This document shows positions 1 through 35,919 of a stretch of 35,919 nt of DNA, piece after piece (position 1 is the stretch's first letter; the number at the start of each line of letters is the position of its first letter). The stretch is from a virus. The translations under genes were made by a program, and so were the position numbers. Location of the stretch: positions 1 through 35,919 of IMG/VR virus record IMGVR_UViG_3300044712_000580, one strand, 5' to 3'. Below the pieces are notes generated by a model. That model was not told where the DNA came from, did not search any database, and worked only from the letters and a program-made list of their open reading frames with translations.

Positions 1-127
1 TTTGCACCAAAACCAATAAAGAGTAAAAGGATAAGTGTGTATTTCATTTTAACGTAGTTTAATAGCCGTTATAACGGTTGCCCCGTCATTTACATCAAGG
101 TCTGATTGATATTTAATTGTACCATTT
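1..127. repeat. Terminal direct repeat, left copy (circle overlap)
   Basis: Bases 1-127 are identical to 35793-35919. The repeat lies inside coding sequence: it holds the first codons of the secreted-protein gene (minus strand, complete at 35381-35839) and the 3' end of the tail-fibre gene. An exact 127-base overlap is the size of a common assembler k-mer, so the simplest reading is a circular or circularly permuted genome of 35,792 bp. A true 127-bp packaged terminal repeat is possible but less likely. Confidence 0.95.
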
Positions 128-2721
128 ACAACGGATGAATAGCCCTGCAAAGTGTAGGTTGTTGACCCCGTTGGAGATACCAATTTCATCATTGATATAG
201 TACTACCCCTGTTGCCACTGTTTACCGGCGCAGCATTGCCCGATGCAACCGCAACAGTACCGTTATAAATGCGTGCCACATACCGGCCTGCACCTGTTGC
301 GTTTGTAATGGTGATATGACCCATAATCAACCACGTTCCCGCCGAAAGTGTTACGGATGGCCCTGAATACCATGTAAGGGCGGATGGCATTGAAACGTCA
401 GCAAGTAAGGTGCTGCTAAGCGTGTCTATGCTGTTTTGCTTGCCGTTAAAGGTTGACCAGTCGGCTGTTGACAACGCGCCACGATTTACGCTGCTTGCCG
501 TTGGCAGGTTAAATGTGTGTGTAGTACCACCGCTGCTAATATTAAAATCTGTCCCCGTTGTTCCTGTGGTGAACGTTTGAGTTCCTCCCGTCAATCCGTT
601 AAGGCTGTGCAACGTGCCAAACCGCCGCCATGCACTGCCGGTATATTGAACGAATCCAACGGTGTCAGTATTGTAAATTATAAGCCCCTGTGCAGGAGAA
701 GTGATTGCGTTTTGCTGTGCTGTGGTCATGCGGGGGAGTAGTACGCCTTTTGTTGTGCTTGTAATTTCTAATATTGAGCTTGCATCGGTACTTGAATTTC
801 CAATGCCGACATCACCGCTTTGCAAAAGCATTGCATAATGCCTTTCTGCCATATTGGTAACAGTAGGTAAGTAGTTTATTCCGACAAATCTTAATGCTGC
901 ATTTGGCGTTGCCCTGTCAAGTGTTGGCATTATTCTTACTGCATCTGCGCCAAATTGTCCAGATGTGCCGCTATAAGTTCCAGTTATGCCCAATATTGTC
1001 CTTCCTAAACTACCTGTACCTAAATTGCTATTAGTTGTAATATTCACATTACCTGCTGTCCACGAATTACCATTTCCACCTGTTAATGTCAAGTTATTCG
1101 GGTCTCTAATTCCGCCGTCTGCTGTTATTTGACCTGCAAATGTTTTAGCCCCTGCAATATCTTGTGTTCCTGATGTTAATACACCTCCAGTTGTACTACT
1201 CGCCGCCGCAAGATAAAGTGTATCATTGCTTATAAATGCACCATTTGCTGTTGCTGTACTGCTTATTGCGCCAATTCTTCTTACGACTCCGCGAGTAGCT
1301 GCAACACTATCAACGTAATTTTTATCTGTGAAACTTCGCGCCGTGTAAGTTGATGCAAGGTTTGAATTATATCCCGCAAAACCATAATGATTTACATTTC
1401 CTGCACCTCCCTGACCTATTGAAACGGCCAATGTGCCGCCGTTGCTGTACACATTCAAACCGCCTGAACCCCTTGCTAAAAGGCTATCTAATCTGCCTGT
1501 CCGTACATTAAACTGCTTTGCTTCGGCTGTTGATGTATTGCTGATGTAAAGGTCACCTAATCCAGTTGTGTCTGCACCGCCGCTGCCGCCCAATGAATCA
1601 GGGCTAATTGTAACTAATGCACCTGTGGTGCTGTCCATTAAGACGGCCTTATATTTGGATGTAGTGGTAGTTTTGGGCGTATAAAAATCTGATAAAATAG
1701 ATTTTATTTTAACAGAGTCAGACACGCCTGACCTAATCTCAATTGATGTACCTGAATTTATATAAGCCCCACCTGAACTAAGTTCAATTGATGCGTCTGA
1801 TGTGGTGTTCCCTGCTGACAAATTTGCATAATTATCGAATCCGTTTAAATAAAGGTTAGCAAAATTCCCATCACCATTCCTATTATTTGACGTGATATTT
1901 AATGATGAACTAACATCTAACAAATTAAATGGATTGATTAAACTATCTGCCCATCTAATCGTACTCCCATCTATTTTTATACCATTCCCTGCTGTATAGG
2001 TTGTGCCGCCGCCTGTACTATCTTTAACTGCAAATACATTCCCCGCCCTTGTTTGAAAGTAAATACTATCAATTCCGGGCGTTCTGTATGCTGAAACGAT
2101 ATATCTGTTAAGCATATCAGCCGTATCGCTGATATTGAGCTTTGCAGGGTCATTTACAACAGGCCAATAAGGTAGCCGCCTGATTGCCGCTAAATTACCG
2201 CTTTGAACTATTGGCTTCCATGATGTATCACCAACCTCCGTAGTCTTTAAAAACAGGTCACCCGCTATCTGTGCGCTGCCACCAATCGCTAAATCATATG
2301 CACTTCCAAATGTACTGTTATTGTTTATGCGTAAAAGCGAAAGAACACTATCATAAATCAGTTTGCTGCTGCCTACTATCTTATTACCAACGGCAAAAAG
2401 CACTCGGTAATTTTCATTGCCTGTGCTGTCTATAATCGGTTCAAAATCCGCGCTATCAACGCCGCCGGTAATCGGAACCCATCCGAACGAACCCCTTGCA
2501 TAAAGGGTATTGGCGCACGTATCAAAGTACAATGCCCCGATTGTTCGCGCTCCGAATTTTGTTGAAGGCAATGCCACCGTATCGCACCCGCGCGGGATAA
2601 TGGCAATGGTGTCTTGCTTAATGCCGCGCACAAAATTAAATGGGCTGTTTTGGGTTTGGTAAACCTGCCCGAAAGCGATAAACGAAAAAAGCGCAAATAA
2701 TATGCTAAGAATAATCCTCAT
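49..2721 (-). CDS. Tail fibre / receptor-binding-type protein with N-terminal signal-like segment
   Basis: 890 aa. The N-terminus (residues 1-19) is a hydrophobic segment ending in AFGQ, like a Bacteroidota Sec signal peptide. The bulk is Ser/Thr/Gly/Asn-rich beta-type sequence, as expected of a trimeric fibre shaft. Residues around 650-690 carry the motif KGVLLPRMTTAQQNAI followed by GLIIYNTDT and GSAWRRF, widespread in Bacteroidota surface and phage-fibre proteins; a related short motif (GALYFDTCANTLYARG) lies near residue 65. The last ~110 residues look like a beta-sandwich head (AGTWLIMGHITI ... TYTLQGYS). It is the last large gene of the tail module and overlaps the upstream tail gene by 17 bp. 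Role as fibre is inferred from position, size and composition; the export-type N-terminus is odd for a virion protein. Confidence 0.7.
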   Translation of the reverse strand: MRIILSILFALFSFIAFGQVYQTQNSPFNFVRGIKQDTIAIIPRGCDTVALPSTKFGARTIGALYFDTCANTLYARGSFGWVPITGGVDSADFEPIIDSTGNENYRVLFAVGNKIVGSSKLIYDSVLSLLRINNNSTFGSAYDLAIGGSAQIAGDLFLKTTEVGDTSWKPIVQSGNLAAIRRLPYWPVVNDPAKLNISDTADMLNRYIVSAYRTPGIDSIYFQTRAGNVFAVKDSTGGGTTYTAGNGIKIDGSTIRWADSLINPFNLLDVSSSLNITSNNRNGDGNFANLYLNGFDNYANLSAGNTTSDASIELSSGGAYINSGTSIEIRSGVSDSVKIKSILSDFYTPKTTTTSKYKAVLMDSTTGALVTISPDSLGGSGGADTTGLGDLYISNTSTAEAKQFNVRTGRLDSLLARGSGGLNVYSNGGTLAVSIGQGGAGNVNHYGFAGYNSNLASTYTARSFTDKNYVDSVAATRGVVRRIGAISSTATANGAFISNDTLYLAAASSTTGGVLTSGTQDIAGAKTFAGQITADGGIRDPNNLTLTGGNGNSWTAGNVNITTNSNLGTGSLGRTILGITGTYSGTSGQFGADAVRIMPTLDRATPNAALRFVGINYLPTVTNMAERHYAMLLQSGDVGIGNSSTDASSILEITSTTKGVLLPRMTTAQQNAITSPAQGLIIYNTDTVGFVQYTGSAWRRFGTLHSLNGLTGGTQTFTTGTTGTDFNISSGGTTHTFNLPTASSVNRGALSTADWSTFNGKQNSIDTLSSTLLADVSMPSALTWYSGPSVTLSAGTWLIMGHITITNATGAGRYVARIYNGTVAVASGNAAPVNSGNRGSTISMMKLVSPTGSTTYTLQGYSSVVNGTIKYQSDLDVNDGATVITAIKLR

Positions 2722-3142
2722 AAAGTGAAATTTCCCCTGTTAAGATTAACGAAAAATTGCCGGTAGCGTATTGGTTTACCGCGCCGGTAACTGAAATATT
2801 TTGCAGATAACAGGTGCCATCCAAACCGCCGCCTACATTCCCATTTATCCATCTGATTGAAAAGTTAAGTTCCTGACGTGTAAGCATATTTTGTAAATGC
2901 CTGTTGATGCCTGCCTGTTCAGGACTTAGGCCCTCAATGAAAAGAACGCTATCAAAAGACATCGTGCCGCCAATGTAGGTAGGTTGATATGAACGGAAAT
3001 AGCCGCTTACTGGCGTTACCTCGATAAATTCGGTGTCTAAAACGATTGAATCCGTTGTATTGCAACCGGCTATTAAGGCCGCTTCATTGCCTGCCCACAA
3101 TGTGATAGTTACGTCATTCCCTATTATGAAGCTATTAGCCAT
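2705..3142 (-). CDS. Tail-associated protein of unknown function
   Basis: 145 aa, no signal peptide or membrane segment. Sequence alternates short beta-type stretches (TITLWAG, GGTMSFDSVLFIEG, LNFSIRWING, GTCYLQNISVTGAV, NFSLILTGEISLY), reminiscent of tail-tube-fold proteins, but no family is recognised with certainty. It lies between the baseplate-type protein (8-bp overlap) and the fibre (17-bp overlap), so it is probably a tail-tip or second tube-like component. Confidence 0.6.
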   Translation of the reverse strand: MANSFIIGNDVTITLWAGNEAALIAGCNTTDSIVLDTEFIEVTPVSGYFRSYQPTYIGGTMSFDSVLFIEGLSPEQAGINRHLQNMLTRQELNFSIRWINGNVGGGLDGTCYLQNISVTGAVNQYATGNFSLILTGEISLYEDYS

Positions 3143-5006
3143 CTGTATCGTCTTGATTTTGTTGCAACCAGTAACGCTGCATTGTTATTGTATCGGTCGG
3201 ATCGTAACTTATGTATGCCATTAAAACGCTGTATCTATCTGCCTGAACATCCCACTCATACGCCACAACTACAAACGGTAAGTCAGCAGGAAGGCCGGGG
3301 ATGTTCAATGTATAAATATCTCCTAACGTCAATGCCTTACCGTATAACTCAACTTCAGCATAAAGTTGCGGCTTTGCAAATAGTCGCATATAGGTGTTAG
3401 CGGCAAAGATTGTCAGCCCTCTTTCTTCGGTGTCATAATCGCTTATAAAGCCACTTGACAGCCTTGCCCCGGTGCTATCGTAAAGAAAAGATATGTATTC
3501 GTCATATTGAAAAAAGTTTGCCCCATTTGGGCTAAATTCAGTATCAAAATTCAAGCCAATTGTTTCAAATTCTTCGTTTGGCCTTAGCCCCTGATTGGCT
3601 TTTATTCCAACCGATTTAAATAGCTTGTAATCTGTTTCGCTTGCCGTTTTACTTGCTAAAACATCCGCAAATGCAAATCGCATATAAGTTGTTCCGCTGT
3701 TGTAAGTGGTGCCTAATGATGGAACGTCAGGCCGGTAAATGCGAATAATAATTGTACCGCTTGCCGGCGCAATGGTGCTGATATTCAGGATTGCATTAAT
3801 ATCCGTTTCGCTTGCTAAAATTATCGGCCCTGCTGTTTGTGTCCATTCACCCGATGCCTGCAACCACCAAGGCGTTCCGCTTTGGTCTAAATTAATTGCC
3901 ACGCGCGGGTTAACCGTTCCTGCGCCGCCGTCCGTAATTTCCCATTGCAGGAAAACCCGAACAGCTTCACCCTCGGTAACTGCACCGCCTTCGTTTACAT
4001 AAAAATCGTTGCTGTTTGCGTTTGATGCAACGTAATTACCTAATACCTCAAAGTAATTTTTCCCTGAAATTGTAATCAGGTCAAACATTTCAGTAGCCAG
4101 TGTTCCCTGTTGCTCCCAAAATGTAAACCCTTTATTTGGGCCGGATGGTACATAATCGGCAAAATCCCTGTTCTTCTGTGTGTGTCTTATTGAATAATGA
4201 TAAGACCTTGCAGTGACCTTTGATAATGGGCTTTCAAATCGGACATTTAGCGACCTGTCAACTATAAAATAATTGTCAAGTAAATCGTTAGGATAACCGG
4301 CCATCGCCTTATCAATCCAATTTTCAATAACCCAATTCCCTGCATTTTGGTAAACAACGCATTGAAGCTGTCGGCAGATTTTACTCAATAAATCATAGGC
4401 CATTTGGGGCTGTTGACCCAAATAATCCAATGCCATTGATTGCTCAAGATAAACCGTATCGTTTGCGAAATCGTAAATTTCGTCCGTGTGTCTTACCGAT
4501 GTGCTAATGGTTACCGGCAGGCTAATATCTGTGTAGGTTAGCTGCCTTTCAGCCATTTGTCCTAACGTTTGCAACTCGATAAAGGCACTATCTAAAACCG
4601 TGTCGGGAGTAGTCTGCAAAGCCCCTAAATTGTCACTAAACTGCAATTCCAATTCACGCAATCCGTAAGGGCTATAATTAACGCTTGTTTGGGGCTGCAA
4701 CCATCCGTACCACTCCCACCCTGCATCGCTTGTCCATTCAATAAACCATGTACGGTTATCGGCAAGGATAAATTCCTGTATTTGTGACGGTTCTAAACTT
4801 ACCCTTAAAGTAAGCTGCGAACCGCGTACAGGGTGCAAAAGATTTGCATTGCTTTTATCGTAACTAAGACGCATGAAGTCACGGCCAACCATGAAAGGCA
4901 AGGCAATGGGAGAACCGCCGTAACCTTCCTTTTTGATTACAATGCTGTGCAGTTCGCCATCTTTAACCGATGCAAAAGAAAAAGTGTATTTAGAACCTAA
5001 TGCCAT
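3135..5006 (-). CDS. Distal tail / baseplate-type protein
   Basis: 623 aa, directly after the tape measure gene (1-base overlap of stop and start), where siphophages encode Dit/Tal-type tail-tip proteins. The N-terminal ~130 residues (KYTFSFASVKDGELHSIVIK ... WYGWLQPQTSVNYSPYG ... LELQFSDNLGAL) resemble a Dit-like opening domain. The middle (residues ~290-450) has a Trp- and Gly-rich beta region that could bind carbohydrate. No peptidase or glycosidase motif was seen. Call rests mainly on gene order and size. Confidence 0.6.
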   Translation of the reverse strand: MALGSKYTFSFASVKDGELHSIVIKKEGYGGSPIALPFMVGRDFMRLSYDKSNANLLHPVRGSQLTLRVSLEPSQIQEFILADNRTWFIEWTSDAGWEWYGWLQPQTSVNYSPYGLRELELQFSDNLGALQTTPDTVLDSAFIELQTLGQMAERQLTYTDISLPVTISTSVRHTDEIYDFANDTVYLEQSMALDYLGQQPQMAYDLLSKICRQLQCVVYQNAGNWVIENWIDKAMAGYPNDLLDNYFIVDRSLNVRFESPLSKVTARSYHYSIRHTQKNRDFADYVPSGPNKGFTFWEQQGTLATEMFDLITISGKNYFEVLGNYVASNANSNDFYVNEGGAVTEGEAVRVFLQWEITDGGAGTVNPRVAINLDQSGTPWWLQASGEWTQTAGPIILASETDINAILNISTIAPASGTIIIRIYRPDVPSLGTTYNSGTTYMRFAFADVLASKTASETDYKLFKSVGIKANQGLRPNEEFETIGLNFDTEFSPNGANFFQYDEYISFLYDSTGARLSSGFISDYDTEERGLTIFAANTYMRLFAKPQLYAEVELYGKALTLGDIYTLNIPGLPADLPFVVVAYEWDVQADRYSVLMAYISYDPTDTITMQRYWLQQNQDDTDG

Positions 5007-6871
5007 TATCCAAAATTCATCCTGTTGTTACGTGCCGCCATGCTTACGGCAAAAAGTAAAGTGTTGCCGCTAAATTTTGCCGTTAATTCACCGCCGCCCA
5101 TTGCGCCTGCATTTGGTACGATTGAACCGGGCTGTGAAGGGTAAAATGTTTCCGGTCCCGATTCACCTACAATGTAACCGCCGCCGGGTAATACAGAACC
5201 ACCACCCGCGCGGCCTCCAAATACGCCGCCAAATAATTTACCGATAAATCCACCGCCACCGGCTGCACCCGCCGCTGCACTGCCCCCACCTGTAACCAAT
5301 GATAAAACAGCTTGTAAAATCAATGCTTTTGCAACGGCCTTTACCAATTCAATTACCAACCCTTTTACACTTTCGCCCAATGCCTTAAAAATGTTTTCAC
5401 CGTTGGCAAGTGCATTAAATACGCTATCAACCGCCGGCCCTAATGTGTTTCCAATAATGTTTGCCGTTTGCTGTGCATCTTCCTGCAATAGTGCAAAATT
5501 TTCCTGTGCTTTTAATATAGCCGGATCAATGCCACGCCCCGGCAAGCCTGTTGCGCCTCCTGCTGCCTGAATGTTTTTTTGCTTATCTAAAACGGATGTT
5601 TTCTGTTTTGCCGCAAATGCTTTATCAGCAGCCTGCGAAAGCGCCAACAATCCCGCTGTTTCCTGATTGGTTAAAAGTATTGCCTTTTCCCGTTGAGTGT
5701 TTATAATGGTTTCCTGTTCTGCCGCTTTGCGGCTTACTTCAACACTTTTCGTTCTTGCCTTATCAGACTTTTCAACAACCCCAGGAACCTGCCCCAATGA
5801 TTTAATCAGGGAATCAATACCTAATTTTACTTTTTCGTTTTCTTTCCTATATAGTTCTTCGCTTGTTTTTGCTTTTGAAAACGCGTTACCTATTCCTGTT
5901 GCAAAATCAGCCGCCGCCGTTGCCCCACCAAAAAGCGTTTTAATTAAATCACCTGCCGATAATGCCCCCGCAGCGCCAAATACGTCACCCTGTTCAACCG
6001 CGATACCTAATGCAACGCCTTTAGCGTACTCCTCCGCCGCCTTTGCTGCTAAGATTGAACTCCGCGCCTCCTCTTGCTTTATTTGGGCATAAATAGCCCC
6101 TATTTGCGAACCTTGTTTTTGAAGTTCGCCAATAGAACCAACCTGCAACCCATATTCAGAAAGCGCTTTATTTGCAGCATCAAAAGCCGCATTTTGGCGG
6201 GCTGTACTTGCTTCGCTGTCATTTACAATTCTAACGAAATTGCCGAAACTTTCCTGCGCCTTACTAAATGCCTCCGCGCCCTTTGTACCGGCATCCCTTA
6301 ATGTTTGGTCAAATTCGCTAATACCCGCAATTGCGCGGCCAATAGCAGGGCCGAAAACAATCAAAGCCGATGTTACCGCGCTTATTGCAATACCTATACC
6401 TGCCGGCCCTAATAATGCACCACCTAACGCCTTTAGTGCACCACCTGTCGAACCTGTTGACTTTTGAAGGGATTGAAAGGAAGAAATTAAAGGGTCTATG
6501 TTGTTGGCAATACCGATAAGTCCAAAAGGTGCATCTTGTACAACGCGCCCAAAGTTAACTAAGGCAGGATTAGCGTTTGCAGCCCCCTTACCGACTTTGC
6601 TAACGCTTACGGCTGCATCATCCAAAGGCTTTCGCAACCTTGCCGCCTGTGCGCTTAATGATGCAATTGCCGCGTTAATTTGGTTGAGGTCTGCTGCCGT
6701 TTCAGCCCCTGCCCGAAGTTTACGCAATTCGGCTAAACCCGCTTCAAGCTGTTTAAGGTTTTTAGCGCCATTAATGCCCAAATTCTTTAAGGCATCCGAA
6801 GCCCCCTGGATGTTGGCAATAGCGGACTTAACATCCGCCTCCAATATTATCTCTAACCTTTCTTCAGCCAT
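5006..6871 (-). CDS. Tape measure protein
   Basis: 621 aa. The protein sets tail length and helps DNA entry. Residues 1-100 are Ala/Lys/Glu-rich and helical; a hydrophobic segment lies at ~150-185 (ALLGPAGIGIAISAVTSALI); a long charged helical region follows (EQETIINTQREKAILLTNQE); a second hydrophobic stretch is at ~520-570. The C-terminus carries the typical glycine-rich motif GRAGGGSVLPGGGYIVGE then SGPETFYPSQPGSIVPN, seen at the end of many tape measures. It follows the tail assembly chaperones, the canonical order. At 621 aa the expected tail is fairly short. Confidence 0.92.
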   Translation of the reverse strand: MAEERLEIILEADVKSAIANIQGASDALKNLGINGAKNLKQLEAGLAELRKLRAGAETAADLNQINAAIASLSAQAARLRKPLDDAAVSVSKVGKGAANANPALVNFGRVVQDAPFGLIGIANNIDPLISSFQSLQKSTGSTGGALKALGGALLGPAGIGIAISAVTSALIVFGPAIGRAIAGISEFDQTLRDAGTKGAEAFSKAQESFGNFVRIVNDSEASTARQNAAFDAANKALSEYGLQVGSIGELQKQGSQIGAIYAQIKQEEARSSILAAKAAEEYAKGVALGIAVEQGDVFGAAGALSAGDLIKTLFGGATAAADFATGIGNAFSKAKTSEELYRKENEKVKLGIDSLIKSLGQVPGVVEKSDKARTKSVEVSRKAAEQETIINTQREKAILLTNQETAGLLALSQAADKAFAAKQKTSVLDKQKNIQAAGGATGLPGRGIDPAILKAQENFALLQEDAQQTANIIGNTLGPAVDSVFNALANGENIFKALGESVKGLVIELVKAVAKALILQAVLSLVTGGGSAAAGAAGGGGFIGKLFGGVFGGRAGGGSVLPGGGYIVGESGPETFYPSQPGSIVPNAGAMGGGELTAKFSGNTLLFAVSMAARNNRMNFG

Positions 6872-6894
6872 ACGCTTTAAATAGTTAAAGGGGG

Positions 6895-7520
6895 CTATTT
6901 GCCCCCATTATTTAACCTTGCAATCAGCGGCGCAAACTTAGCTTGGTTTGCAATCGCATCATATATTTTTAACGGCAAAATCTTCTCCGGCTTGTTTTGC
7001 TTTGAACCTGCCGCCGCTAAAATCCAACTGCCTAAAATACGTGTGGCATTCAGGTCAATCTCCTGTTTGTATTGATGACCTTCAACAAGTAGCTGAACTT
7101 CATCGGGTGTCATTCGGGCATATTCCCACGGCTTTATTCCGATGACTCCGTAACAGTACCTTCTAAGGTCTCTCCAAGTATTTTTTTTTGCTGTTCGGCA
7201 ACGGCTTCTGTCAGGTCATTGGTCAACTTATCCCAGCGGTCTTTACTTTTGCTTTCCTCGTATTCTTTAAATACCTCCACAATTTCCGCGTCTGTCGCGC
7301 CGTCAAACCATTGGTAAAAATCGCCCTTAGTTGCCTGCATTTTTCGGCTGTCAGGATCGCAACGCTGCCAATTTTTGTGGGCATAGTACAAGGCAGCCGG
7401 CCCCCAATCAGAACGGGCAGATGTTATTTCGCCGTTCATGGTGTCCAACCAAAGCCATTCAGCAACCAACGCGCCCCAATGCAGGGATATTTCCTTTTGG
7501 TTAATAGTGATTACTGTCAT
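6895..7520 (-). CDS. Tail assembly chaperone, -1 frameshift fusion product (lambda G-GT type)
   Basis: Inferred second product of the chaperone gene. The first frame (7520 down) is read to the A9 run at 7189-7181, where a -1 slip on A-AAA-AAA moves translation into the frame that ends at 6895. I translated the joined frame: it is open from the slip to the start of the downstream ORF (start 7113) with no stop, giving NTWRDLRRYCYGVIGIKPWE then YARMTPDEVQLLVEGHQYKQ. The predicted fusion is 113 + 95 = 208 aa. The segment GIKPWEYARMTPDEV resembles the T-type chaperone domain of phages (G-x-x-P-x-E/E-F ... M-x-P-x-E). Its place between tail tube and tape measure is exactly where G/GT pairs occur. 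Confidence 0.8.
7134..7520 (-). CDS. Tail assembly chaperone, unshifted product (lambda G type)
   Basis: 128 aa product if the ribosome does not slip. It is acidic and Trp-rich (HWGALVAEWLWLDTMNG ... DFYQWFDGATDAEIVEVFKE). In the unshifted frame it continues past the Lys-Lys codons for 15 residues (ILGETLEGTVTESSE) and stops at 7134. The start overlaps the stop of the major tail protein by 4 bases. Lies upstream of the tape measure, whose folding these chaperones normally protect before tail polymerisation. Confidence 0.8.
   Translation of the reverse strand: MTVITINQKEISLHWGALVAEWLWLDTMNGEITSARSDWGPAALYYAHKNWQRCDPDSRKMQATKGDFYQWFDGATDAEIVEVFKEYEESKSKDRWDKLTNDLTEAVAEQQKKILGETLEGTVTESSE
7181..7189 (-). 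promoter_or_regulatory. Slippery A9 run for programmed -1 frameshifting
   Basis: On the minus strand the coding sequence reads CAA AAA AAA ATA, giving a heptamer A AAA AAA (7188-7182). A -1 slip leads into the only frame that joins the downstream ORF at 6895-7113 without a stop. I did not establish a downstream stimulatory structure. Transcriptional slippage on nine A residues would give the same product. Confidence 0.75.
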
Positions 7521-7948
7521 ACAGGAATTGAAATGGTTGTTGCGCCGCTAATGCTTAAAGTAAGCGTACCGGCTACAAATTCGTTGGTATTGAGCGTGGT
7601 GTTAAATTCGGTAATTACACCGGTTGCACTTTCACTGTAAATGATGGGCGAAGTTTCATCATCTGCCACCAAAATATCAAGCGAAGATTTGCCGGTAAAA
7701 TATCCGTGCAAAGTTGCGAATGAAAGTTCGTCAGAATCTGGGTTAAACTTTACCACAAATTCCGCCGGAACTTCATTTGTAATTGAACCCGCCGCGCGCA
7801 ATGTTTCGCATTTGGTTTCACTTTCAATCAATGCAGCGGAACGGGTTACTTCCAGCGTGGTATTACATACCAACTTTTTGTAAATTCCGGAACCGGCAGG
7901 CTTAAGCCAAAGAAAAACCTGGTTACCTGTTTTTGTTGTTGTGCTCAT
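7517..7948 (-). CDS. Major tail (tube) protein
   Basis: 143 aa. Shape typical of siphophage tube subunits: short N-terminus, LWLKPAGSGIYKKLVCNTTLEVTRSAA, a middle stretch (EFVVKFNPDSDELSFATLHGYF) and a C-terminal beta stretch (NEFVAGTLTLSISGATTISI). It precedes the chaperone/tape-measure genes and follows the tail terminator. Unlike many tube proteins it has no recognisable Ig-like extra domain. Confidence 0.75.
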   Translation of the reverse strand: MSTTTKTGNQVFLWLKPAGSGIYKKLVCNTTLEVTRSAALIESETKCETLRAAGSITNEVPAEFVVKFNPDSDELSFATLHGYFTGKSSLDILVADDETSPIIYSESATGVITEFNTTLNTNEFVAGTLTLSISGATTISIPV

Positions 7949-7949
7949 T

Positions 7950-8348
7950 TTATTCTGATATTAAATGTTGAAATCTTAAAACTTTCCTGTAAATATCAAC
8001 GCTGCCGGTTCGGTCTATTCCGCTATCGCTGCTAAGCATAAACCCGCCCGCAAAATTGAAATTGTCTATTACTAAATCACCTGTTAAGGCAGTTACTACC
8101 GCGTCACATGCTTCATTGATCGCTTTCATCCCGCCCGGCTCCCTGTATTCATCGTAAAGGGTTACGGTTGAAGTAGCACGCCACAATGCACACCCCTTTG
8201 CGGGGAAAGGCTCTTTTGATATTGTCACGGTGCAATATGGCATATTTGCGTTTGCATCGCCGGGCGGCCTTTGCCCGTAAACTTTAAAAGTTGAAGTAGT
8301 CAACGCCGCGCCGATGGCTTTTTGTAAATATCTATCTAAGTCGGTCAT
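7950..8348 (-). CDS. Tail completion / terminator-like protein
   Basis: 132 aa. Features of the gp17/DUF3168-like terminator group: short helical N-terminus (DLDRYLQKAIGAAL), a PYCTVTISKEPFP strand, then TSTVTLYDEYREPGGMKAINEACDAVVTAL. Position just before the tube gene and just after an HK97 gp10-like gene is the normal place of the terminator that caps the tail and joins it to the head. Overlaps the upstream gene by 4 bases. Confidence 0.65.
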   Translation of the reverse strand: MTDLDRYLQKAIGAALTTSTFKVYGQRPPGDANANMPYCTVTISKEPFPAKGCALWRATSTVTLYDEYREPGGMKAINEACDAVVTALTGDLVIDNFNFAGGFMLSSDSGIDRTGSVDIYRKVLRFQHLISE

Positions 8349-8875
8349 TTCTTTTCGTATTTTTTCAGTAGTCGCATAATAACAGGCCTAACTTCATCAT
8401 AAGCCCTAAAGAAAAACGGTTGCGGCCTAATACCACCTTTTGCAATTTTTCCGGCTATAAACCTTGCATAGTTCTGTTTTGCTTTTTCCCCTCTAACTTC
8501 CGGCGGCCAACCTTTCTTTTTTAGATAGTTGTACATATTTTCAACTAACTGTTCAAAAGAACCGCCCTTTCCTTGACCTTTATAAATCGATGCAATAGCC
8601 TGCCTACCGTTCGCGTTAAACTTTCCCTTTGTGCCAAATTCAACAAATGGGCTGTAAAAAACAGGGCTAACTACTTTCTTTTTTAGAAATTCTGTTGTAT
8701 CTGAAAAAATGCTATTCCGCATTAATCCGTCAAATTCCGGTGCATACCTTTTTGCCTTTTCCTCTATCTTTTCAGAACCCTGAGCCAATGCCGCGTCAAT
8801 ATCCTTTATGGCATCGTCCTTAAACTTTTCCAGTTTTACCTGCAATCCTGCCAAACCTTCTATCTTCACACTCAT
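8345..8875 (-). CDS. HK97 gp10-like head-tail/tail component
   Basis: 176 aa, basic. Shows the family pattern: N-terminal helix (GLAGLQVKLEKFKDDAIKDI), E-K-A-K-R-Y-A-P, then SPVFYSPFVEFGTKGKF, which matches the YaxxVEfGT motif of HK97_gp10 proteins. The C-terminus is Lys-rich (RLLKKYEKK). Four-base overlaps with both neighbours show it belongs to a tightly coupled connector-tail operon. Confidence 0.8.
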   Translation of the reverse strand: MSVKIEGLAGLQVKLEKFKDDAIKDIDAALAQGSEKIEEKAKRYAPEFDGLMRNSIFSDTTEFLKKKVVSPVFYSPFVEFGTKGKFNANGRQAIASIYKGQGKGGSFEQLVENMYNYLKKKGWPPEVRGEKAKQNYARFIAGKIAKGGIRPQPFFFRAYDEVRPVIMRLLKKYEKK

Positions 8876-9486
8876 TTGTAAAGTATTGTAATCCGTTCGC
8901 CGGGATTATCCCCACTTGGACCATAAAATATATCACCTTCAACCAAAGAAAGTATAGTTCCTGAAATCATGATTTGGTTTCTTTGCGGGTTTGATGTTAC
9001 AACAGTTTTTTCGTTTCCATCCCTGAAAGCCAAATACACCGTTGAATCCGCCAAAGCTGATAAATCCAATGTTGCAGAATCAGCCGGAACGGTATAATAA
9101 AGCGTCTGCAATCCTGCCACCGTTGCGCCACCTCCGGAACCTGTAAAATCAACGCCGGAAATGTAGGACGCTTCCAACTTCACCAACCTTTTACGGTTCT
9201 TTTCGGGCAGGTTAACTATGTCCTCAATATCGTAAATGTTGCCGGCATAGTCCACAATAAACATATCCCGCGTAAAGCTGAAATCTGCGCGATAATTGGT
9301 AAATATCTCAAAGACGTTTGAAGTTGCCATCCTTTCCGAAATAATCACATCCCCGCCGGTTGCCTGGTTAATGGTTGCGTAACTTGGGGCATTCGTTTGC
9401 AGCAAAGGAGCCGCCGGGGTAAATTCATAATACCCGTCAGGCGCTTTCTGATATTTGTAAACCGTTATGCTTTCGCTGTGTACCAT
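8872..9486 (-). CDS. Probable head-closure (head-tail joining) protein
   Basis: 204 aa. The central part (DMFIVDYAGNIYDIEDIVN followed by RKRLVKLEASYI) fits the head-tail joining family of SPP1 gp16 type, which plugs the portal-adaptor channel. The N-terminal ~60 residues match the usual start of this family (TVYKYQKAPDGYYEF). The C-terminal ~80 residues, after a Gly-rich linker (GSGGGATVAG), are an extra beta-type domain not usual in the short family members. Lies between adaptor and gp10-like genes. Confidence 0.6.
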   Translation of the reverse strand: MVHSESITVYKYQKAPDGYYEFTPAAPLLQTNAPSYATINQATGGDVIISERMATSNVFEIFTNYRADFSFTRDMFIVDYAGNIYDIEDIVNLPEKNRKRLVKLEASYISGVDFTGSGGGATVAGLQTLYYTVPADSATLDLSALADSTVYLAFRDGNEKTVVTSNPQRNQIMISGTILSLVEGDIFYGPSGDNPGERITILYK

Positions 9487-10067
9487 TAATAGCTAAGTAT
9501 GTAAGGCTGAATCATAATCTCGACAATTGGAGAAATCCCTTTAACATTGGCCGCATCCCTGTGCGTCCACATATAACCGGCTTGAACCTTTACGGCTTCA
9601 ATCAAATCGGAATAATCACCCGCGCCTGTTTCGTAGGTAATTTTATGCAGCCCCGGAACGGTTGTTTCAATTTCCTGCCTGTCAGTACCGATTATAATGT
9701 AATCGTCAAATTCGGTTAAGGTTTCCCAGGTTTCGCCGCCATCGTCCGAATATTCCACGCTGGTAATGCTGCTGATTGGATAGATTGGTATTTGCTCACA
9801 TTTTGCCCCTAATATCATCCACGCAATAGCGTCCTTTTCAATCAGGCTAACGCCTAACCTGTTTTCAATCATTGCCCTTGCAGCCGTTATAAAGGCTGTT
9901 AAGGTGCTATCATTGGCAGTACCTTCTAATTGCAAATAAGCCTTTAATTCCGAAACGCTGACAGGTTCGGATGTGCTGCCCTGTAAAGTAAGTTTTAAAT
10001 CTTTGACCACGTAGGTAAATAGAAAAAGGGCTGGAAAGTTCCCAAACCCTTTTAATTTCGTAGCCAT
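9486..10067 (-). CDS. Head-tail connector (adaptor, gp6-like)
   Basis: 193 aa from the ATG at 10067; a GTG two codons earlier (10073) is also possible. The pattern VSVSELKAYLQLEGTANDST then FITAARAMIENRLG is the classic N-terminal helical hairpin of phage gp6/connector proteins, followed by YPISSITSVEYSDD and a C-terminal helix (DLIEAVKVQAGYMWTHRDA). The adaptor ring sits under the portal. The gene's stop overlaps the next start by one base. Confidence 0.85.
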   Translation of the reverse strand: MATKLKGFGNFPALFLFTYVVKDLKLTLQGSTSEPVSVSELKAYLQLEGTANDSTLTAFITAARAMIENRLGVSLIEKDAIAWMILGAKCEQIPIYPISSITSVEYSDDGGETWETLTEFDDYIIIGTDRQEIETTVPGLHKITYETGAGDYSDLIEAVKVQAGYMWTHRDAANVKGISPIVEIMIQPYILSY

Positions 10068-10082
10068 TGGCACTCGTCCCTA

Positions 10083-10376
10083 CTATTGCAAATGCAATTC
10101 TTTCCTAAATATAACCAAATATGAATCTGGAATCTTAATTTTCCTGTTATCCAAATATTCGTATTCGTTCCATACAGAATAACCATTAAGGTAATTTTGT
10201 CTTGCGTAAATAACATATCCTGAAAATACCTTAAAGCAACTATTTTGTGAAGCGGTGTCAATTGCCACAAAAATACACTTAACTGTGTCGGGGGATGTTC
10301 TTATAAATGTCCGAATAACCTGACTGAATGAATTTAGGCTGATAAATAAAATCAAAATTGATAATAGTCTTTTCAT
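10083..10376 (-). CDS. Small secreted protein, unknown function
   Basis: 97 aa from the ATG at 10376, chosen because it begins a clear signal peptide (MKRLLSILILFISLNSFSQ) with a cleavage site before V/after SFSQ typical of Bacteroidota. Mature part is ~78 residues with no recognised domain. It is the last gene of an AT-rich four- to five-gene cargo stretch between the glycosylation operon and the connector genes. A small periplasmic or outer-membrane role is possible. Confidence 0.6.
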   Translation of the reverse strand: MKRLLSILILFISLNSFSQVIRTFIRTSPDTVKCIFVAIDTASQNSCFKVFSGYVIYARQNYLNGYSVWNEYEYLDNRKIKIPDSYLVIFRKELHLQ

Positions 10377-10380
10377 ATCT

Positions 10381-10689
10381 TTAAATTGAAATTGTTGTAA
10401 TGATTTTGCCGTTCTCAAAAAATACGGTTAGTGGTTGTTGATTAATATTTTGAAGGACATTTTTAAGCCTTTTCAGGTCACCAACTTTTATTCTAACTTC
10501 ATTAAAGTCCTGAAATTCGCAATCCACTACAATCTCACTAACATTTGATTTTATGCACTTCCATTCCATTCCCGCATCAAAAAAGAAAATTTCATCATCA
10601 TTGTGCCATGATTGAGAATCAAAAACATTTTTTATAATCGATTGAAGGAAGTTATAAAAAGTTAATGAGTTAACTAATATTTTATTCAT
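10381..10689 (-). CDS. Hypothetical protein
   Basis: 102 aa, no signal or membrane segment; two-layer alpha/beta-looking sequence (EIFFFDAGMEWKCIKSN, EIVVDCEFQDFNEVRIKVGD, PLTVFFENGKIITTISI). Family not recognised. AT-rich compared with the structural genes, in the cargo stretch 10083-11517. Confidence 0.6.
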   Translation of the reverse strand: MNKILVNSLTFYNFLQSIIKNVFDSQSWHNDDEIFFFDAGMEWKCIKSNVSEIVVDCEFQDFNEVRIKVGDLKRLKNVLQNINQQPLTVFFENGKIITTISI

Positions 10690-10792
10690 CTTATTTAATT
10701 TTACTTGTTAAATGCCAACACTGGCAATGGTCACAAAAATATGGGCGAAGTGTGCCACCTGAATTAACTTTGCTATTTCTCCACATGTGATA

Positions 10793-10813
10793 AGCAGCGC
10801 GAAGCGCGCCGCT
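10793..10813 (-). other. GC-rich hairpin in 138-bp intergenic gap
   Basis: On the minus strand AGC-G-GCGCG-CTT-CGCGC-T-GCT folds as a 9-bp stem (one G-U pair) with a three-base loop. There is no T-run after it on the minus strand; on the plus strand a TTTT follows but no plus gene ends here. It lies in the gap 10690-10827, which otherwise shows no gene. Could be a pause site, an RNA processing site or a remnant of an inserted element. Confidence 0.5.
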
Positions 10814-10827
10814 TTTATTATGGTGTT

Positions 10828-11049
10828 TTATTTTTTTGCACATGGCTTTTTATCGATTTTTATAATAACGTCTATTACATCAATGATTAAATAAATTGCA
10901 ATAAATAAAAGAACTACAATTGCAGAGTAACCTAAAATTTTTCCAATAAGTTTTAACGTATTAGAATAAATACTATCAGCATAATGATAAGAAGCAAGAA
11001 TTAAGCCTAATATAATTCCGGTTAAAAATAACTTTTGATTATTTGTCAT
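10828..11049 (-). CDS. Small membrane protein, two TM segments
   Basis: 73 aa. Two hydrophobic segments: residues ~8-25 (FLTGIILGLILASYHYA) and ~35-62 (LIGKILGYSAIVVLLFIAIY onward), with a Lys-rich tail (KIDKKPCAKK). Size and topology would suit a holin-like or superinfection-exclusion protein, but it is far from the lysis module and no family is recognised. Confidence 0.55.
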   Translation of the reverse strand: MTNNQKLFLTGIILGLILASYHYADSIYSNTLKLIGKILGYSAIVVLLFIAIYLIIDVIDVIIKIDKKPCAKK

Positions 11050-11055
11050 AAATTA

Positions 11056-11289
11056 TTATTTAAAATACTTATTGAATTTAAAAGCATGCTCTTCCGGAAC
11101 AAGGATTTTTAATATTGCAAACCAATCTTTTAAAAGCGTTTCCGATTGCACTTGTTTAATTCCCTGATATATGCACTCAAATTTATTAATATCCTCGGTT
11201 AGTTCTTTTTGGTTTTTACGCCATTTGACAACCTCAATTAATAAATATTTTTTGCCGTTTAGTTCGGTTATTATTTGATGGTTTTCCAT
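11056..11289 (-). CDS. Hypothetical protein
   Basis: 77 aa, charged, mixed alpha/beta (ITELNGKKYLLIEVVKWRKN ... LLKDWFAILKILVPEEHAFK). No known domain. Part of the AT-rich small-gene run; 3 bp after the preceding gene in transcription order. Confidence 0.55.
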   Translation of the reverse strand: MENHQIITELNGKKYLLIEVVKWRKNQKELTEDINKFECIYQGIKQVQSETLLKDWFAILKILVPEEHAFKFNKYFK

Positions 11290-11292
11290 AGC

Positions 11293-11517
11293 TTACCATT
11301 TTACAAGAGTTCCAGCAACTTTAAATCCTTTCTTTTTAAGCGCATCATAAACATAGGGCTTTTGCGACTTTATGTCAATATGCACCTGATTACGACCTTT
11401 TGCGGCCTGAAAAGCAATGTCTGACAAAATACGGTTAATTCGACTTTGTTTGTTTTGCTCAATCAGTTTTTTGGCATCTGCTGCCGTTACAACTTTAATT
11501 TCCGGTTTGTTTTTCAT
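11293..11517 (-). CDS. Hypothetical small basic protein
   Basis: 74 aa, first gene of the cargo transcription unit. Starts 69 bp downstream of a TACATTTG promoter. N-terminal helical part (EIKVVTAADAKKLIEQNKQ) followed by VHIDIKSQKPYVYDALKKKG and FKVAGTLVKW. The last part resembles a short YcfA-like or double-stranded-RNA-like beta-alpha unit, but this is only an impression. Confidence 0.6.
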   Translation of the reverse strand: MKNKPEIKVVTAADAKKLIEQNKQSRINRILSDIAFQAAKGRNQVHIDIKSQKPYVYDALKKKGFKVAGTLVKW

Positions 11518-11585
11518 AGTGTATTTTCATTCGTCTGTAATTGCTATTGAGGTTTAATAATTGGGTGTCCAGCCCCTTTGTTTTA

Positions 11586-11593
11586 CAAATGTA
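11586..11593 (-). promoter_or_regulatory. Bacteroidota-type promoter (-7 TACATTTG)
   Basis: TACATTTG on the minus strand, matching TAnnTTTG, just after the terminator of the glycosylation operon and upstream of the cargo gene at 11517. It would give the cargo stretch and possibly the connector-tail genes their own start. No clear -33 element. Confidence 0.6.
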
Positions 11594-11610
11594 AACAAAT
11601 ATTTTCAAAT

Positions 11611-11641
11611 AAAAAACCCCCGACCTAAAAAAGTCAGGGGG
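11611..11641 (-). terminator. Rho-independent terminator after glycosylation operon
   Basis: Minus strand: CCCCC-T-GAC, loop TTTTTTAG, GTC-GGGGG followed by TTTTTTA. The stem has one bulged base. It lies 26 bp beyond the stop of the last glycosyltransferase gene and separates that operon from the cargo/connector genes. Confidence 0.85.
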
Positions 11642-11666
11642 ATTTCTACAAAACCCAAACATGAAA

Positions 11667-12512
11667 CTATGAATTGCAAAAGTTTATAAATCCTTCAATA
11701 TCCGGTTCCGGCCTGTCATGGTTTAGCGGCCAAATGCTTAACCCTGCTTTTATCATCGTGCAAAGGTCACCAAGTGTATTAAAATAGTTGCTGCACCCTA
11801 CCTCGATATGCCCTGCAATTTTGCTACCAATAAACGGCAATCCCAAACTTTGTACCTCCATGCAAAGCATCGGGTAACCTTCACTTTTACTAAAACTTAC
11901 CACCATGCCAACGCCCTGCAGCACTTCCGGCAGGTTTAAAGACGGTTGCCGATATTCAATGTTTAACCTGTCACCTTTAATCTGCGTACCGTACCCACTA
12001 ACGCCTACAAATTGCTGTTCGGGCATCATTGCTGCTAATTGAATCAACTCACTGCCGCCCTTATTCTTATTGCAGTTCACCAAAGCTATCTTATTGCCGC
12101 CTGTTAGCGGATTTGCGCCCTTGTAACGGTTAATCGGGTGCAATACCATGTTCGGCAAGTCATAGGCAATAGAACGCCTTAAATGCTCCGCAACGTAAAC
12201 CATTTTCACGCCTTTTAAACGTAGTTCAGGGATAGTGTTATGTTGGATGCAAACCACATTTTTACCTTTCAATGGCAACCTTAAATATTGTTGCGGTCTG
12301 CAGGAAATTACGTCAGCCCATTTAATCAGTTTACCGGATTCTGAATAAGGCCTGATTGATACCCCATTCATGTTATCGGTTGCCGTCATTTGTGCTATTA
12401 TAACAGCATTATGCCCACGCCTTTGCAGCTCTTCGCAAAGTAGTTGATCGTACATATCAGCGCCGTTAATTCTGGCTGATACATGGGATGGTGTTATAAA
12501 AAGGAAATTCAT
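11667..12512 (-). CDS. GT4-like (GT-B fold) glycosyltransferase
   Basis: 281 aa from the ATG at 12512, chosen because it makes an ATGA overlap with the previous stop; an in-frame GTG lies two codons earlier. N-terminal MNFLFITPSHVSARINGADM with DQLLCEELQRRGHNAVII is the first Rossmann half. The C-terminal half has the retaining GT4 pattern SKSEGYPMLCMEVQSLGLP followed by FIGSKIAGH, where the E-x7-E region binds the nucleotide sugar. At 281 aa it is short for GT4 (usually 350-400), so the C-terminal helix may be reduced. Last gene of the glycosylation operon; acceptor unknown. Confidence 0.75.
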   Translation of the reverse strand: MNFLFITPSHVSARINGADMYDQLLCEELQRRGHNAVIIAQMTATDNMNGVSIRPYSESGKLIKWADVISCRPQQYLRLPLKGKNVVCIQHNTIPELRLKGVKMVYVAEHLRRSIAYDLPNMVLHPINRYKGANPLTGGNKIALVNCNKNKGGSELIQLAAMMPEQQFVGVSGYGTQIKGDRLNIEYRQPSLNLPEVLQGVGMVVSFSKSEGYPMLCMEVQSLGLPFIGSKIAGHIEVGCSNYFNTLGDLCTMIKAGLSIWPLNHDRPEPDIEGFINFCNS

Positions 12513-13126
12513 AAACACTTTTTTACCTGTTCAAAAACCCTTGCTACCCTGTTTGCATTTGCATCTCCACCAATCCAATTACTACCTTTTACGATGTGCA
12601 AAAAAGCACCTGCAAATACCTCATATTCGCCTTTTACCTCGTAACTCATTAGCCGTACCTGATTATAAACGCTGTGCAATTGCCCCGCCGTGTCCATCCC
12701 ATTACATGGCATAAAGTCAATGCAGCCAACGGATGTGCGGATAAACAGGCAGGCAGGATTTGGATAAAGCAGCCCTAAGCGTTCCTGGTTCGATGCAAAG
12801 AAAAATTTTCCGGCCATTTGTTCGGCAATATTTACAGGCTTAATCGGGAAACAATCATGGTCAAGTATGCCGATTATTTCATGGTCTTGCTTATTGAAAT
12901 TATAGGCAATGTTTAACGCGCAGGCGTGCGACTTACTGAAATCATTTGTGCCTACCTGCAAAAAGGTGTATTTGCAATCGTATTTTTCTGAAATCTCTTT
13001 GCAACCGTTGTTCCTGTTGCCGGTATTGACTACATGAATGCCATCCGGTTCAATGTTTTTTAAGATTAGCGGAATTTGTACGGCTAAGAAATCAGGCTTG
13101 TTGAAGTTTACAATTATGATTATCAT
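12509..13126 (-). CDS. GT-A fold glycosyltransferase-like protein
   Basis: 205 aa. Starts with MIIIIVNFNKPDFLAVQIPL, a typical GT2-type first strand, and has GILDHDCFPIKP (residues ~95-106), a D-x-D type metal/nucleotide-sugar motif (DHD). Shorter than usual GT2 domains (~240 aa). ATGA overlaps on both sides show translational coupling to the methyltransferase and the GT4-like enzyme. Confidence 0.65.
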   Translation of the reverse strand: MIIIIVNFNKPDFLAVQIPLILKNIEPDGIHVVNTGNRNNGCKEISEKYDCKYTFLQVGTNDFSKSHACALNIAYNFNKQDHEIIGILDHDCFPIKPVNIAEQMAGKFFFASNQERLGLLYPNPACLFIRTSVGCIDFMPCNGMDTAGQLHSVYNQVRLMSYEVKGEYEVFAGAFLHIVKGSNWIGGDANANRVARVFEQVKKCL

Positions 13127-13707
13127 TTGGCTTTCTTTGTTTTATGTTTCAAAAGTGCATATGCAATGCGCGTATCTATCACCCTGTAAAGGTAATAACC
13201 TTTCCCTATTCCGGCAACTATCCCGGCCATTACTTCGGGCATATCGCTGTCGTGCCACACAATCAGCTTAGCACCGCATTTAACGGCCTGTTTTGTTTCA
13301 TGTGTAACATTGGCTTCTGTGTGTTCGGCATCTATCCAATAGGCATCACAGGGGTATTGCGTGAAATCAAAGGTCATACTATCGCCGCGCAATTGCGTAA
13401 AAGGAAATTTGCAAAGGCTTCCTACCTTATCCCCGTGTCCTTCGTTAATCGGATGTTGCAGGCTTACATGGGCTAATTCTGTCGGCAGGTCTAAACTGTA
13501 CACTTTGGCGTTAGGTACGGCATTGCAAATTATGGACGTGCCGCGTCCTAAATTCGTTCCTACCTCAAATACACTTTTTGGCTGATGAATCCGCAACAGG
13601 CAGTGCAACACATGGTAATCTTCTCGGAATCCTGTAAATTCATTGTTTTCAATTGCGCCGGATAATAGTTCTTTGGTAACTATGTCGGAATAGGTTTGTT
13701 TAATCAT
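13123..13707 (-). CDS. Class I SAM-dependent methyltransferase (Methyltransf_24-like)
   Basis: 194 aa. Motif I VFEVGTNLGRGTSIICNAV, motif II acidic residue in KVYSLDLPTE, and DAYWIDAEHTEANVTHETKQ then AKLIVWHDSD, the D-H-x-Y-like pattern of methyltransferases that act on sugars or O-antigen. Embedded in the glycosyltransferase operon with ATGA overlaps on both sides, so the substrate is probably the glycan made by its neighbours. Confidence 0.8.
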   Translation of the reverse strand: MIKQTYSDIVTKELLSGAIENNEFTGFREDYHVLHCLLRIHQPKSVFEVGTNLGRGTSIICNAVPNAKVYSLDLPTELAHVSLQHPINEGHGDKVGSLCKFPFTQLRGDSMTFDFTQYPCDAYWIDAEHTEANVTHETKQAVKCGAKLIVWHDSDMPEVMAGIVAGIGKGYYLYRVIDTRIAYALLKHKTKKAK

Positions 13708-14393
13708 TTTTGATATTTTTTATGGTCTTTGCTGAGTGCAATTATTTTCGGCTGCAAATGGTCAATGCCCCATAATTTACGCTTTTCGGGTTCTTCAACC
13801 ATGCAGTAAGATGGGTCAAGTATTTTAAATACATTTTTATGGTAACCCTTCAACCTATTCCAATAACTTTCATCATGCCACCTTGCAACGGTTCCACGTT
13901 CAATATCTTCATCAATCATTGACTTTAAAGGCCTGAACCAACCAATGTAATCTGAACCGCCCTGAAATCCTCCAGCAATGTAGTTTTTTCTTTTACATTC
14001 CGGCATCCATGCGTTACAATTACGGTTTAATTCCCATCCGCCTCCGCCTTTAAAATAGCCAGGATGCTGAACGGCTACAAGTTTGCCAAAAATTTCATCA
14101 CCAACAGGCGCAACAAAACGCATGTCAGCATCGATGTAGTAAAGGTAATCATAGCCGGATAAATCCACCGCGCTCATTATGTGGTAACGCTTTAAAGTCA
14201 TTGCCGGCCACGGTTCGTGTTCAATTTCGTGAAAGGTTAAATTATGGTAAGCGGTTATAAAAAAGTTATTACTAAATACATGGTAATCAACCTCATGGCC
14301 TGCCAAAAAATAAGCCTCTGCACTTTCTAAAAGTGGTGGCACAAAATCAATATAGTTATTTGTCGCAATTATGCACAACGCTACCTTAGCCAT
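13704..14393 (-). CDS. GT6-family glycosyltransferase (histo-blood-group ABO / alpha-1,3-galactosyltransferase type)
   Basis: 229 aa. GT6 enzymes add alpha-1,3-linked Gal or GalNAc to a beta-galactoside and the ABO type requires a fucosylated (Fuc-alpha1,2-Gal) acceptor. Family signatures visible: YYIDADMRFVAPVGDEIFGK with DAD at 88-90, LVAVQHPGYF, YIAGGFQGGS (usual YYGGAFFGG), and ARWHDESYWN at 170-179 (usual A-x-WHDESHLN), then KILDPSYC. Catalytic glutamate of the family is the E in WHDE. Many bacterial GT6 proteins have NxN in place of DxD; this one has DxD, as recalled for a cyanophage homologue. Overlaps the fucosyltransferase fusion gene upstream by 13 bp. No TM anchor, so cytosolic. 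Confidence 0.85.
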   Translation of the reverse strand: MAKVALCIIATNNYIDFVPPLLESAEAYFLAGHEVDYHVFSNNFFITAYHNLTFHEIEHEPWPAMTLKRYHIMSAVDLSGYDYLYYIDADMRFVAPVGDEIFGKLVAVQHPGYFKGGGGWELNRNCNAWMPECKRKNYIAGGFQGGSDYIGWFRPLKSMIDEDIERGTVARWHDESYWNRLKGYHKNVFKILDPSYCMVEEPEKRKLWGIDHLQPKIIALSKDHKKYQK

Positions 14394-15868
14394 GTAAAAG
14401 TTTTTATGTGTTCTATAAATTGATCATCTGTCATCGCACATATCTGTTTCCAGTAGTATTGGTTCCTCGTTCCGTAATCATGCCGGAAAGTACTGTTTGT
14501 TCCCCTGTAATGGTTCATATGGAATAGTTGCCCGGGGACCCTTTCAACGGTTAAAAGCATATTGCAACGCCGCCACCGTTCCTGATCCTCAGCCCCCATG
14601 CTTACGAAGTTCTCATTTTCACCACCGATACCCAAATAGGATACTTTGTTAAATCCAACGCAACCACCGTAGCTGTTACGGTCTTCACGGCTTGCACCTA
14701 CTTTTGGGAACTGCTTACCTGCAAAGCCGCTTAAATCATTACCCATGTTCGGCAAATGTGACCTTTCAACCATGCAAAACCGGCCATCGTAGGGGTAAAC
14801 TACATCGGTTCCGCTGCGAAGCATATCAGCCATTTTAAGTAGCTGAAAGGGCGGGATTAATACGTCTGCATCATAATTGACGACATACGGTGTATTGGCC
14901 GCCTTTGTCATTTCATTGAGCGCTTTGGTTCGGTGGAATTGGCCACCAAAATCAAAGTGCATATAATCGGCAGGTATCTTGCTAAAACATTTGCTGTTAA
15001 TTTCGCCGACAATAATATTGGTGTGAAAATTCGTCTTTAAATATGCAATGACGGTTGCCAAATTATGCAGACGGTCTATATGGTCAAAACTTACCGGAAT
15101 GATAAACGTTACATCGCTCAAATTGGCTTTCTTAATTTCGCCTTGTTGCCAACCTTCAGGAAACAATGTTTTAGTACTGCACCTTTCGGATAATTTGCCA
15201 TCAAACCAAACAGGCGGGTAAACGGTAAATCCATTGGAAAGGTAAGCCGCCCACCATGCAAATGTGCTGTTGCTTATAATGTGAAAGCGGCAATTAATCA
15301 TGTTTATGAAGTCCTGCATTTCATCACCTTTCGGCAAAATATCGCCTTCATGATGCAGCCGGATAAATTCGTAATTGTCTGAAAATGCCTGAATTGGTGC
15401 AGGGTAAAAGTATTCTGAATAAATGCCTGCTGTATAGTCAACGGATAGCTGTTTGTAATTAGGATTATTCAGGTAATCGCCGCGCCGGTAATGAATGGCG
15501 ACTTTTGGAACGCTGCCGGGTTCCGCGCCTTTTGGGGTTAAATAACGCTTAATTTCACCCTCAAAACCTGCCCAGTATTTAGGGCATTGAAGGTAGCCAT
15601 AAAGATTTATCATGTGGCTGTTGCCATCTAAAAAGCGGCCAATCTTTTCATCATATTCAAAACACGATTCAACACGCCTAAAGCCATCGGACAATATTTC
15701 CCCAAACCATTCATCTGGAATATTAAAGTACTTCCGATATTTCCAATCAGAAGGGAAACGCGGTGTGTAACCGTGACGCAAAGCTAAACCGATTGTTGAA
15801 GCAATGGCAAAAATTTGGTTCCCTAATCGCCCGCCGTTGCCAATATTAGGCAGTTGTAGTATTTTCAT
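14381..15868 (-). CDS. Fusion: GT11 alpha-1,2-fucosyltransferase-like domain + GT-A glycosyltransferase domain
   Basis: 495 aa, two domains. Residues 1-~240: GT11 pattern with GGRLGNQIFAIAS (12-24), AIHYRRGDYLNN (124-135; HxRRGDY binds GDP-fucose) and IISNSTFAWWAAYL (197-210). Residues ~250-495: a GT-A domain starting DVTFIIPVSFDHIDRLHNL, with YVVNYDADVLIPP (DAD at 333-335), DRNSYGGCVGFNK and SMGAEDQERWRR, like the galactosyltransferase C-terminal region (E-D near the acceptor). One polypeptide could therefore add two sugars in sequence. First of five coupled genes, preceded by a 58-aa ORF that overlaps it by 23 bp. Confidence 0.82.
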   Translation of the reverse strand: MKILQLPNIGNGGRLGNQIFAIASTIGLALRHGYTPRFPSDWKYRKYFNIPDEWFGEILSDGFRRVESCFEYDEKIGRFLDGNSHMINLYGYLQCPKYWAGFEGEIKRYLTPKGAEPGSVPKVAIHYRRGDYLNNPNYKQLSVDYTAGIYSEYFYPAPIQAFSDNYEFIRLHHEGDILPKGDEMQDFINMINCRFHIISNSTFAWWAAYLSNGFTVYPPVWFDGKLSERCSTKTLFPEGWQQGEIKKANLSDVTFIIPVSFDHIDRLHNLATVIAYLKTNFHTNIIVGEINSKCFSKIPADYMHFDFGGQFHRTKALNEMTKAANTPYVVNYDADVLIPPFQLLKMADMLRSGTDVVYPYDGRFCMVERSHLPNMGNDLSGFAGKQFPKVGASREDRNSYGGCVGFNKVSYLGIGGENENFVSMGAEDQERWRRCNMLLTVERVPGQLFHMNHYRGTNSTFRHDYGTRNQYYWKQICAMTDDQFIEHIKTFTWLR

Positions 15869-16022
15869 TTTCAGTAATTTTTATAGTGTATTCCACCATT
15901 TCTTTTAAACCTGCTTTTTCGCTTTCTGTTTGTAACTTAACTTTCAAACAGGTTGATAAATCTTTGGTGACAAATACGGCTAAATCACCTTCTAAGCAAA
16001 CCAAAATAAAGTCTTTTTCCAT
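15846..16022 (-). CDS. Small ORF ahead of the glycosylation operon (58 aa)
   Basis: 58 aa, MEKDFILVCLEGDLAVFVTK ... VEYTIKITENENTTTA. Its stop lies 23 bp inside the fucosyltransferase fusion gene in another frame, the same style of overlap as elsewhere in the operon. No domain recognised; could be a leader gene coupling translation of the operon. A GCCGG/CCGGC hairpin (16036-16051) lies just upstream. Confidence 0.5.
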   Translation of the reverse strand: MEKDFILVCLEGDLAVFVTKDLSTCLKVKLQTESEKAGLKEMVEYTIKITENENTTTA

Positions 16023-16101
16023 AATTTAAAATTTTGCCGGTCTTTCCCGGCTGCCATGCTATCGTCTACCTTTTTTATCAGGTATCGCGGCCACTTACTT
16101 A

Positions 16102-16126
16102 GCAAACGAGATGGAATCGAACCATC
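16102..16126 (-). other. Orphan tRNA T-arm and acceptor 3' strand
   Basis: Minus strand: GATGG-TTCGATT-CCATC is a perfect T-arm (16126-16110) followed by TCGTTTGC (16109-16102), which looks like an acceptor 3' strand. No partner acceptor 5' strand (CAAACGA-like) was found upstream, because the tRNA-like gene at 16131-16266 ends only 4 bases before this arm. It may be the remains of a second tRNA gene or a tRNA 3' end carried as an attachment-type sequence. Confidence 0.5.
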
Positions 16127-16130
16127 GCAG

Positions 16131-16266
16131 TGACAGGGGCAGGATTCGAACCTGCATACCAGCTTTTTTGACTTTCCTAAATCAATCCACGGGCGTTAGT
16201 TGTCGGGTGCTACCTCGGCTAACTGCTGGTCAGTGGTCAAGCGTCTACCAATTCCGCCACCCTGTC
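16131..16266 (-). tRNA. tRNA-Leu-like gene with ~50-nt extra segment; anticodon not assigned
   Basis: Minus strand: acceptor GACAGGG (16266-16260) pairs with CCCTGTC (16138-16132), discriminator A, no CCA. D-arm GCGGAATTGGTAGACGC is typical of leucine tRNAs, and the T-arm GCAGG-TTCGAAT-CCTGC is perfect. Length is 136 nt against 80-90 for a class II tRNA. The excess lies where the anticodon arm should be: TTGAC follows the D-arm, and about 50 nt later TTGAT-TTAGGAAA-GTCAA could form an anticodon-type stem but with an eight-base loop. The extra part has its own 5-bp pairing (GTTAG/CTAAC). It could be an intron, an insertion or a decayed tRNA. Confidence 0.6.
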
Positions 16267-16336
16267 ATTACCTCCGCCGGTTCATCATTGAAATTTTCCG
16301 CAAAACAAATCAGACCGGCGAAGGGGTGCAGCCGCA

Positions 16337-16528
16337 TTATAACCCCCGTTGCTGCAAGGGTGTGCTTTCAATTTCTTTCGGCTTGCTTTTCTTTTGATAC
16401 TTGTAATTATTGCGCCGATACCATTTTGCCACCCTTTCGCGCTCGAATGACCGAACCTCATCATTGAGCCGGAACCCTGTTATCGGGTGGCCTTGTTCGG
16501 AATAGTTAAGAATTTGCATATTATGCAT
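16337..16528 (-). CDS. Hypothetical protein
   Basis: 63 aa from the ATG at 16528 (another ATG at 16519). Strongly basic C-terminus (AKWYRRNNYKYQKKSKPK). Overlaps the upstream small gene by 8 bp, so the two are probably cotranslated. Function unknown; position after the capsid gene would allow a small head or decoration protein, but it could equally bind nucleic acid. The 70 bp to the tRNA-like gene holds no feature. Confidence 0.5.
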   Translation of the reverse strand: MHNMQILNYSEQGHPITGFRLNDEVRSFERERVAKWYRRNNYKYQKKSKPKEIESTPLQQRGL

Positions 16529-16757
16529 TTTGAATGGTGATAGGTTCGTTGAAATCTTCGAATCGATCCATATACCAACCGGAAGCCCATGTCCCAAAAA
16601 CATTATTATCATCGGTTTCGTATCTGTCTGATTGATTTAGCGGAAGGCCAATGCAAGACCTGTAAAAGAAAAAAATATTTTCCGTACCCTTTTCTTTCAT
16701 TAATTTAGGGAACGGCTTTTCCTGCGGTTTAGATTCGCCAATCGTAACTTTTAGCAT
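16521..16757 (-). CDS. Hypothetical protein after the major capsid gene
   Basis: 78 aa from the ATG at 16757, chosen because it lies 16 bp downstream of a full Bacteroidota promoter; an upstream extension would run through that promoter. Sequence (MLKVTIGESKPQEKPFPKLM ... VFGTWASGWYMDRFEDFN) shows no known domain. First gene of a new transcription unit after the capsid terminator. Confidence 0.6.
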   Translation of the reverse strand: MLKVTIGESKPQEKPFPKLMKEKGTENIFFFYRSCIGLPLNQSDRYETDDNNVFGTWASGWYMDRFEDFNEPITIQNA

Positions 16758-16772
16758 AACGGTTAATTTTGA

Positions 16773-16803
16773 CAAATGTAAAACATAAAACCGATATTCC
16801 AAA
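16773..16803 (-). promoter_or_regulatory. Bacteroidota-type promoter, both elements present
   Basis: Minus strand: -33 TTTG (16803-16800), 19-bp spacer, -7 TACATTTG (16780-16773). It lies between the capsid terminator and the ATG at 16757, so it restarts transcription for the two small genes, the tRNA-like gene and perhaps the glycosylation operon. Confidence 0.8.
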
Positions 16804-16812
16804 CATTTAAAC

Positions 16813-16842
16813 AAAAAAAATTCCCGGTCAAAAGACCGGGAA
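16813..16842 (-). terminator. Strong rho-independent terminator after the major capsid gene
   Basis: Minus strand: TTCCCGGTC-TTTT-GACCGGGAA followed by eight T. Perfect 9-bp stem, 26 bp after the capsid stop codon. It ends the head operon and isolates high-level capsid expression from the genes beyond. Confidence 0.95.
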
Positions 16843-16868
16843 CCTTTTAAAACCAAACAAAACTGCTA

Positions 16869-18026
16869 TTAACCGCTAAAACCCATGTCAATCACGGAGA
16901 AAGCCGCCGGGCGTTCAATTGCAAAGCCAATGGTTGCTTCCGTACGGAAAGTAACACGGTTCTTTACAAAATCATCCTGATCAAACTCGGTTGAACGAAC
17001 ATTCAGCCCTTCGGATTGGATTTTCTTAAAGTACCTCCAATCACCCACTACGGCAGTGTCAGCAGCTACCCATGTAGCAGCGTAAACAGGTACGCCATTG
17101 ATGCGAAGGATTCCAAAGTTGTCAACCATAACGGCACCCGGAACGGTGTAACCGCTTGCAGTGTCCTGAGTAGCCATAAGGCTGTATATTACGCTCGGAC
17201 GGCACACGATACCGTTAACGCCATATTTCGCGTCACCCAGAATACCGATGGTTTCCAGCAGGCCGTTATAGCCGCCGGCAGTGCTACCAACCGTTGAAGC
17301 GGCGGCAACCAACGCGGCATAACCTTTGGTGTCCTCGGCATTGTAGTAATCTTCCGGCAGGTATTGTGCAAGGTAGCTTTCAAGTGCCGGGATGTTACGC
17401 AGCATATTGCGCGTCACCTTAGTGTAAGCGGCCAGTGTTTGCAGCGTAACGGTTACATCGGTCAGGTCGTAATCCCTGTTCGGCTTAACAATGTTCGAAT
17501 TGGGATGATCCCAGTCAAACGAACCCTCACCAATGCTTTCATCATGCCTGATGTAATGGTACAGGTCAGTTGCGCTCGGAACGGTTGCAATTAACTCGGT
17601 AAGGTGACGCGGTGCATTAGGCACGCCAACAATGCCGGGTGCATAAGTAGGCACACCACTTGAACCGGTCAGGTTGTTGGTGATGGTCATAACGCCAACC
17701 GATTTACTTTCAATCTGAAAGCCAACGGATGCAATCTGACGGTCTGCCAACTGCTTGAACTGGTCTGCGTTTTCCTTAACGGCTTTGCCAACTGCCTCGG
17801 CCCATGTGATGGTTTTGCTTTCTTTGGCCTTCATTTGGTCACCAATATTCTTATCAATGCCATCAAGCTGCTTTTGCATAGCCGCCAAAGTTTCATCCAA
17901 TTTTGCGCCCAAAGCCTTAACCTCGGTTGCATCTGCTTTGCCATCGGCAAGGCCCTTCACCTTTTCGGTGTAAAGTGTTTTCAGTTCCTCATATTGCTTA
18001 TTGAGGATGTCATTAATGTTTTCCAT
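16869..18026 (-). CDS. Major capsid protein (HK97 fold)
   Basis: 385 aa. Residues 1-~100 are a charged coiled-coil region (ILNKQYEELKTLYTEKVKG ... MQKQLDGIDKN), the delta/scaffold domain removed by the prohead protease. The mature part has the HK97 pattern: TLQTLAAYTKVTRNMLRNIP, SYLAQYLPEDYYNAEDTKGY, then GVPVYAATWVAADTAVVGDW and VRSTEFDQDDFVKNRVTFRT. Lies 3 bp after the protease gene and is followed by a strong terminator. Forms the icosahedral shell. Confidence 0.95.
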   Translation of the reverse strand: MENINDILNKQYEELKTLYTEKVKGLADGKADATEVKALGAKLDETLAAMQKQLDGIDKNIGDQMKAKESKTITWAEAVGKAVKENADQFKQLADRQIASVGFQIESKSVGVMTITNNLTGSSGVPTYAPGIVGVPNAPRHLTELIATVPSATDLYHYIRHDESIGEGSFDWDHPNSNIVKPNRDYDLTDVTVTLQTLAAYTKVTRNMLRNIPALESYLAQYLPEDYYNAEDTKGYAALVAAASTVGSTAGGYNGLLETIGILGDAKYGVNGIVCRPSVIYSLMATQDTASGYTVPGAVMVDNFGILRINGVPVYAATWVAADTAVVGDWRYFKKIQSEGLNVRSTEFDQDDFVKNRVTFRTEATIGFAIERPAAFSVIDMGFSG

Positions 18027-18028
18027 TT

Positions 18029-18730
18029 TTAAAGAAGATTTAATTTGTTTTTGAATTGTGTGAGTGCAAGGCTGACAGCTGTAACATCTACATCCGGCAA
18101 AGTGCTGTTAGGCGGCTTTGTGGTTTCTTTTTGTAGCTTTGTATATAGCTGTAAAAGCCCAATGTGAATTAGTTCGTTATCGCTTTTTTTGGCCAGGTTA
18201 GCAAGCTTTTCAATCATTTGCAGCGGATCCGTTTCATCACCAATTCCGGCCAAATCTTTTACCACCTGCATAGTGGGGGTGTTCGGATTTGCGCCCCAAA
18301 GAACGGCAGAACCCTCCCATAACATCGCTTCTTTAATCAGCCGGTAATTTCCTTTTTGCTCGCTGTCTACAATTGAAAACCCTACTGAATGCTCGGTTAT
18401 ATCCCCGCTTTCGTATAATGGCCAAATTGACTGCCAAAGGGGTGTATCTTTATAATCGGTTACGAAATACAAAAACTGTCCTTCCACGCCTATCTCTTTA
18501 GGCTTACCAAGTGCAGCGGAAAGGCTTGTGTGATGGTTGGTGAGGTGCCAAATTTGGTTACTGCCCGATGGCCCGCGCTCGCTGATTGTTTTGGTGAATG
18601 CCCTTATGTCGAAAACATCGCCATCCAAATCAATGTTATCAAAGGATGCAACGGCGACCTTAACCGCCTTTCCGGTCTGGTCAATGTCCAAAACGGCCTG
18701 CTTTACTTCCTTTGTTAAAAAGTTTCTCAT
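18029..18730 (-). CDS. HK97-family prohead protease
   Basis: 233 aa. Serine protease that matures the capsid by removing the delta domain. Family pattern: VAVASFDNIDLDGDVFDIRA, QIWHLTNHHTSLSAALGKP (catalytic His region), ITEHSVGFSIVD (catalytic Ser in HSVGF) and MLWEGSAVLWGANPNT (the usual E-x-S-x-V-x-x-P-A-N-P motif region). Directly precedes the capsid gene. A hairpin terminator lies upstream, so the pair needs its own promoter, which I could not place with confidence. Confidence 0.92.
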   Translation of the reverse strand: MRNFLTKEVKQAVLDIDQTGKAVKVAVASFDNIDLDGDVFDIRAFTKTISERGPSGSNQIWHLTNHHTSLSAALGKPKEIGVEGQFLYFVTDYKDTPLWQSIWPLYESGDITEHSVGFSIVDSEQKGNYRLIKEAMLWEGSAVLWGANPNTPTMQVVKDLAGIGDETDPLQMIEKLANLAKKSDNELIHIGLLQLYTKLQKETTKPPNSTLPDVDVTAVSLALTQFKNKLNLL

Positions 18731-18787
18731 ACCTGTAATTAGATAAATCTGATTAATACTACCAAGTAAGTATAATTAGTGCGAAAA

Positions 18788-18817
18788 AAAATACCCGTTA
18801 AGAATAACAGGTATTTT
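18788..18817. terminator. Bidirectional hairpin between endonuclease and protease
   Basis: AAAATACC-C-GTTA-AGAA-TAAC-A-GGTATTTT: 8-bp plus 4-bp stem. On the minus strand eight T follow (U-run), so it would stop transcription coming from the terminase-portal-MuF genes. On the plus strand it sits just upstream of the endonuclease promoter. Confidence 0.7.
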
Positions 18818-18819
18818 AG

Positions 18820-18827
18820 TATATTTG
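18820..18827 (+). promoter_or_regulatory. Promoter of the HNH endonuclease (TATATTTG)
   Basis: TATATTTG matches TAnnTTTG and lies 22 bp before the ATG at 18850. It gives this opposite-strand gene independent expression. No obvious -33 TTTG. Confidence 0.65.
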
Positions 18828-18849
18828 TAATTCCTCAAAAACAAATACA

Positions 18850-19401
18850 ATGACAAATTTACATGAAAATTGGTTACCAATTAATGGTTATTTAGGTGCT
18901 TATGAAGTAAGCGATTTAGGCAGGGTTAGAACTGTTGAAAGGTTTATTCCTAACCGTTACGGATTTAGAAGATTATCCCCAATAATAAGAAAGCAAAGAA
19001 AAGATAAGGGCGGCTATTTAATAGTTGACTTACGTTTTGATATGGGTATAGAATGTAAAAAAGTACATCGGCTTGTTGCTGAGGCATTTATTCCAAATCC
19101 AAAAAATCTTAAAGAGGTCAATCATATTGACCACAACAAAGAAAACAATTGTGTAAATAATTTGCAATGGGTTACGCGTTCTCAAAACGTAGCTCATACC
19201 GTTGAAAATAAAAAGCATTCATACGGTGAAAAACAATGGCAATCTATTTTAAAGGAATACCAAATTTTGGAAATAATTGAATTGAGAAAGTTAGGCAAAA
19301 CGCATAAACAAATAGCCGAAATTTACAACGTTTCACGCGGTACGATTACTTCCATATTTGTTGGCAGAAATTGGAAACACTTAACGCTTCCTTCTACTTA
19401 A
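18850..19401 (+). CDS. HNH homing endonuclease (NUMOD4 + HNH_3 + HTH)
   Basis: 183 aa. Residues 5-30 form a NUMOD4 domain (ENWLPINGYLGAYEVSDLGR). Residues ~70-115 form the HNH nuclease: VHRLVAEAFIPNPKN, VNHIDHNKENNCVNNLQWVT, RSQNVAHT. The C-terminus (ILEIIELRKLGKTHKQIAEI, YNVSRGTITSIF) is a helix-turn-helix for DNA recognition. Free-standing gene on the strand opposite to the late operon; its 3' end overlaps the MuF gene tail to tail by 21 bp. Such genes spread by cutting related phage genomes that lack them. Confidence 0.93.
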   Translation: MTNLHENWLPINGYLGAYEVSDLGRVRTVERFIPNRYGFRRLSPIIRKQRKDKGGYLIVDLRFDMGIECKKVHRLVAEAFIPNPKNLKEVNHIDHNKENNCVNNLQWVTRSQNVAHTVENKKHSYGEKQWQSILKEYQILEIIELRKLGKTHKQIAEIYNVSRGTITSIFVGRNWKHLTLPST

Positions 19402-20157
19402 AATTGTGCATCTGCAATTGCACACATCCCAAGGCCCTGCACCGTTGGTGGTATCTCCAGGGTAAAGCATTTGCGCCCCACTTCTCGGATCGGTAAACGG
19501 TACGCCATAATCGGTTCGCTTGCCGTCTAAATGCCGATGGTCAGCTTTATCTTTCGGATTCGTTCCCCTTGTCCGCTTATCTGTCGCGCTTACCCAAACC
19601 AATGTAACCGGATAAGGCAACTTCCCTGCAGCCTGATATTTAGCCCAACCAAGACTTTTATTTGTTTCAGTTCGGGCTATCAATGCTGCCCTTCGCTTAT
19701 CCTGCCCGCTTGCCTGCAATTCCCTGATAATGTCGGGATAACTTTTCCCATCCTGCAACCCTCGGTTAATAATGGCCGTTATGTATTTCCAAGTAGTTGA
19801 AGTTATATCCATCGTCAGGTTCTCTATAAACGTACTAAACCATTCTTCAATCATCGCTAACCACGCAGCAGATGCCCCAAATCCTATTCTTTTAACCTGC
19901 AATCCTGCGTTATAACTTGCCGCCGCCTCGGTACTTGCCACCTCTTTATATAGCCGTTCTAATATCCGCCGGATTGGTTGCTTGTCAATAACCGATGGCC
20001 CTATTGCGTTTGCAAGTGGTAAACCTGCCCGTTCAATCATGTCAAAAAACGGCTTTTTAGATCGCCGCAATGCCCAAAATATACGGTTACGCCATTCGGC
20101 CTCAAGTCGTTTTTGTTGCGAGATATGTTCCCGGCTTATCTGTCTGCGTGATGGCAT
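19381..20157 (-). CDS. MuF-like minor head (morphogenesis) protein
   Basis: 258 aa. Contains the phage Mu gpF-type core: RRAALIARTETNKSLGWAKY, TLVWVSATDKRTRGTNPKDK, ADHRHLDGKR and a C-terminal GPWDVCNCRCTILSRRKR (the family's PxxxxNCRC end). Associates with the portal and often helps DNA ejection. The start overlaps the portal stop by one base. Its last codons overlap the HNH endonuclease gene on the other strand. Confidence 0.88.
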   Translation of the reverse strand: MPSRRQISREHISQQKRLEAEWRNRIFWALRRSKKPFFDMIERAGLPLANAIGPSVIDKQPIRRILERLYKEVASTEAAASYNAGLQVKRIGFGASAAWLAMIEEWFSTFIENLTMDITSTTWKYITAIINRGLQDGKSYPDIIRELQASGQDKRRAALIARTETNKSLGWAKYQAAGKLPYPVTLVWVSATDKRTRGTNPKDKADHRHLDGKRTDYGVPFTDPRSGAQMLYPGDTTNGAGPWDVCNCRCTILSRRKR

Positions 20158-21536
20158 TATACGGTGTCATTGTCGGTGTCTTGATAATCGCAGGTAATGT
20201 CCAAATTATCGCTTCCTATTTCAGCATCTTGTATAGGCATGTATGAAGTTGGTATAAAAAACATATTCATTTCAGGCTCAGGCCTTTCATCATATTTCAA
20301 AATTGCCCTTCCCTCATTTCTGTTTAACAATCCCTCCCTAACTAATGTTACCGCGCTATCAGTTAGTTTCTTCATATCCTCCTGCATTTCGGGCAGTTCG
20401 GTTATGTCGAAATCGGCAACCAAATCAGGGCGGTTTAATTTGTAAGGCAGCAGCCAATTATTCAGAAATTCCCGATACATCACCAAATCCGGATAAATGG
20501 TGTTTGTCACCAGGTATTTGATGGCCTCAATTTGGTTATCATATTTATTGTCTGCCTGCAATAGCGCGGGCGGGTGGTTATAAGCTAATGCAATCCTTTG
20601 GTCGGTCAACGCCCCGCCCTCAATTAGTTTCATATCCACTGCGTCCAACCCCAATGATGTATAATCCATCGGGAAAGATACGGCCCCGTCTTTTCCCTTG
20701 TTGCTGTTGCCATTAAGAAATGCTTCAATGGTTCCCCTCATGCTATCCGCCTGCTGCTGATTTAGCGGTACTTCCTTAGGCATAAATACGCCCTTTGCCC
20801 CCCCATTCTCAAACATTTTTGCAATGGCTTTCTTTGCTTCCTGACTACCTTTTAAATCCAACAAAGCGGCTTTTAATGGGCTAAGGCCGTAAAGGTGACG
20901 GCCATCGCTTGTATAATCTGGATTTTGGTACTTTGCCATGTAACAATCCTCAACAGGTATTTCAGTTTGTTGAGTGGCCCCAAATGGAGAATAATAAATC
21001 TTTTCCGGCCCTGTTAATGATGCATTTGGCGTAATCGTTACCCATTGCGGGGCCAAGTTAGACATCGATAAAACCTTTGTTTTACTTGCCCCCATGTTTG
21101 TGTAAATCGGGCTGAATCCGGTAAGCTTAAGCCAAATTAACCACAATTTACGAAAATCGCTTTCGCTTTGGTAATCGTTTGGCTGCTGCAGTAATTTGTA
21201 AACCGGATCATTTTCGGGTACTTCATCCATTGCCGCCGCCTTCCTTATCATGGCCGACGGATTGTAATACTTGGTTTGATTAAGGTATTTTTGTGTGCTA
21301 TTGCCTTTCTGTTTATAGAGTCGAAAAGGTATTTGGGCGAATTTATCAGATTGAACTTTGGCAATATGGTGAACGGTACTATTGCCGTTAAACCCATCCC
21401 GGATAAAGGCGGTTATATTGCCCGGAATCATGGTCAAAACGCCGCCGTACCAAACCAATTCAAAAGGGAATTGCGCCCTCGGTTCAGGCGCTTTCTTTCT
21501 GTTTATTTCAAATCCTAATATTCTCATATTGCCCAA
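20157..21536 (-). CDS. Portal protein (HK97-type)
   Basis: 459 aa. Forms the dodecameric DNA channel. Family pattern: HHIAKVQSDKFAQIPFRLYK near residues 55-75, VYKLLQQPNDYQSESDFRKL, KAIAKMFENGGAKGVFMPKE, DMKLIEGGALTDQRIALAYN then HPPALL, and a C-terminal NWLLPYK with GLLNRNEGRAIL. Between large terminase (13-bp overlap) and MuF gene, the standard order. Confidence 0.95.
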   Translation of the reverse strand: MGNMRILGFEINRKKAPEPRAQFPFELVWYGGVLTMIPGNITAFIRDGFNGNSTVHHIAKVQSDKFAQIPFRLYKQKGNSTQKYLNQTKYYNPSAMIRKAAAMDEVPENDPVYKLLQQPNDYQSESDFRKLWLIWLKLTGFSPIYTNMGASKTKVLSMSNLAPQWVTITPNASLTGPEKIYYSPFGATQQTEIPVEDCYMAKYQNPDYTSDGRHLYGLSPLKAALLDLKGSQEAKKAIAKMFENGGAKGVFMPKEVPLNQQQADSMRGTIEAFLNGNSNKGKDGAVSFPMDYTSLGLDAVDMKLIEGGALTDQRIALAYNHPPALLQADNKYDNQIEAIKYLVTNTIYPDLVMYREFLNNWLLPYKLNRPDLVADFDITELPEMQEDMKKLTDSAVTLVREGLLNRNEGRAILKYDERPEPEMNMFFIPTSYMPIQDAEIGSDNLDITCDYQDTDNDTV

Positions 21537-22855
21537 TATTGCATTTTTGGGGTGAGTTCAAACCACATTCGCATCATTAATGCATCTGAATAGTCCGGCG
21601 ACCTTCCCAATAATTCTTTTACCTTATCTTTCGGTAAAACCTGCCTCTTACCGTCACCATCCATTTTGTATTGCTTTACCTGTTCTAAGTCTTGAGTAAG
21701 TAAATCTTTTGCTTCCTCACTACCCGGATCAACAAATATTTCATTCCTATTAACCTTATCGGCCAACATAAAATAACATTGGCTTTTAAGATTTGCATAA
21801 TTTTCCCTTTCGCCGGTATTGTTTGGATTTGGCAAAGGTGTACTATTGTTTACAAATCCATTGCAGTTTAATTCATCAACCACGCCACCGCCAACGCCAT
21901 CTTCATCAACAATAATATTTGAAAGCGGCACGCCGTAACTATTCCGTAATTTATTTATTTCCCTGCTTACTTCCGTAGTCTTTAAACCCTTAAATATGTG
22001 CAAAGCGCATTTCCACCCATCCCATAAGGCTAAAACCGTTTTATCCTTACCGAATCGGGCAACGTCACCTGTTATGTACTTTTCGCCGCCCTGAATAAAT
22101 GTGTTTGTAAAAATATTGCTGATTGACTCAAACTTAATCAATGCCGCCGGGTCATCGTCATATTCCCAATTTCCGTAAAGCAGCCTTTCTTTACTGTTTT
22201 TATCCAGTTTTAGCAGGTTATCATAATAGCTTTTATCAATGTCGGGATTATCCGTGACAAGGGATTGGATAAATTTTCGGTGAGGCAATAATGTGCCATC
22301 CCTATATGGTTTATAAAAGTCACGGTAAACCCAATTCTTAGCCGGGTTGCAAGTTATTAGCAGTTTTGGCACAATTCCGTATTCGGTTATGTTATGACGC
22401 ATCCGACTGCCTAAAATAGCCTTAGCCTTTGCCGTAACCTGGTTCCCTTCGTCAATAAACCCGCCTGTAATTTCCAAAGAACCTAATTCGTCAAAATCAG
22501 GGTCGGAAGGATAATATTGCAAATCCTTCATTAAAATTACCGACTTATTAGGGAAAAGTATGCAGTTTGGGTATTCTTTTTGCTGTGGGCTTGTAACGTG
22601 AAAATGTAAATCGGCCTTTAAACCCTGCATTTTTGCCATCTTGAGAAACGAAACAAAGGTTGTTTCTTTTAAAGTTTTCATCGATGCCCTACCCATTACC
22701 CACCGGCTTTCAGGGTATTTAAAGCACATTTTGGTAAGCCAATAACAGCCTAAAATAGATTTGCCGCCACCTGCACCGCCTCCAAAAAGCAGCTCGGTTG
22801 TTTGGTTATCCTGCAAATACCGTAAGGCAATAGATTGCTTTTGGTTCAATTTCAT
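21524..22855 (-). CDS. Terminase large subunit
   Basis: 443 aa. ATPase motor and nuclease for packaging. Walker A FGGGAGGGKS at 24-33; Walker B GGFIDEGNQ; C-terminal RNase H-like nuclease with GDVARFGKDKTVLALWDG, NIIVDEDGVGGGVVDEL and RSPDYSDALMMRMWF (the three acidic positions). Usual length for the Terminase_3/6 type. Overlaps small terminase by ATGA. Confidence 0.97.
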   Translation of the reverse strand: MKLNQKQSIALRYLQDNQTTELLFGGGAGGGKSILGCYWLTKMCFKYPESRWVMGRASMKTLKETTFVSFLKMAKMQGLKADLHFHVTSPQQKEYPNCILFPNKSVILMKDLQYYPSDPDFDELGSLEITGGFIDEGNQVTAKAKAILGSRMRHNITEYGIVPKLLITCNPAKNWVYRDFYKPYRDGTLLPHRKFIQSLVTDNPDIDKSYYDNLLKLDKNSKERLLYGNWEYDDDPAALIKFESISNIFTNTFIQGGEKYITGDVARFGKDKTVLALWDGWKCALHIFKGLKTTEVSREINKLRNSYGVPLSNIIVDEDGVGGGVVDELNCNGFVNNSTPLPNPNNTGERENYANLKSQCYFMLADKVNRNEIFVDPGSEEAKDLLTQDLEQVKQYKMDGDGKRQVLPKDKVKELLGRSPDYSDALMMRMWFELTPKMQYWAI

Positions 22856-23205
22856 TCGCTATATAGCTGCTCGTGCCAATTAATTGTCAATCCGCCGCTT
22901 TGCTCAATTTCCTGCTTATCCTTCCATCCCATGTTCTTTAGGGCAAATATTGCGCCGGTAACGGTATTGCCGGATAATTTAGCCTCGTAAGCCCTTTCAA
23001 CGGCCAGACGCGCTTTTTTTACAATGCAAGAAAACCCATCTCTTTTTTCATAATCATAAAGGCTTTGCCGGTCAGCAAAACCCAAATCAAAGGCAAGTCC
23101 GGTAATAGTAAAATCAAAATCAGGATTATCAAAAACCGCCTGAATTGCCTTAGCCATTTCTTCAGGCGTTTCAAAATGTGCCGGTCTGCCTCCTAAGTTT
23201 ACCAT
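22852..23205 (-). CDS. Terminase small subunit
   Basis: 117 aa. Begins MVNLGGRPAHFETPEEMAKA (the GRP...F/Y.. motif common in small terminases), then ITGLAFDLGFADRQSLYDYE (HTH-like) and GAIFALKNMGWKDKQEIEQS (typical C-terminal FxLKNxGWKDK). Recognises the packaging site and recruits the large subunit with which its stop overlaps. Confidence 0.92.
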   Translation of the reverse strand: MVNLGGRPAHFETPEEMAKAIQAVFDNPDFDFTITGLAFDLGFADRQSLYDYEKRDGFSCIVKKARLAVERAYEAKLSGNTVTGAIFALKNMGWKDKQEIEQSGGLTINWHEQLYSE

Positions 23206-23510
23206 GTCCCCCCCATTTCAATTTTGCTGCCATCCTTTGCCCAAATGGTGAATTTGCCCGGCATCGGCCCGACCTGATTAACGAAAAAGCTGCCGGATTT
23301 TGGCGCAACATCTACACTGGTTCCATAATAAAAATGGATCGTTTTTACCAGTTCCGGCCTGCTTACCCTTACATCGAATCGGGTTTTTGTAGCAAAACGT
23401 TCTGTATTCAGAACCTCAATGGACGGCTTTACGGTTTCCGGTTGCGCCGGTGAATCGCTTTTACTGCAAGCGGCAAATAAAACGGCAATAGCAAAAAGTA
23501 AGTTTTTCAT
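23199..23510 (-). CDS. Small lipoprotein, unknown function
   Basis: 103 aa from the ATG at 23510, chosen because it begins a lipoprotein signal (MKNLLFAIAVLFAACSKSDS; lipobox FAAC, Cys at 15). The mature part is short beta-type sequence (FDVRVSRPELVKTIHFYYGT, GKFTIWAKDG). Upstream TACATTTG promoter at 23526-23533. It overlaps small terminase by 7 bp. A lipoprotein at the head of a packaging operon could act in superinfection exclusion; this is a guess. Confidence 0.65.
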   Translation of the reverse strand: MKNLLFAIAVLFAACSKSDSPAQPETVKPSIEVLNTERFATKTRFDVRVSRPELVKTIHFYYGTSVDVAPKSGSFFVNQVGPMPGKFTIWAKDGSKIEMGGTW

Positions 23511-23525
23511 TTCGTTTGTTTTATA

Positions 23526-23533
23526 CAAATGTA
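23526..23533 (-). promoter_or_regulatory. Promoter for lipoprotein-terminase operon (TACATTTG)
   Basis: TACATTTG on the minus strand, 15 bp before the ATG at 23510. Likely start of the late packaging/head operon. The upstream -33 element is not clear. Confidence 0.65.
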
Positions 23534-23557
23534 TAAACTTTTTTATTTTTCCTATTG

Positions 23558-24163
23558 TTAAATTATTTTAGAATCAATTACCTGCACATCGCCAACTTCC
23601 ACAATACACACATTTTCGCTTGCCATTTGGCCAAGTAATTTGCCGGTAAATTGCTGCACTTCCTCTAATCGGTCAGCCATTTGGTCAGAATCGTGTGCAT
23701 CCATAAATAGCACAACCGGGATAGCCGCAACCACGCAGGAACGCTTAAACAATCCGCTTTGCCGTGAAAACGCATATTCAGCCTGCAAACGGAGCGATTG
23801 CATGGGCAAAGTTATGGTGCGGTGGTGAAAGGTGTCATAAACAGGTTTACCGGCTAAAATGGTTTGAATGATGGCTTCCATCTTATCGGTCAGTGTGTCC
23901 GGCATATCCTGAATGGATCGGCCTGCTGTTTGCGCTTTACGGTATTCCCGGAAAAATTTGCTTTTGTCGGAATGTACCTGGTTCCTCACCACCCCGCAGG
24001 CAAGGGGAAAACAATCGCCTGTAAAACCCTTTTTTGTAACGTATTTATCTAGTTCAATTAAGATAAAATGCTTTAAATCTTCCCGCAAATGTTCTGGTTC
24101 TTGTTTGCTGATAAGTTCCAAATATCGCTTATCGGTATATAATTTTTTTACATTTTCCTGCAT
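23558..24163 (-). CDS. Hypothetical protein, possibly regulatory
   Basis: 201 aa from the ATG at 24163; a longer frame from a TTG at 24262 would run back through the divergent promoter and the next gene, so it is rejected. N-terminal part (VKKLYTDKRYLELISKQEPE, DLKHFILIELDKYV) is helical and faintly recalls a sigma-factor region 2 start; the rest (LPMQSLRLQAEYAFSRQSG, CVVAAIPVVLFMDAHDSDQM) matches nothing I know. Divergent from the early operon and upstream of the late operon, a position suited to a late-gene activator. Confidence 0.55.
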   Translation of the reverse strand: MQENVKKLYTDKRYLELISKQEPEHLREDLKHFILIELDKYVTKKGFTGDCFPLACGVVRNQVHSDKSKFFREYRKAQTAGRSIQDMPDTLTDKMEAIIQTILAGKPVYDTFHHRTITLPMQSLRLQAEYAFSRQSGLFKRSCVVAAIPVVLFMDAHDSDQMADRLEEVQQFTGKLLGQMASENVCIVEVGDVQVIDSKII

Positions 24164-24165
24164 GA

Positions 24166-24198
24166 TTGACAAAACTAAGCAAATATTTTCTACATTTG
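24166..24198 (+). promoter_or_regulatory. Early promoter (TTGAC - 20 bp - TACATTTG)
   Basis: TTGAC at 24166-24170, 20-bp spacer, TACATTTG at 24191-24198, only 4 bp before the ATG at 24203. It drives the plus-strand early genes. The overlapping start of the divergent gene (24163) means both transcription units share this 40-bp space. Confidence 0.8.
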
Positions 24199-24202
24199 TA
24201 AA

Positions 24203-24433
24203 ATGGAAAAAAGAATTTATACAGGATTGCCGACAGATTTGGTTCCTATTGGCCCTACTCAATACGCCGAAATGATGGGAGTTACCCGCGCAACGGCCTG
24301 CAATTGGGCGCGAAATTGCTATGAAGGTAAATCAGAATTGCCCGCAAACGTAAAAAAGGTTGAACGCATGGGTGGCGTTTGGGTGCTTCATGTTCCTGCT
24401 GAATGGGCTAAAAGTGTGACCGATGTCACATAA
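24203..24433 (+). CDS. Small HTH-like DNA-binding protein
   Basis: 76 aa. QYAEMMGVTRATACNWARNC looks like an excisionase/MerR-type helix-turn-helix, followed by KKVERMGGVWVLHVPAEWAK, the wing-like hairpin in that group. First early gene, expressed from a near-leaderless promoter. Candidate regulator of the divergent switch; a recombination directionality role is less likely because no integrase was found. Confidence 0.6.
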   Translation: MEKRIYTGLPTDLVPIGPTQYAEMMGVTRATACNWARNCYEGKSELPANVKKVERMGGVWVLHVPAEWAKSVTDVT

Positions 24434-24458
24434 TAATTATTTTTTTGCCCGATTGTTT

Positions 24459-24485
24459 TACATTTGTAAAAAGTATGTATATTTG
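24459..24485 (+). promoter_or_regulatory. Two tandem Bacteroidota-type promoters
   Basis: TACATTTG at 24459-24466 and TATATTTG at 24478-24485, both matching TAnnTTTG, 12 bp apart, ahead of the ATG at 24511. They lie right after the HTH gene, so the rest of the early operon can be expressed independently of it. Confidence 0.7.
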
Positions 24486-24510
24486 TACCAACAAACTAAA
24501 AATCAATTTT

Positions 24511-24807
24511 ATGAAAATCACAATTGAAAAAACCGCCACCGTTCAGGAAACAATCGAATTGCCTGAATTTTTCACCACTTACAGCGGATGGTATTTCCGC
24601 GTGCTTTCTGATGATAATCTTTTTGTAATTACAGAAAGGGGGGGTGGCATTTATAATGGTAAGTACATTAGGCACATGGAACACATGATTAAGCCTTGCA
24701 ATCAGGATGATTTTGTAAATGCTTATGCCGCCACTCTTACCAAATTGCAGGCATATTCCGGAATCGAACATTTGCCATTGATTGATAACACTCAAAATCC
24801 GGAATAA
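24511..24807 (+). CDS. Hypothetical early protein
   Basis: 98 aa from the ATG at 24511; upstream extension would cover the tandem promoters. Beta-rich (MKITIEKTATVQETIELPEF, GWYFRVLSDDNLFVITERGG). No recognised domain. Stop and next start overlap in TAATG. Confidence 0.6.
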   Translation: MKITIEKTATVQETIELPEFFTTYSGWYFRVLSDDNLFVITERGGGIYNGKYIRHMEHMIKPCNQDDFVNAYAATLTKLQAYSGIEHLPLIDNTQNPE

Positions 24808-25118
24808 TGAATAACCACCAACAGGAACAAATAGTAATGGAGGCCATGCGCCTTGCAAAAGACCTTGCCGAAAAGTGTTCAAAGTGGCTGCACACCGCAA
24901 CTGACCGCCGGTATGATAACGCCGCTTTAGAACTCGGATTGGCCGCCGATGCCATGTACACCGTATTGCATACCAACGGTGACATTATGGGCAGCGATAC
25001 AGGGAAGCCTTCGTTTGACCTTTTTCAGCCTGATCCTGAATTTCAAAGCGATATGCAGTCGCTTTGGGATTTGCCCGAGCCTGATTTTCGCGAAATAAGG
25101 AGGTTGAAAAATGAGTAA
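24807..25118 (+). CDS. Hypothetical early protein
   Basis: 103 aa, mostly helical (NNHQQEQIVMEAMRLAKDLA, NAALELGLAADAMYTVLHTN), acidic C-terminus. No known family. Translationally coupled to its neighbours by 1-bp and 8-bp overlaps. Confidence 0.6.
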   Translation: MNNHQQEQIVMEAMRLAKDLAEKCSKWLHTATDRRYDNAALELGLAADAMYTVLHTNGDIMGSDTGKPSFDLFQPDPEFQSDMQSLWDLPEPDFREIRRLKNE

Positions 25119-25257
25119 GCCAATTAAAAGCCCATCCCGCGCAACAGCATTGCTAATTAAAAAAGCCATCCGCAAAAATGAAAACAATCGCCTTAGCCAT
25201 CCTTTTCAGCCCAGCAATTTTCGCCGCAAGGGTGCTGCTAAATCAGTCCGAATTTAA
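25111..25257 (+). CDS. Small basic ORF (48 aa)
   Basis: 48 aa, MSKPIKSPSRATALLIKKAI onward, strongly basic and with no acidic patch. Begins 8 bp inside the preceding gene, the same overlap style as its neighbours. Shares most of its 3' half with the next ORF in another frame, so only one may be expressed. Confidence 0.4.
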   Translation: MSKPIKSPSRATALLIKKAIRKNENNRLSHPFQPSNFRRKGAAKSVRI

Positions 25258-25297
25258 TCGGCTGTTATCCGAATTGAGTAACCATTTTAAAAACTAA
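25178..25297 (+). CDS. Small ORF with signal-like N-terminus (39 aa)
   Basis: 39 aa, MKTIALAILFSPAIFAARVL then LNQSEFNRLLSELSNHFKN. The N-terminal 19 residues look like a signal peptide or TM segment. Overlaps the 48-aa ORF by 80 bp in a different frame and ends 5 bp before the ERF gene. Real if the short hydrophobic peptide has a membrane role; otherwise a chance frame. Confidence 0.35.
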   Translation: MKTIALAILFSPAIFAARVLLNQSEFNRLLSELSNHFKN

Positions 25298-25302
25298 AAA
25301 CC

Positions 25303-25878
25303 ATGCAAAAAAGTAATGAAATTGGCGAACTTGCCAAAGCGTTATCCGTGTTTCACGTGAAAGTTGACAAAATCCGCAAGGATGCCAACAACCCATTTTT
25401 CAAATCAAAGTATGCCAGCCTGTCAAACATTTTGGAAGCTATCGATCTACCATTGATTGAATCCGGTTTATCCTTCACCCAATTCCCAACCGATGAAAAC
25501 GGGCTGACTACTATCCTGATGCATGGGGAATCCGGCCAATGGATTGAAGGAAATTACAAAATGAGGCCTGTAAAGGATGATCCGCAGGGGATAGGCTCCT
25601 GCATTACCTACCAACGCCGGTATGCACTTAGCGCAATTTTAGGGCTTAATATTGATGATGATGATGACGGCAACCGCGCCACACATGGAGGAAGTACGCC
25701 GGAGAAGGCTAAAGAAAACGCCGATAACCGCCCTTGGTTAAACGAAGGAACAAAGGAGTTTGCCGGAGCGGTTGAAAAGTTGAAGGCCGGGACAACCACT
25801 ATTGAGAAAATTAAATCAGTGCTGAAAGTAAGTAAGGCAACGGAAGCCAAACTTTTGGCGGCTATTTCTAACCAATAA
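25303..25878 (+). CDS. ERF-family single-strand annealing protein
   Basis: 191 aa. Family pattern: ELAKALSVFHVKVDKIRKDA, NPFFKSKYASLSNILEAID, then IGSCITYQRRYALSAILGLN followed by an acidic IDDDDDGN. ERF proteins anneal complementary single strands in phage recombination and circularisation. Here the partner exonuclease is not recognised; the RuvC-like resolvase is downstream. The C-terminal ~55 residues are a variable linker and helix. Confidence 0.92.
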   Translation: MQKSNEIGELAKALSVFHVKVDKIRKDANNPFFKSKYASLSNILEAIDLPLIESGLSFTQFPTDENGLTTILMHGESGQWIEGNYKMRPVKDDPQGIGSCITYQRRYALSAILGLNIDDDDDGNRATHGGSTPEKAKENADNRPWLNEGTKEFAGAVEKLKAGTTTIEKIKSVLKVSKATEAKLLAAISNQ

Positions 25879-25889
25879 AAACCAATCAA

Positions 25890-26474
25890 ATGAAAAACGA
25901 AGATTACCATGCCGCTTTGCCTGATGCAACCGAAAGGCCGGAATATGAACCGCAAAGCCCTCTTACCACAATGCCGGCAAAATCGCTTACCGATGCCTTT
26001 ATTTTGGCTGATAAGGATTACATTGCTACACGTATCATTCAGGCAGTTGAGGATGGCGAAATGGATCCGCTAAAGGCTTTATCAGGCCTTAAGGCAATGG
26101 AAAGCCTTGTAAGTACATTGACCGACAAAAACCCAAAAACAAACCCGCATGCTGATAAGGCAATACTTTTGCAACAGCATATTACAGATGCCGCTTTTGC
26201 TTACAGTGAAAAAAAATTCATCCTATACGGTGCTACCTTTACAAAAACAGAAGTTGGCACAAAGTACGATTACAGCCAGTGCAATGACGCAAAATTGGCC
26301 GAACTTGAAAAGGCCGCTAAAGATGCCGCCGATGCACTTAAAAAGCGGCAGGAGTTTTTAAAGACTGTACCGTCTGAAGGCATGACTGTAACCGATACCG
26401 AAAGCGGCGAAACGTACACCGTTTACCCACCATCTAAATCATCCACCTCCACCGTTAGCGTATCTTTCAAATGA
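25890..26474 (+). CDS. Hypothetical early protein, recombination-cluster member
   Basis: 194 aa. Acidic/proline-rich N-terminus, then helical AESLVSTLTDKNPK-like region, FAYSEKKFILYGATFTKTEV and a Lys/Ala-rich helix (KLAELEKAAKDAADALKKRQ). Follows ERF by 11 bp. Resembles in outline helical accessory proteins next to ssDNA-annealing genes, but no family name can be supported. Confidence 0.55.
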   Translation: MKNEDYHAALPDATERPEYEPQSPLTTMPAKSLTDAFILADKDYIATRIIQAVEDGEMDPLKALSGLKAMESLVSTLTDKNPKTNPHADKAILLQQHITDAAFAYSEKKFILYGATFTKTEVGTKYDYSQCNDAKLAELEKAAKDAADALKKRQEFLKTVPSEGMTVTDTESGETYTVYPPSKSSTSTVSVSFK

Positions 26475-26728
26475 ACCTTACCAAATCCATTTACAGCAAC
26501 GTTTCCGGCCAGCTTTACGGCGCTCAATTTGAGCCAGTAATGATAATCAGCCGCCGTGATAACGTGCTGATTGTCGAAGGTGTTAAAGGCCGCTTTCCGG
26601 TGCATTGTGACCATGTTGCGGAAAGTATTGAAGGCATTGAACCGGAACAGGAAAAAGAAAAAGTAATCAATCAGCCTGTGAAAAAACAAAAGCAGTCAGT
26701 AAAAGTTATTCAAAACAAATTGTTTTAG
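26471..26728 (+). CDS. Hypothetical early protein
   Basis: 85 aa. ATGA overlap with the preceding gene. Short beta-rich core (FEPVMIISRRDNVLIVEGVK, GRFPVHCDHVAES) and a Lys/Gln-rich tail ending in a QNKLF-like peptide. The tail is reminiscent of short C-terminal clamp/SSB-interaction peptides, which is speculative. Confidence 0.55.
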   Translation: MNLTKSIYSNVSGQLYGAQFEPVMIISRRDNVLIVEGVKGRFPVHCDHVAESIEGIEPEQEKEKVINQPVKKQKQSVKVIQNKLF

Positions 26729-26743
26729 GTTGGTTTTTAGTTA

Positions 26744-26775
26744 AAGGGGTGTGACGTTTCAACGTGTGACCCCTT
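26744..26775 (+). other. Two-tier perfect hairpin with repeated GTGTGAC
   Basis: AAGGGGT-GTG-ACGTT-TC-AACGT-GTG-ACCCCTT: 7-bp outer and 5-bp inner stems separated by a symmetric GTG/GTG internal loop. The same DNA contains GTGTGAC as a direct repeat (26750-26756 and 26764-26770 region). It fills most of the 72-bp gap before the winged-helix gene. Could be a terminator (TTGTTT follows), a regulator site or an RNA protein-binding site. Confidence 0.6.
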
Positions 26776-26800
26776 GTTTAAAACCGCAAAAATTTACATT

Positions 26801-27091
26801 ATGGAACAACTAACTATTGACTTTGGCCATCCAGCCCGCAAAACAGATCCGCAAACATCGCACATTGCTGCGGATATGATTAATTTCCGAAACAAGCATT
26901 TTGCCGTTATCTTGTACGTTCTTACCGAACCAATGGGCAAAGATGGCATTGCAAGGCTTACCGGATTAACAGGAACTCAGGTTGACCGCCGATTGCACGA
27001 AATGGCAAAGGCTGGATTGGTTGAATTGACAGGCAAAAAGGTATTGAGCGATGCAGGCAGGCCGGAAAGGGAATGGAGGAAAAAGTTATGA
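26801..27091 (+). CDS. Winged-helix-like DNA-binding protein
   Basis: 96 aa from the ATG at 26801. FAVILYVLTEPMGKDGIARL, TGLTGTQVDRRLHEMAKAGL and VELTGKKVLSDAGRPEREWR have the spacing of a winged helix (helix-turn-helix plus wing). Short N-terminal TIDFGHPARKTDPQTSHIAA is common in phage proteins of this kind. It overlaps the methyltransferase by ATGA, so the two are coupled; it may control or accompany the methyltransferase. Confidence 0.7.
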   Translation: MEQLTIDFGHPARKTDPQTSHIAADMINFRNKHFAVILYVLTEPMGKDGIARLTGLTGTQVDRRLHEMAKAGLVELTGKKVLSDAGRPEREWRKKL

Positions 27092-28194
27092 CACATGGCA
27101 GCTTATTTTCAGGCATTGGCGGCTTTGATTTAGCCTCTCAATGGATGGGATGGCAAAATCTGTTTCATTGTGAAATGAATCCTTTTGGGCAAAAGGTTTT
27201 GAACCACTATTGGCCGGATGCTGAATTATTTACCGATATTACAAAATCAGATTTTAAAAAGTATGCAAACCAAATTGATATTCTCACCGGAGGATTCCCC
27301 TGCCAGCCGTACAGCCACGCCGGAAAAAGACTTGGCAAAGAAGATGACCGCCACTTGTGGCCGGAAATGCTTAGAGCAATACGGGAAATTCAACCGACAT
27401 GGGTTGTGGGCGAAAACGTTAGCGGCCTTATTAGTTGGAATGGAGGGCTGGTATTCCACGAGGTGCAAACTGACTTGGAAGCTGAAGGGTACGAAGTATT
27501 CCCGGTTGTACTTCCAGCTTGCGCCGTCAACGCTCCCCACCGAAGGGATAGAATTTGGTTTATTGCCTACTCCGGATTGCAGCGACAGACGGAGCGACAA
27601 CAGCAGTCAATGGGGATTGAGCAACTACGCAAAGAACGGCCTATTATTAACACCAACGACCAGGGAAGAACCACAGGATTTGGAGGTATTCAAAAAGAGA
27701 ATGGAGAAATACCCGAATGGAACAACGATTCCGAATTTGGCAACGCAAGTAATGGGATTACTACCAACCCCGCAAGCAATAGACGGAAACGGCACGGGAA
27801 GGGAATTGAGATTGAAAAAGGATTGCAACCGGAACCCGAATCAGCCGGGAAGTTGGAGGGGGGATTTGAAGGATTATGCAGTGCATGGGATGTTGCCGAC
27901 ACCGGCAACCAGGGATTACAAAGGGGCAAGGTCAACGGAAGCATTACAGGAATCAGGCAGGAACCACACAAACAGCCTGCCGGATTCATTCCATCAACCT
28001 GGCAAAACTTCCCAACTCAACCCTCGGTTTGTGGCCGAAATGATGGGGTTCCCGCCGGATTGGTTGGAATTACCGTTTCAAAGCACCGAAACGAAAGCAT
28101 AAAGGCTTATGGTAATGCAATAGTTCCGCAGGTAGCTTTACAAATTTTTAAAGCAATACAGCAAATGGAAAATAATTTTGCCAATCTCACCTAA
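27088..28194 (+). CDS. DNA cytosine-5 methyltransferase
   Basis: 368 aa from the ATG at 27088 (ATGA overlap; an in-frame ATG at 27073 is possible). Motif I SLFSGIGGFDLA (5-16), motif IV GGFPCQPYSHAG with catalytic Cys72, motif VI GENV (108-111), motif VIII HRRDR (151-155), motif X SIKAYGNAIVPQVALQIFKA at the C-terminus. The region between ~165 and 300 is low-complexity and polar (target-recognition region), which is where a second frame is also open. No cognate restriction enzyme is present, so it is an orphan enzyme, probably protecting phage DNA. Confidence 0.95.
   Translation: MTHGSLFSGIGGFDLASQWMGWQNLFHCEMNPFGQKVLNHYWPDAELFTDITKSDFKKYANQIDILTGGFPCQPYSHAGKRLGKEDDRHLWPEMLRAIREIQPTWVVGENVSGLISWNGGLVFHEVQTDLEAEGYEVFPVVLPACAVNAPHRRDRIWFIAYSGLQRQTERQQQSMGIEQLRKERPIINTNDQGRTTGFGGIQKENGEIPEWNNDSEFGNASNGITTNPASNRRKRHGKGIEIEKGLQPEPESAGKLEGGFEGLCSAWDVADTGNQGLQRGKVNGSITGIRQEPHKQPAGFIPSTWQNFPTQPSVCGRNDGVPAGLVGITVSKHRNESIKAYGNAIVPQVALQIFKAIQQMENNFANLT
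27263..28102 (+). CDS. Overlapping ORF inside the methyltransferase gene, conserved-looking LLPTP / LNPRFV protein
   Basis: 279 aa from the ATG at 27263 (an earlier ATG at 27218). Read in the +1 frame relative to the methyltransferase. It is not random: RCKLTWKLKGTKYSRLYFQL, three LLPTP/MLPTP units each with a following D or R-D (FGLLPTPDCSDRR, MGLLPTPQAIDGNG, HGMLPTPATRDYKG) and a C-terminal LNPRFVAEMMGFPPDWLELP. As I recall, LLPTPxAxD and LNPxFVxxMMGFPxxW occur together in phage proteins annotated near or within Dcm-type genes. So both frames probably encode protein. Function unknown. Confidence 0.6.
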   Translation: MQTKLIFSPEDSPASRTATPEKDLAKKMTATCGRKCLEQYGKFNRHGLWAKTLAALLVGMEGWYSTRCKLTWKLKGTKYSRLYFQLAPSTLPTEGIEFGLLPTPDCSDRRSDNSSQWGLSNYAKNGLLLTPTTREEPQDLEVFKKRMEKYPNGTTIPNLATQVMGLLPTPQAIDGNGTGRELRLKKDCNRNPNQPGSWRGDLKDYAVHGMLPTPATRDYKGARSTEALQESGRNHTNSLPDSFHQPGKTSQLNPRFVAEMMGFPPDWLELPFQSTETKA

Positions 28195-28265
28195 AAACCA
28201 TACTTTTATACCAGATTCGGTTGGCGTGTGGTAGCACCACCCGAATTAATTGGTAATTTTTACCG

Positions 28266-28307
28266 CCCCGGTTTTCAGTCTACCACCTGAGCCGGGGTTT
28301 CTTTTTT
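28266..28307 (+). terminator. Terminator or attenuator directly before next start codon
   Basis: CCCCGG-TTTT-CAG-tctaccac-CTG-AG-CCGGGG followed by TTTCTTTTTT. Stems 28266-28271/28292-28297 and 28276-28278/28287-28289. The T-run ends at 28307 and the ATG of the next gene is 28308, so a stopped transcript would end right at the start codon. The 113 bp 28195-28307 hold no gene. Confidence 0.8.
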
Positions 28308-28622
28308 ATGGAATACAGAAAGCTACCGGACACTTACCGGAAAAATGGTTACACATTTTATTTGGTAACCCGCGAAGGATTGATTGCAACTTACAGCCAA
28401 CATATGGATGATGGAAAAATAGTAGGTTATGAATCCTTTATTATTCAGCAACTCGAAGCCGTTGAAATGTTTTTAAATTCTGTTGAAGCCCGCGAAGCAG
28501 TGCCAGGAACAGAACATTGGGGTTCTTTAGCATTTACGGCTCGCACACCTGAGCAGGCAGAAAAGCACCGGCAAATATTGGCTGAACATTTAGAAGCGCA
28601 AAAAACCGCAAAACATGGCTAA
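28308..28622 (+). CDS. Hypothetical protein
   Basis: 104 aa. LPDTYRKNGYTFYLVTREGL, IATYSQHMDDGKIVGYESFI and the C-terminal AFTARTPEQAEKHRQILAEH suggest a small alpha/beta protein. No recognised family. It has no room for a leader between the preceding T-run and its ATG. Confidence 0.6.
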   Translation: MEYRKLPDTYRKNGYTFYLVTREGLIATYSQHMDDGKIVGYESFIIQQLEAVEMFLNSVEAREAVPGTEHWGSLAFTARTPEQAEKHRQILAEHLEAQKTAKHG

Positions 28623-29301
28623 AGACCCTGCTTTTCTTTTTTACACTTCTGATTTTCTTACCGGCACGCTTACCATGACAGATGAACAAGTCGGGAAATA
28701 TATACGGCTGCTTTGTTTGCAGCATCAAAAAGGCGTTCTATCTGAAAAAGATATGTTATTCATATGTAAATCATACGATGAAGATATTTTTTGCAAATTC
28801 GTAAAAGTCGGCAACGGATATATAAATCAGCGTTTGGCCGATGAAAGCGAAAAACGCGCAAAGTATTCAGAATCAAGGTCTAATAATAGAAAAAAGAAAA
28901 ATGATGTGAAAAACATATGTAATTCATATGATGCACATATGGAAAATGAAAATGAAAATATAAATGAAGATGTATTTAAGGAAAAAAATACAGCGCAATT
29001 TCCAAAATTTGATGATGATTTTGAACTTACAGAAACCGAAATACAGGCTGCAAAGGAAATTAACCACCGGCAAACCGGACAAATGCCAACGGAAAAGGAT
29101 ATAGGCAATTGGCTTTATATTTTTAAGCAGGTAAATTTTACCGGCCAAAAATTTTATGAAAATAGATCCGAAATAGTAAAGCACTTTAAAAACTGGGTAA
29201 AATCTCAAAAATTACAAAATGGAAATCAAAACGGTAATTCAGCAGGTAACGGAAAACTTGGGACTTCAGCAGCACGAATCGAAGCCCTTAAAAACTGGTG
29301 A
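28615..29301 (+). CDS. Replication-initiator-like protein (DUF1376 / replisome-organiser N-terminus)
   Basis: 228 aa. The N-terminus DPAFLFYTSDFLTGTLTMTD then EQVGKYIRLLCLQHQKGVLS is the typical start of phage DUF1376/replication-organiser proteins (winged helix for origin binding). A low-complexity Asn/Lys/Glu linker follows, then a helical C-terminal domain (EIQAAKEINHRQTGQMPTEK, FYENRSEIVKHFKNWVKSQK). Overlaps the next gene by 83 bp. An origin may lie within or near this gene. Confidence 0.75.
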   Translation: MAKDPAFLFYTSDFLTGTLTMTDEQVGKYIRLLCLQHQKGVLSEKDMLFICKSYDEDIFCKFVKVGNGYINQRLADESEKRAKYSESRSNNRKKKNDVKNICNSYDAHMENENENINEDVFKEKNTAQFPKFDDDFELTETEIQAAKEINHRQTGQMPTEKDIGNWLYIFKQVNFTGQKFYENRSEIVKHFKNWVKSQKLQNGNQNGNSAGNGKLGTSAARIEALKNW

Positions 29302-30013
29302 TAATGGATTTGCACAGGCATTGCAATCTGAAAGCCTGCAAACCGCTTCTAATGAGCAAATAGGGCAGGTTTTACGATTGGCCATGCTTATGGTTGGTAT
29401 CAGGGCGCAAAATCTTCCATCTGATGAGGAAAAAATGGTTTTGCTTGCCTTTATCCGGTCAAAGTACGGCGGGCATAAATTGGCTGAATTACGGTTGGCT
29501 TTTGAATTGGCCGTTGCCGGAGAATTAAATTTAGGCGAATCCGGCGCAACCTGTTACGAAAATTTTTCTTGCGAATACATTGGCCGGATTATGTCAGCTT
29601 ACCGGCAATGGGCAAAGGAACAGCACAAGGCCTTGCCGATTGAACCGCCAAAAGGATTACTTGAGTACCGGATGCCGAGAATAGATTGGGCTGATGAATG
29701 GGAGCATGTAAAGGAAATGGCAGCCGCCGGAAATATTGAAAAGTGCATAATTGTAACTCCGCTTTATGATTGGTTAGCTGAAAATGGATTAATAAACCTT
29801 TCCGGCCCCGAAAAAAAGCAGTTTTACATTTCGGCAAGGTCAGCAATGATAAGCCAATTGAATGAGGAGAAAAATACCGGCAATTTAAGTTTTGAACAGC
29901 GCCAGGATTTGGAAGATTTGCGCCGTGAAGATTGGTTTAAGGTTGAACGGCTGAAAACTAAGCTGCAAAATAAATCGAAAATTTTGGCTGTTAAATGGTT
30001 GGCATTAAAATAA
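29219..30013 (+). CDS. Hypothetical replication-associated protein
   Basis: 264 aa, mostly helical: EKMVLLAFIRSKYGGHKLAE, LRLAFELAVAGELNLGESG, NFSCEYIGRIMSAYRQWAKE. This pattern recalls the small phage proteins that follow a DUF1376 initiator and may load helicase, but no ATPase motif is present. The 83-bp overlap with the initiator gene is long; a later start cannot be excluded. Confidence 0.55.
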   Translation: MEIKTVIQQVTENLGLQQHESKPLKTGDNGFAQALQSESLQTASNEQIGQVLRLAMLMVGIRAQNLPSDEEKMVLLAFIRSKYGGHKLAELRLAFELAVAGELNLGESGATCYENFSCEYIGRIMSAYRQWAKEQHKALPIEPPKGLLEYRMPRIDWADEWEHVKEMAAAGNIEKCIIVTPLYDWLAENGLINLSGPEKKQFYISARSAMISQLNEEKNTGNLSFEQRQDLEDLRREDWFKVERLKTKLQNKSKILAVKWLALK

Positions 30014-30027
30014 ATACTTTACATTTG
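29999..30027 (+). promoter_or_regulatory. Promoter for the RuvC-like gene
   Basis: TACATTTG at 30020-30027 with a TTGG at 29999-30002 18 bp upstream. It lies in the 18-bp gap between the genes and 5 bp before the ATG at 30032. Because no terminator follows until 32095, it could also supply transcripts into the cassette array. Confidence 0.75.
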
Positions 30028-30031
30028 TAAA

Positions 30032-30463
30032 ATGGTAAACTACAGAGATTACGACTACATAATCGGCATTGACCCCGGCGTAAATACAGGGTTTGCCGTT
30101 TGGGATAGGTTGGATAAAAAGTTAATCAAAGTCAAAACGCTAACAGCAGTACAGGCCGAAGAAATGGTTAAGCGTGATTTTTTGGCTTTAGATGCAAAAA
30201 TTTTAGTCCGCTTTGAAGATGCCCGCCTTCGCCATTGGTTCGGTAAAGCAGGCCGCGAACAGTTGCAGGGAGCCGGATCAATTAAAAGGGATTGCCAGCG
30301 GTGGGAGGAGTTTCTAACGTACTACGATATTCCTTTTGAGGAAGTATCCCCAAAAAACAACCGGACAAAAATGTCAGCTGAGGAATTTAAGCGATTGACC
30401 GGATGGAATGAAAGATGCAGCGAACACGCGCGGGACGCGGCTATGTTATGTTTTGGATTGTAA
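30032..30463 (+). CDS. RuvC-like Holliday-junction resolvase
   Basis: 143 aa, RNase H fold. Catalytic pattern: GIDPGVNTGFAVWD (first Asp, residue 14), VRFEDARLRHWFGK (Glu), KRDCQRWEEFLTYYDIPFEE and C-terminal CSEHARDAAMLCFGL (last acidic pair). Length fits phage RuvC proteins (~140-170 aa). Resolves branched DNA before packaging; works with the ERF protein. Immediately upstream of the cassette region. Confidence 0.88.
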   Translation: MVNYRDYDYIIGIDPGVNTGFAVWDRLDKKLIKVKTLTAVQAEEMVKRDFLALDAKILVRFEDARLRHWFGKAGREQLQGAGSIKRDCQRWEEFLTYYDIPFEEVSPKNNRTKMSAEEFKRLTGWNERCSEHARDAAMLCFGL

Positions 30464-30473
30464 AAATTTAATT

Positions 30474-30608
30474 ATGAAAAATAAACTTTGGCGCGCAAAT
30501 CATTTGCTTATTTATTATTGGAATAATCATAATGAAAAACCTTATGGGAATTATTATTTGCGCGGCAGAAATACAAGATTTCGGAAAAAACTAAAACCTT
30601 GTTTTTAA
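30474..30608 (+). CDS. Small basic ORF (44 aa)
   Basis: 44 aa, MKNKLWRANHLLIYYWNNHN then a Lys/Arg-rich end. 10 bp after the RuvC stop, 1 bp before the next gene. Could be a short DNA-binding protein or a spurious frame. Confidence 0.45.
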   Translation: MKNKLWRANHLLIYYWNNHNEKPYGNYYLRGRNTRFRKKLKPCF

Positions 30609-30609
30609 T

Positions 30610-30921
30610 ATGCTTAGATATTTAACCACCTACTCATCCGGGAAAGTTATTGCTCAAAAACCGGATTTACCTGAACCGCTTGATTTTGTAAAAGAGGCGG
30701 CAATTAATCCTGTTCCAAAAAAATGTGGATGGTGCATAAAAAGCGGCCCAGGCAATGAAATTAGCACGATTAAAGGCGTTGTAATTGCAAGGCATTTGAA
30801 CGGCGATCCTTTTCATTCGATACGATTCGATAATCGTACAAAGCGAAATGAGGCCGTTTATTACCTGCAAAATCGTTACAGGAATATGCAGTTTATAATT
30901 TGTGTTGAGTTTGATGATTAA
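30610..30921 (+). CDS. Hypothetical protein at the left edge of the cassette array
   Basis: 103 aa, KKCGWCIKSGPGNEISTIKG, VVIARHLNGDPFHSIRFDNR; the C-G-W-C pair might bind metal. Its stop codon TAA (30919-30921) lies within the first attC-like core GATTAAC, as is common for cassette genes. However, no matching TTAATC core was found at a plausible upstream position, so it is either a cassette that has lost its left end or a resident gene beside the insertion point. Confidence 0.6.
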   Translation: MLRYLTTYSSGKVIAQKPDLPEPLDFVKEAAINPVPKKCGWCIKSGPGNEISTIKGVVIARHLNGDPFHSIRFDNRTKRNEAVYYLQNRYRNMQFIICVEFDD

Positions 30922-30970
30922 CGTTTTGCAGATTGGCGGTCGTTTTAATGCCGCCAATGTTCTGTTATGT
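30916..30970 (+). other. attC: attC-like site 0 (left boundary of array)
   Basis: 55 bp. Left core GATTAAC (30916-30922), right core GTTATGT (30964-30970). Between them ATTGGCGG (30932-30939) and CCGCCAAT (30951-30958) form a perfect 8-bp arm, and CAG/CTG (30929-30931, 30962-30964) extend it with unpaired bases, as in attC L-boxes. The left core does not match any upstream right core, unlike the other sites. Confidence 0.75.
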
Positions 30971-31002
30971 GATGGGCTTTTATTAACTGAAAATAAATCA
31001 TT

Positions 31003-31272
31003 ATGAATAAATCAATAGAAATAAAACATTTTAGTCTGATAGACTACAACATTCTCTTAAAAGTTGTTGCTGAATATGTGAAGCAATATCAAATAAGTAG
31101 AGATAAATTTGAATATGAGAGAAATATGTTTGACTTGAACGATACTTTATATTCTTTACAATGTCATAAACACGCAGTAAGTATTGAAATAGAAAATCAT
31201 TGGAAGGTTTTTTGGGTAAAAGTAAAAGAAACTAATACCAAGTATAAATTTGAAATATGGTACGCTTCTTAG
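31003..31272 (+). CDS. Cassette 1 protein, unknown function
   Basis: 89 aa. Starts 38 bp after the cassette junction. Helical and aromatic-rich (KHFSLIDYNILLKVVAEYVK, FDLNDTLYSLQCHKHAVSIE, NHWKVFWVKVKETNTKYKFE). No known family. AT-rich compared with the early phage genes. Lacks its own promoter as far as can be seen. Confidence 0.6.
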   Translation: MNKSIEIKHFSLIDYNILLKVVAEYVKQYQISRDKFEYERNMFDLNDTLYSLQCHKHAVSIEIENHWKVFWVKVKETNTKYKFEIWYAS

Positions 31273-31278
31273 CATATC

Positions 31279-31411
31279 ACATAACGTAAAAAACATTGGC
31301 GTACGGGCGGAAATCGGAGTGCATCCGCCCGTAAACGCACCGAAGTAAAATAATGCACTCCCGTTGAGCGTCAGGACAAAAGCCCGCCTTACGCCAATGT
31401 AATTGTTGGGC
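31279..31411 (+). other. attC: attC-like site of cassette 1
   Basis: 133 bp. Left core ACATAAC (31279-31285), right core GTTGGGC (31405-31411). Outer arms ACATTGGCGT (31293-31302) and ACGCCAATGT (31391-31400) are perfect 10-bp complements. Inner secondary pairing ACGGGCGG/CCGCCCGT (31303-31310, 31325-31332) and GGAGTGCAT/ATGCACTCC. Left core pairs with the start of its own cassette (TTATGTGAT), not with its right core. Confidence 0.9.
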
Positions 31412-31422
31412 GCATCATCATT

Positions 31423-31641
31423 ATGGATTTACTAAGAATAAAACACACCTACATCGTTGAATTGAAAAGCAGTCATGCAATGATGGATGATGAGATTTGC
31501 AAATTACATGAATTGTATAATGGCAAATTTTATAAGGAAAAATCGAATGGGCGTTTGTCATTATTTAATACCCAAACCGCCTTAAAATTGATTTTAGAAA
31601 TGAATTTATCCTTTACAAAATCACCGGATTCTGACTTTTAA
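31423..31641 (+). CDS. Cassette 2 protein, unknown function
   Basis: 72 aa, 17 bp after the junction. RIKHTYIVELKSSHAMMDDE, ICKLHELYNGKFYKEKSNGR. Small alpha/beta protein of no recognised family. The stop lies 4 bp before the left core of its attC. Confidence 0.6.
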   Translation: MDLLRIKHTYIVELKSSHAMMDDEICKLHELYNGKFYKEKSNGRLSLFNTQTALKLILEMNLSFTKSPDSDF

Positions 31642-31645
31642 TTGC

Positions 31646-31718
31646 GCCCAACGGTATGCAGCTTGGCGCAGTTTGCGTTGGCTTGTGGGAAGGGAATTGC
31701 GCTAAGGTGCTGTTAGGT
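31646..31718 (+). other. attC: attC-like site of cassette 2
   Basis: 73 bp, the shortest complete site. Left core GCCCAAC (31646-31652), right core GTTAGGT (31712-31718). CAGCTTGGCGCA near 31659-31671 pairs imperfectly with TGCGCTAAGGTGCTG. Cores differ (GCCCAAC against ACCTAAC expected for the right one), consistent with neighbours from different cassettes. Confidence 0.85.
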
Positions 31719-31765
31719 GTCTGGTTTTAAAAATAAAAAAGCGTAGGAATTTAAAATAAAAATAT

Positions 31766-32092
31766 ATGTACGAAGAAAAATACCAACAGGCAATTGATAA
31801 ACTAAAAGAAGTTTACCCTCAATTTAAAGATGTGAAGTTTGATATTAGCAATGGAGAACTTGGATATATTAGTGGTGCTTGGAGTTTAGTTGAGCAAATT
31901 AATATAAACGATTTGCAACAATTTGTAAACTCTTTTTTAGGGCAAAAAGTTTATAGAGCAGAATACATTGGATATATTGATGTATATGCCCGTTCAGAAG
32001 ATGAAGCGAAAGAGTTTACAAATGATATTAAACCGAAATGCTCAAGGATAAAAGTAACTGAAACGGACTTAAAAACGGTAAACTTTTATTGA
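31766..32092 (+). CDS. Cassette 3 protein, unknown function
   Basis: 108 aa, 53 bp after the junction. Acidic-start helical sequence (YEEKYQQAIDKLKEVYPQFK), DISNGELGYISGAWSLVEQ, then EYIGYIDVYARSEDEAKEFT. The GYIDVYARSEDEA part resembles short ferredoxin-like units but no family is certain. The gene is followed by its own terminator inside the cassette. Confidence 0.6.
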   Translation: MYEEKYQQAIDKLKEVYPQFKDVKFDISNGELGYISGAWSLVEQININDLQQFVNSFLGQKVYRAEYIGYIDVYARSEDEAKEFTNDIKPKCSRIKVTETDLKTVNFY

Positions 32093-32094
32093 GT

Positions 32095-32120
32095 AACCCG
32101 TGCGGTGGGTTTTTATTTTT
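32095..32120 (+). terminator. Terminator inside cassette 3
   Basis: AACCC (32095-32099), loop, GGGTT (32107-32111), then TTTATTTTT. A weak 5-bp stem with a good T-run, placed between the gene stop and the attC. It may limit transcription into cassettes 4-7 unless they carry promoters. Confidence 0.6.
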
Positions 32121-32129
32121 AAAACTTGC

Positions 32130-32209
32130 ACCTAACGGAAAAGGTATTTGCGCATGGCCGCATTGAAGACCGAGTCAATAGGCGGCTTGCGCAAATACAA
32201 TTGTTGGGC
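32130..32209 (+). other. attC: attC-like site of cassette 3
   Basis: 80 bp. Left core ACCTAAC (32130-32136), right core GTTGGGC (32203-32209). Arms GTATTTGCGCA (32144-32154) and TGCGCAAATAC (32188-32198) are perfect 11-bp complements around a 33-base centre. Left core complements the cassette start TTAGGTG. Confidence 0.9.
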
Positions 32210-32263
32210 GTCTGGCCTTTATTAAACTACTCCAAAGATTCGATAACTTAAAAATAAAAAACA

Positions 32264-32692
32264 ATGAGAAACACAAAATTTAGGGGCAAAGTTTTCCATT
32301 ACGGTCGTGATTGCGGATGGGTATTTGGCGATTTTTACCGATACTACAATGGCAACCTGAACTACACTATTGCCACCTTGGGCGAATTTGAAACCAAAGA
32401 ATATTCCGTTGAGATTTCAACCGTCGGGCAATGGACTGGCCTGCATGACAAAAACGGAAAAGAAATTTATGAAGGGGATATAGTTAAGCATGACGCATGG
32501 GACTACCCGTTCACTGTAATTTTTGACCAACAAAAGGCGAGGTTTGTTTGCCAATTGAAAACAGGGTTAACAAATCATATTCATTGCGAAGGGATTCAAG
32601 TTGTTGGTAACATATTTGATAATCCAGATTTGGTTTTCAAAACAATGGTTGAGCAATCAAAAGGAATATCAAGTACAGATGATTTTTCATAG
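32264..32692 (+). CDS. Cassette 4: YopX-family phage protein
   Basis: 142 aa. Hallmarks of YopX: N-terminal KFRGKVFHYGRDCGWVFGDF and the conserved TVGQWTGLHDKNGKEIYEGD followed by IVKHD, then VVGNIFDNPDL. YopX proteins are common phage cargo of unknown function. Its presence in a cassette suggests the cassette pool also samples phage genes. Starts 60 bp after the junction; stop 6 bp before the left core. Confidence 0.88.
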   Translation: MRNTKFRGKVFHYGRDCGWVFGDFYRYYNGNLNYTIATLGEFETKEYSVEISTVGQWTGLHDKNGKEIYEGDIVKHDAWDYPFTVIFDQQKARFVCQLKTGLTNHIHCEGIQVVGNIFDNPDLVFKTMVEQSKGISSTDDFS

Positions 32693-32698
32693 GCTTGC

Positions 32699-32829
32699 GC
32701 CCAACGTGAGGACATTGGCGAAGGCGGGATATTCTGGTACGTCCGCACAGCCTTGCAGAAATGCTAAATAGTAGTACCACTTTGAGCATATAGCGCACCG
32801 CCCCGCTTACGCCAATGTAATTGTTGGGC
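32699..32829 (+). other. attC: attC-like site of cassette 4
   Basis: 131 bp. Left core GCCCAAC (32699-32705), right core GTTGGGC (32823-32829). Arms ACATTGGCG (32712-32720) and CGCCAATGT (32810-32818). Same outer arms and same AATTGTTGGGCGCAT right end as the site of cassette 1, so these two come from one attC lineage. Here both cores match each other as well, so it would be a complete, high-quality attC. Confidence 0.9.
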
Positions 32830-32839
32830 GCATAATCTT

Positions 32840-32947
32840 ATGATTGAACAAAATGCAGAAGCAATGTTTTGGATTGGACTTGTAAGTGGCCTTATATGGG
32901 GATATATTATTTGGCACAAAAACGAAATAAAAAGCAAAAATCTATGA
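32840..32947 (+). CDS. Cassette 5, first gene: 35-aa membrane peptide
   Basis: 35 aa, MIEQNAEAMFWIGLVSGLIW onward, with one TM segment (AMFWIGLVSGLIWGYIIW) and a charged tail (KNEIKSKNL). Starts 16 bp after the junction. Its TGA overlaps the next ATG (ATGA), so the cassette is a coupled two-gene unit. Confidence 0.6.
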   Translation: MIEQNAEAMFWIGLVSGLIWGYIIWHKNEIKSKNL

Positions 32948-33150
32948 AATTTTTTGACAGTTTCGGGAATGAAGTAACGGCAGGAAGCCATATAAAGATT
33001 ATACGGTCATACAATTATCAGCATTGGAATGGTCAAGATGCAGAAGTTGTTTGGGATGAAAAACATGGTCAGTATCAGTTTATTTTTTTTGACAGCCAAT
33101 CAAAAACTGCACATGATTTTTGGGGCATACACCAATTTAAAGTCATCTAA
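32944..33150 (+). CDS. Cassette 5, second gene, unknown function
   Basis: 68 aa from the ATG at 32944, preferred over an in-frame start at 32869 because of the ATGA coupling. MKFFDSFGNEVTAGSHIKII then DAEVVWDEKHGQYQFIFFDS: a small beta-barrel-like protein resembling SH3-type or KOW-like folds by feel. With the membrane peptide it suggests a membrane-linked pair, perhaps a defence or toxin-type unit; unproven. Confidence 0.6.
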   Translation: MKFFDSFGNEVTAGSHIKIIRSYNYQHWNGQDAEVVWDEKHGQYQFIFFDSQSKTAHDFWGIHQFKVI

Positions 33151-33154
33151 TTGC

Positions 33155-33288
33155 GCCCAACGTTATCGCATAGGCGTTTGTGGTGGAATTTGGAAAGCTA
33201 CTGCATCCAACCTATGTGAAGCTAAATAGATAAATGAAGTTAAATTACTTAATCTGTCCTCCAACATACCGCCTATGCAGTGTTGTAG
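33155..33288 (+). other. attC: attC-like site of cassette 5
   Basis: 134 bp. Left core GCCCAAC (33155-33161), right core GTTGTAG (33282-33288), which departs from GTTRRRY but is matched exactly by the next left core. Arms GCATAGGCG (33168-33176) and CGCCTATGC (33270-33278), perfect 9 bp. Confidence 0.88.
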
Positions 33289-33310
33289 GTATGGCTTTAA
33301 AAGTCAAATT

Positions 33311-33586
33311 ATGAGTAAACCAATAGCAATAATTGGAGCAGGTCAAGACAAGGGTGCAATAGCGGCAGCACTTGCAGAACAAGGTCATAACGATGTAATA
33401 ATTATGACACTAGACGAAGCGAAAGAATATGCCAATAACCCCTTTAAGGGGGCAACAGATGTTTATAAAATAGAAGCACCACCAATATTAAAATACGTTG
33501 ATGGAAAAGAATTTATCTGTAAAGGGGAACACCAATACAGGCAAGTTGAAGAAAAATGGATTTGTCAATGTGGTAGGGTCTTATAG
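33311..33586 (+). CDS. Cassette 6 protein: Rossmann-like N-terminus with C-terminal Cys/His tail
   Basis: 91 aa from the ATG at 33311; a start at 33275 lies inside the preceding attC and is rejected. KPIAIIGAGQDKGAIAAALA is a glycine-rich nucleotide-binding-like start (GxGxxxG), but the fold is too short for a full Rossmann domain. The C-terminus ICKGEHQYRQVEEKWICQCG has C-x3-H and C-x-C that could bind zinc. Function unknown. Confidence 0.6.
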   Translation: MSKPIAIIGAGQDKGAIAAALAEQGHNDVIIMTLDEAKEYANNPFKGATDVYKIEAPPILKYVDGKEFICKGEHQYRQVEEKWICQCGRVL

Positions 33587-33592
33587 CCTTAC

Positions 33593-33686
33593 CTACAACG
33601 TTGAAGCATTTGTGTCAGGCGGGCATAAATGCAACTTAATATTAACCGCAAGCTGTCCGCCCGCTTGCACAAATGCAGTGTTAGCT
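33593..33686 (+). other. attC: attC-like site of cassette 6
   Basis: 94 bp. Left core CTACAAC (33593-33599), right core GTTAGCT (33680-33686). Arms GCATTTGTG (33606-33614) and CACAAATGC (33668-33676), with GGCGGGC/GCCCGC pairing further in. TACCTACAA before the core complements the cassette start TTGTAGGTA. Confidence 0.88.
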
Positions 33687-33696
33687 GCCGTTTTAT

Positions 33697-33915
33697 ATGT
33701 ACGTAAACGAAAAAGAATTTGATGCTGTCCACGCTGCTATTGATTTTATCACAAGTCATTCAGACGGAGCAGATGATGATAAATATCCACACGATATTAT
33801 TGAAGGGTTGCAAAGCCTTTTTCATAAAATCAAAAATGATAGAGAACGAAAACACTTTAAATATTTGGTTAAAAAAGAATTGGTTAAACTTAGGGCTGTC
33901 AAAAATGGCAGCTAA
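33697..33915 (+). CDS. Cassette 7 protein, unknown function
   Basis: 72 aa, MYVNEKEFDAVHAAIDFITS onward, all-helical and charged (HKIKNDRERKHFKYLVKKEL). 16 bp after the junction. The stop TAA is inside the left core of the truncated attC. Last cassette before the convergent lysis genes. Confidence 0.6.
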   Translation: MYVNEKEFDAVHAAIDFITSHSDGADDDKYPHDIIEGLQSLFHKIKNDRERKHFKYLVKKELVKLRAVKNGS

Positions 33916-33947
33916 CGGCAGGCATATTGCGAAGTGCGAAAGGCTAA
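33910..33947 (+). other. attC: Truncated attC-like site of cassette 7 (right boundary)
   Basis: Left core AGCTAAC (33910-33916), preceded by GG so that GGCAGCTAA complements the cassette start TTAGCTGCC. Only about 31 more bases follow before the convergent gene (stop at 33948); no right arm or GTTRRRY is found. The site was probably cut by the event that joined the array to the lysis region. Confidence 0.75.
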
Positions 33948-34481
33948 CTAAATTTTTAGTTTATCTTTCACTTTTCCCCACAATTTCAAACCCGAATAAA
34001 CCAAAATAGCTGAAAGTAAAGAAAACGCAATTAAAGCCTGTTTCCCGCGCTTTTTGGCTTTTGCTTTATACTTTGCTATTATTTTATTTGAAACGTCTAT
34101 TTCGGCCTGATAGGCGGCAATTCGGGCAGTATTTTCAATGTATTGCCTTACCGTGTCAGTTTTTCTGATGGTTATAGTTTTGTTTATGATGCGGTCACGA
34201 TTTACATACCTGATAATTTCCTGACCTTCTTTAATTACCGTAACTGTGTCAACCCCGTAGTTATAGGTTACTAAGGTGTCATGTACTGGCAAACCTTCGA
34301 TGAAGGTAGTATCTGTTTTAACCGGAAATTTATCTGCGCAATCGGCTGCAAACTGATCCGAATGTTTGTACTTTTCAACTGCCTTGCAACCTGATAAGCC
34401 CAAAATAATTGAACCGATTAAAACGGATGTTAATACCATTCCGATTATTCGGATGGTTACGGCAATAGCTTCATTTTTCAT
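33948..34481 (-). CDS. Unimolecular-spanin-like lipoprotein with C-terminal TM
   Basis: 177 aa from the ATG at 34481. N-terminal hydrophobic segment ending in IILGLSGCKA, a lipobox with Cys near residue 32, then a charged beta/coiled linker (ITIRKTDTVRQYIENTARIA, AYQAEIDVSNKIIAKYKAKA) and a C-terminal TM (ALIAFSLLSAILVYSGLKLW). A lipoprotein signal at one end and a TM at the other is the plan of u-spanins, which span the periplasm and fuse the membranes at lysis. Next to a holin-like gene. The call is from topology only. Confidence 0.65.
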   Translation of the reverse strand: MKNEAIAVTIRIIGMVLTSVLIGSIILGLSGCKAVEKYKHSDQFAADCADKFPVKTDTTFIEGLPVHDTLVTYNYGVDTVTVIKEGQEIIRYVNRDRIINKTITIRKTDTVRQYIENTARIAAYQAEIDVSNKIIAKYKAKAKKRGKQALIAFSLLSAILVYSGLKLWGKVKDKLKI

Positions 34482-34533
34482 AATATAGTTTTGTTTCAAC
34501 ACCAATCAAATTGGAGTATAATTGGCAGGCCTT

Positions 34534-34746
34534 TCATTTGTTTGATTGCTCTTTATTAATACCATAGGCAGTATCATTCGGGTTAAGGTAGCGAATAATT
34601 ACCGGAATCATGGAAGCAACCCCCGCCTGCATAATGTGACGGAGGCTGTCTAAATTTAGCGCAAATAAATCTGCACCCAAATCCATGAATTTTATTAATA
34701 CTGCGACAAGGAAAACCCTTCCCCATGATGCAAACATTTTACTCAT
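34534..34746 (-). CDS. Holin-like protein
   Basis: 70 aa. Two hydrophobic stretches, WGRVFLVAVLIKFMDLGADL and MQAGVASMIPVIIRYLNPND, with a polar C-terminus (TAYGINKEQSNK). The pattern AGVA...P-V-I-I-R-Y-L-N-P-N-D is common in phage holin-annotated proteins. Its ATG overlaps the stop of the DUF1508 gene (ATGA). Predicted to permeabilise the inner membrane at lysis. Confidence 0.7.
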   Translation of the reverse strand: MSKMFASWGRVFLVAVLIKFMDLGADLFALNLDSLRHIMQAGVASMIPVIIRYLNPNDTAYGINKEQSNK

Positions 34747-34904
34747 AAAAATACTATTTCAAAATTAAACAATTTAGCCGTTTTTATTGCGCCTTTCCTG
34801 CTTTTATACCCTTCGCTTTGCGCTATGATTTTACCATTTTTAGCCAAAATACGAAAATACCAATTTGCAGCAGAAAGGCCGGAACGGAAGATTTGAATTT
34901 TCAT
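34743..34904 (-). CDS. DUF1508 (YegP-like) single-repeat protein
   Basis: 53 aa, MKIQIFRSGLSAANWYFRIL then AKNGKIIAQSEGYKSRKGAI. W-Y-F-R-x-x-A-x-N-G-K-I-I-A-x-S-E-G-Y-K-S is the DUF1508 repeat. Bacterial YegP usually has two repeats; this has one. ATGA overlaps with both neighbours. Role in a lysis-type operon unknown. Confidence 0.8.
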   Translation of the reverse strand: MKIQIFRSGLSAANWYFRILAKNGKIIAQSEGYKSRKGAIKTAKLFNFEIVFL

Positions 34905-35098
34905 TGCTTAATCGGTTTGCCTGTTTTGCAGTCATATAATTCAATCGTACCATCCGCCATAATTCGAATGCAAGGCAGTCGGTCGAACTCCTCAGGATTT
35001 TCGAGTAGTTCAATTTGCGCATTATAATCGGTTACAATCCTGTTGTAATCGTGTGCATCCTGAACGTTCATACGCGGTTTATCCAATTTTTTACTCAT
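34901..35098 (-). CDS. Hypothetical protein in lysis-type operon
   Basis: 65 aa, KLDKPRMNVQDAHDYNRIVT, DYNAQIELLENPEEFDRLP, IRIMADGTIELYDC. A helical first half and a beta hairpin at the end. No family recognised. Coupled to the DUF1508 gene by ATGA. Confidence 0.6.
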   Translation of the reverse strand: MSKKLDKPRMNVQDAHDYNRIVTDYNAQIELLENPEEFDRLPCIRIMADGTIELYDCKTGKPIKQ

Positions 35099-35099
35099 G

Positions 35100-35354
35100 T
35101 TATTTGCTTAAAAAGTATTCAATAATTTTCACGATTACAGCCCCTCCAATGCCACCGGCACCAAAGAAAACCCATAATTTGGCGGCTGCTGAATTTTCGA
35201 GTTTAGATAGCCTTGCTTCAACATTTTCCAACCGCCCCTTATATCCTTGCCCGTTGAATTTATCGCCCACCAAAGCCGCCTCCAGGCGCTCCAATGTTTG
35301 TTCGATTTTGTCCAACCTGATATTTATTTCCATATTGTTGCCGCCGTTTTGCAT
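35100..35354 (-). CDS. Coiled-coil plus C-terminal TM protein (XhlA/holin-accessory type)
   Basis: 84 aa (an internal ATG at 35333 gives 77 aa). MEINIRLDKIEQTLERLEAA with RLENVEARLSKLENSAAAKL is a coiled coil; WVFFGAGGIGGAVIVKIIEY is a TM segment. This is the plan of XhlA-type haemolysin/holin-accessory proteins. Separated from the next gene by 1 bp. Confidence 0.65.
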   Translation of the reverse strand: MQNGGNNMEINIRLDKIEQTLERLEAALVGDKFNGQGYKGRLENVEARLSKLENSAAAKLWVFFGAGGIGGAVIVKIIEYFLSK

Positions 35355-35380
35355 AGTGTAACAATAATTTTTTTAGTTAG

Positions 35381-35839
35381 TCAATCCTTCCATTTCCCCG
35401 GCCTTAATCCAGCCTGAATTATCAATTGATTAATTGTAGCATTTACCGCCCCTGTGCCACGCTGTGCAATCATTTTGTAAAAATCAATCTCACTCATGAA
35501 CGGCCCCGGATGCCCTGTGGTGTCAATTATTTGCCCGGTAAGGTCAACGTAAGTATTCGCATCCGCTATTTGGTAGCGAACCTCATCCTGCCGCCCGTAA
35601 AATTCAAGCTCATCCCCATTCTTAATATAACTGACTTTCCACATTATATGAAGCTGTTGGCTTTCGAGGTTATAGGAAAAGCCAATAAACCGCGCCTGCC
35701 TGCTAATTCCGTTTTTTGGTGTCAATGGTATAACTATTGCGCTGTCATACTTTAACAGCCTTGCATCTGTTGTGTCCTGTGTAAGCTGTGCTTTTGCACC
35801 AAAACCAATAAAGAGTAAAAGGATAAGTGTGTATTTCAT
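35381..35839 (-). CDS. Secreted protein, unknown function
   Basis: 152 aa. Signal peptide MKYTLILLLFIGFGAKAQ followed by a soluble part with QARFIGFSYNLESQQLHIMW, KNGDELEFYGRQDEVRYQIA and GHPGPFMSEIDFYKMIAQRG. On the circle it starts 1 bp after the tail-fibre stop, so it is part of the tail operon. Its first 47 bases are also present at the start of the window (1-47) because of the terminal overlap. Function unknown. Confidence 0.65.
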   Translation of the reverse strand: MKYTLILLLFIGFGAKAQLTQDTTDARLLKYDSAIVIPLTPKNGISRQARFIGFSYNLESQQLHIMWKVSYIKNGDELEFYGRQDEVRYQIADANTYVDLTGQIIDTTGHPGPFMSEIDFYKMIAQRGTGAVNATINQLIIQAGLRPGKWKD

Positions 35840-35919
35840 TTTAACGTAGTTTAATAGCCGTTATAACGGTTGCCCCGTCATTTACATCAAGGTCTGATTG
35901 ATATTTAATTGTACCATTT
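35793..35919. repeat. Terminal direct repeat, right copy
   Basis: Identical to 1-127. Contains the start of the secreted-protein gene (up to 35839) and, from 35841, the second copy of the tail-fibre 3' end. It proves that both genes are contiguous on the closed circle. Confidence 0.95.

Follow-up and report, generated by a model that had tools for sequence, protein, structure and literature searches.

Pairs of GT11 and GT6 glycosyltransferases are already present in other phages and bacteria. In E. coli O86, WbwK (GT11) and WbnI (GT6) produce the B antigen, an alpha1,2-fucosyltransferase being followed by an alpha1,3-transferase that acts on Fuc-alpha1,2-Gal (PMC4202792). Among phages, the cyanophages S-CAM9, S-8S55, ACG-2014f and P-SSM2 have annotated GT11 and GT6 genes within one gene run, two cyanophage GT6 genes having been noted already in 2014 (PMC3961637). 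As for virus-made glycans on virions, capsid glycans of mycobacteriophage Che8 and its relatives have been attributed to phage-encoded glycosyltransferases (cited in PMC11256854), and the chlorovirus PBCV-1 protein A111/114R, which joins galactosyl-, xylosyl- and fucosyltransferase domains in one chain, takes part in the cytoplasmic assembly of the glycan on the capsid protein (PMC7826918).

Here we analyse an IMG/VR virus record of 35,919 bases (the window, meaning this whole stretch of DNA), in which a GT11 and an ABO-type GT6 gene, members of the families behind the human H and A/B blood-group sugars, likewise stand in one gene run. The resemblance to the cyanophages extends to the DxD motif of GT6 and, in S-8S55 and S-CAM9, to gene order, GT11 and GT6 overlapping by 4 nt in these two phages. 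However, the cyanophages are large myoviruses whose island also contains sugar-nucleotide genes, their GT11 is a separate gene, and the location is not between capsid gene and adaptor. The O86 genes belong to a chromosomal O-antigen cluster outside any phage and lead to the B antigen. BoGT6a of Bacteroides ovatus and human GTA and GTB share the GT6 fold and catalytic residues with the window protein, but BoGT6a is an NxN-type, metal-independent enzyme of a separate clade (PMC3961637), and GTA and GTB are vertebrate Golgi proteins. The mycobacteriophages have actinobacterial hosts and are likened to the window by the description of their virion glycosylation; A111/114R comes from a eukaryotic virus, has three domains and serves an N-glycan, and the abstract describing it mentions no GT6 (PMC7826918).

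Results

The phage, a siphophage of 36 kb, has Flavobacterium phage 11b as a relative. Its terminase is 51% identical to those of phage 11b and Cellulophaga phage phi10:1, and its capsid protein 31-34%, a kinship from which a Bacteroidota host is likely; a genome search pointed to no host genus, since of the 395 genomes searched in one class only 4 had a distant capsid match. Phage 11b and phi10:1 lack any annotated glycosyltransferase in the interval from capsid gene to adaptor. In the window, this interval holds, on the minus strand, five overlapping genes that end at 11667. The order, in which the features given with coordinates are likewise on the minus strand, starts from the major capsid protein (MCP) gene of the Phage_capsid family (16869-18026) and continues with an intrinsic terminator with a 15-pair stem and a T run (16815-16848), a promoter-like site of the Bacteroidota type, TTTG-N19-TACATTTG (16773-16803), at the head of the cassette unit, a small conserved ORF (16521-16760, likely start ATG near 16757), a tRNA-like stretch, the cassette, a second intrinsic terminator (11617-11640) that closes it after its last gene, small ORFs, and the head-tail adaptor (9486-10073). 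The initial annotation had proposed adjacent, overlapping GT11 and GT6 genes in an operon within the structural region, and both statements hold: the ORFs at 14381-15868 and 13704-14393 share 13 nt, and the cassette is placed between the major capsid gene and the head-tail adaptor. The methyltransferase and two further glycosyltransferases that it listed are present as well, though with weak matches that all stay below Pfam cut-offs. These are a Methyltransf_24-like protein of 194 aa (13123-13707; 24.7 bits against a cut-off of 26.3), a GT2-like protein of 205 aa (12509-13126) and a GT4-like protein of 283 aa (11667-12518; PHROG 26352), the GT4 relatives in two other contigs, L006 and L073, exceeding the cut-off.

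The first gene encodes 495 aa and is a fusion. Residues 1-245 belong to GT11, as is indicated by PF01531 (42.8 bits against a cut-off of 23.9, E 5e-11, residues 122-217; 62.4 bits for the homologue in L006), by PHROG 2644 (E 5e-28, residues 7-241) and by HYRRGD at residue 126, an instance of the HxRRxD motif whose role in GT11 has been described (PMC4202792). The initial annotation overlooked the second domain, a GT-A glycosyltransferase domain at residues 248-494 (PHROG 15655, E 7e-40) with DAD at 333 and GAEDQERW at 425, so that its fucosyltransferase is the first half of the protein only. Its statement that GT11 enzymes make Fuc-alpha1,2-Gal describes the usual but not the universal case, since the GT11 member HhFT2 of Helicobacter hepaticus is an alpha1,3-fucosyltransferase (PMC4202792). 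An alpha1,2 linkage to galactose is therefore a putative product of this half, inferred within a family that also includes an alpha1,3 enzyme. The structure model of the fusion reaches a pLDDT of 76.7, with some stretches of the second domain scoring low, and the fold matches of that domain are weak; they include chondroitin polymerase and a beta1,4-galactosyltransferase, which would make 'galactosyltransferase-like' only a lead. Relatives of this domain are fused with or adjoin GT11 in 27 of 35 genes, a count in which the window appears twice, and on this basis the fusion may couple the addition of a hexose to that of fucose.

The 229-aa product of the second gene is a GT6 protein: the profile search that the initial annotation had named as able to place it outside the family placed it within (PF03414, 82.3 bits against a cut-off of 25, E 3.6e-23). 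The NCBIfam family-6 model gave an E of 5.9e-39, yet under its own 250-bit cut-off, and the best PDB sequence matches are human ABO chains (E 6e-20). Its AlphaFold2 model (pLDDT 94.9) resembles GTA and GTB at a Foldseek TMq of about 0.8-0.9 (E about 1e-21) and BoGT6a at a TM of 0.87/0.86; taken together, the fold matches to these enzymes are at about 0.87-0.90. The expected residues are in place, namely D88 and D90 of the DAD at 88-90, the catalytic glutamate E175 in WHDES (172-176) and the C-terminal K222, all of them nearly invariant across 81 viral GT6 sequences. With DAD and a branch separate from BoGT6a, the protein falls outside the NxN metal-independent subgroup. That it keeps DxD was thus read correctly, but this is no peculiarity, as 81 of 81 viral and 48 of 80 prokaryote GT6 sequences read have it. 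Nor are GT6 genes rare, as had been claimed: we count at least 544 viral loci, plus 186 matches in prokaryote genomes.

The AGG at residues 140-142 aligns with the donor-pocket triplet of ABO, residues 266-268. In the alignments it is identical in BoGT6a, a GalNAc enzyme, and shares its Gly-Gly with human GTA (LGG). By analogy alone, the triplet favours GalNAc over Gal as the predicted donor, and with it an A-like product; it is common to most viral GT6s, 78 of the 81 sequences having AGG. The putative reaction is a retaining alpha1,3 transfer of Gal or GalNAc to a (fucosylated) galactose, and the DxD motif predicts metal dependence, such as was found for a DxD GT6 enzyme of Parachlamydia (PMC3961637).

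In the GT6 tree, the window protein forms a fully supported group with those of L005 and L006 (67% and 52% identical), whose neighbours are one sequence from a large phage and two bacterial ones assigned to Verrucomicrobiota (100/93). The NxN clade that includes BoGT6a is clearly separate. The bootstrap is not fully settled and human ABO forms a very long branch whose placement is not trustworthy. We also considered a recent transfer from vertebrates; it is unsupported, given the length of the ABO branch and the grouping of the window with phage and Verrucomicrobiota-assigned sequences, though the ABO placement is unsure.

Do the two enzymes act one after the other? Of 81 viral GT6 loci, 60 have a GT11 gene no more than 6 kb away, and so do 57 of 80 loci of the control family GT25, although the control is not independent, half of its loci also containing GT6. 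Immediate GT6-GT11 adjacency was observed in 12 of 49 loci against 7.6 expected, whereas GT25-GT11 adjacency was stronger, at 37 of 52 against 14.5. We had considered viral co-occurrence as proof of a dedicated pair and rejected it: with GT11 as common beside GT25, co-occurrence alone does not prove sequential action. The same control, which marks GT11 as a promiscuous partner in phage sugar islands, speaks for the alternative that GT11 and GT6 each modify separate sugars within a longer glycan, or have separate acceptors, so that no H-to-A motif arises. In bacteria, however, GT11 and GT6 adjoin in 20 of 42 loci (9.3 +/- 2.6 expected), and three bacterial proteins join GT6 and GT11 in a single chain (L224 7992-9590, L225 8004-9635 and L247 1226-2806; records titled Hoeflea, Planctomycetota and Magasanikbacteria, respectively). 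These fusions and the adjacency enrichment support sequential action, as does the O86 pair, and the adjacency is retained in L006, at 52% GT6 identity. We thus hold separate action to be quite possible, if not favoured, a judgement compatible with either target of the cassette and not additive with those on the targets below. Action of GT11 and then GT6 in the window, as far as gene arrangement can tell, is plausible but unproven.

Conservation of the cassette is closest in L006, a distant phage in which all five genes recur in unchanged order from capsid gene to adaptor; one additional ORF is inserted (GIY-YIG-like by eye), and the GT4 and adaptor genes overlap by 19 nt. L005 retains the GT6, methyltransferase and GT2-like genes together with part of the fusion, and here they precede a head-morphogenesis gene; the methyltransferase homologue keeps its operon position in both L005 and L006. 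A scan for capsid relatives returned 80 contigs, namely L007 as a close relative and 79 others that make up one clade (L008-L086). The capsid sequences of the latter fall into a single cluster at 70% and, the window, L006 and L007 included, into 29 clusters at 95%. A GT4 homologue follows the capsid gene in 70 of the 79, and the other nine contigs end no more than 0.9 kb from the capsid gene; every clade locus with enough downstream DNA (70/70) therefore has it, between MCP and adaptor as in L006. The adaptor homologue follows GT4 in all 55 clade loci tested, at a median distance of 3 nt, and 69 of 70 have a terminator-like hairpin just after the capsid gene, with counterparts in L006 and L007. 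One further ORF precedes GT4 in 63 of 70 loci; those of the ORFs between capsid gene and GT4 that were looked at are methyltransferase-like or unrecognised, and GT11 is absent from all 79 contigs. This arrangement shows conservation by descent in one clade, not repeated origin.

The promoter pattern also directly follows the MCP terminator in L006 and L007. Its value lies in this position, as its count in the window (3, against 2.6 expected by chance) shows no excess. A homologue of the small ORF comes after the MCP gene in L007. L007 is the closest capsid relative (92%), and at 3527-4839 it has a truncated GT11 fusion that, together with the genes beyond it, is in reverse orientation, through either an inversion or a chimeric assembly. 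Because these two are indistinguishable, we left L007 out of the gene-order evidence.

Discussion

From the protein families, gene order, overlaps and conservation, all of which are observed, we infer every step of a cytosolic, phage-encoded glycan pathway that would be expressed with or near the head genes, would act on the virion and would end in an A-like structure; we put its probability at about 45%. The GT4-like and GT2-like enzymes would start or extend a short glycan, to which the C-terminal domain of the fusion would add a hexose, perhaps galactose, and the N-terminal GT11 half an alpha1,2-fucose on that hexose. GT6 would then attach an alpha1,3-linked GalNAc, Gal being the less likely sugar, with the help of a divalent metal, and the methyltransferase might modify or cap the glycan. 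The nucleotide sugars would come from the host cell, since the window showed no recognisable gene for their synthesis. As acceptor we consider a virion protein most likely, of the capsid or of the connector or tail, which would carry a surface glycan with a blood-group-A-like terminus. Expression of the cassette is probably late, and the conserved capsid-to-adaptor position leans towards the virion over the host surface.

The main rival to virion decoration is modification of the host surface, in which the cassette would remodel the capsule or lipopolysaccharide of a Bacteroidota cell during infection, so as to block the adsorption of competitors or to spare the progeny from loss on debris. 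Bacterial GT6 and GT11 enzymes do act on O antigens, as in E. coli O86 (PMC4202792), and cyanophage GT6-GT11 genes reside in large sugar islands with epimerases. The promoter-like site and the terminators on both sides give the cassette a moron layout that also fits independent expression and so counts against the virion pathway, as does the cassette of L005, which sits elsewhere, before the head-morphogenesis gene. On the other hand, the GT4 gene, and in L006 the whole cassette, shares a gene run with the head-tail adaptor, and the overlap of GT4 with the adaptor gene in L006 departs from the moron pattern. Furthermore, lysogenic conversion is unlikely, as the window showed neither a recognisable integrase nor a repressor. 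Gtr-type seroconversion modules consist of a GtrA flippase and a GtrB bactoprenol transferase with membrane helices. Prediction gave no transmembrane-type hydrophobic stretch in any of the five cassette proteins, and the profile search of the five found no GtrA/GtrB-type family; the cassette is thus not such a module, and the lack of a flippase or membrane glycosyltransferase among its proteins favours the virion. On balance we think the host surface somewhat unlikely as the target.

A third reading, that the glycosyltransferases modify phage DNA bases as the T4 glucosyltransferases do, could appeal to the cytosine-C5 DNA methyltransferase that the phage encodes in its early region (27073-28194, plus strand). 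Yet the cassette is placed among head genes, the window showed no recognisable gene for a hydroxymethylase or for modified nucleotides, and GT6 and GT11 are not known to have DNA acceptors, so we regard this reading as highly improbable.

A broader form of the virion pathway, in which Bacteroidota tailed phages coat their capsids with a virus-made glycan that ends in a histo-blood-group-A-like motif, and a modular cassette retained between capsid gene and head-tail adaptor varies by lineage around a constant GT4, seems to us doubtful. If the glycan is indeed on the virion, phages that probably infect Bacteroidota would join chloroviruses and mycobacteriophages as carriers of virus-made capsid glycans, and their enzymes would imitate a human antigen pathway. 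A GT4 beside the capsid gene across a whole clade is a clear oddity even with the host surface as target. The GT11-GT6 pair, being small and soluble and having a GT6 of the DxD type, would be useful for studying donor and acceptor evolution in the ABO family.

Two minor features of the window may be added. An HNH homing-type endonuclease gene with a NUMOD4 motif (18850-19401, plus strand) separates the protease gene from the head-morphogenesis gene and runs on the opposite strand. The tRNA-like stretch upstream of the cassette (16131-16266, minus strand) matches the Rfam tRNA model at 37.3 bits and includes acceptor, D and T arms. Its anticodon/variable region is longer than normal by about 50-60 bases, and it receives no ARAGORN call. 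In L007, the matching place upstream of GT11 holds a tRNA-Thr(CGT) call of ordinary length (5000-5087), and the stretch in the window could be a decayed or interrupted tRNA.

Follow-up and report, generated by a model that had tools for sequence, protein, structure and literature searches.

A proposed two-chain cytosine methyltransferase encoded in two frames of the same phage DNA

The methyltransferase locus and its nested frame

The stretch of DNA analysed here (the window) comprises 35,919 nucleotides of IMG/VR virus record IMGVR_UViG_3300044712_000580 and encodes, in addition to a cytosine methyltransferase, portal, terminase, major head, Erf-like annealing and HNH genes. The features of the methyltransferase locus are listed below, the conserved motifs of gene A having been placed by alignment of 67 relatives.

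27073..28194, + strand: gene A, proposed catalytic subunit of a C5-cytosine methyltransferase, frame 0, 373 aa (PF00145, phrog_363)
About 27100-27129, + strand: A motif I
27263..28102, + strand: gene B, nested +1 gene of the phrog_1008 family, proposed target-recognition and motif IX subunit, 279 aa plus stop
27263..27544, + strand: N-terminal part of B, over A motifs IV-VIII, beginning MQTKLIF here
27289-27315, + strand: A motif IV, GGFPCQPYS
27412-27420, + strand: A ENV (motif VI)
27535-27567, + strand: A motif VIII region
27563..27643, + strand: B module 1 (LPTPDCSDRRSDNSSQWGLSNYAKNGL), a type present in 10 B proteins at varied positions
27568..28002, + strand: A linker, read out of frame with B modules 1-4, near-neutral (dN/dS 0.84) and only kept open
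27644..27736, + strand: B module 2 (LLTPTTREEPQDLEVFKKRMEKYPNGTTIPN), a type present in 13 B proteins
27737..27892, + strand: B module 3 (contains LLPTPQAIDGNGTGRELRLKKDCN...), a type present in 3 B proteins
27893..28015, + strand: B module 4 (LPTPATRDYKGARSTEALQESGRNHTNSLPDSF...), a type present in 19 B proteins and always the last module
28016..28075, + strand: B motif IX-like segment (LNPRFVAEMMGFPPDWLELP), where A reads about FPTQPSVCGRNDGVPAGL; dN/dS 0.045 in B and 0.40 in A
28111-28131, + strand: A motif X, GNAIVPQ

Gene A was identified as a C5-cytosine methyltransferase from matches to Pfam DNA_methylase (PF00145, 6.6e-45) and to phrog_363 (2e-74), with M6 at 27088 as the conserved start. 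Motifs I, IV (PCQ), VI (ENV), VIII and X were present in order and with their invariant residues in the alignment of 67 relatives. The first-pass annotation, made from the sequence alone, had described this frame as complete; the five motifs that it named were all found, but motif IX was absent from A and was located in B. The A chain is without motif IX and apparently without a recognition domain, and reads FPTQPSVCGxxDG at the motif IX position.

The +1 frame is open over 27218-28102 and gives a 279-aa product from the ATG at 27263 (MQTKLIFS), so that two coding frames lie over 27263-28102 where they had first been placed. When synonymous codons of A were shuffled, frame B of the window acquired 7.9 stops on average and stayed open in 0 of 200 cases. 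In 89 loci shuffled in the same way, all 89 of which have B open and in the +1 register, the average was 6.8 B-frame stops per locus, and B was open in 20 of 17,800 shuffles.

A tblastn search with B matched 73 phage records and 210 IMG/VR candidates, from which 80 loci were kept in which the A and B matches overlapped and B was +1 relative to A. In each of 197 relatives, which include 80 loci from Bacteroidota-dominated genomes, B was in the +1 register without an internal stop and stops were seen only at the ends of B; stops in the second frame of homologues, named in the first-pass annotation as grounds for rejecting it, were thus not encountered. Since loci retrieved with a B query are biased toward intact B, 28 additional loci were fetched through A alone as a control, and in all 28 the +1 frame was open over a long stretch and matched B, whereas the +2 frame was closed.

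The A/B pair was present in phages of Paenibacillus, Lacticaseibacillus, Rhizobium, Salmonella, E. coli and Porphyromonas, as well as in phages of Microcystis and other cyanobacteria. BASEL phage Bas75 (locus L126), which infects a laboratory E. coli strain, appears to encode both genes. B without A was sought and none was found, the Lacticaseibacillus, Rhizobium, Salmonella, Paenibacillus and cyanophage loci each having A in the overlapping frame. In Paenibacillus phage records, nested B carries the labels 'g50 internal gene' and 'g62 internal gene'. The initial impression that an overlap of this kind is rare was overstated, the arrangement being widespread in phages and already entered as 'internal gene' in records of Paenibacillus larvae phages. 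A nested +1 CDS annotated 'methyltransferase' was also noted at 1637-2056 of L123 (Streptococcus phage pST), inside an ordinary one-chain methyltransferase that has its own motif IX.

An ATG at the position of 27263 occurs in nearly all relatives, is the best-conserved start and is followed by MQTKL.F or Q[LIT][ST]LF. The latter pattern follows the start in 66 of the 155 B proteins examined, where composition shuffles give an expectation of 1.5 (examples are MTSKKQTSLF in L001 and MESSQEIEQLTLF in L083). The bacterial sliding-clamp binding motif is QL[SD]LF, which Q[LIT][ST]LF resembles, although the resemblance is weak in B of the window itself. Clamp binding by B, if true, would tie methylation to replication.

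Selection along the overlap

Selection was estimated by a simple custom count of dN/dS, in which isolated single-base changes were classed per frame and compared with all possible changes, in a sample of 93 close pairs that are phylogenetically related. For B in the overlap, dN/dS was 0.19 for changes that alter A and 0.23 for changes silent in A (i.e., B-altering changes were approximately five times rarer than B-silent ones), whereas the same B-frame ratio in A-only control DNA outside the overlap was 1.00. This difference indicates that both frames are selected. A neutral pattern in B, the second observation that was to have counted against the overlap, was not seen. In agreement with these values, the similarity of B proteins conditional on A proteins had a median Z of 10.2, compared with 4.4 for the +2 frame.

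Constraint alternates along the overlap and is strong in one frame at a time. Over 27263-27544, dN/dS was 0.075 for A and 0.33-0.57 for B, over 27545-28004 it was 0.84 for A and 0.13 for B, over 28005-28066 it was 0.40 for A and 0.045 for B, and over 28067-28101 it was 0.14 for A and 0.97 for B. In the A-only flanks, dN/dS of A was 0.04-0.05, with a value of 0.05 for motif X beyond the end of B. In A the constrained parts are motifs IV-VIII and X; in B they are the middle of the overlap and LNPRFVAEMMGFPPDW, and in these A is close to neutral. The middle values (0.84 for A against 0.13 for B) indicate that A is hardly selected there beyond openness and that this DNA belongs to B. The claim of a long overlap with both frames under constraint therefore stood, with the qualification that strong constraint falls on one frame at a time. 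Around 28010-28070, FPTQPSVCGRNDGVPAGL of A and LNPRFVAEMMGFPPDW of B overlap on the same DNA, and the two peptides that had been singled out at 28010-28090 were both recognised as family signatures, i.e., FPTQPxxCxxxDG in A and motif IX in B.

These results bear on the reading that only the methyltransferase frame is translated, with the openness and similarity of B arising as side effects of A codons and base composition. Part of B does behave in this manner, as conservation of the B N-terminus is partly forced by A, EDSPAS and TSGRKCLE being dictated by A motifs IV-VI. Beyond that part, synonymous shuffles of A break B, dN/dS of B is 0.2 as opposed to 1.0 in the control, and the middle of the overlap has A neutral and B constrained, so that we regard this reading as extremely improbable.

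Slightly more credit, although still very little, may be given to a programmed frameshift that would join the start of A to B and make B a C-terminal extension of A. The constant +1 register of B and the extension of the B frame upstream of the ATG in many loci are as such a frameshift would have them, but nearly all relatives share the position of an in-frame ATG and no shared slippery site was noticed in an unsystematic look. In addition, motif X is selected in frame 0 past the end of B (A dN/dS 0.05), which requires that A be read through in frame 0.

Gene B as a putative recognition subunit

A profile search with the 279-aa protein, as had been suggested, matched phrog_1008 ('DNA methyltransferase') at 9.8e-32, while no match was found in Pfam, NCBIfam or PADLOC and no solved structure was matched in a profile search against the PDB. 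The same family matches the annotated nested gene of Redbud (a Paenibacillus phage; 1.6e-74), a Salmonella phage 'Mte8-like' protein (6.5e-45), gp72 of mycobacteriophage Dorothy (2.4e-63) and residues 118-460 of the one-chain methyltransferase of Gordonia phage Stultus (1.6e-63). Dorothy gp72 is a separate gene that adjoins gp71, and gp71 is the N-terminal half of a methyltransferase only. In the Stultus protein, LLPTP units and an LNxxFxEWMM segment lie between motifs VIII and X, and the B segment LNPRFVxEMMGFPPDW aligns with the Stultus segment just before motif X (hhalign profile alignment, P 2e-9). Alignment of B with the classical motif IX of an ordinary methyltransferase (LTPRECWRLQGFPDW) was in register but weak (hhalign probability 2%). 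At the DNA level the order of elements is canonical, motifs I-VIII being read in A, the modules and motif IX in B, and motif X in A. Given that phrog_1008 unites B with the recognition and motif IX half of the Stultus enzyme and with a separately encoded mycobacteriophage protein, the likeliest reading is that A and B are two subunits of a single enzyme, A providing catalysis and B recognition.

Intermediate architectures were noted in L120 (Arthrobacter phage 1191A) and L125 (Gordonia phage Stultus), where the modules and motif IX lie partly or wholly in the catalytic frame and remnants of the N-terminal part of B are open in +1.

That B might instead be an independent overprinted protein (e.g., a restriction inhibitor or clamp-binding factor) with no part in the enzyme appears improbable. 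B has a conserved ATG of its own, often followed by the clamp-like Q[LIT][ST]LF, and its similarity to classical motif IX is weak, all of which would suit such a protein. In opposition to this, phrog_1008 spans the C-terminal half of a one-chain methyltransferase as well as a gene beside a methyltransferase that is without that half, B supplies in canonical order the motif that is missing from A, and B was accompanied by A in 197 of 197 relatives. Rather than an unrelated second protein, B would be the recognition and motif IX part of the same enzyme.

Between motifs VIII and IX lie several exchangeable modules, which are carried by B. With boundaries cut by a regular expression on LPTP units, 384 units of approximately 30-50 residues each were obtained from 130 non-redundant B proteins; 26 module types recur in at least three B proteins, many of them at differing positions, and arrays contain 1-6 modules. 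The three LLPTP/MLPTP units first described in the window are present together with a fourth, variant unit (LLLTP). Shuffling of modules is evident from module 1 of the window, which is the first of four here, the second of four in L003 and the third of four in L025. The A proteins of the window and L003 are 94% identical upstream of the module region, 18% identical across it and 69% identical downstream; these values, together with the module positions, form a pattern that points to recombinational exchange of recognition domains. The LPTP modules are, on this basis, probably exchangeable target-recognition domains.

Considered together, the sequence comparisons make it highly probable that the locus encodes a two-chain C5-cytosine methyltransferase with its chains in two frames of the same DNA, A being catalytic and B providing recognition and motif IX. 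A (frame 0) would carry the large catalytic domain with motifs I, IV, VI, VIII and X and a near-neutral linker in the middle, while B, started in the +1 frame at the internal ATG at 27263, would supply the missing small domain, i.e., four LPTP modules and then motif IX. The two proteins would associate into one active enzyme, which would methylate phage DNA at sites set by the modules, and this methylation would shield the phage DNA from host restriction. That B is translated, that it assembles with A, that the modules serve in recognition and that the enzyme counters restriction are steps that we infer from the sequences.

The two-polypeptide C5 methyltransferase M.EcoHK31I (YGGCCR) is like the window pair in having motifs I-VIII and X in a large chain and motif IX in a small chain, the likeness being one of motif distribution. 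Its small chain is said, in Lee et al. 1995, to be encoded in an alternative frame within the large-chain gene; a nested small chain was found in 197 of 197 relatives of the window pair. Motif IX alone is on the small polypeptide of M.EcoHK31I and the rest on the large one, and the recognition domain of this enzyme was predicted in the large subunit rather than the small (PMC3404938). By analogy, a two-chain enzyme with recognition in the middle of A can be envisaged, in which the B modules would be structural and B would give only motif IX. This seems unlikely, if a little less so than an independent B, in view of the neutrality of the A middle where the B modules are constrained and shuffled, and of the LPTP modules that one-chain Stultus has in the place where a recognition domain belongs. 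Unlike M.EcoHK31I, the window pair is phage-borne, and the selection pattern assigns its recognition region, an array of exchangeable modules, to the small chain.

The genes of M.AquI are reportedly not nested. The small subunit of this enzyme also carries motif X, whereas motif X of the window is in the large chain. The catalytic part and the recognition and motif IX part of M.AquI lie on two chains (PMC3404938), an arrangement that Dorothy gp71/gp72 resembles. In Bacillus phages, several recognition domains are arrayed in one chain and resist several restriction systems (PMC12707154). The array of these multispecific C5 methyltransferases (SPR, H2 and relatives) is in the same chain and frame, whereas in the window pair an array of LPTP modules, if these are recognition domains as we infer, would sit in a second protein and in the other frame.

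The 'internal gene' of Paenibacillus larvae phages (Redbud_51, Lily_63) has the same nested +1 arrangement as B of the window, and Redbud_51, like B, belongs to phrog_1008; for these two there is annotation only, as hypothetical protein or DNA methyltransferase. Searches of the literature on overlapping, nested or internal methyltransferase genes found nothing on point, and no paper was found that explains the Paenibacillus larvae phage 'internal gene' or phrog_1008. The principle is already known from M.EcoHK31I and from the nested genes annotated in Paenibacillus phages, while the breadth of the arrangement, the partition of constraint and the shuffling of modules seem to be new.

In-frame stops in related A genes and significance of the arrangement

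In seven loci selected through B, a stop lies inside motif IV of A (GGFP-stop-(P/L)CQP); the window is without such an insert. A motif IV pattern in which six inserted bases were left free matched 66 viral stretches. The first inserted codon was TAA, TGA or TAG in 53 of the 53 stretches found in a methyltransferase context (40 non-redundant) and a stop in none of the 13 outside such a context, and the codon after the motif IV stop was always CTN, CCN or TCN. Six nine-base inserts obeyed the same rule for the stop and the next codon (nine-base insert loci are L303, L319, L320, L333 and L336), and no real case of a three-base insert was found. Loci with the stop are the 53 methyltransferase cases among the pattern matches (L128-L193), together with L004, L026, L050, L054, L064 and L066. 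The pattern was absent from 395 Bacteroidota genomes that were searched for it, and RNA folding around the stop indicated no special structure 3' of it.

In this sister group, purifying selection acts on A on either side, with a dN/dS of 0.06 upstream of the stop and of 0.10 past the end of B. If the stop and the codon after it are skipped, exactly GGFPCQP results, and a proline anticodon can pair with YYN through C-G or U-G pairs. The conserved stop is put forward as a candidate for natural stop-codon hopping by proline tRNA, the alternatives being readthrough of the stop or a further split of A at this point; the YYN rule may be partly due to coding in B. In a 2016 review, a natural hop over an in-frame stop was given as unknown (PMC5009743).

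Two further peculiarities of A were noted. In L244, L245, L248, L250, L251, L255 and L268 (Bacteroides and Parabacteroides genomes), A contains 2-3 in-frame TGA codons while B is intact. These codons are mostly at positions occupied by Trp in relatives, which suggests either that TGA is read as Trp in those prophages or that A is decaying. In L142, L156, L161, L162, L164, L166, L174 and L182, A has an insert upstream of GGFP (QAHHxDYxxPLxxxWLCQxCHHEWH), zinc-ribbon or HNH-like, between motif I and motif IV.

Long same-strand overlaps that are selected in both frames are usually deemed rarities, whereas the one described here is widespread among phages of many hosts and follows a simple logic, with each frame constrained at its own domain and relaxed at that of the other. 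The proposed enzyme would explain the phrog_1008 family, members of which are usually annotated 'hypothetical' or 'DNA methyltransferase', and suggests that a second subunit has been overlooked in many phage methyltransferases that are annotated as single genes and are in fact two-subunit enzymes. It also offers a set of putative recognition modules, the targets of which could be read by methylome sequencing, while the sister group with the conserved stop provides a candidate on which natural stop hopping can be tested directly. A more far-reaching proposal, which we advance tentatively and at somewhat less than an even chance, is that a large family of phages keeps methyltransferase specificity as a shuffled array of modules in a second frame, and that the sister group, in addition, hops CCN-stop-YYN. 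If the former is true, specificity would be recombinable while the catalytic subunit needs only an open linker and, if the latter is true, the hop would belong to a kind of natural in-frame stop hopping without a known example as of 2016.

Follow-up and report, generated by a model that had tools for sequence, protein, structure and literature searches.

The window, an entire IMG/VR record of 35,919 b, represents a Bacteroidota siphophage and contains seven attC-like sites at 30916-33686. The host group proposed in the first-pass annotation was backed by terminase relatives. The sites and the small genes between them probably form a phage-borne cassette array, moved by a recombinase of the IntI type that is supplied in trans; movement of the window array is inferred. 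The array is located at the far end of the rightward phage gene block. The sites were called by our own scanner, by a chain finder, which joins hairpins by an end match of at least 8 b, and by model R1, which was built from the sites. The features of the region are as follows.

30032-30463, plus strand: RuvC-like Holliday junction resolvase gene, left landmark (phrog_1770, E 2.8e-24)
30610-30921, plus strand: resident phage gene; stop codon inside the core of site a0 (sequence)
30916-30970, minus strand: attC-like site a0, 55 b; 40.4 bits with R1, a0 being among the sequences that built R1; unit partner, gene 31003-31272
31003-31272, plus strand: cassette gene 1, no family found (family searches)
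31279-31411, minus strand: attC-like site a1, 133 b (cassette-end match, model)
31423-31641, plus strand: cassette gene 2; weak winged-helix-like match, E 0.0023, below the Pfam cut-off
31646-31718, minus strand: attC-like site a2, 73 b, weakest fold (cassette-end match, fold, model)
31766-32092, plus strand: cassette gene 3, no family found and no plasmid match (family and plasmid searches)
32130-32209, minus strand: attC-like site a3, 80 b, best fold, z -4.7 (cassette-end match, fold, model)
32264-32692, plus strand: cassette gene 4, YopX family (PF09643, E 9.7e-17, over the cut-off)
32699-32829, minus strand: attC-like site a4, 131 b (cassette-end match, model)
32944-33150, plus strand: cassette gene 5; longer reading with a TTG start from 32869
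33155-33288, minus strand: attC-like site a5, 134 b (cassette-end match, model)
33314-33586, plus strand: cassette gene 6; weak nucleotide-binding-like matches below the cut-off, no phage match
33593-33686, minus strand: attC-like site a6, 94 b (cassette-end match, model)
33697-33915, plus strand: cassette gene 7, no family found
33907-33947, minus strand: half site with core AAC^G and a 10-b end match to unit 7, lacking a partner arm; either a truncated attC or an attI-like end
33948-35839, minus strand: block of small convergent genes serving as right landmark (homologues of 35100-35354 occur in the related phages L083 and L084)

The unit ends matched across the gene in 7/7 units, as expected of a circle scar: the first 8 to 10 bases from GTT, when reverse-complemented, matched the AAC end of that unit, with runs of 10, 10, 8, 8, 10, 10 and 10 bases for the units in order. 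This confirmed the earlier observation that each unit starts with the reverse complement of the core of its own repeat. Against the sites of other units the run was 3 to 5 bases, except among three units with a common GCCCAAC. The chain finder detected seven sites and six links in the window. Dinucleotide shuffles of the window gave no link in 18 and one link in 6 of a first set of 24, and no link in 114 and one link in 6 of a second set of 120. Like attC sites, the repeats have inverted cores (RYYYAAC and GTTRRRY) and paired inner boxes, several cores departing from RYYY (scores of 5 to 8 of 8). The inner (L-box) helix was 95% paired, with double changes in 6/9 pairs, and the outer core helix was 75.5% paired. 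Among 500 partner shuffles, the covariation score was reached in 2, the number of doubly changed pairs in 30 and the number of pair types in 217. The linked hairpins and the conserved inner helix uphold the attC architecture that had been claimed for the repeats. The suggested folding of the bottom strands as single-stranded DNA also agreed with it in six of the seven sites (z -2.1 to -4.7), site a2 being weak (z -0.87).

The first-pass annotation had each gene followed by a repeat. This holds for six complete repeats, but the seventh, at 33916, is a half site without a partner arm, and an additional complete site of 55 b precedes the first gene. Breakpoints in related phages define the unit as a site plus its downstream gene, which yields seven genes and seven complete sites. 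The best stem score at the half site was 6, compared with at least 8 at the seven complete sites. Given its similarity to the left arms of other attC sites, the half site may be a truncated attC and not an attI; it is the only candidate attI in the window. Seven sites within 2.8 kb, where the IntegronFinder 2.0 default for a CALIN is two or more neighbouring attC sites, and the lack of an integron integrase in the element indicate that the region is probably a CALIN of Bacteroidota-type attC sites, an array without an integrase. A complete integron has intI with attI and a Pc promoter, and the window has no intI.

Turnover of whole units was seen at base resolution in cultured Baltic Flavobacterium phages. 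The sniff9-1 and sniff9-2 arrays differ by one 439-b unit, and those of mumin9-2 and mumin6-3 by 506 b. Unit C13 has a mid-array position in three phages and is the final unit of lillamy9-7, where it has moved whole to a conserved, attI-like end. In all 14 Baltic phages examined, the array terminates on one flank immediately behind an AAC core. Breakpoints fell at AAC^ in 14/14 and 18/18 distinct neighbour comparisons; in all 32, no more than a few bases separated the break from AAC^, 0 to 4 b or 4 to 12 b were in common, and the break was outside the longer similar stems. The presence, absence or relocation of whole units of attC plus gene, with breaks at AAC^ next to an attI-like end that is conserved, looks new. 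The crossover had previously been placed at the GTT core (G^TT). This placement was not supported: unit boundaries in the related phages are at the gene-proximal core, AAC^. The mobile unit would consist of a single attC and the single gene after it, recombining at that core. These boundaries indicate that a gene travels with its upstream site, antisense to the classical attC polarity, and its transcription would come from the phage operon.

The comparison of related phages proposed in the first-pass annotation supported gain and loss among relatives. Two phages with the same gene order as the window, L083 and L084, have neither an R1 match nor a chain link at the locus. A third relative, L180, has another array, of five sites with five other units, at this locus, and no cassette common to L180 and the window was found. 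Since no two phages of the window lineage have common cassettes, gain and loss within the lineage appear only as differing or missing arrays. The first scanner found no convincing cluster in L002-L164 and missed the L003 array, which was later found by R1. The model search of genome records gave no match for G003, the same record as L003, although the array is present, and the silence of that search is therefore weak evidence.

A static remnant, in which illegitimate recombination captured part of a host cassette array on a single occasion and the array has since become immobile in the window phage, would agree with the missing integrase, the half site at the right array end and the lack of a cassette shared with L180. 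It is nevertheless unlikely, given that the locus holds another array in L180, that L083 and L084 have none and that units turn over in the sister systems. Under the preferred reading, the window array itself would move, and the host or a co-infecting element would supply a recombinase of the IntI type, with the folded strand as its substrate.

No match to the integron integrase family (TIGR02249) was found in the window record, in agreement with the earlier statement that it carries no IntI-like recombinase. No recombinase over the integron cut-off was found in 30 records or in 11 Baltic records. In the array phage G029, a gene for a 273-aa tyrosine recombinase adjoins that of a methyltransferase, and the nearest R1 match is 1.1 kb away from it; the match of this recombinase skips positions 180-237 of the integron family model. 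Below-cut-off matches in the integron family search were also obtained in 14/14 control genomes, so that such weak matches say little.

In gene sense, the window sites read AACG...TGTT in 7/7 cases, and those of the control chains had AACA first in 19/19. The window array therefore does not follow the classical order of a gene and then its own attC in sense polarity. Polarity was counted in 93 R1 matches, with duplicates of one record dropped. In phages, the genes were opposite to classical cassette polarity in 65 of 70 scorable matches; in Flavobacteriia plasmids (19 matches), 13 were the same as classical polarity, 5 were opposite and 1 was unscorable. An earlier count of 80 hand-picked matches, replaced by the 93-match set, included 66 viral matches, of which 59 were opposite, 3 the same and 4 unscorable, and 14 plasmid matches, divided into 10, 3 and 1. 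The reversed cassette polarity in phages looks new. If it is general, phages use a cassette pool apart from plasmid resistance cassettes. The original interpretation as an integron-type array without an integrase, with gain and loss among relatives, was supported in these points but not in its polarity.

The reversed gene polarity, the taxon-specific site family and the G029 recombinase gene near an R1 match could also point to the same anatomy moved by another enzyme, for example a Xer-like one or a different Bacteroidota-specific tyrosine recombinase. This is somewhat less probable still than the static remnant. The sites have attC architecture, with AACA...CGTT cores in 83/93 R1 matches, the integron-family search showed no such gene in the window and 11 Baltic phages, and matches of this weak kind occur in every control genome.

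Homologous recombination or strand annealing between phages at the repeated intergenic hairpins would need no site-specific enzyme. The window encodes an Erf-like annealing protein, the hairpins are repeated, and units, once formed, could spread by homologous exchange; however, the breaks lie near AAC^ and not inside the longer similar stems, and one unit moved whole to the conserved end, which makes this explanation improbable. Terminators or chance inverted repeats, suggested by hairpins between co-directional genes and by the a2 fold being no better than many shuffles, are refuted for the array as a whole by unit-specific end matches, by whole-unit turnover in sister phages and by six chain links against at most one in shuffles, and have almost no chance of being correct.

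R1 matched sites in the window, other phage contigs, Flavobacterium phage 11b, 14/14 Baltic Flavobacterium phages examined and Flavobacteriia plasmids. These sites form a Bacteroidota attC family that looks new. As R1 scored 0/19 control sites in the Shewanella M16-3 and Vibrio p16 arrays, membership in attC rests on architecture and not on a common covariance score. The exact site pattern was found in 0 viral and 0 genome contigs. A looser pattern gave no viral contig and a single match in each of 4 genome contigs (Oscillospiraceae, Idiomarina, Bacillota and Gammaproteobacteria), taken as chance.

The M16-3 and p16 integrons resemble the window in their attC hairpins and in the cassette-end rule, which the same program found, but they carry intI and have the AACA core first in gene sense. 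The Baltic Lillamyvirus and Muminvirus, phage genera other than that of the window phage, have the same attC family and methyltransferase genes in arrays at a phage locus. Flavobacteriia plasmid resistance regions (Riemerella, Myroides) have sites scored by R1, but their genes are mostly in classical polarity. According to the main text of Qi et al. 2023 (PMC9892861), integrase-less attC clusters occur in virulent phages, including Polaribacter phage P12002L, and 5/6 tested phage-borne sites recombined with IntI1. Like the window array, these CALINs are attC clusters without an integrase, and like the Baltic arrays they include methyltransferase cargo; TJE1, for example, has three attC sites, compared with seven in the window. 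The proposal that a phage serves as a cassette vehicle is supported by the array but, because integrase-less phage arrays are published, is not new as such. Neither Flavobacterium nor phage 11b is mentioned in that main text, and sister-phage unit turnover, reversed polarity and a conserved array end were not found in the sections covered here.

The first-pass annotation had placed the array between genes for replication and genes for lysis. A resolvase-like gene is located upstream. On the other side, none of five ORFs at 33948-35839 matched a PHROG at E 0.01, so that lysis genes are not shown in the window. When the protein of 35100-35354 was used as the query of a scan, no relatives were recovered, though homologues exist in L083 and L084. 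Gene 30610-30921 had no match in the phage search; in L083 and L084, its homologues, 44% and 43% identical by tblastn, are not followed by an array. The sole Rfam match in the window was tRNA-like and outside the array. Matches of the array DNA to phages and plasmids were confined to YopX genes, and PADLOC gave weak matches only (best E 0.0063).

A dedicated Bacteroidota phage cassette system, with a landing site, a phage-adapted reverse-polarity pool, many methyltransferases and a recombinase in trans, is possible, and we propose it tentatively. With such a system, virulent phages would swap anti-restriction genes singly, in an integron-like manner, changing their plating on hosts. Cargo such as methyltransferases may help phages against restriction. 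Earlier published arrays, as described in the main text of PMC9892861, were finds combined with recombination of cloned sites; the whole-unit turnover reported here occurred in cultured, virulent phage-host pairs, which makes cassette exchange by phages directly testable. The main text of PMC7077304, in which integron, cassette and attC do not occur, reports that one specific methyltransferase was missing from the LMO9 phages whose plating on LMO6 was 3-4 orders lower. Methyltransferase unit C6 was present in 6/6 LMO6 isolates and 4/8 LMO9 isolates examined and absent in morran9-1 and lillamy9-1, and we infer that C6 is the methyltransferase missing from those phages; the unit fits the published plating difference.

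The cassette array proposed in the first-pass annotation was confirmed: seven hairpin sites span 30916 to 33686, and in each of the seven units the first 8 to 10 b are reverse complementary to the unit's end. With hairpins and this end rule both required, the chain finder, which links hairpins by unit-end matches, detected seven sites and six links in the window. Shuffled windows gave no link in 18 and one link in 6 of a run of 24, and no link in 114 and one link in 6 of a run of 120. At slightly looser settings, 6, 3, and 10 sites were found in three phages for which integrons or CALINs (clusters of attC sites lacking an integrase) have been published; 2 of these 19 control sites, one in a Shewanella record and one in a Vibrio record, appear doubtful. 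Six of the window sites folded better than their shuffles, and one (a2, 31646-31718) was weak. Pairing was conserved at 95% in the inner helix, where 6 of 9 pairs showed double changes, and at 75.5% in the outer core helix, a lower value that is expected if adjoining units bring different cores. Some measures of covariation, but not all, were higher than in shuffles. The inverted repeats at unit ends can reach far past the core, for 16 b at 31724-31739/32110-32125 and 19 b at 33282-33300/33581-33599.

An entire IMG/VR virus record, 35,919 b long, makes up the window. Matches to terminase, portal, capsid, protease, and tape-measure proteins are those of a tailed phage, interpreted as of siphovirus type, whose nearest named phage by terminase is Flavobacterium phage 11b (51% identity). 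The array is located at the end of a rightward gene block, opposite a convergent block of small genes, and an Erf-like protein, a cytosine methylase, and a RuvC-like resolvase are encoded on the strand opposite to that of these structural genes. The G+C content of the cassette ORFs is 26 to 39% versus 41.7% for the phage. Most cassette proteins have no family assignment; one is YopX-like. Other features of the window are as follows.
11667-15868, minus strand: a group of five ORFs flanked by tail and head genes, glycosyltransferase- and methyltransferase-like by eye
16131-16266, minus strand: tRNA match in Rfam (136 b, 37.3 bits) with no ARAGORN call, which may be either false or an insert-bearing tRNA
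18850-19401, plus strand: opposite-strand ORF within the head gene block, resembling HNH homing endonucleases of Polaribacter phage P12002L
27073-28194: cytosine methylase, of which 50 aa are 96% identical at a different place in a related phage (L083:13593-13742), perhaps by a recent separate transfer; other proteins shared by the two phages are 44 to 64% identical

Comparison of the locus among related phages, as the first-pass annotation had proposed, revealed variable cassette content: the array is absent from L083 and L084, and L003 carries other genes. In L083 and L084, the order of the resolvase and the homologues of 30610-30921 and 35100-35354 is kept, but the gap between these two homologues is 1.3 to 1.4 kb versus 4.2 kb in the window. 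R1, a covariance model based on the seven sites of the window, gave no match in these loci at E values up to 1, and there were no chain links. The L084 record (the same as L002) is the nearest relative found by terminase (77%). L003 (terminase, 73%) has a half site as well as five complete ones, with genes differing from those of the window; they lie between a resolvase remnant and a convergent block.

Unit turnover was followed in 14 cultured Baltic Flavobacterium phages (PMC7077304). Part of the array stretch of one of them, morran9-1, is matched by 46 Flavobacterium records, which include RefSeq duplicates and some of which cover just 17%. From the Baltic arrays, 22 unit families could be distinguished, some of which, such as one of 1,623 b, may be composite. 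Adjoining units are mostly joined flush, the exceptions being gaps of 8 b and 28 b beside variant units; stretches outside the unit library measure 506 b (mumin9-2 and filifjonk9-1), 961 b (mymlan6-1), and 1,214 b (tooticki6-1). The conserved flank directly follows an AAC core in all 14 phages, and the last units belong to five families in 13 phages, that of tooticki6-1 being unassigned. A single 439-b unit distinguishes sniff9-1 from sniff9-2, which are 100% identical across 5.8 and 4.6 kb; between mumin9-2 and mumin6-3, the difference is 506 b. One unit family, C13, is in midarray in morran9-1, lillamy9-1, and sniff9-1, is last and adjoins the conserved flank in lillamy9-7, and was unmapped in the ten others. 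Excision followed by reinsertion at an attI-like site would yield this placement.

The bases shared in the two indels that separate phage pairs (ATAACG or TAACGTT) fall at the gene-proximal core, and each indel leaves the downstream site in place. Among distinct comparisons of neighbours, agreement extended 0 to 4 b past AAC^ in 14/14 with the same left unit and 4 to 12 b up to AAC^ in 18/18 with the same right unit. These comparisons are nonindependent, with phages in common, and the "same" unit was a variant in 3 of the 18 and 2 of the 14, itself diverging after 2 to 4 b or 26 b. Given the AAC^ breakpoints and the surviving downstream site, the mobile unit is therefore a site plus its downstream gene.

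Read in gene sense, the cores of all seven window sites are AACG...TGTT, and AACA comes first in 19/19 control chain sites. On the model strand, 83 of 93 R1 matches read AACA...CGTT. Scored by flanking ORFs, a crude measure by which the window site at 33593-33686 itself comes out in the same orientation, 65 of 74 viral matches were opposite to the genes (5 same, 4 unscorable), and 13 of 19 plasmid matches were in the same orientation (5 opposite, 1 unscorable). The classical polarity prevails in Riemerella and Myroides plasmid sites, and viral sites of the same family are mostly opposite. In the window, the reversed polarity explains why a complete site precedes the first gene and a half site (33907-33947) follows the last.

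The R1 search covered 1.5 Mb from 165 sources: two named phages and 163 viral loci, with L002 and L084 being the same record. With E values up to 2 allowed, it matched four sites in L003, one adjoining a cytosine methylase gene in L103, and one in phage P12002L, for which two attC sites are given in PMC9892861; weak matches were two in phage 11b and one in L026. The chain finder detected four sites and three links in phage 11b. This chain (L178:2103-3057), in a cultured phage, adjoins the terminase genes and is annotated there as hypothetical genes only. A 17-b pattern taken from a site of the L003 relative (as L180) was present in 29 viral contigs, 9 of which had chains of at least two links. 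R1 found sites at E values up to 0.1 in 21 of 28 (the 29 minus L200, the L003 record), where the first match per contig is expected from the selection and additional sites are not. With one site as the blastn query, seven phage records were matched, all Flavobacterium (22 to 34 b; E, 1e-3 to 0.5), and nine plasmids, of which four from Riemerella and Myroides covered 81 to 97% of the query and three Empedobacter and two cyanobacterial plasmids matched over 25 to 47 b. The Riemerella and Myroides plasmids (L223 to L226) have family sites beside resistance genes, e.g., aadS, blaMYO-1, blaOXA-347, and erm(F). Since R1 matched sites in the retrieved phages of Flavobacterium and in Flavobacteriia plasmids and did not score any of the 19 control chain sites, with a sole control match that was weak (12 bits; E, 2.3) and outside them, the sites are taken as a taxon-specific attC family.

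No integron integrase was found above the family cutoff in 30 records, including the window, or at an E value of 0.001 in 11 Baltic records; an unrelated bacterial genome yielded one above the cutoff with this search. The recombinase is presumed to be supplied in trans. The IntegronFinder 2.0 paper mentions one complete integron among Bacteroidetes, that of Salinibacter ruber; the earlier survey had yielded integrases alone, with no cassettes. Weaker tyrosine recombinase matches were obtained in two array phages. One of these two, record G029, contains a Xer-like tyrosine recombinase gene (L217:11855-12676, minus strand; 273 aa) directly after a methyltransferase gene and 1.1 kb from the nearest R1 match.

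Phage CALINs, and IntI1 activity on 5 of 6 tested sites, have already been published (PMC9892861). Arrays of Flavobacterium phages were unreported in the literature searched by title and start of abstract, a scope that excluded preprints and most subscription journals. We rate the window by itself as belonging to a known class; it is polarity and unit turnover, beyond the window alone, that set the system apart. Methyltransferases are annotated in several Baltic units, and by position the unit family C6 contains a methyltransferase gene. Among the fetched isolates, C6 occurs in 6/6 from host LMO6 and 4/8 from host LMO9. A plating deficit was ascribed by the authors of PMC7077304 to one missing methyltransferase, and the C6 gene may be the one behind it.
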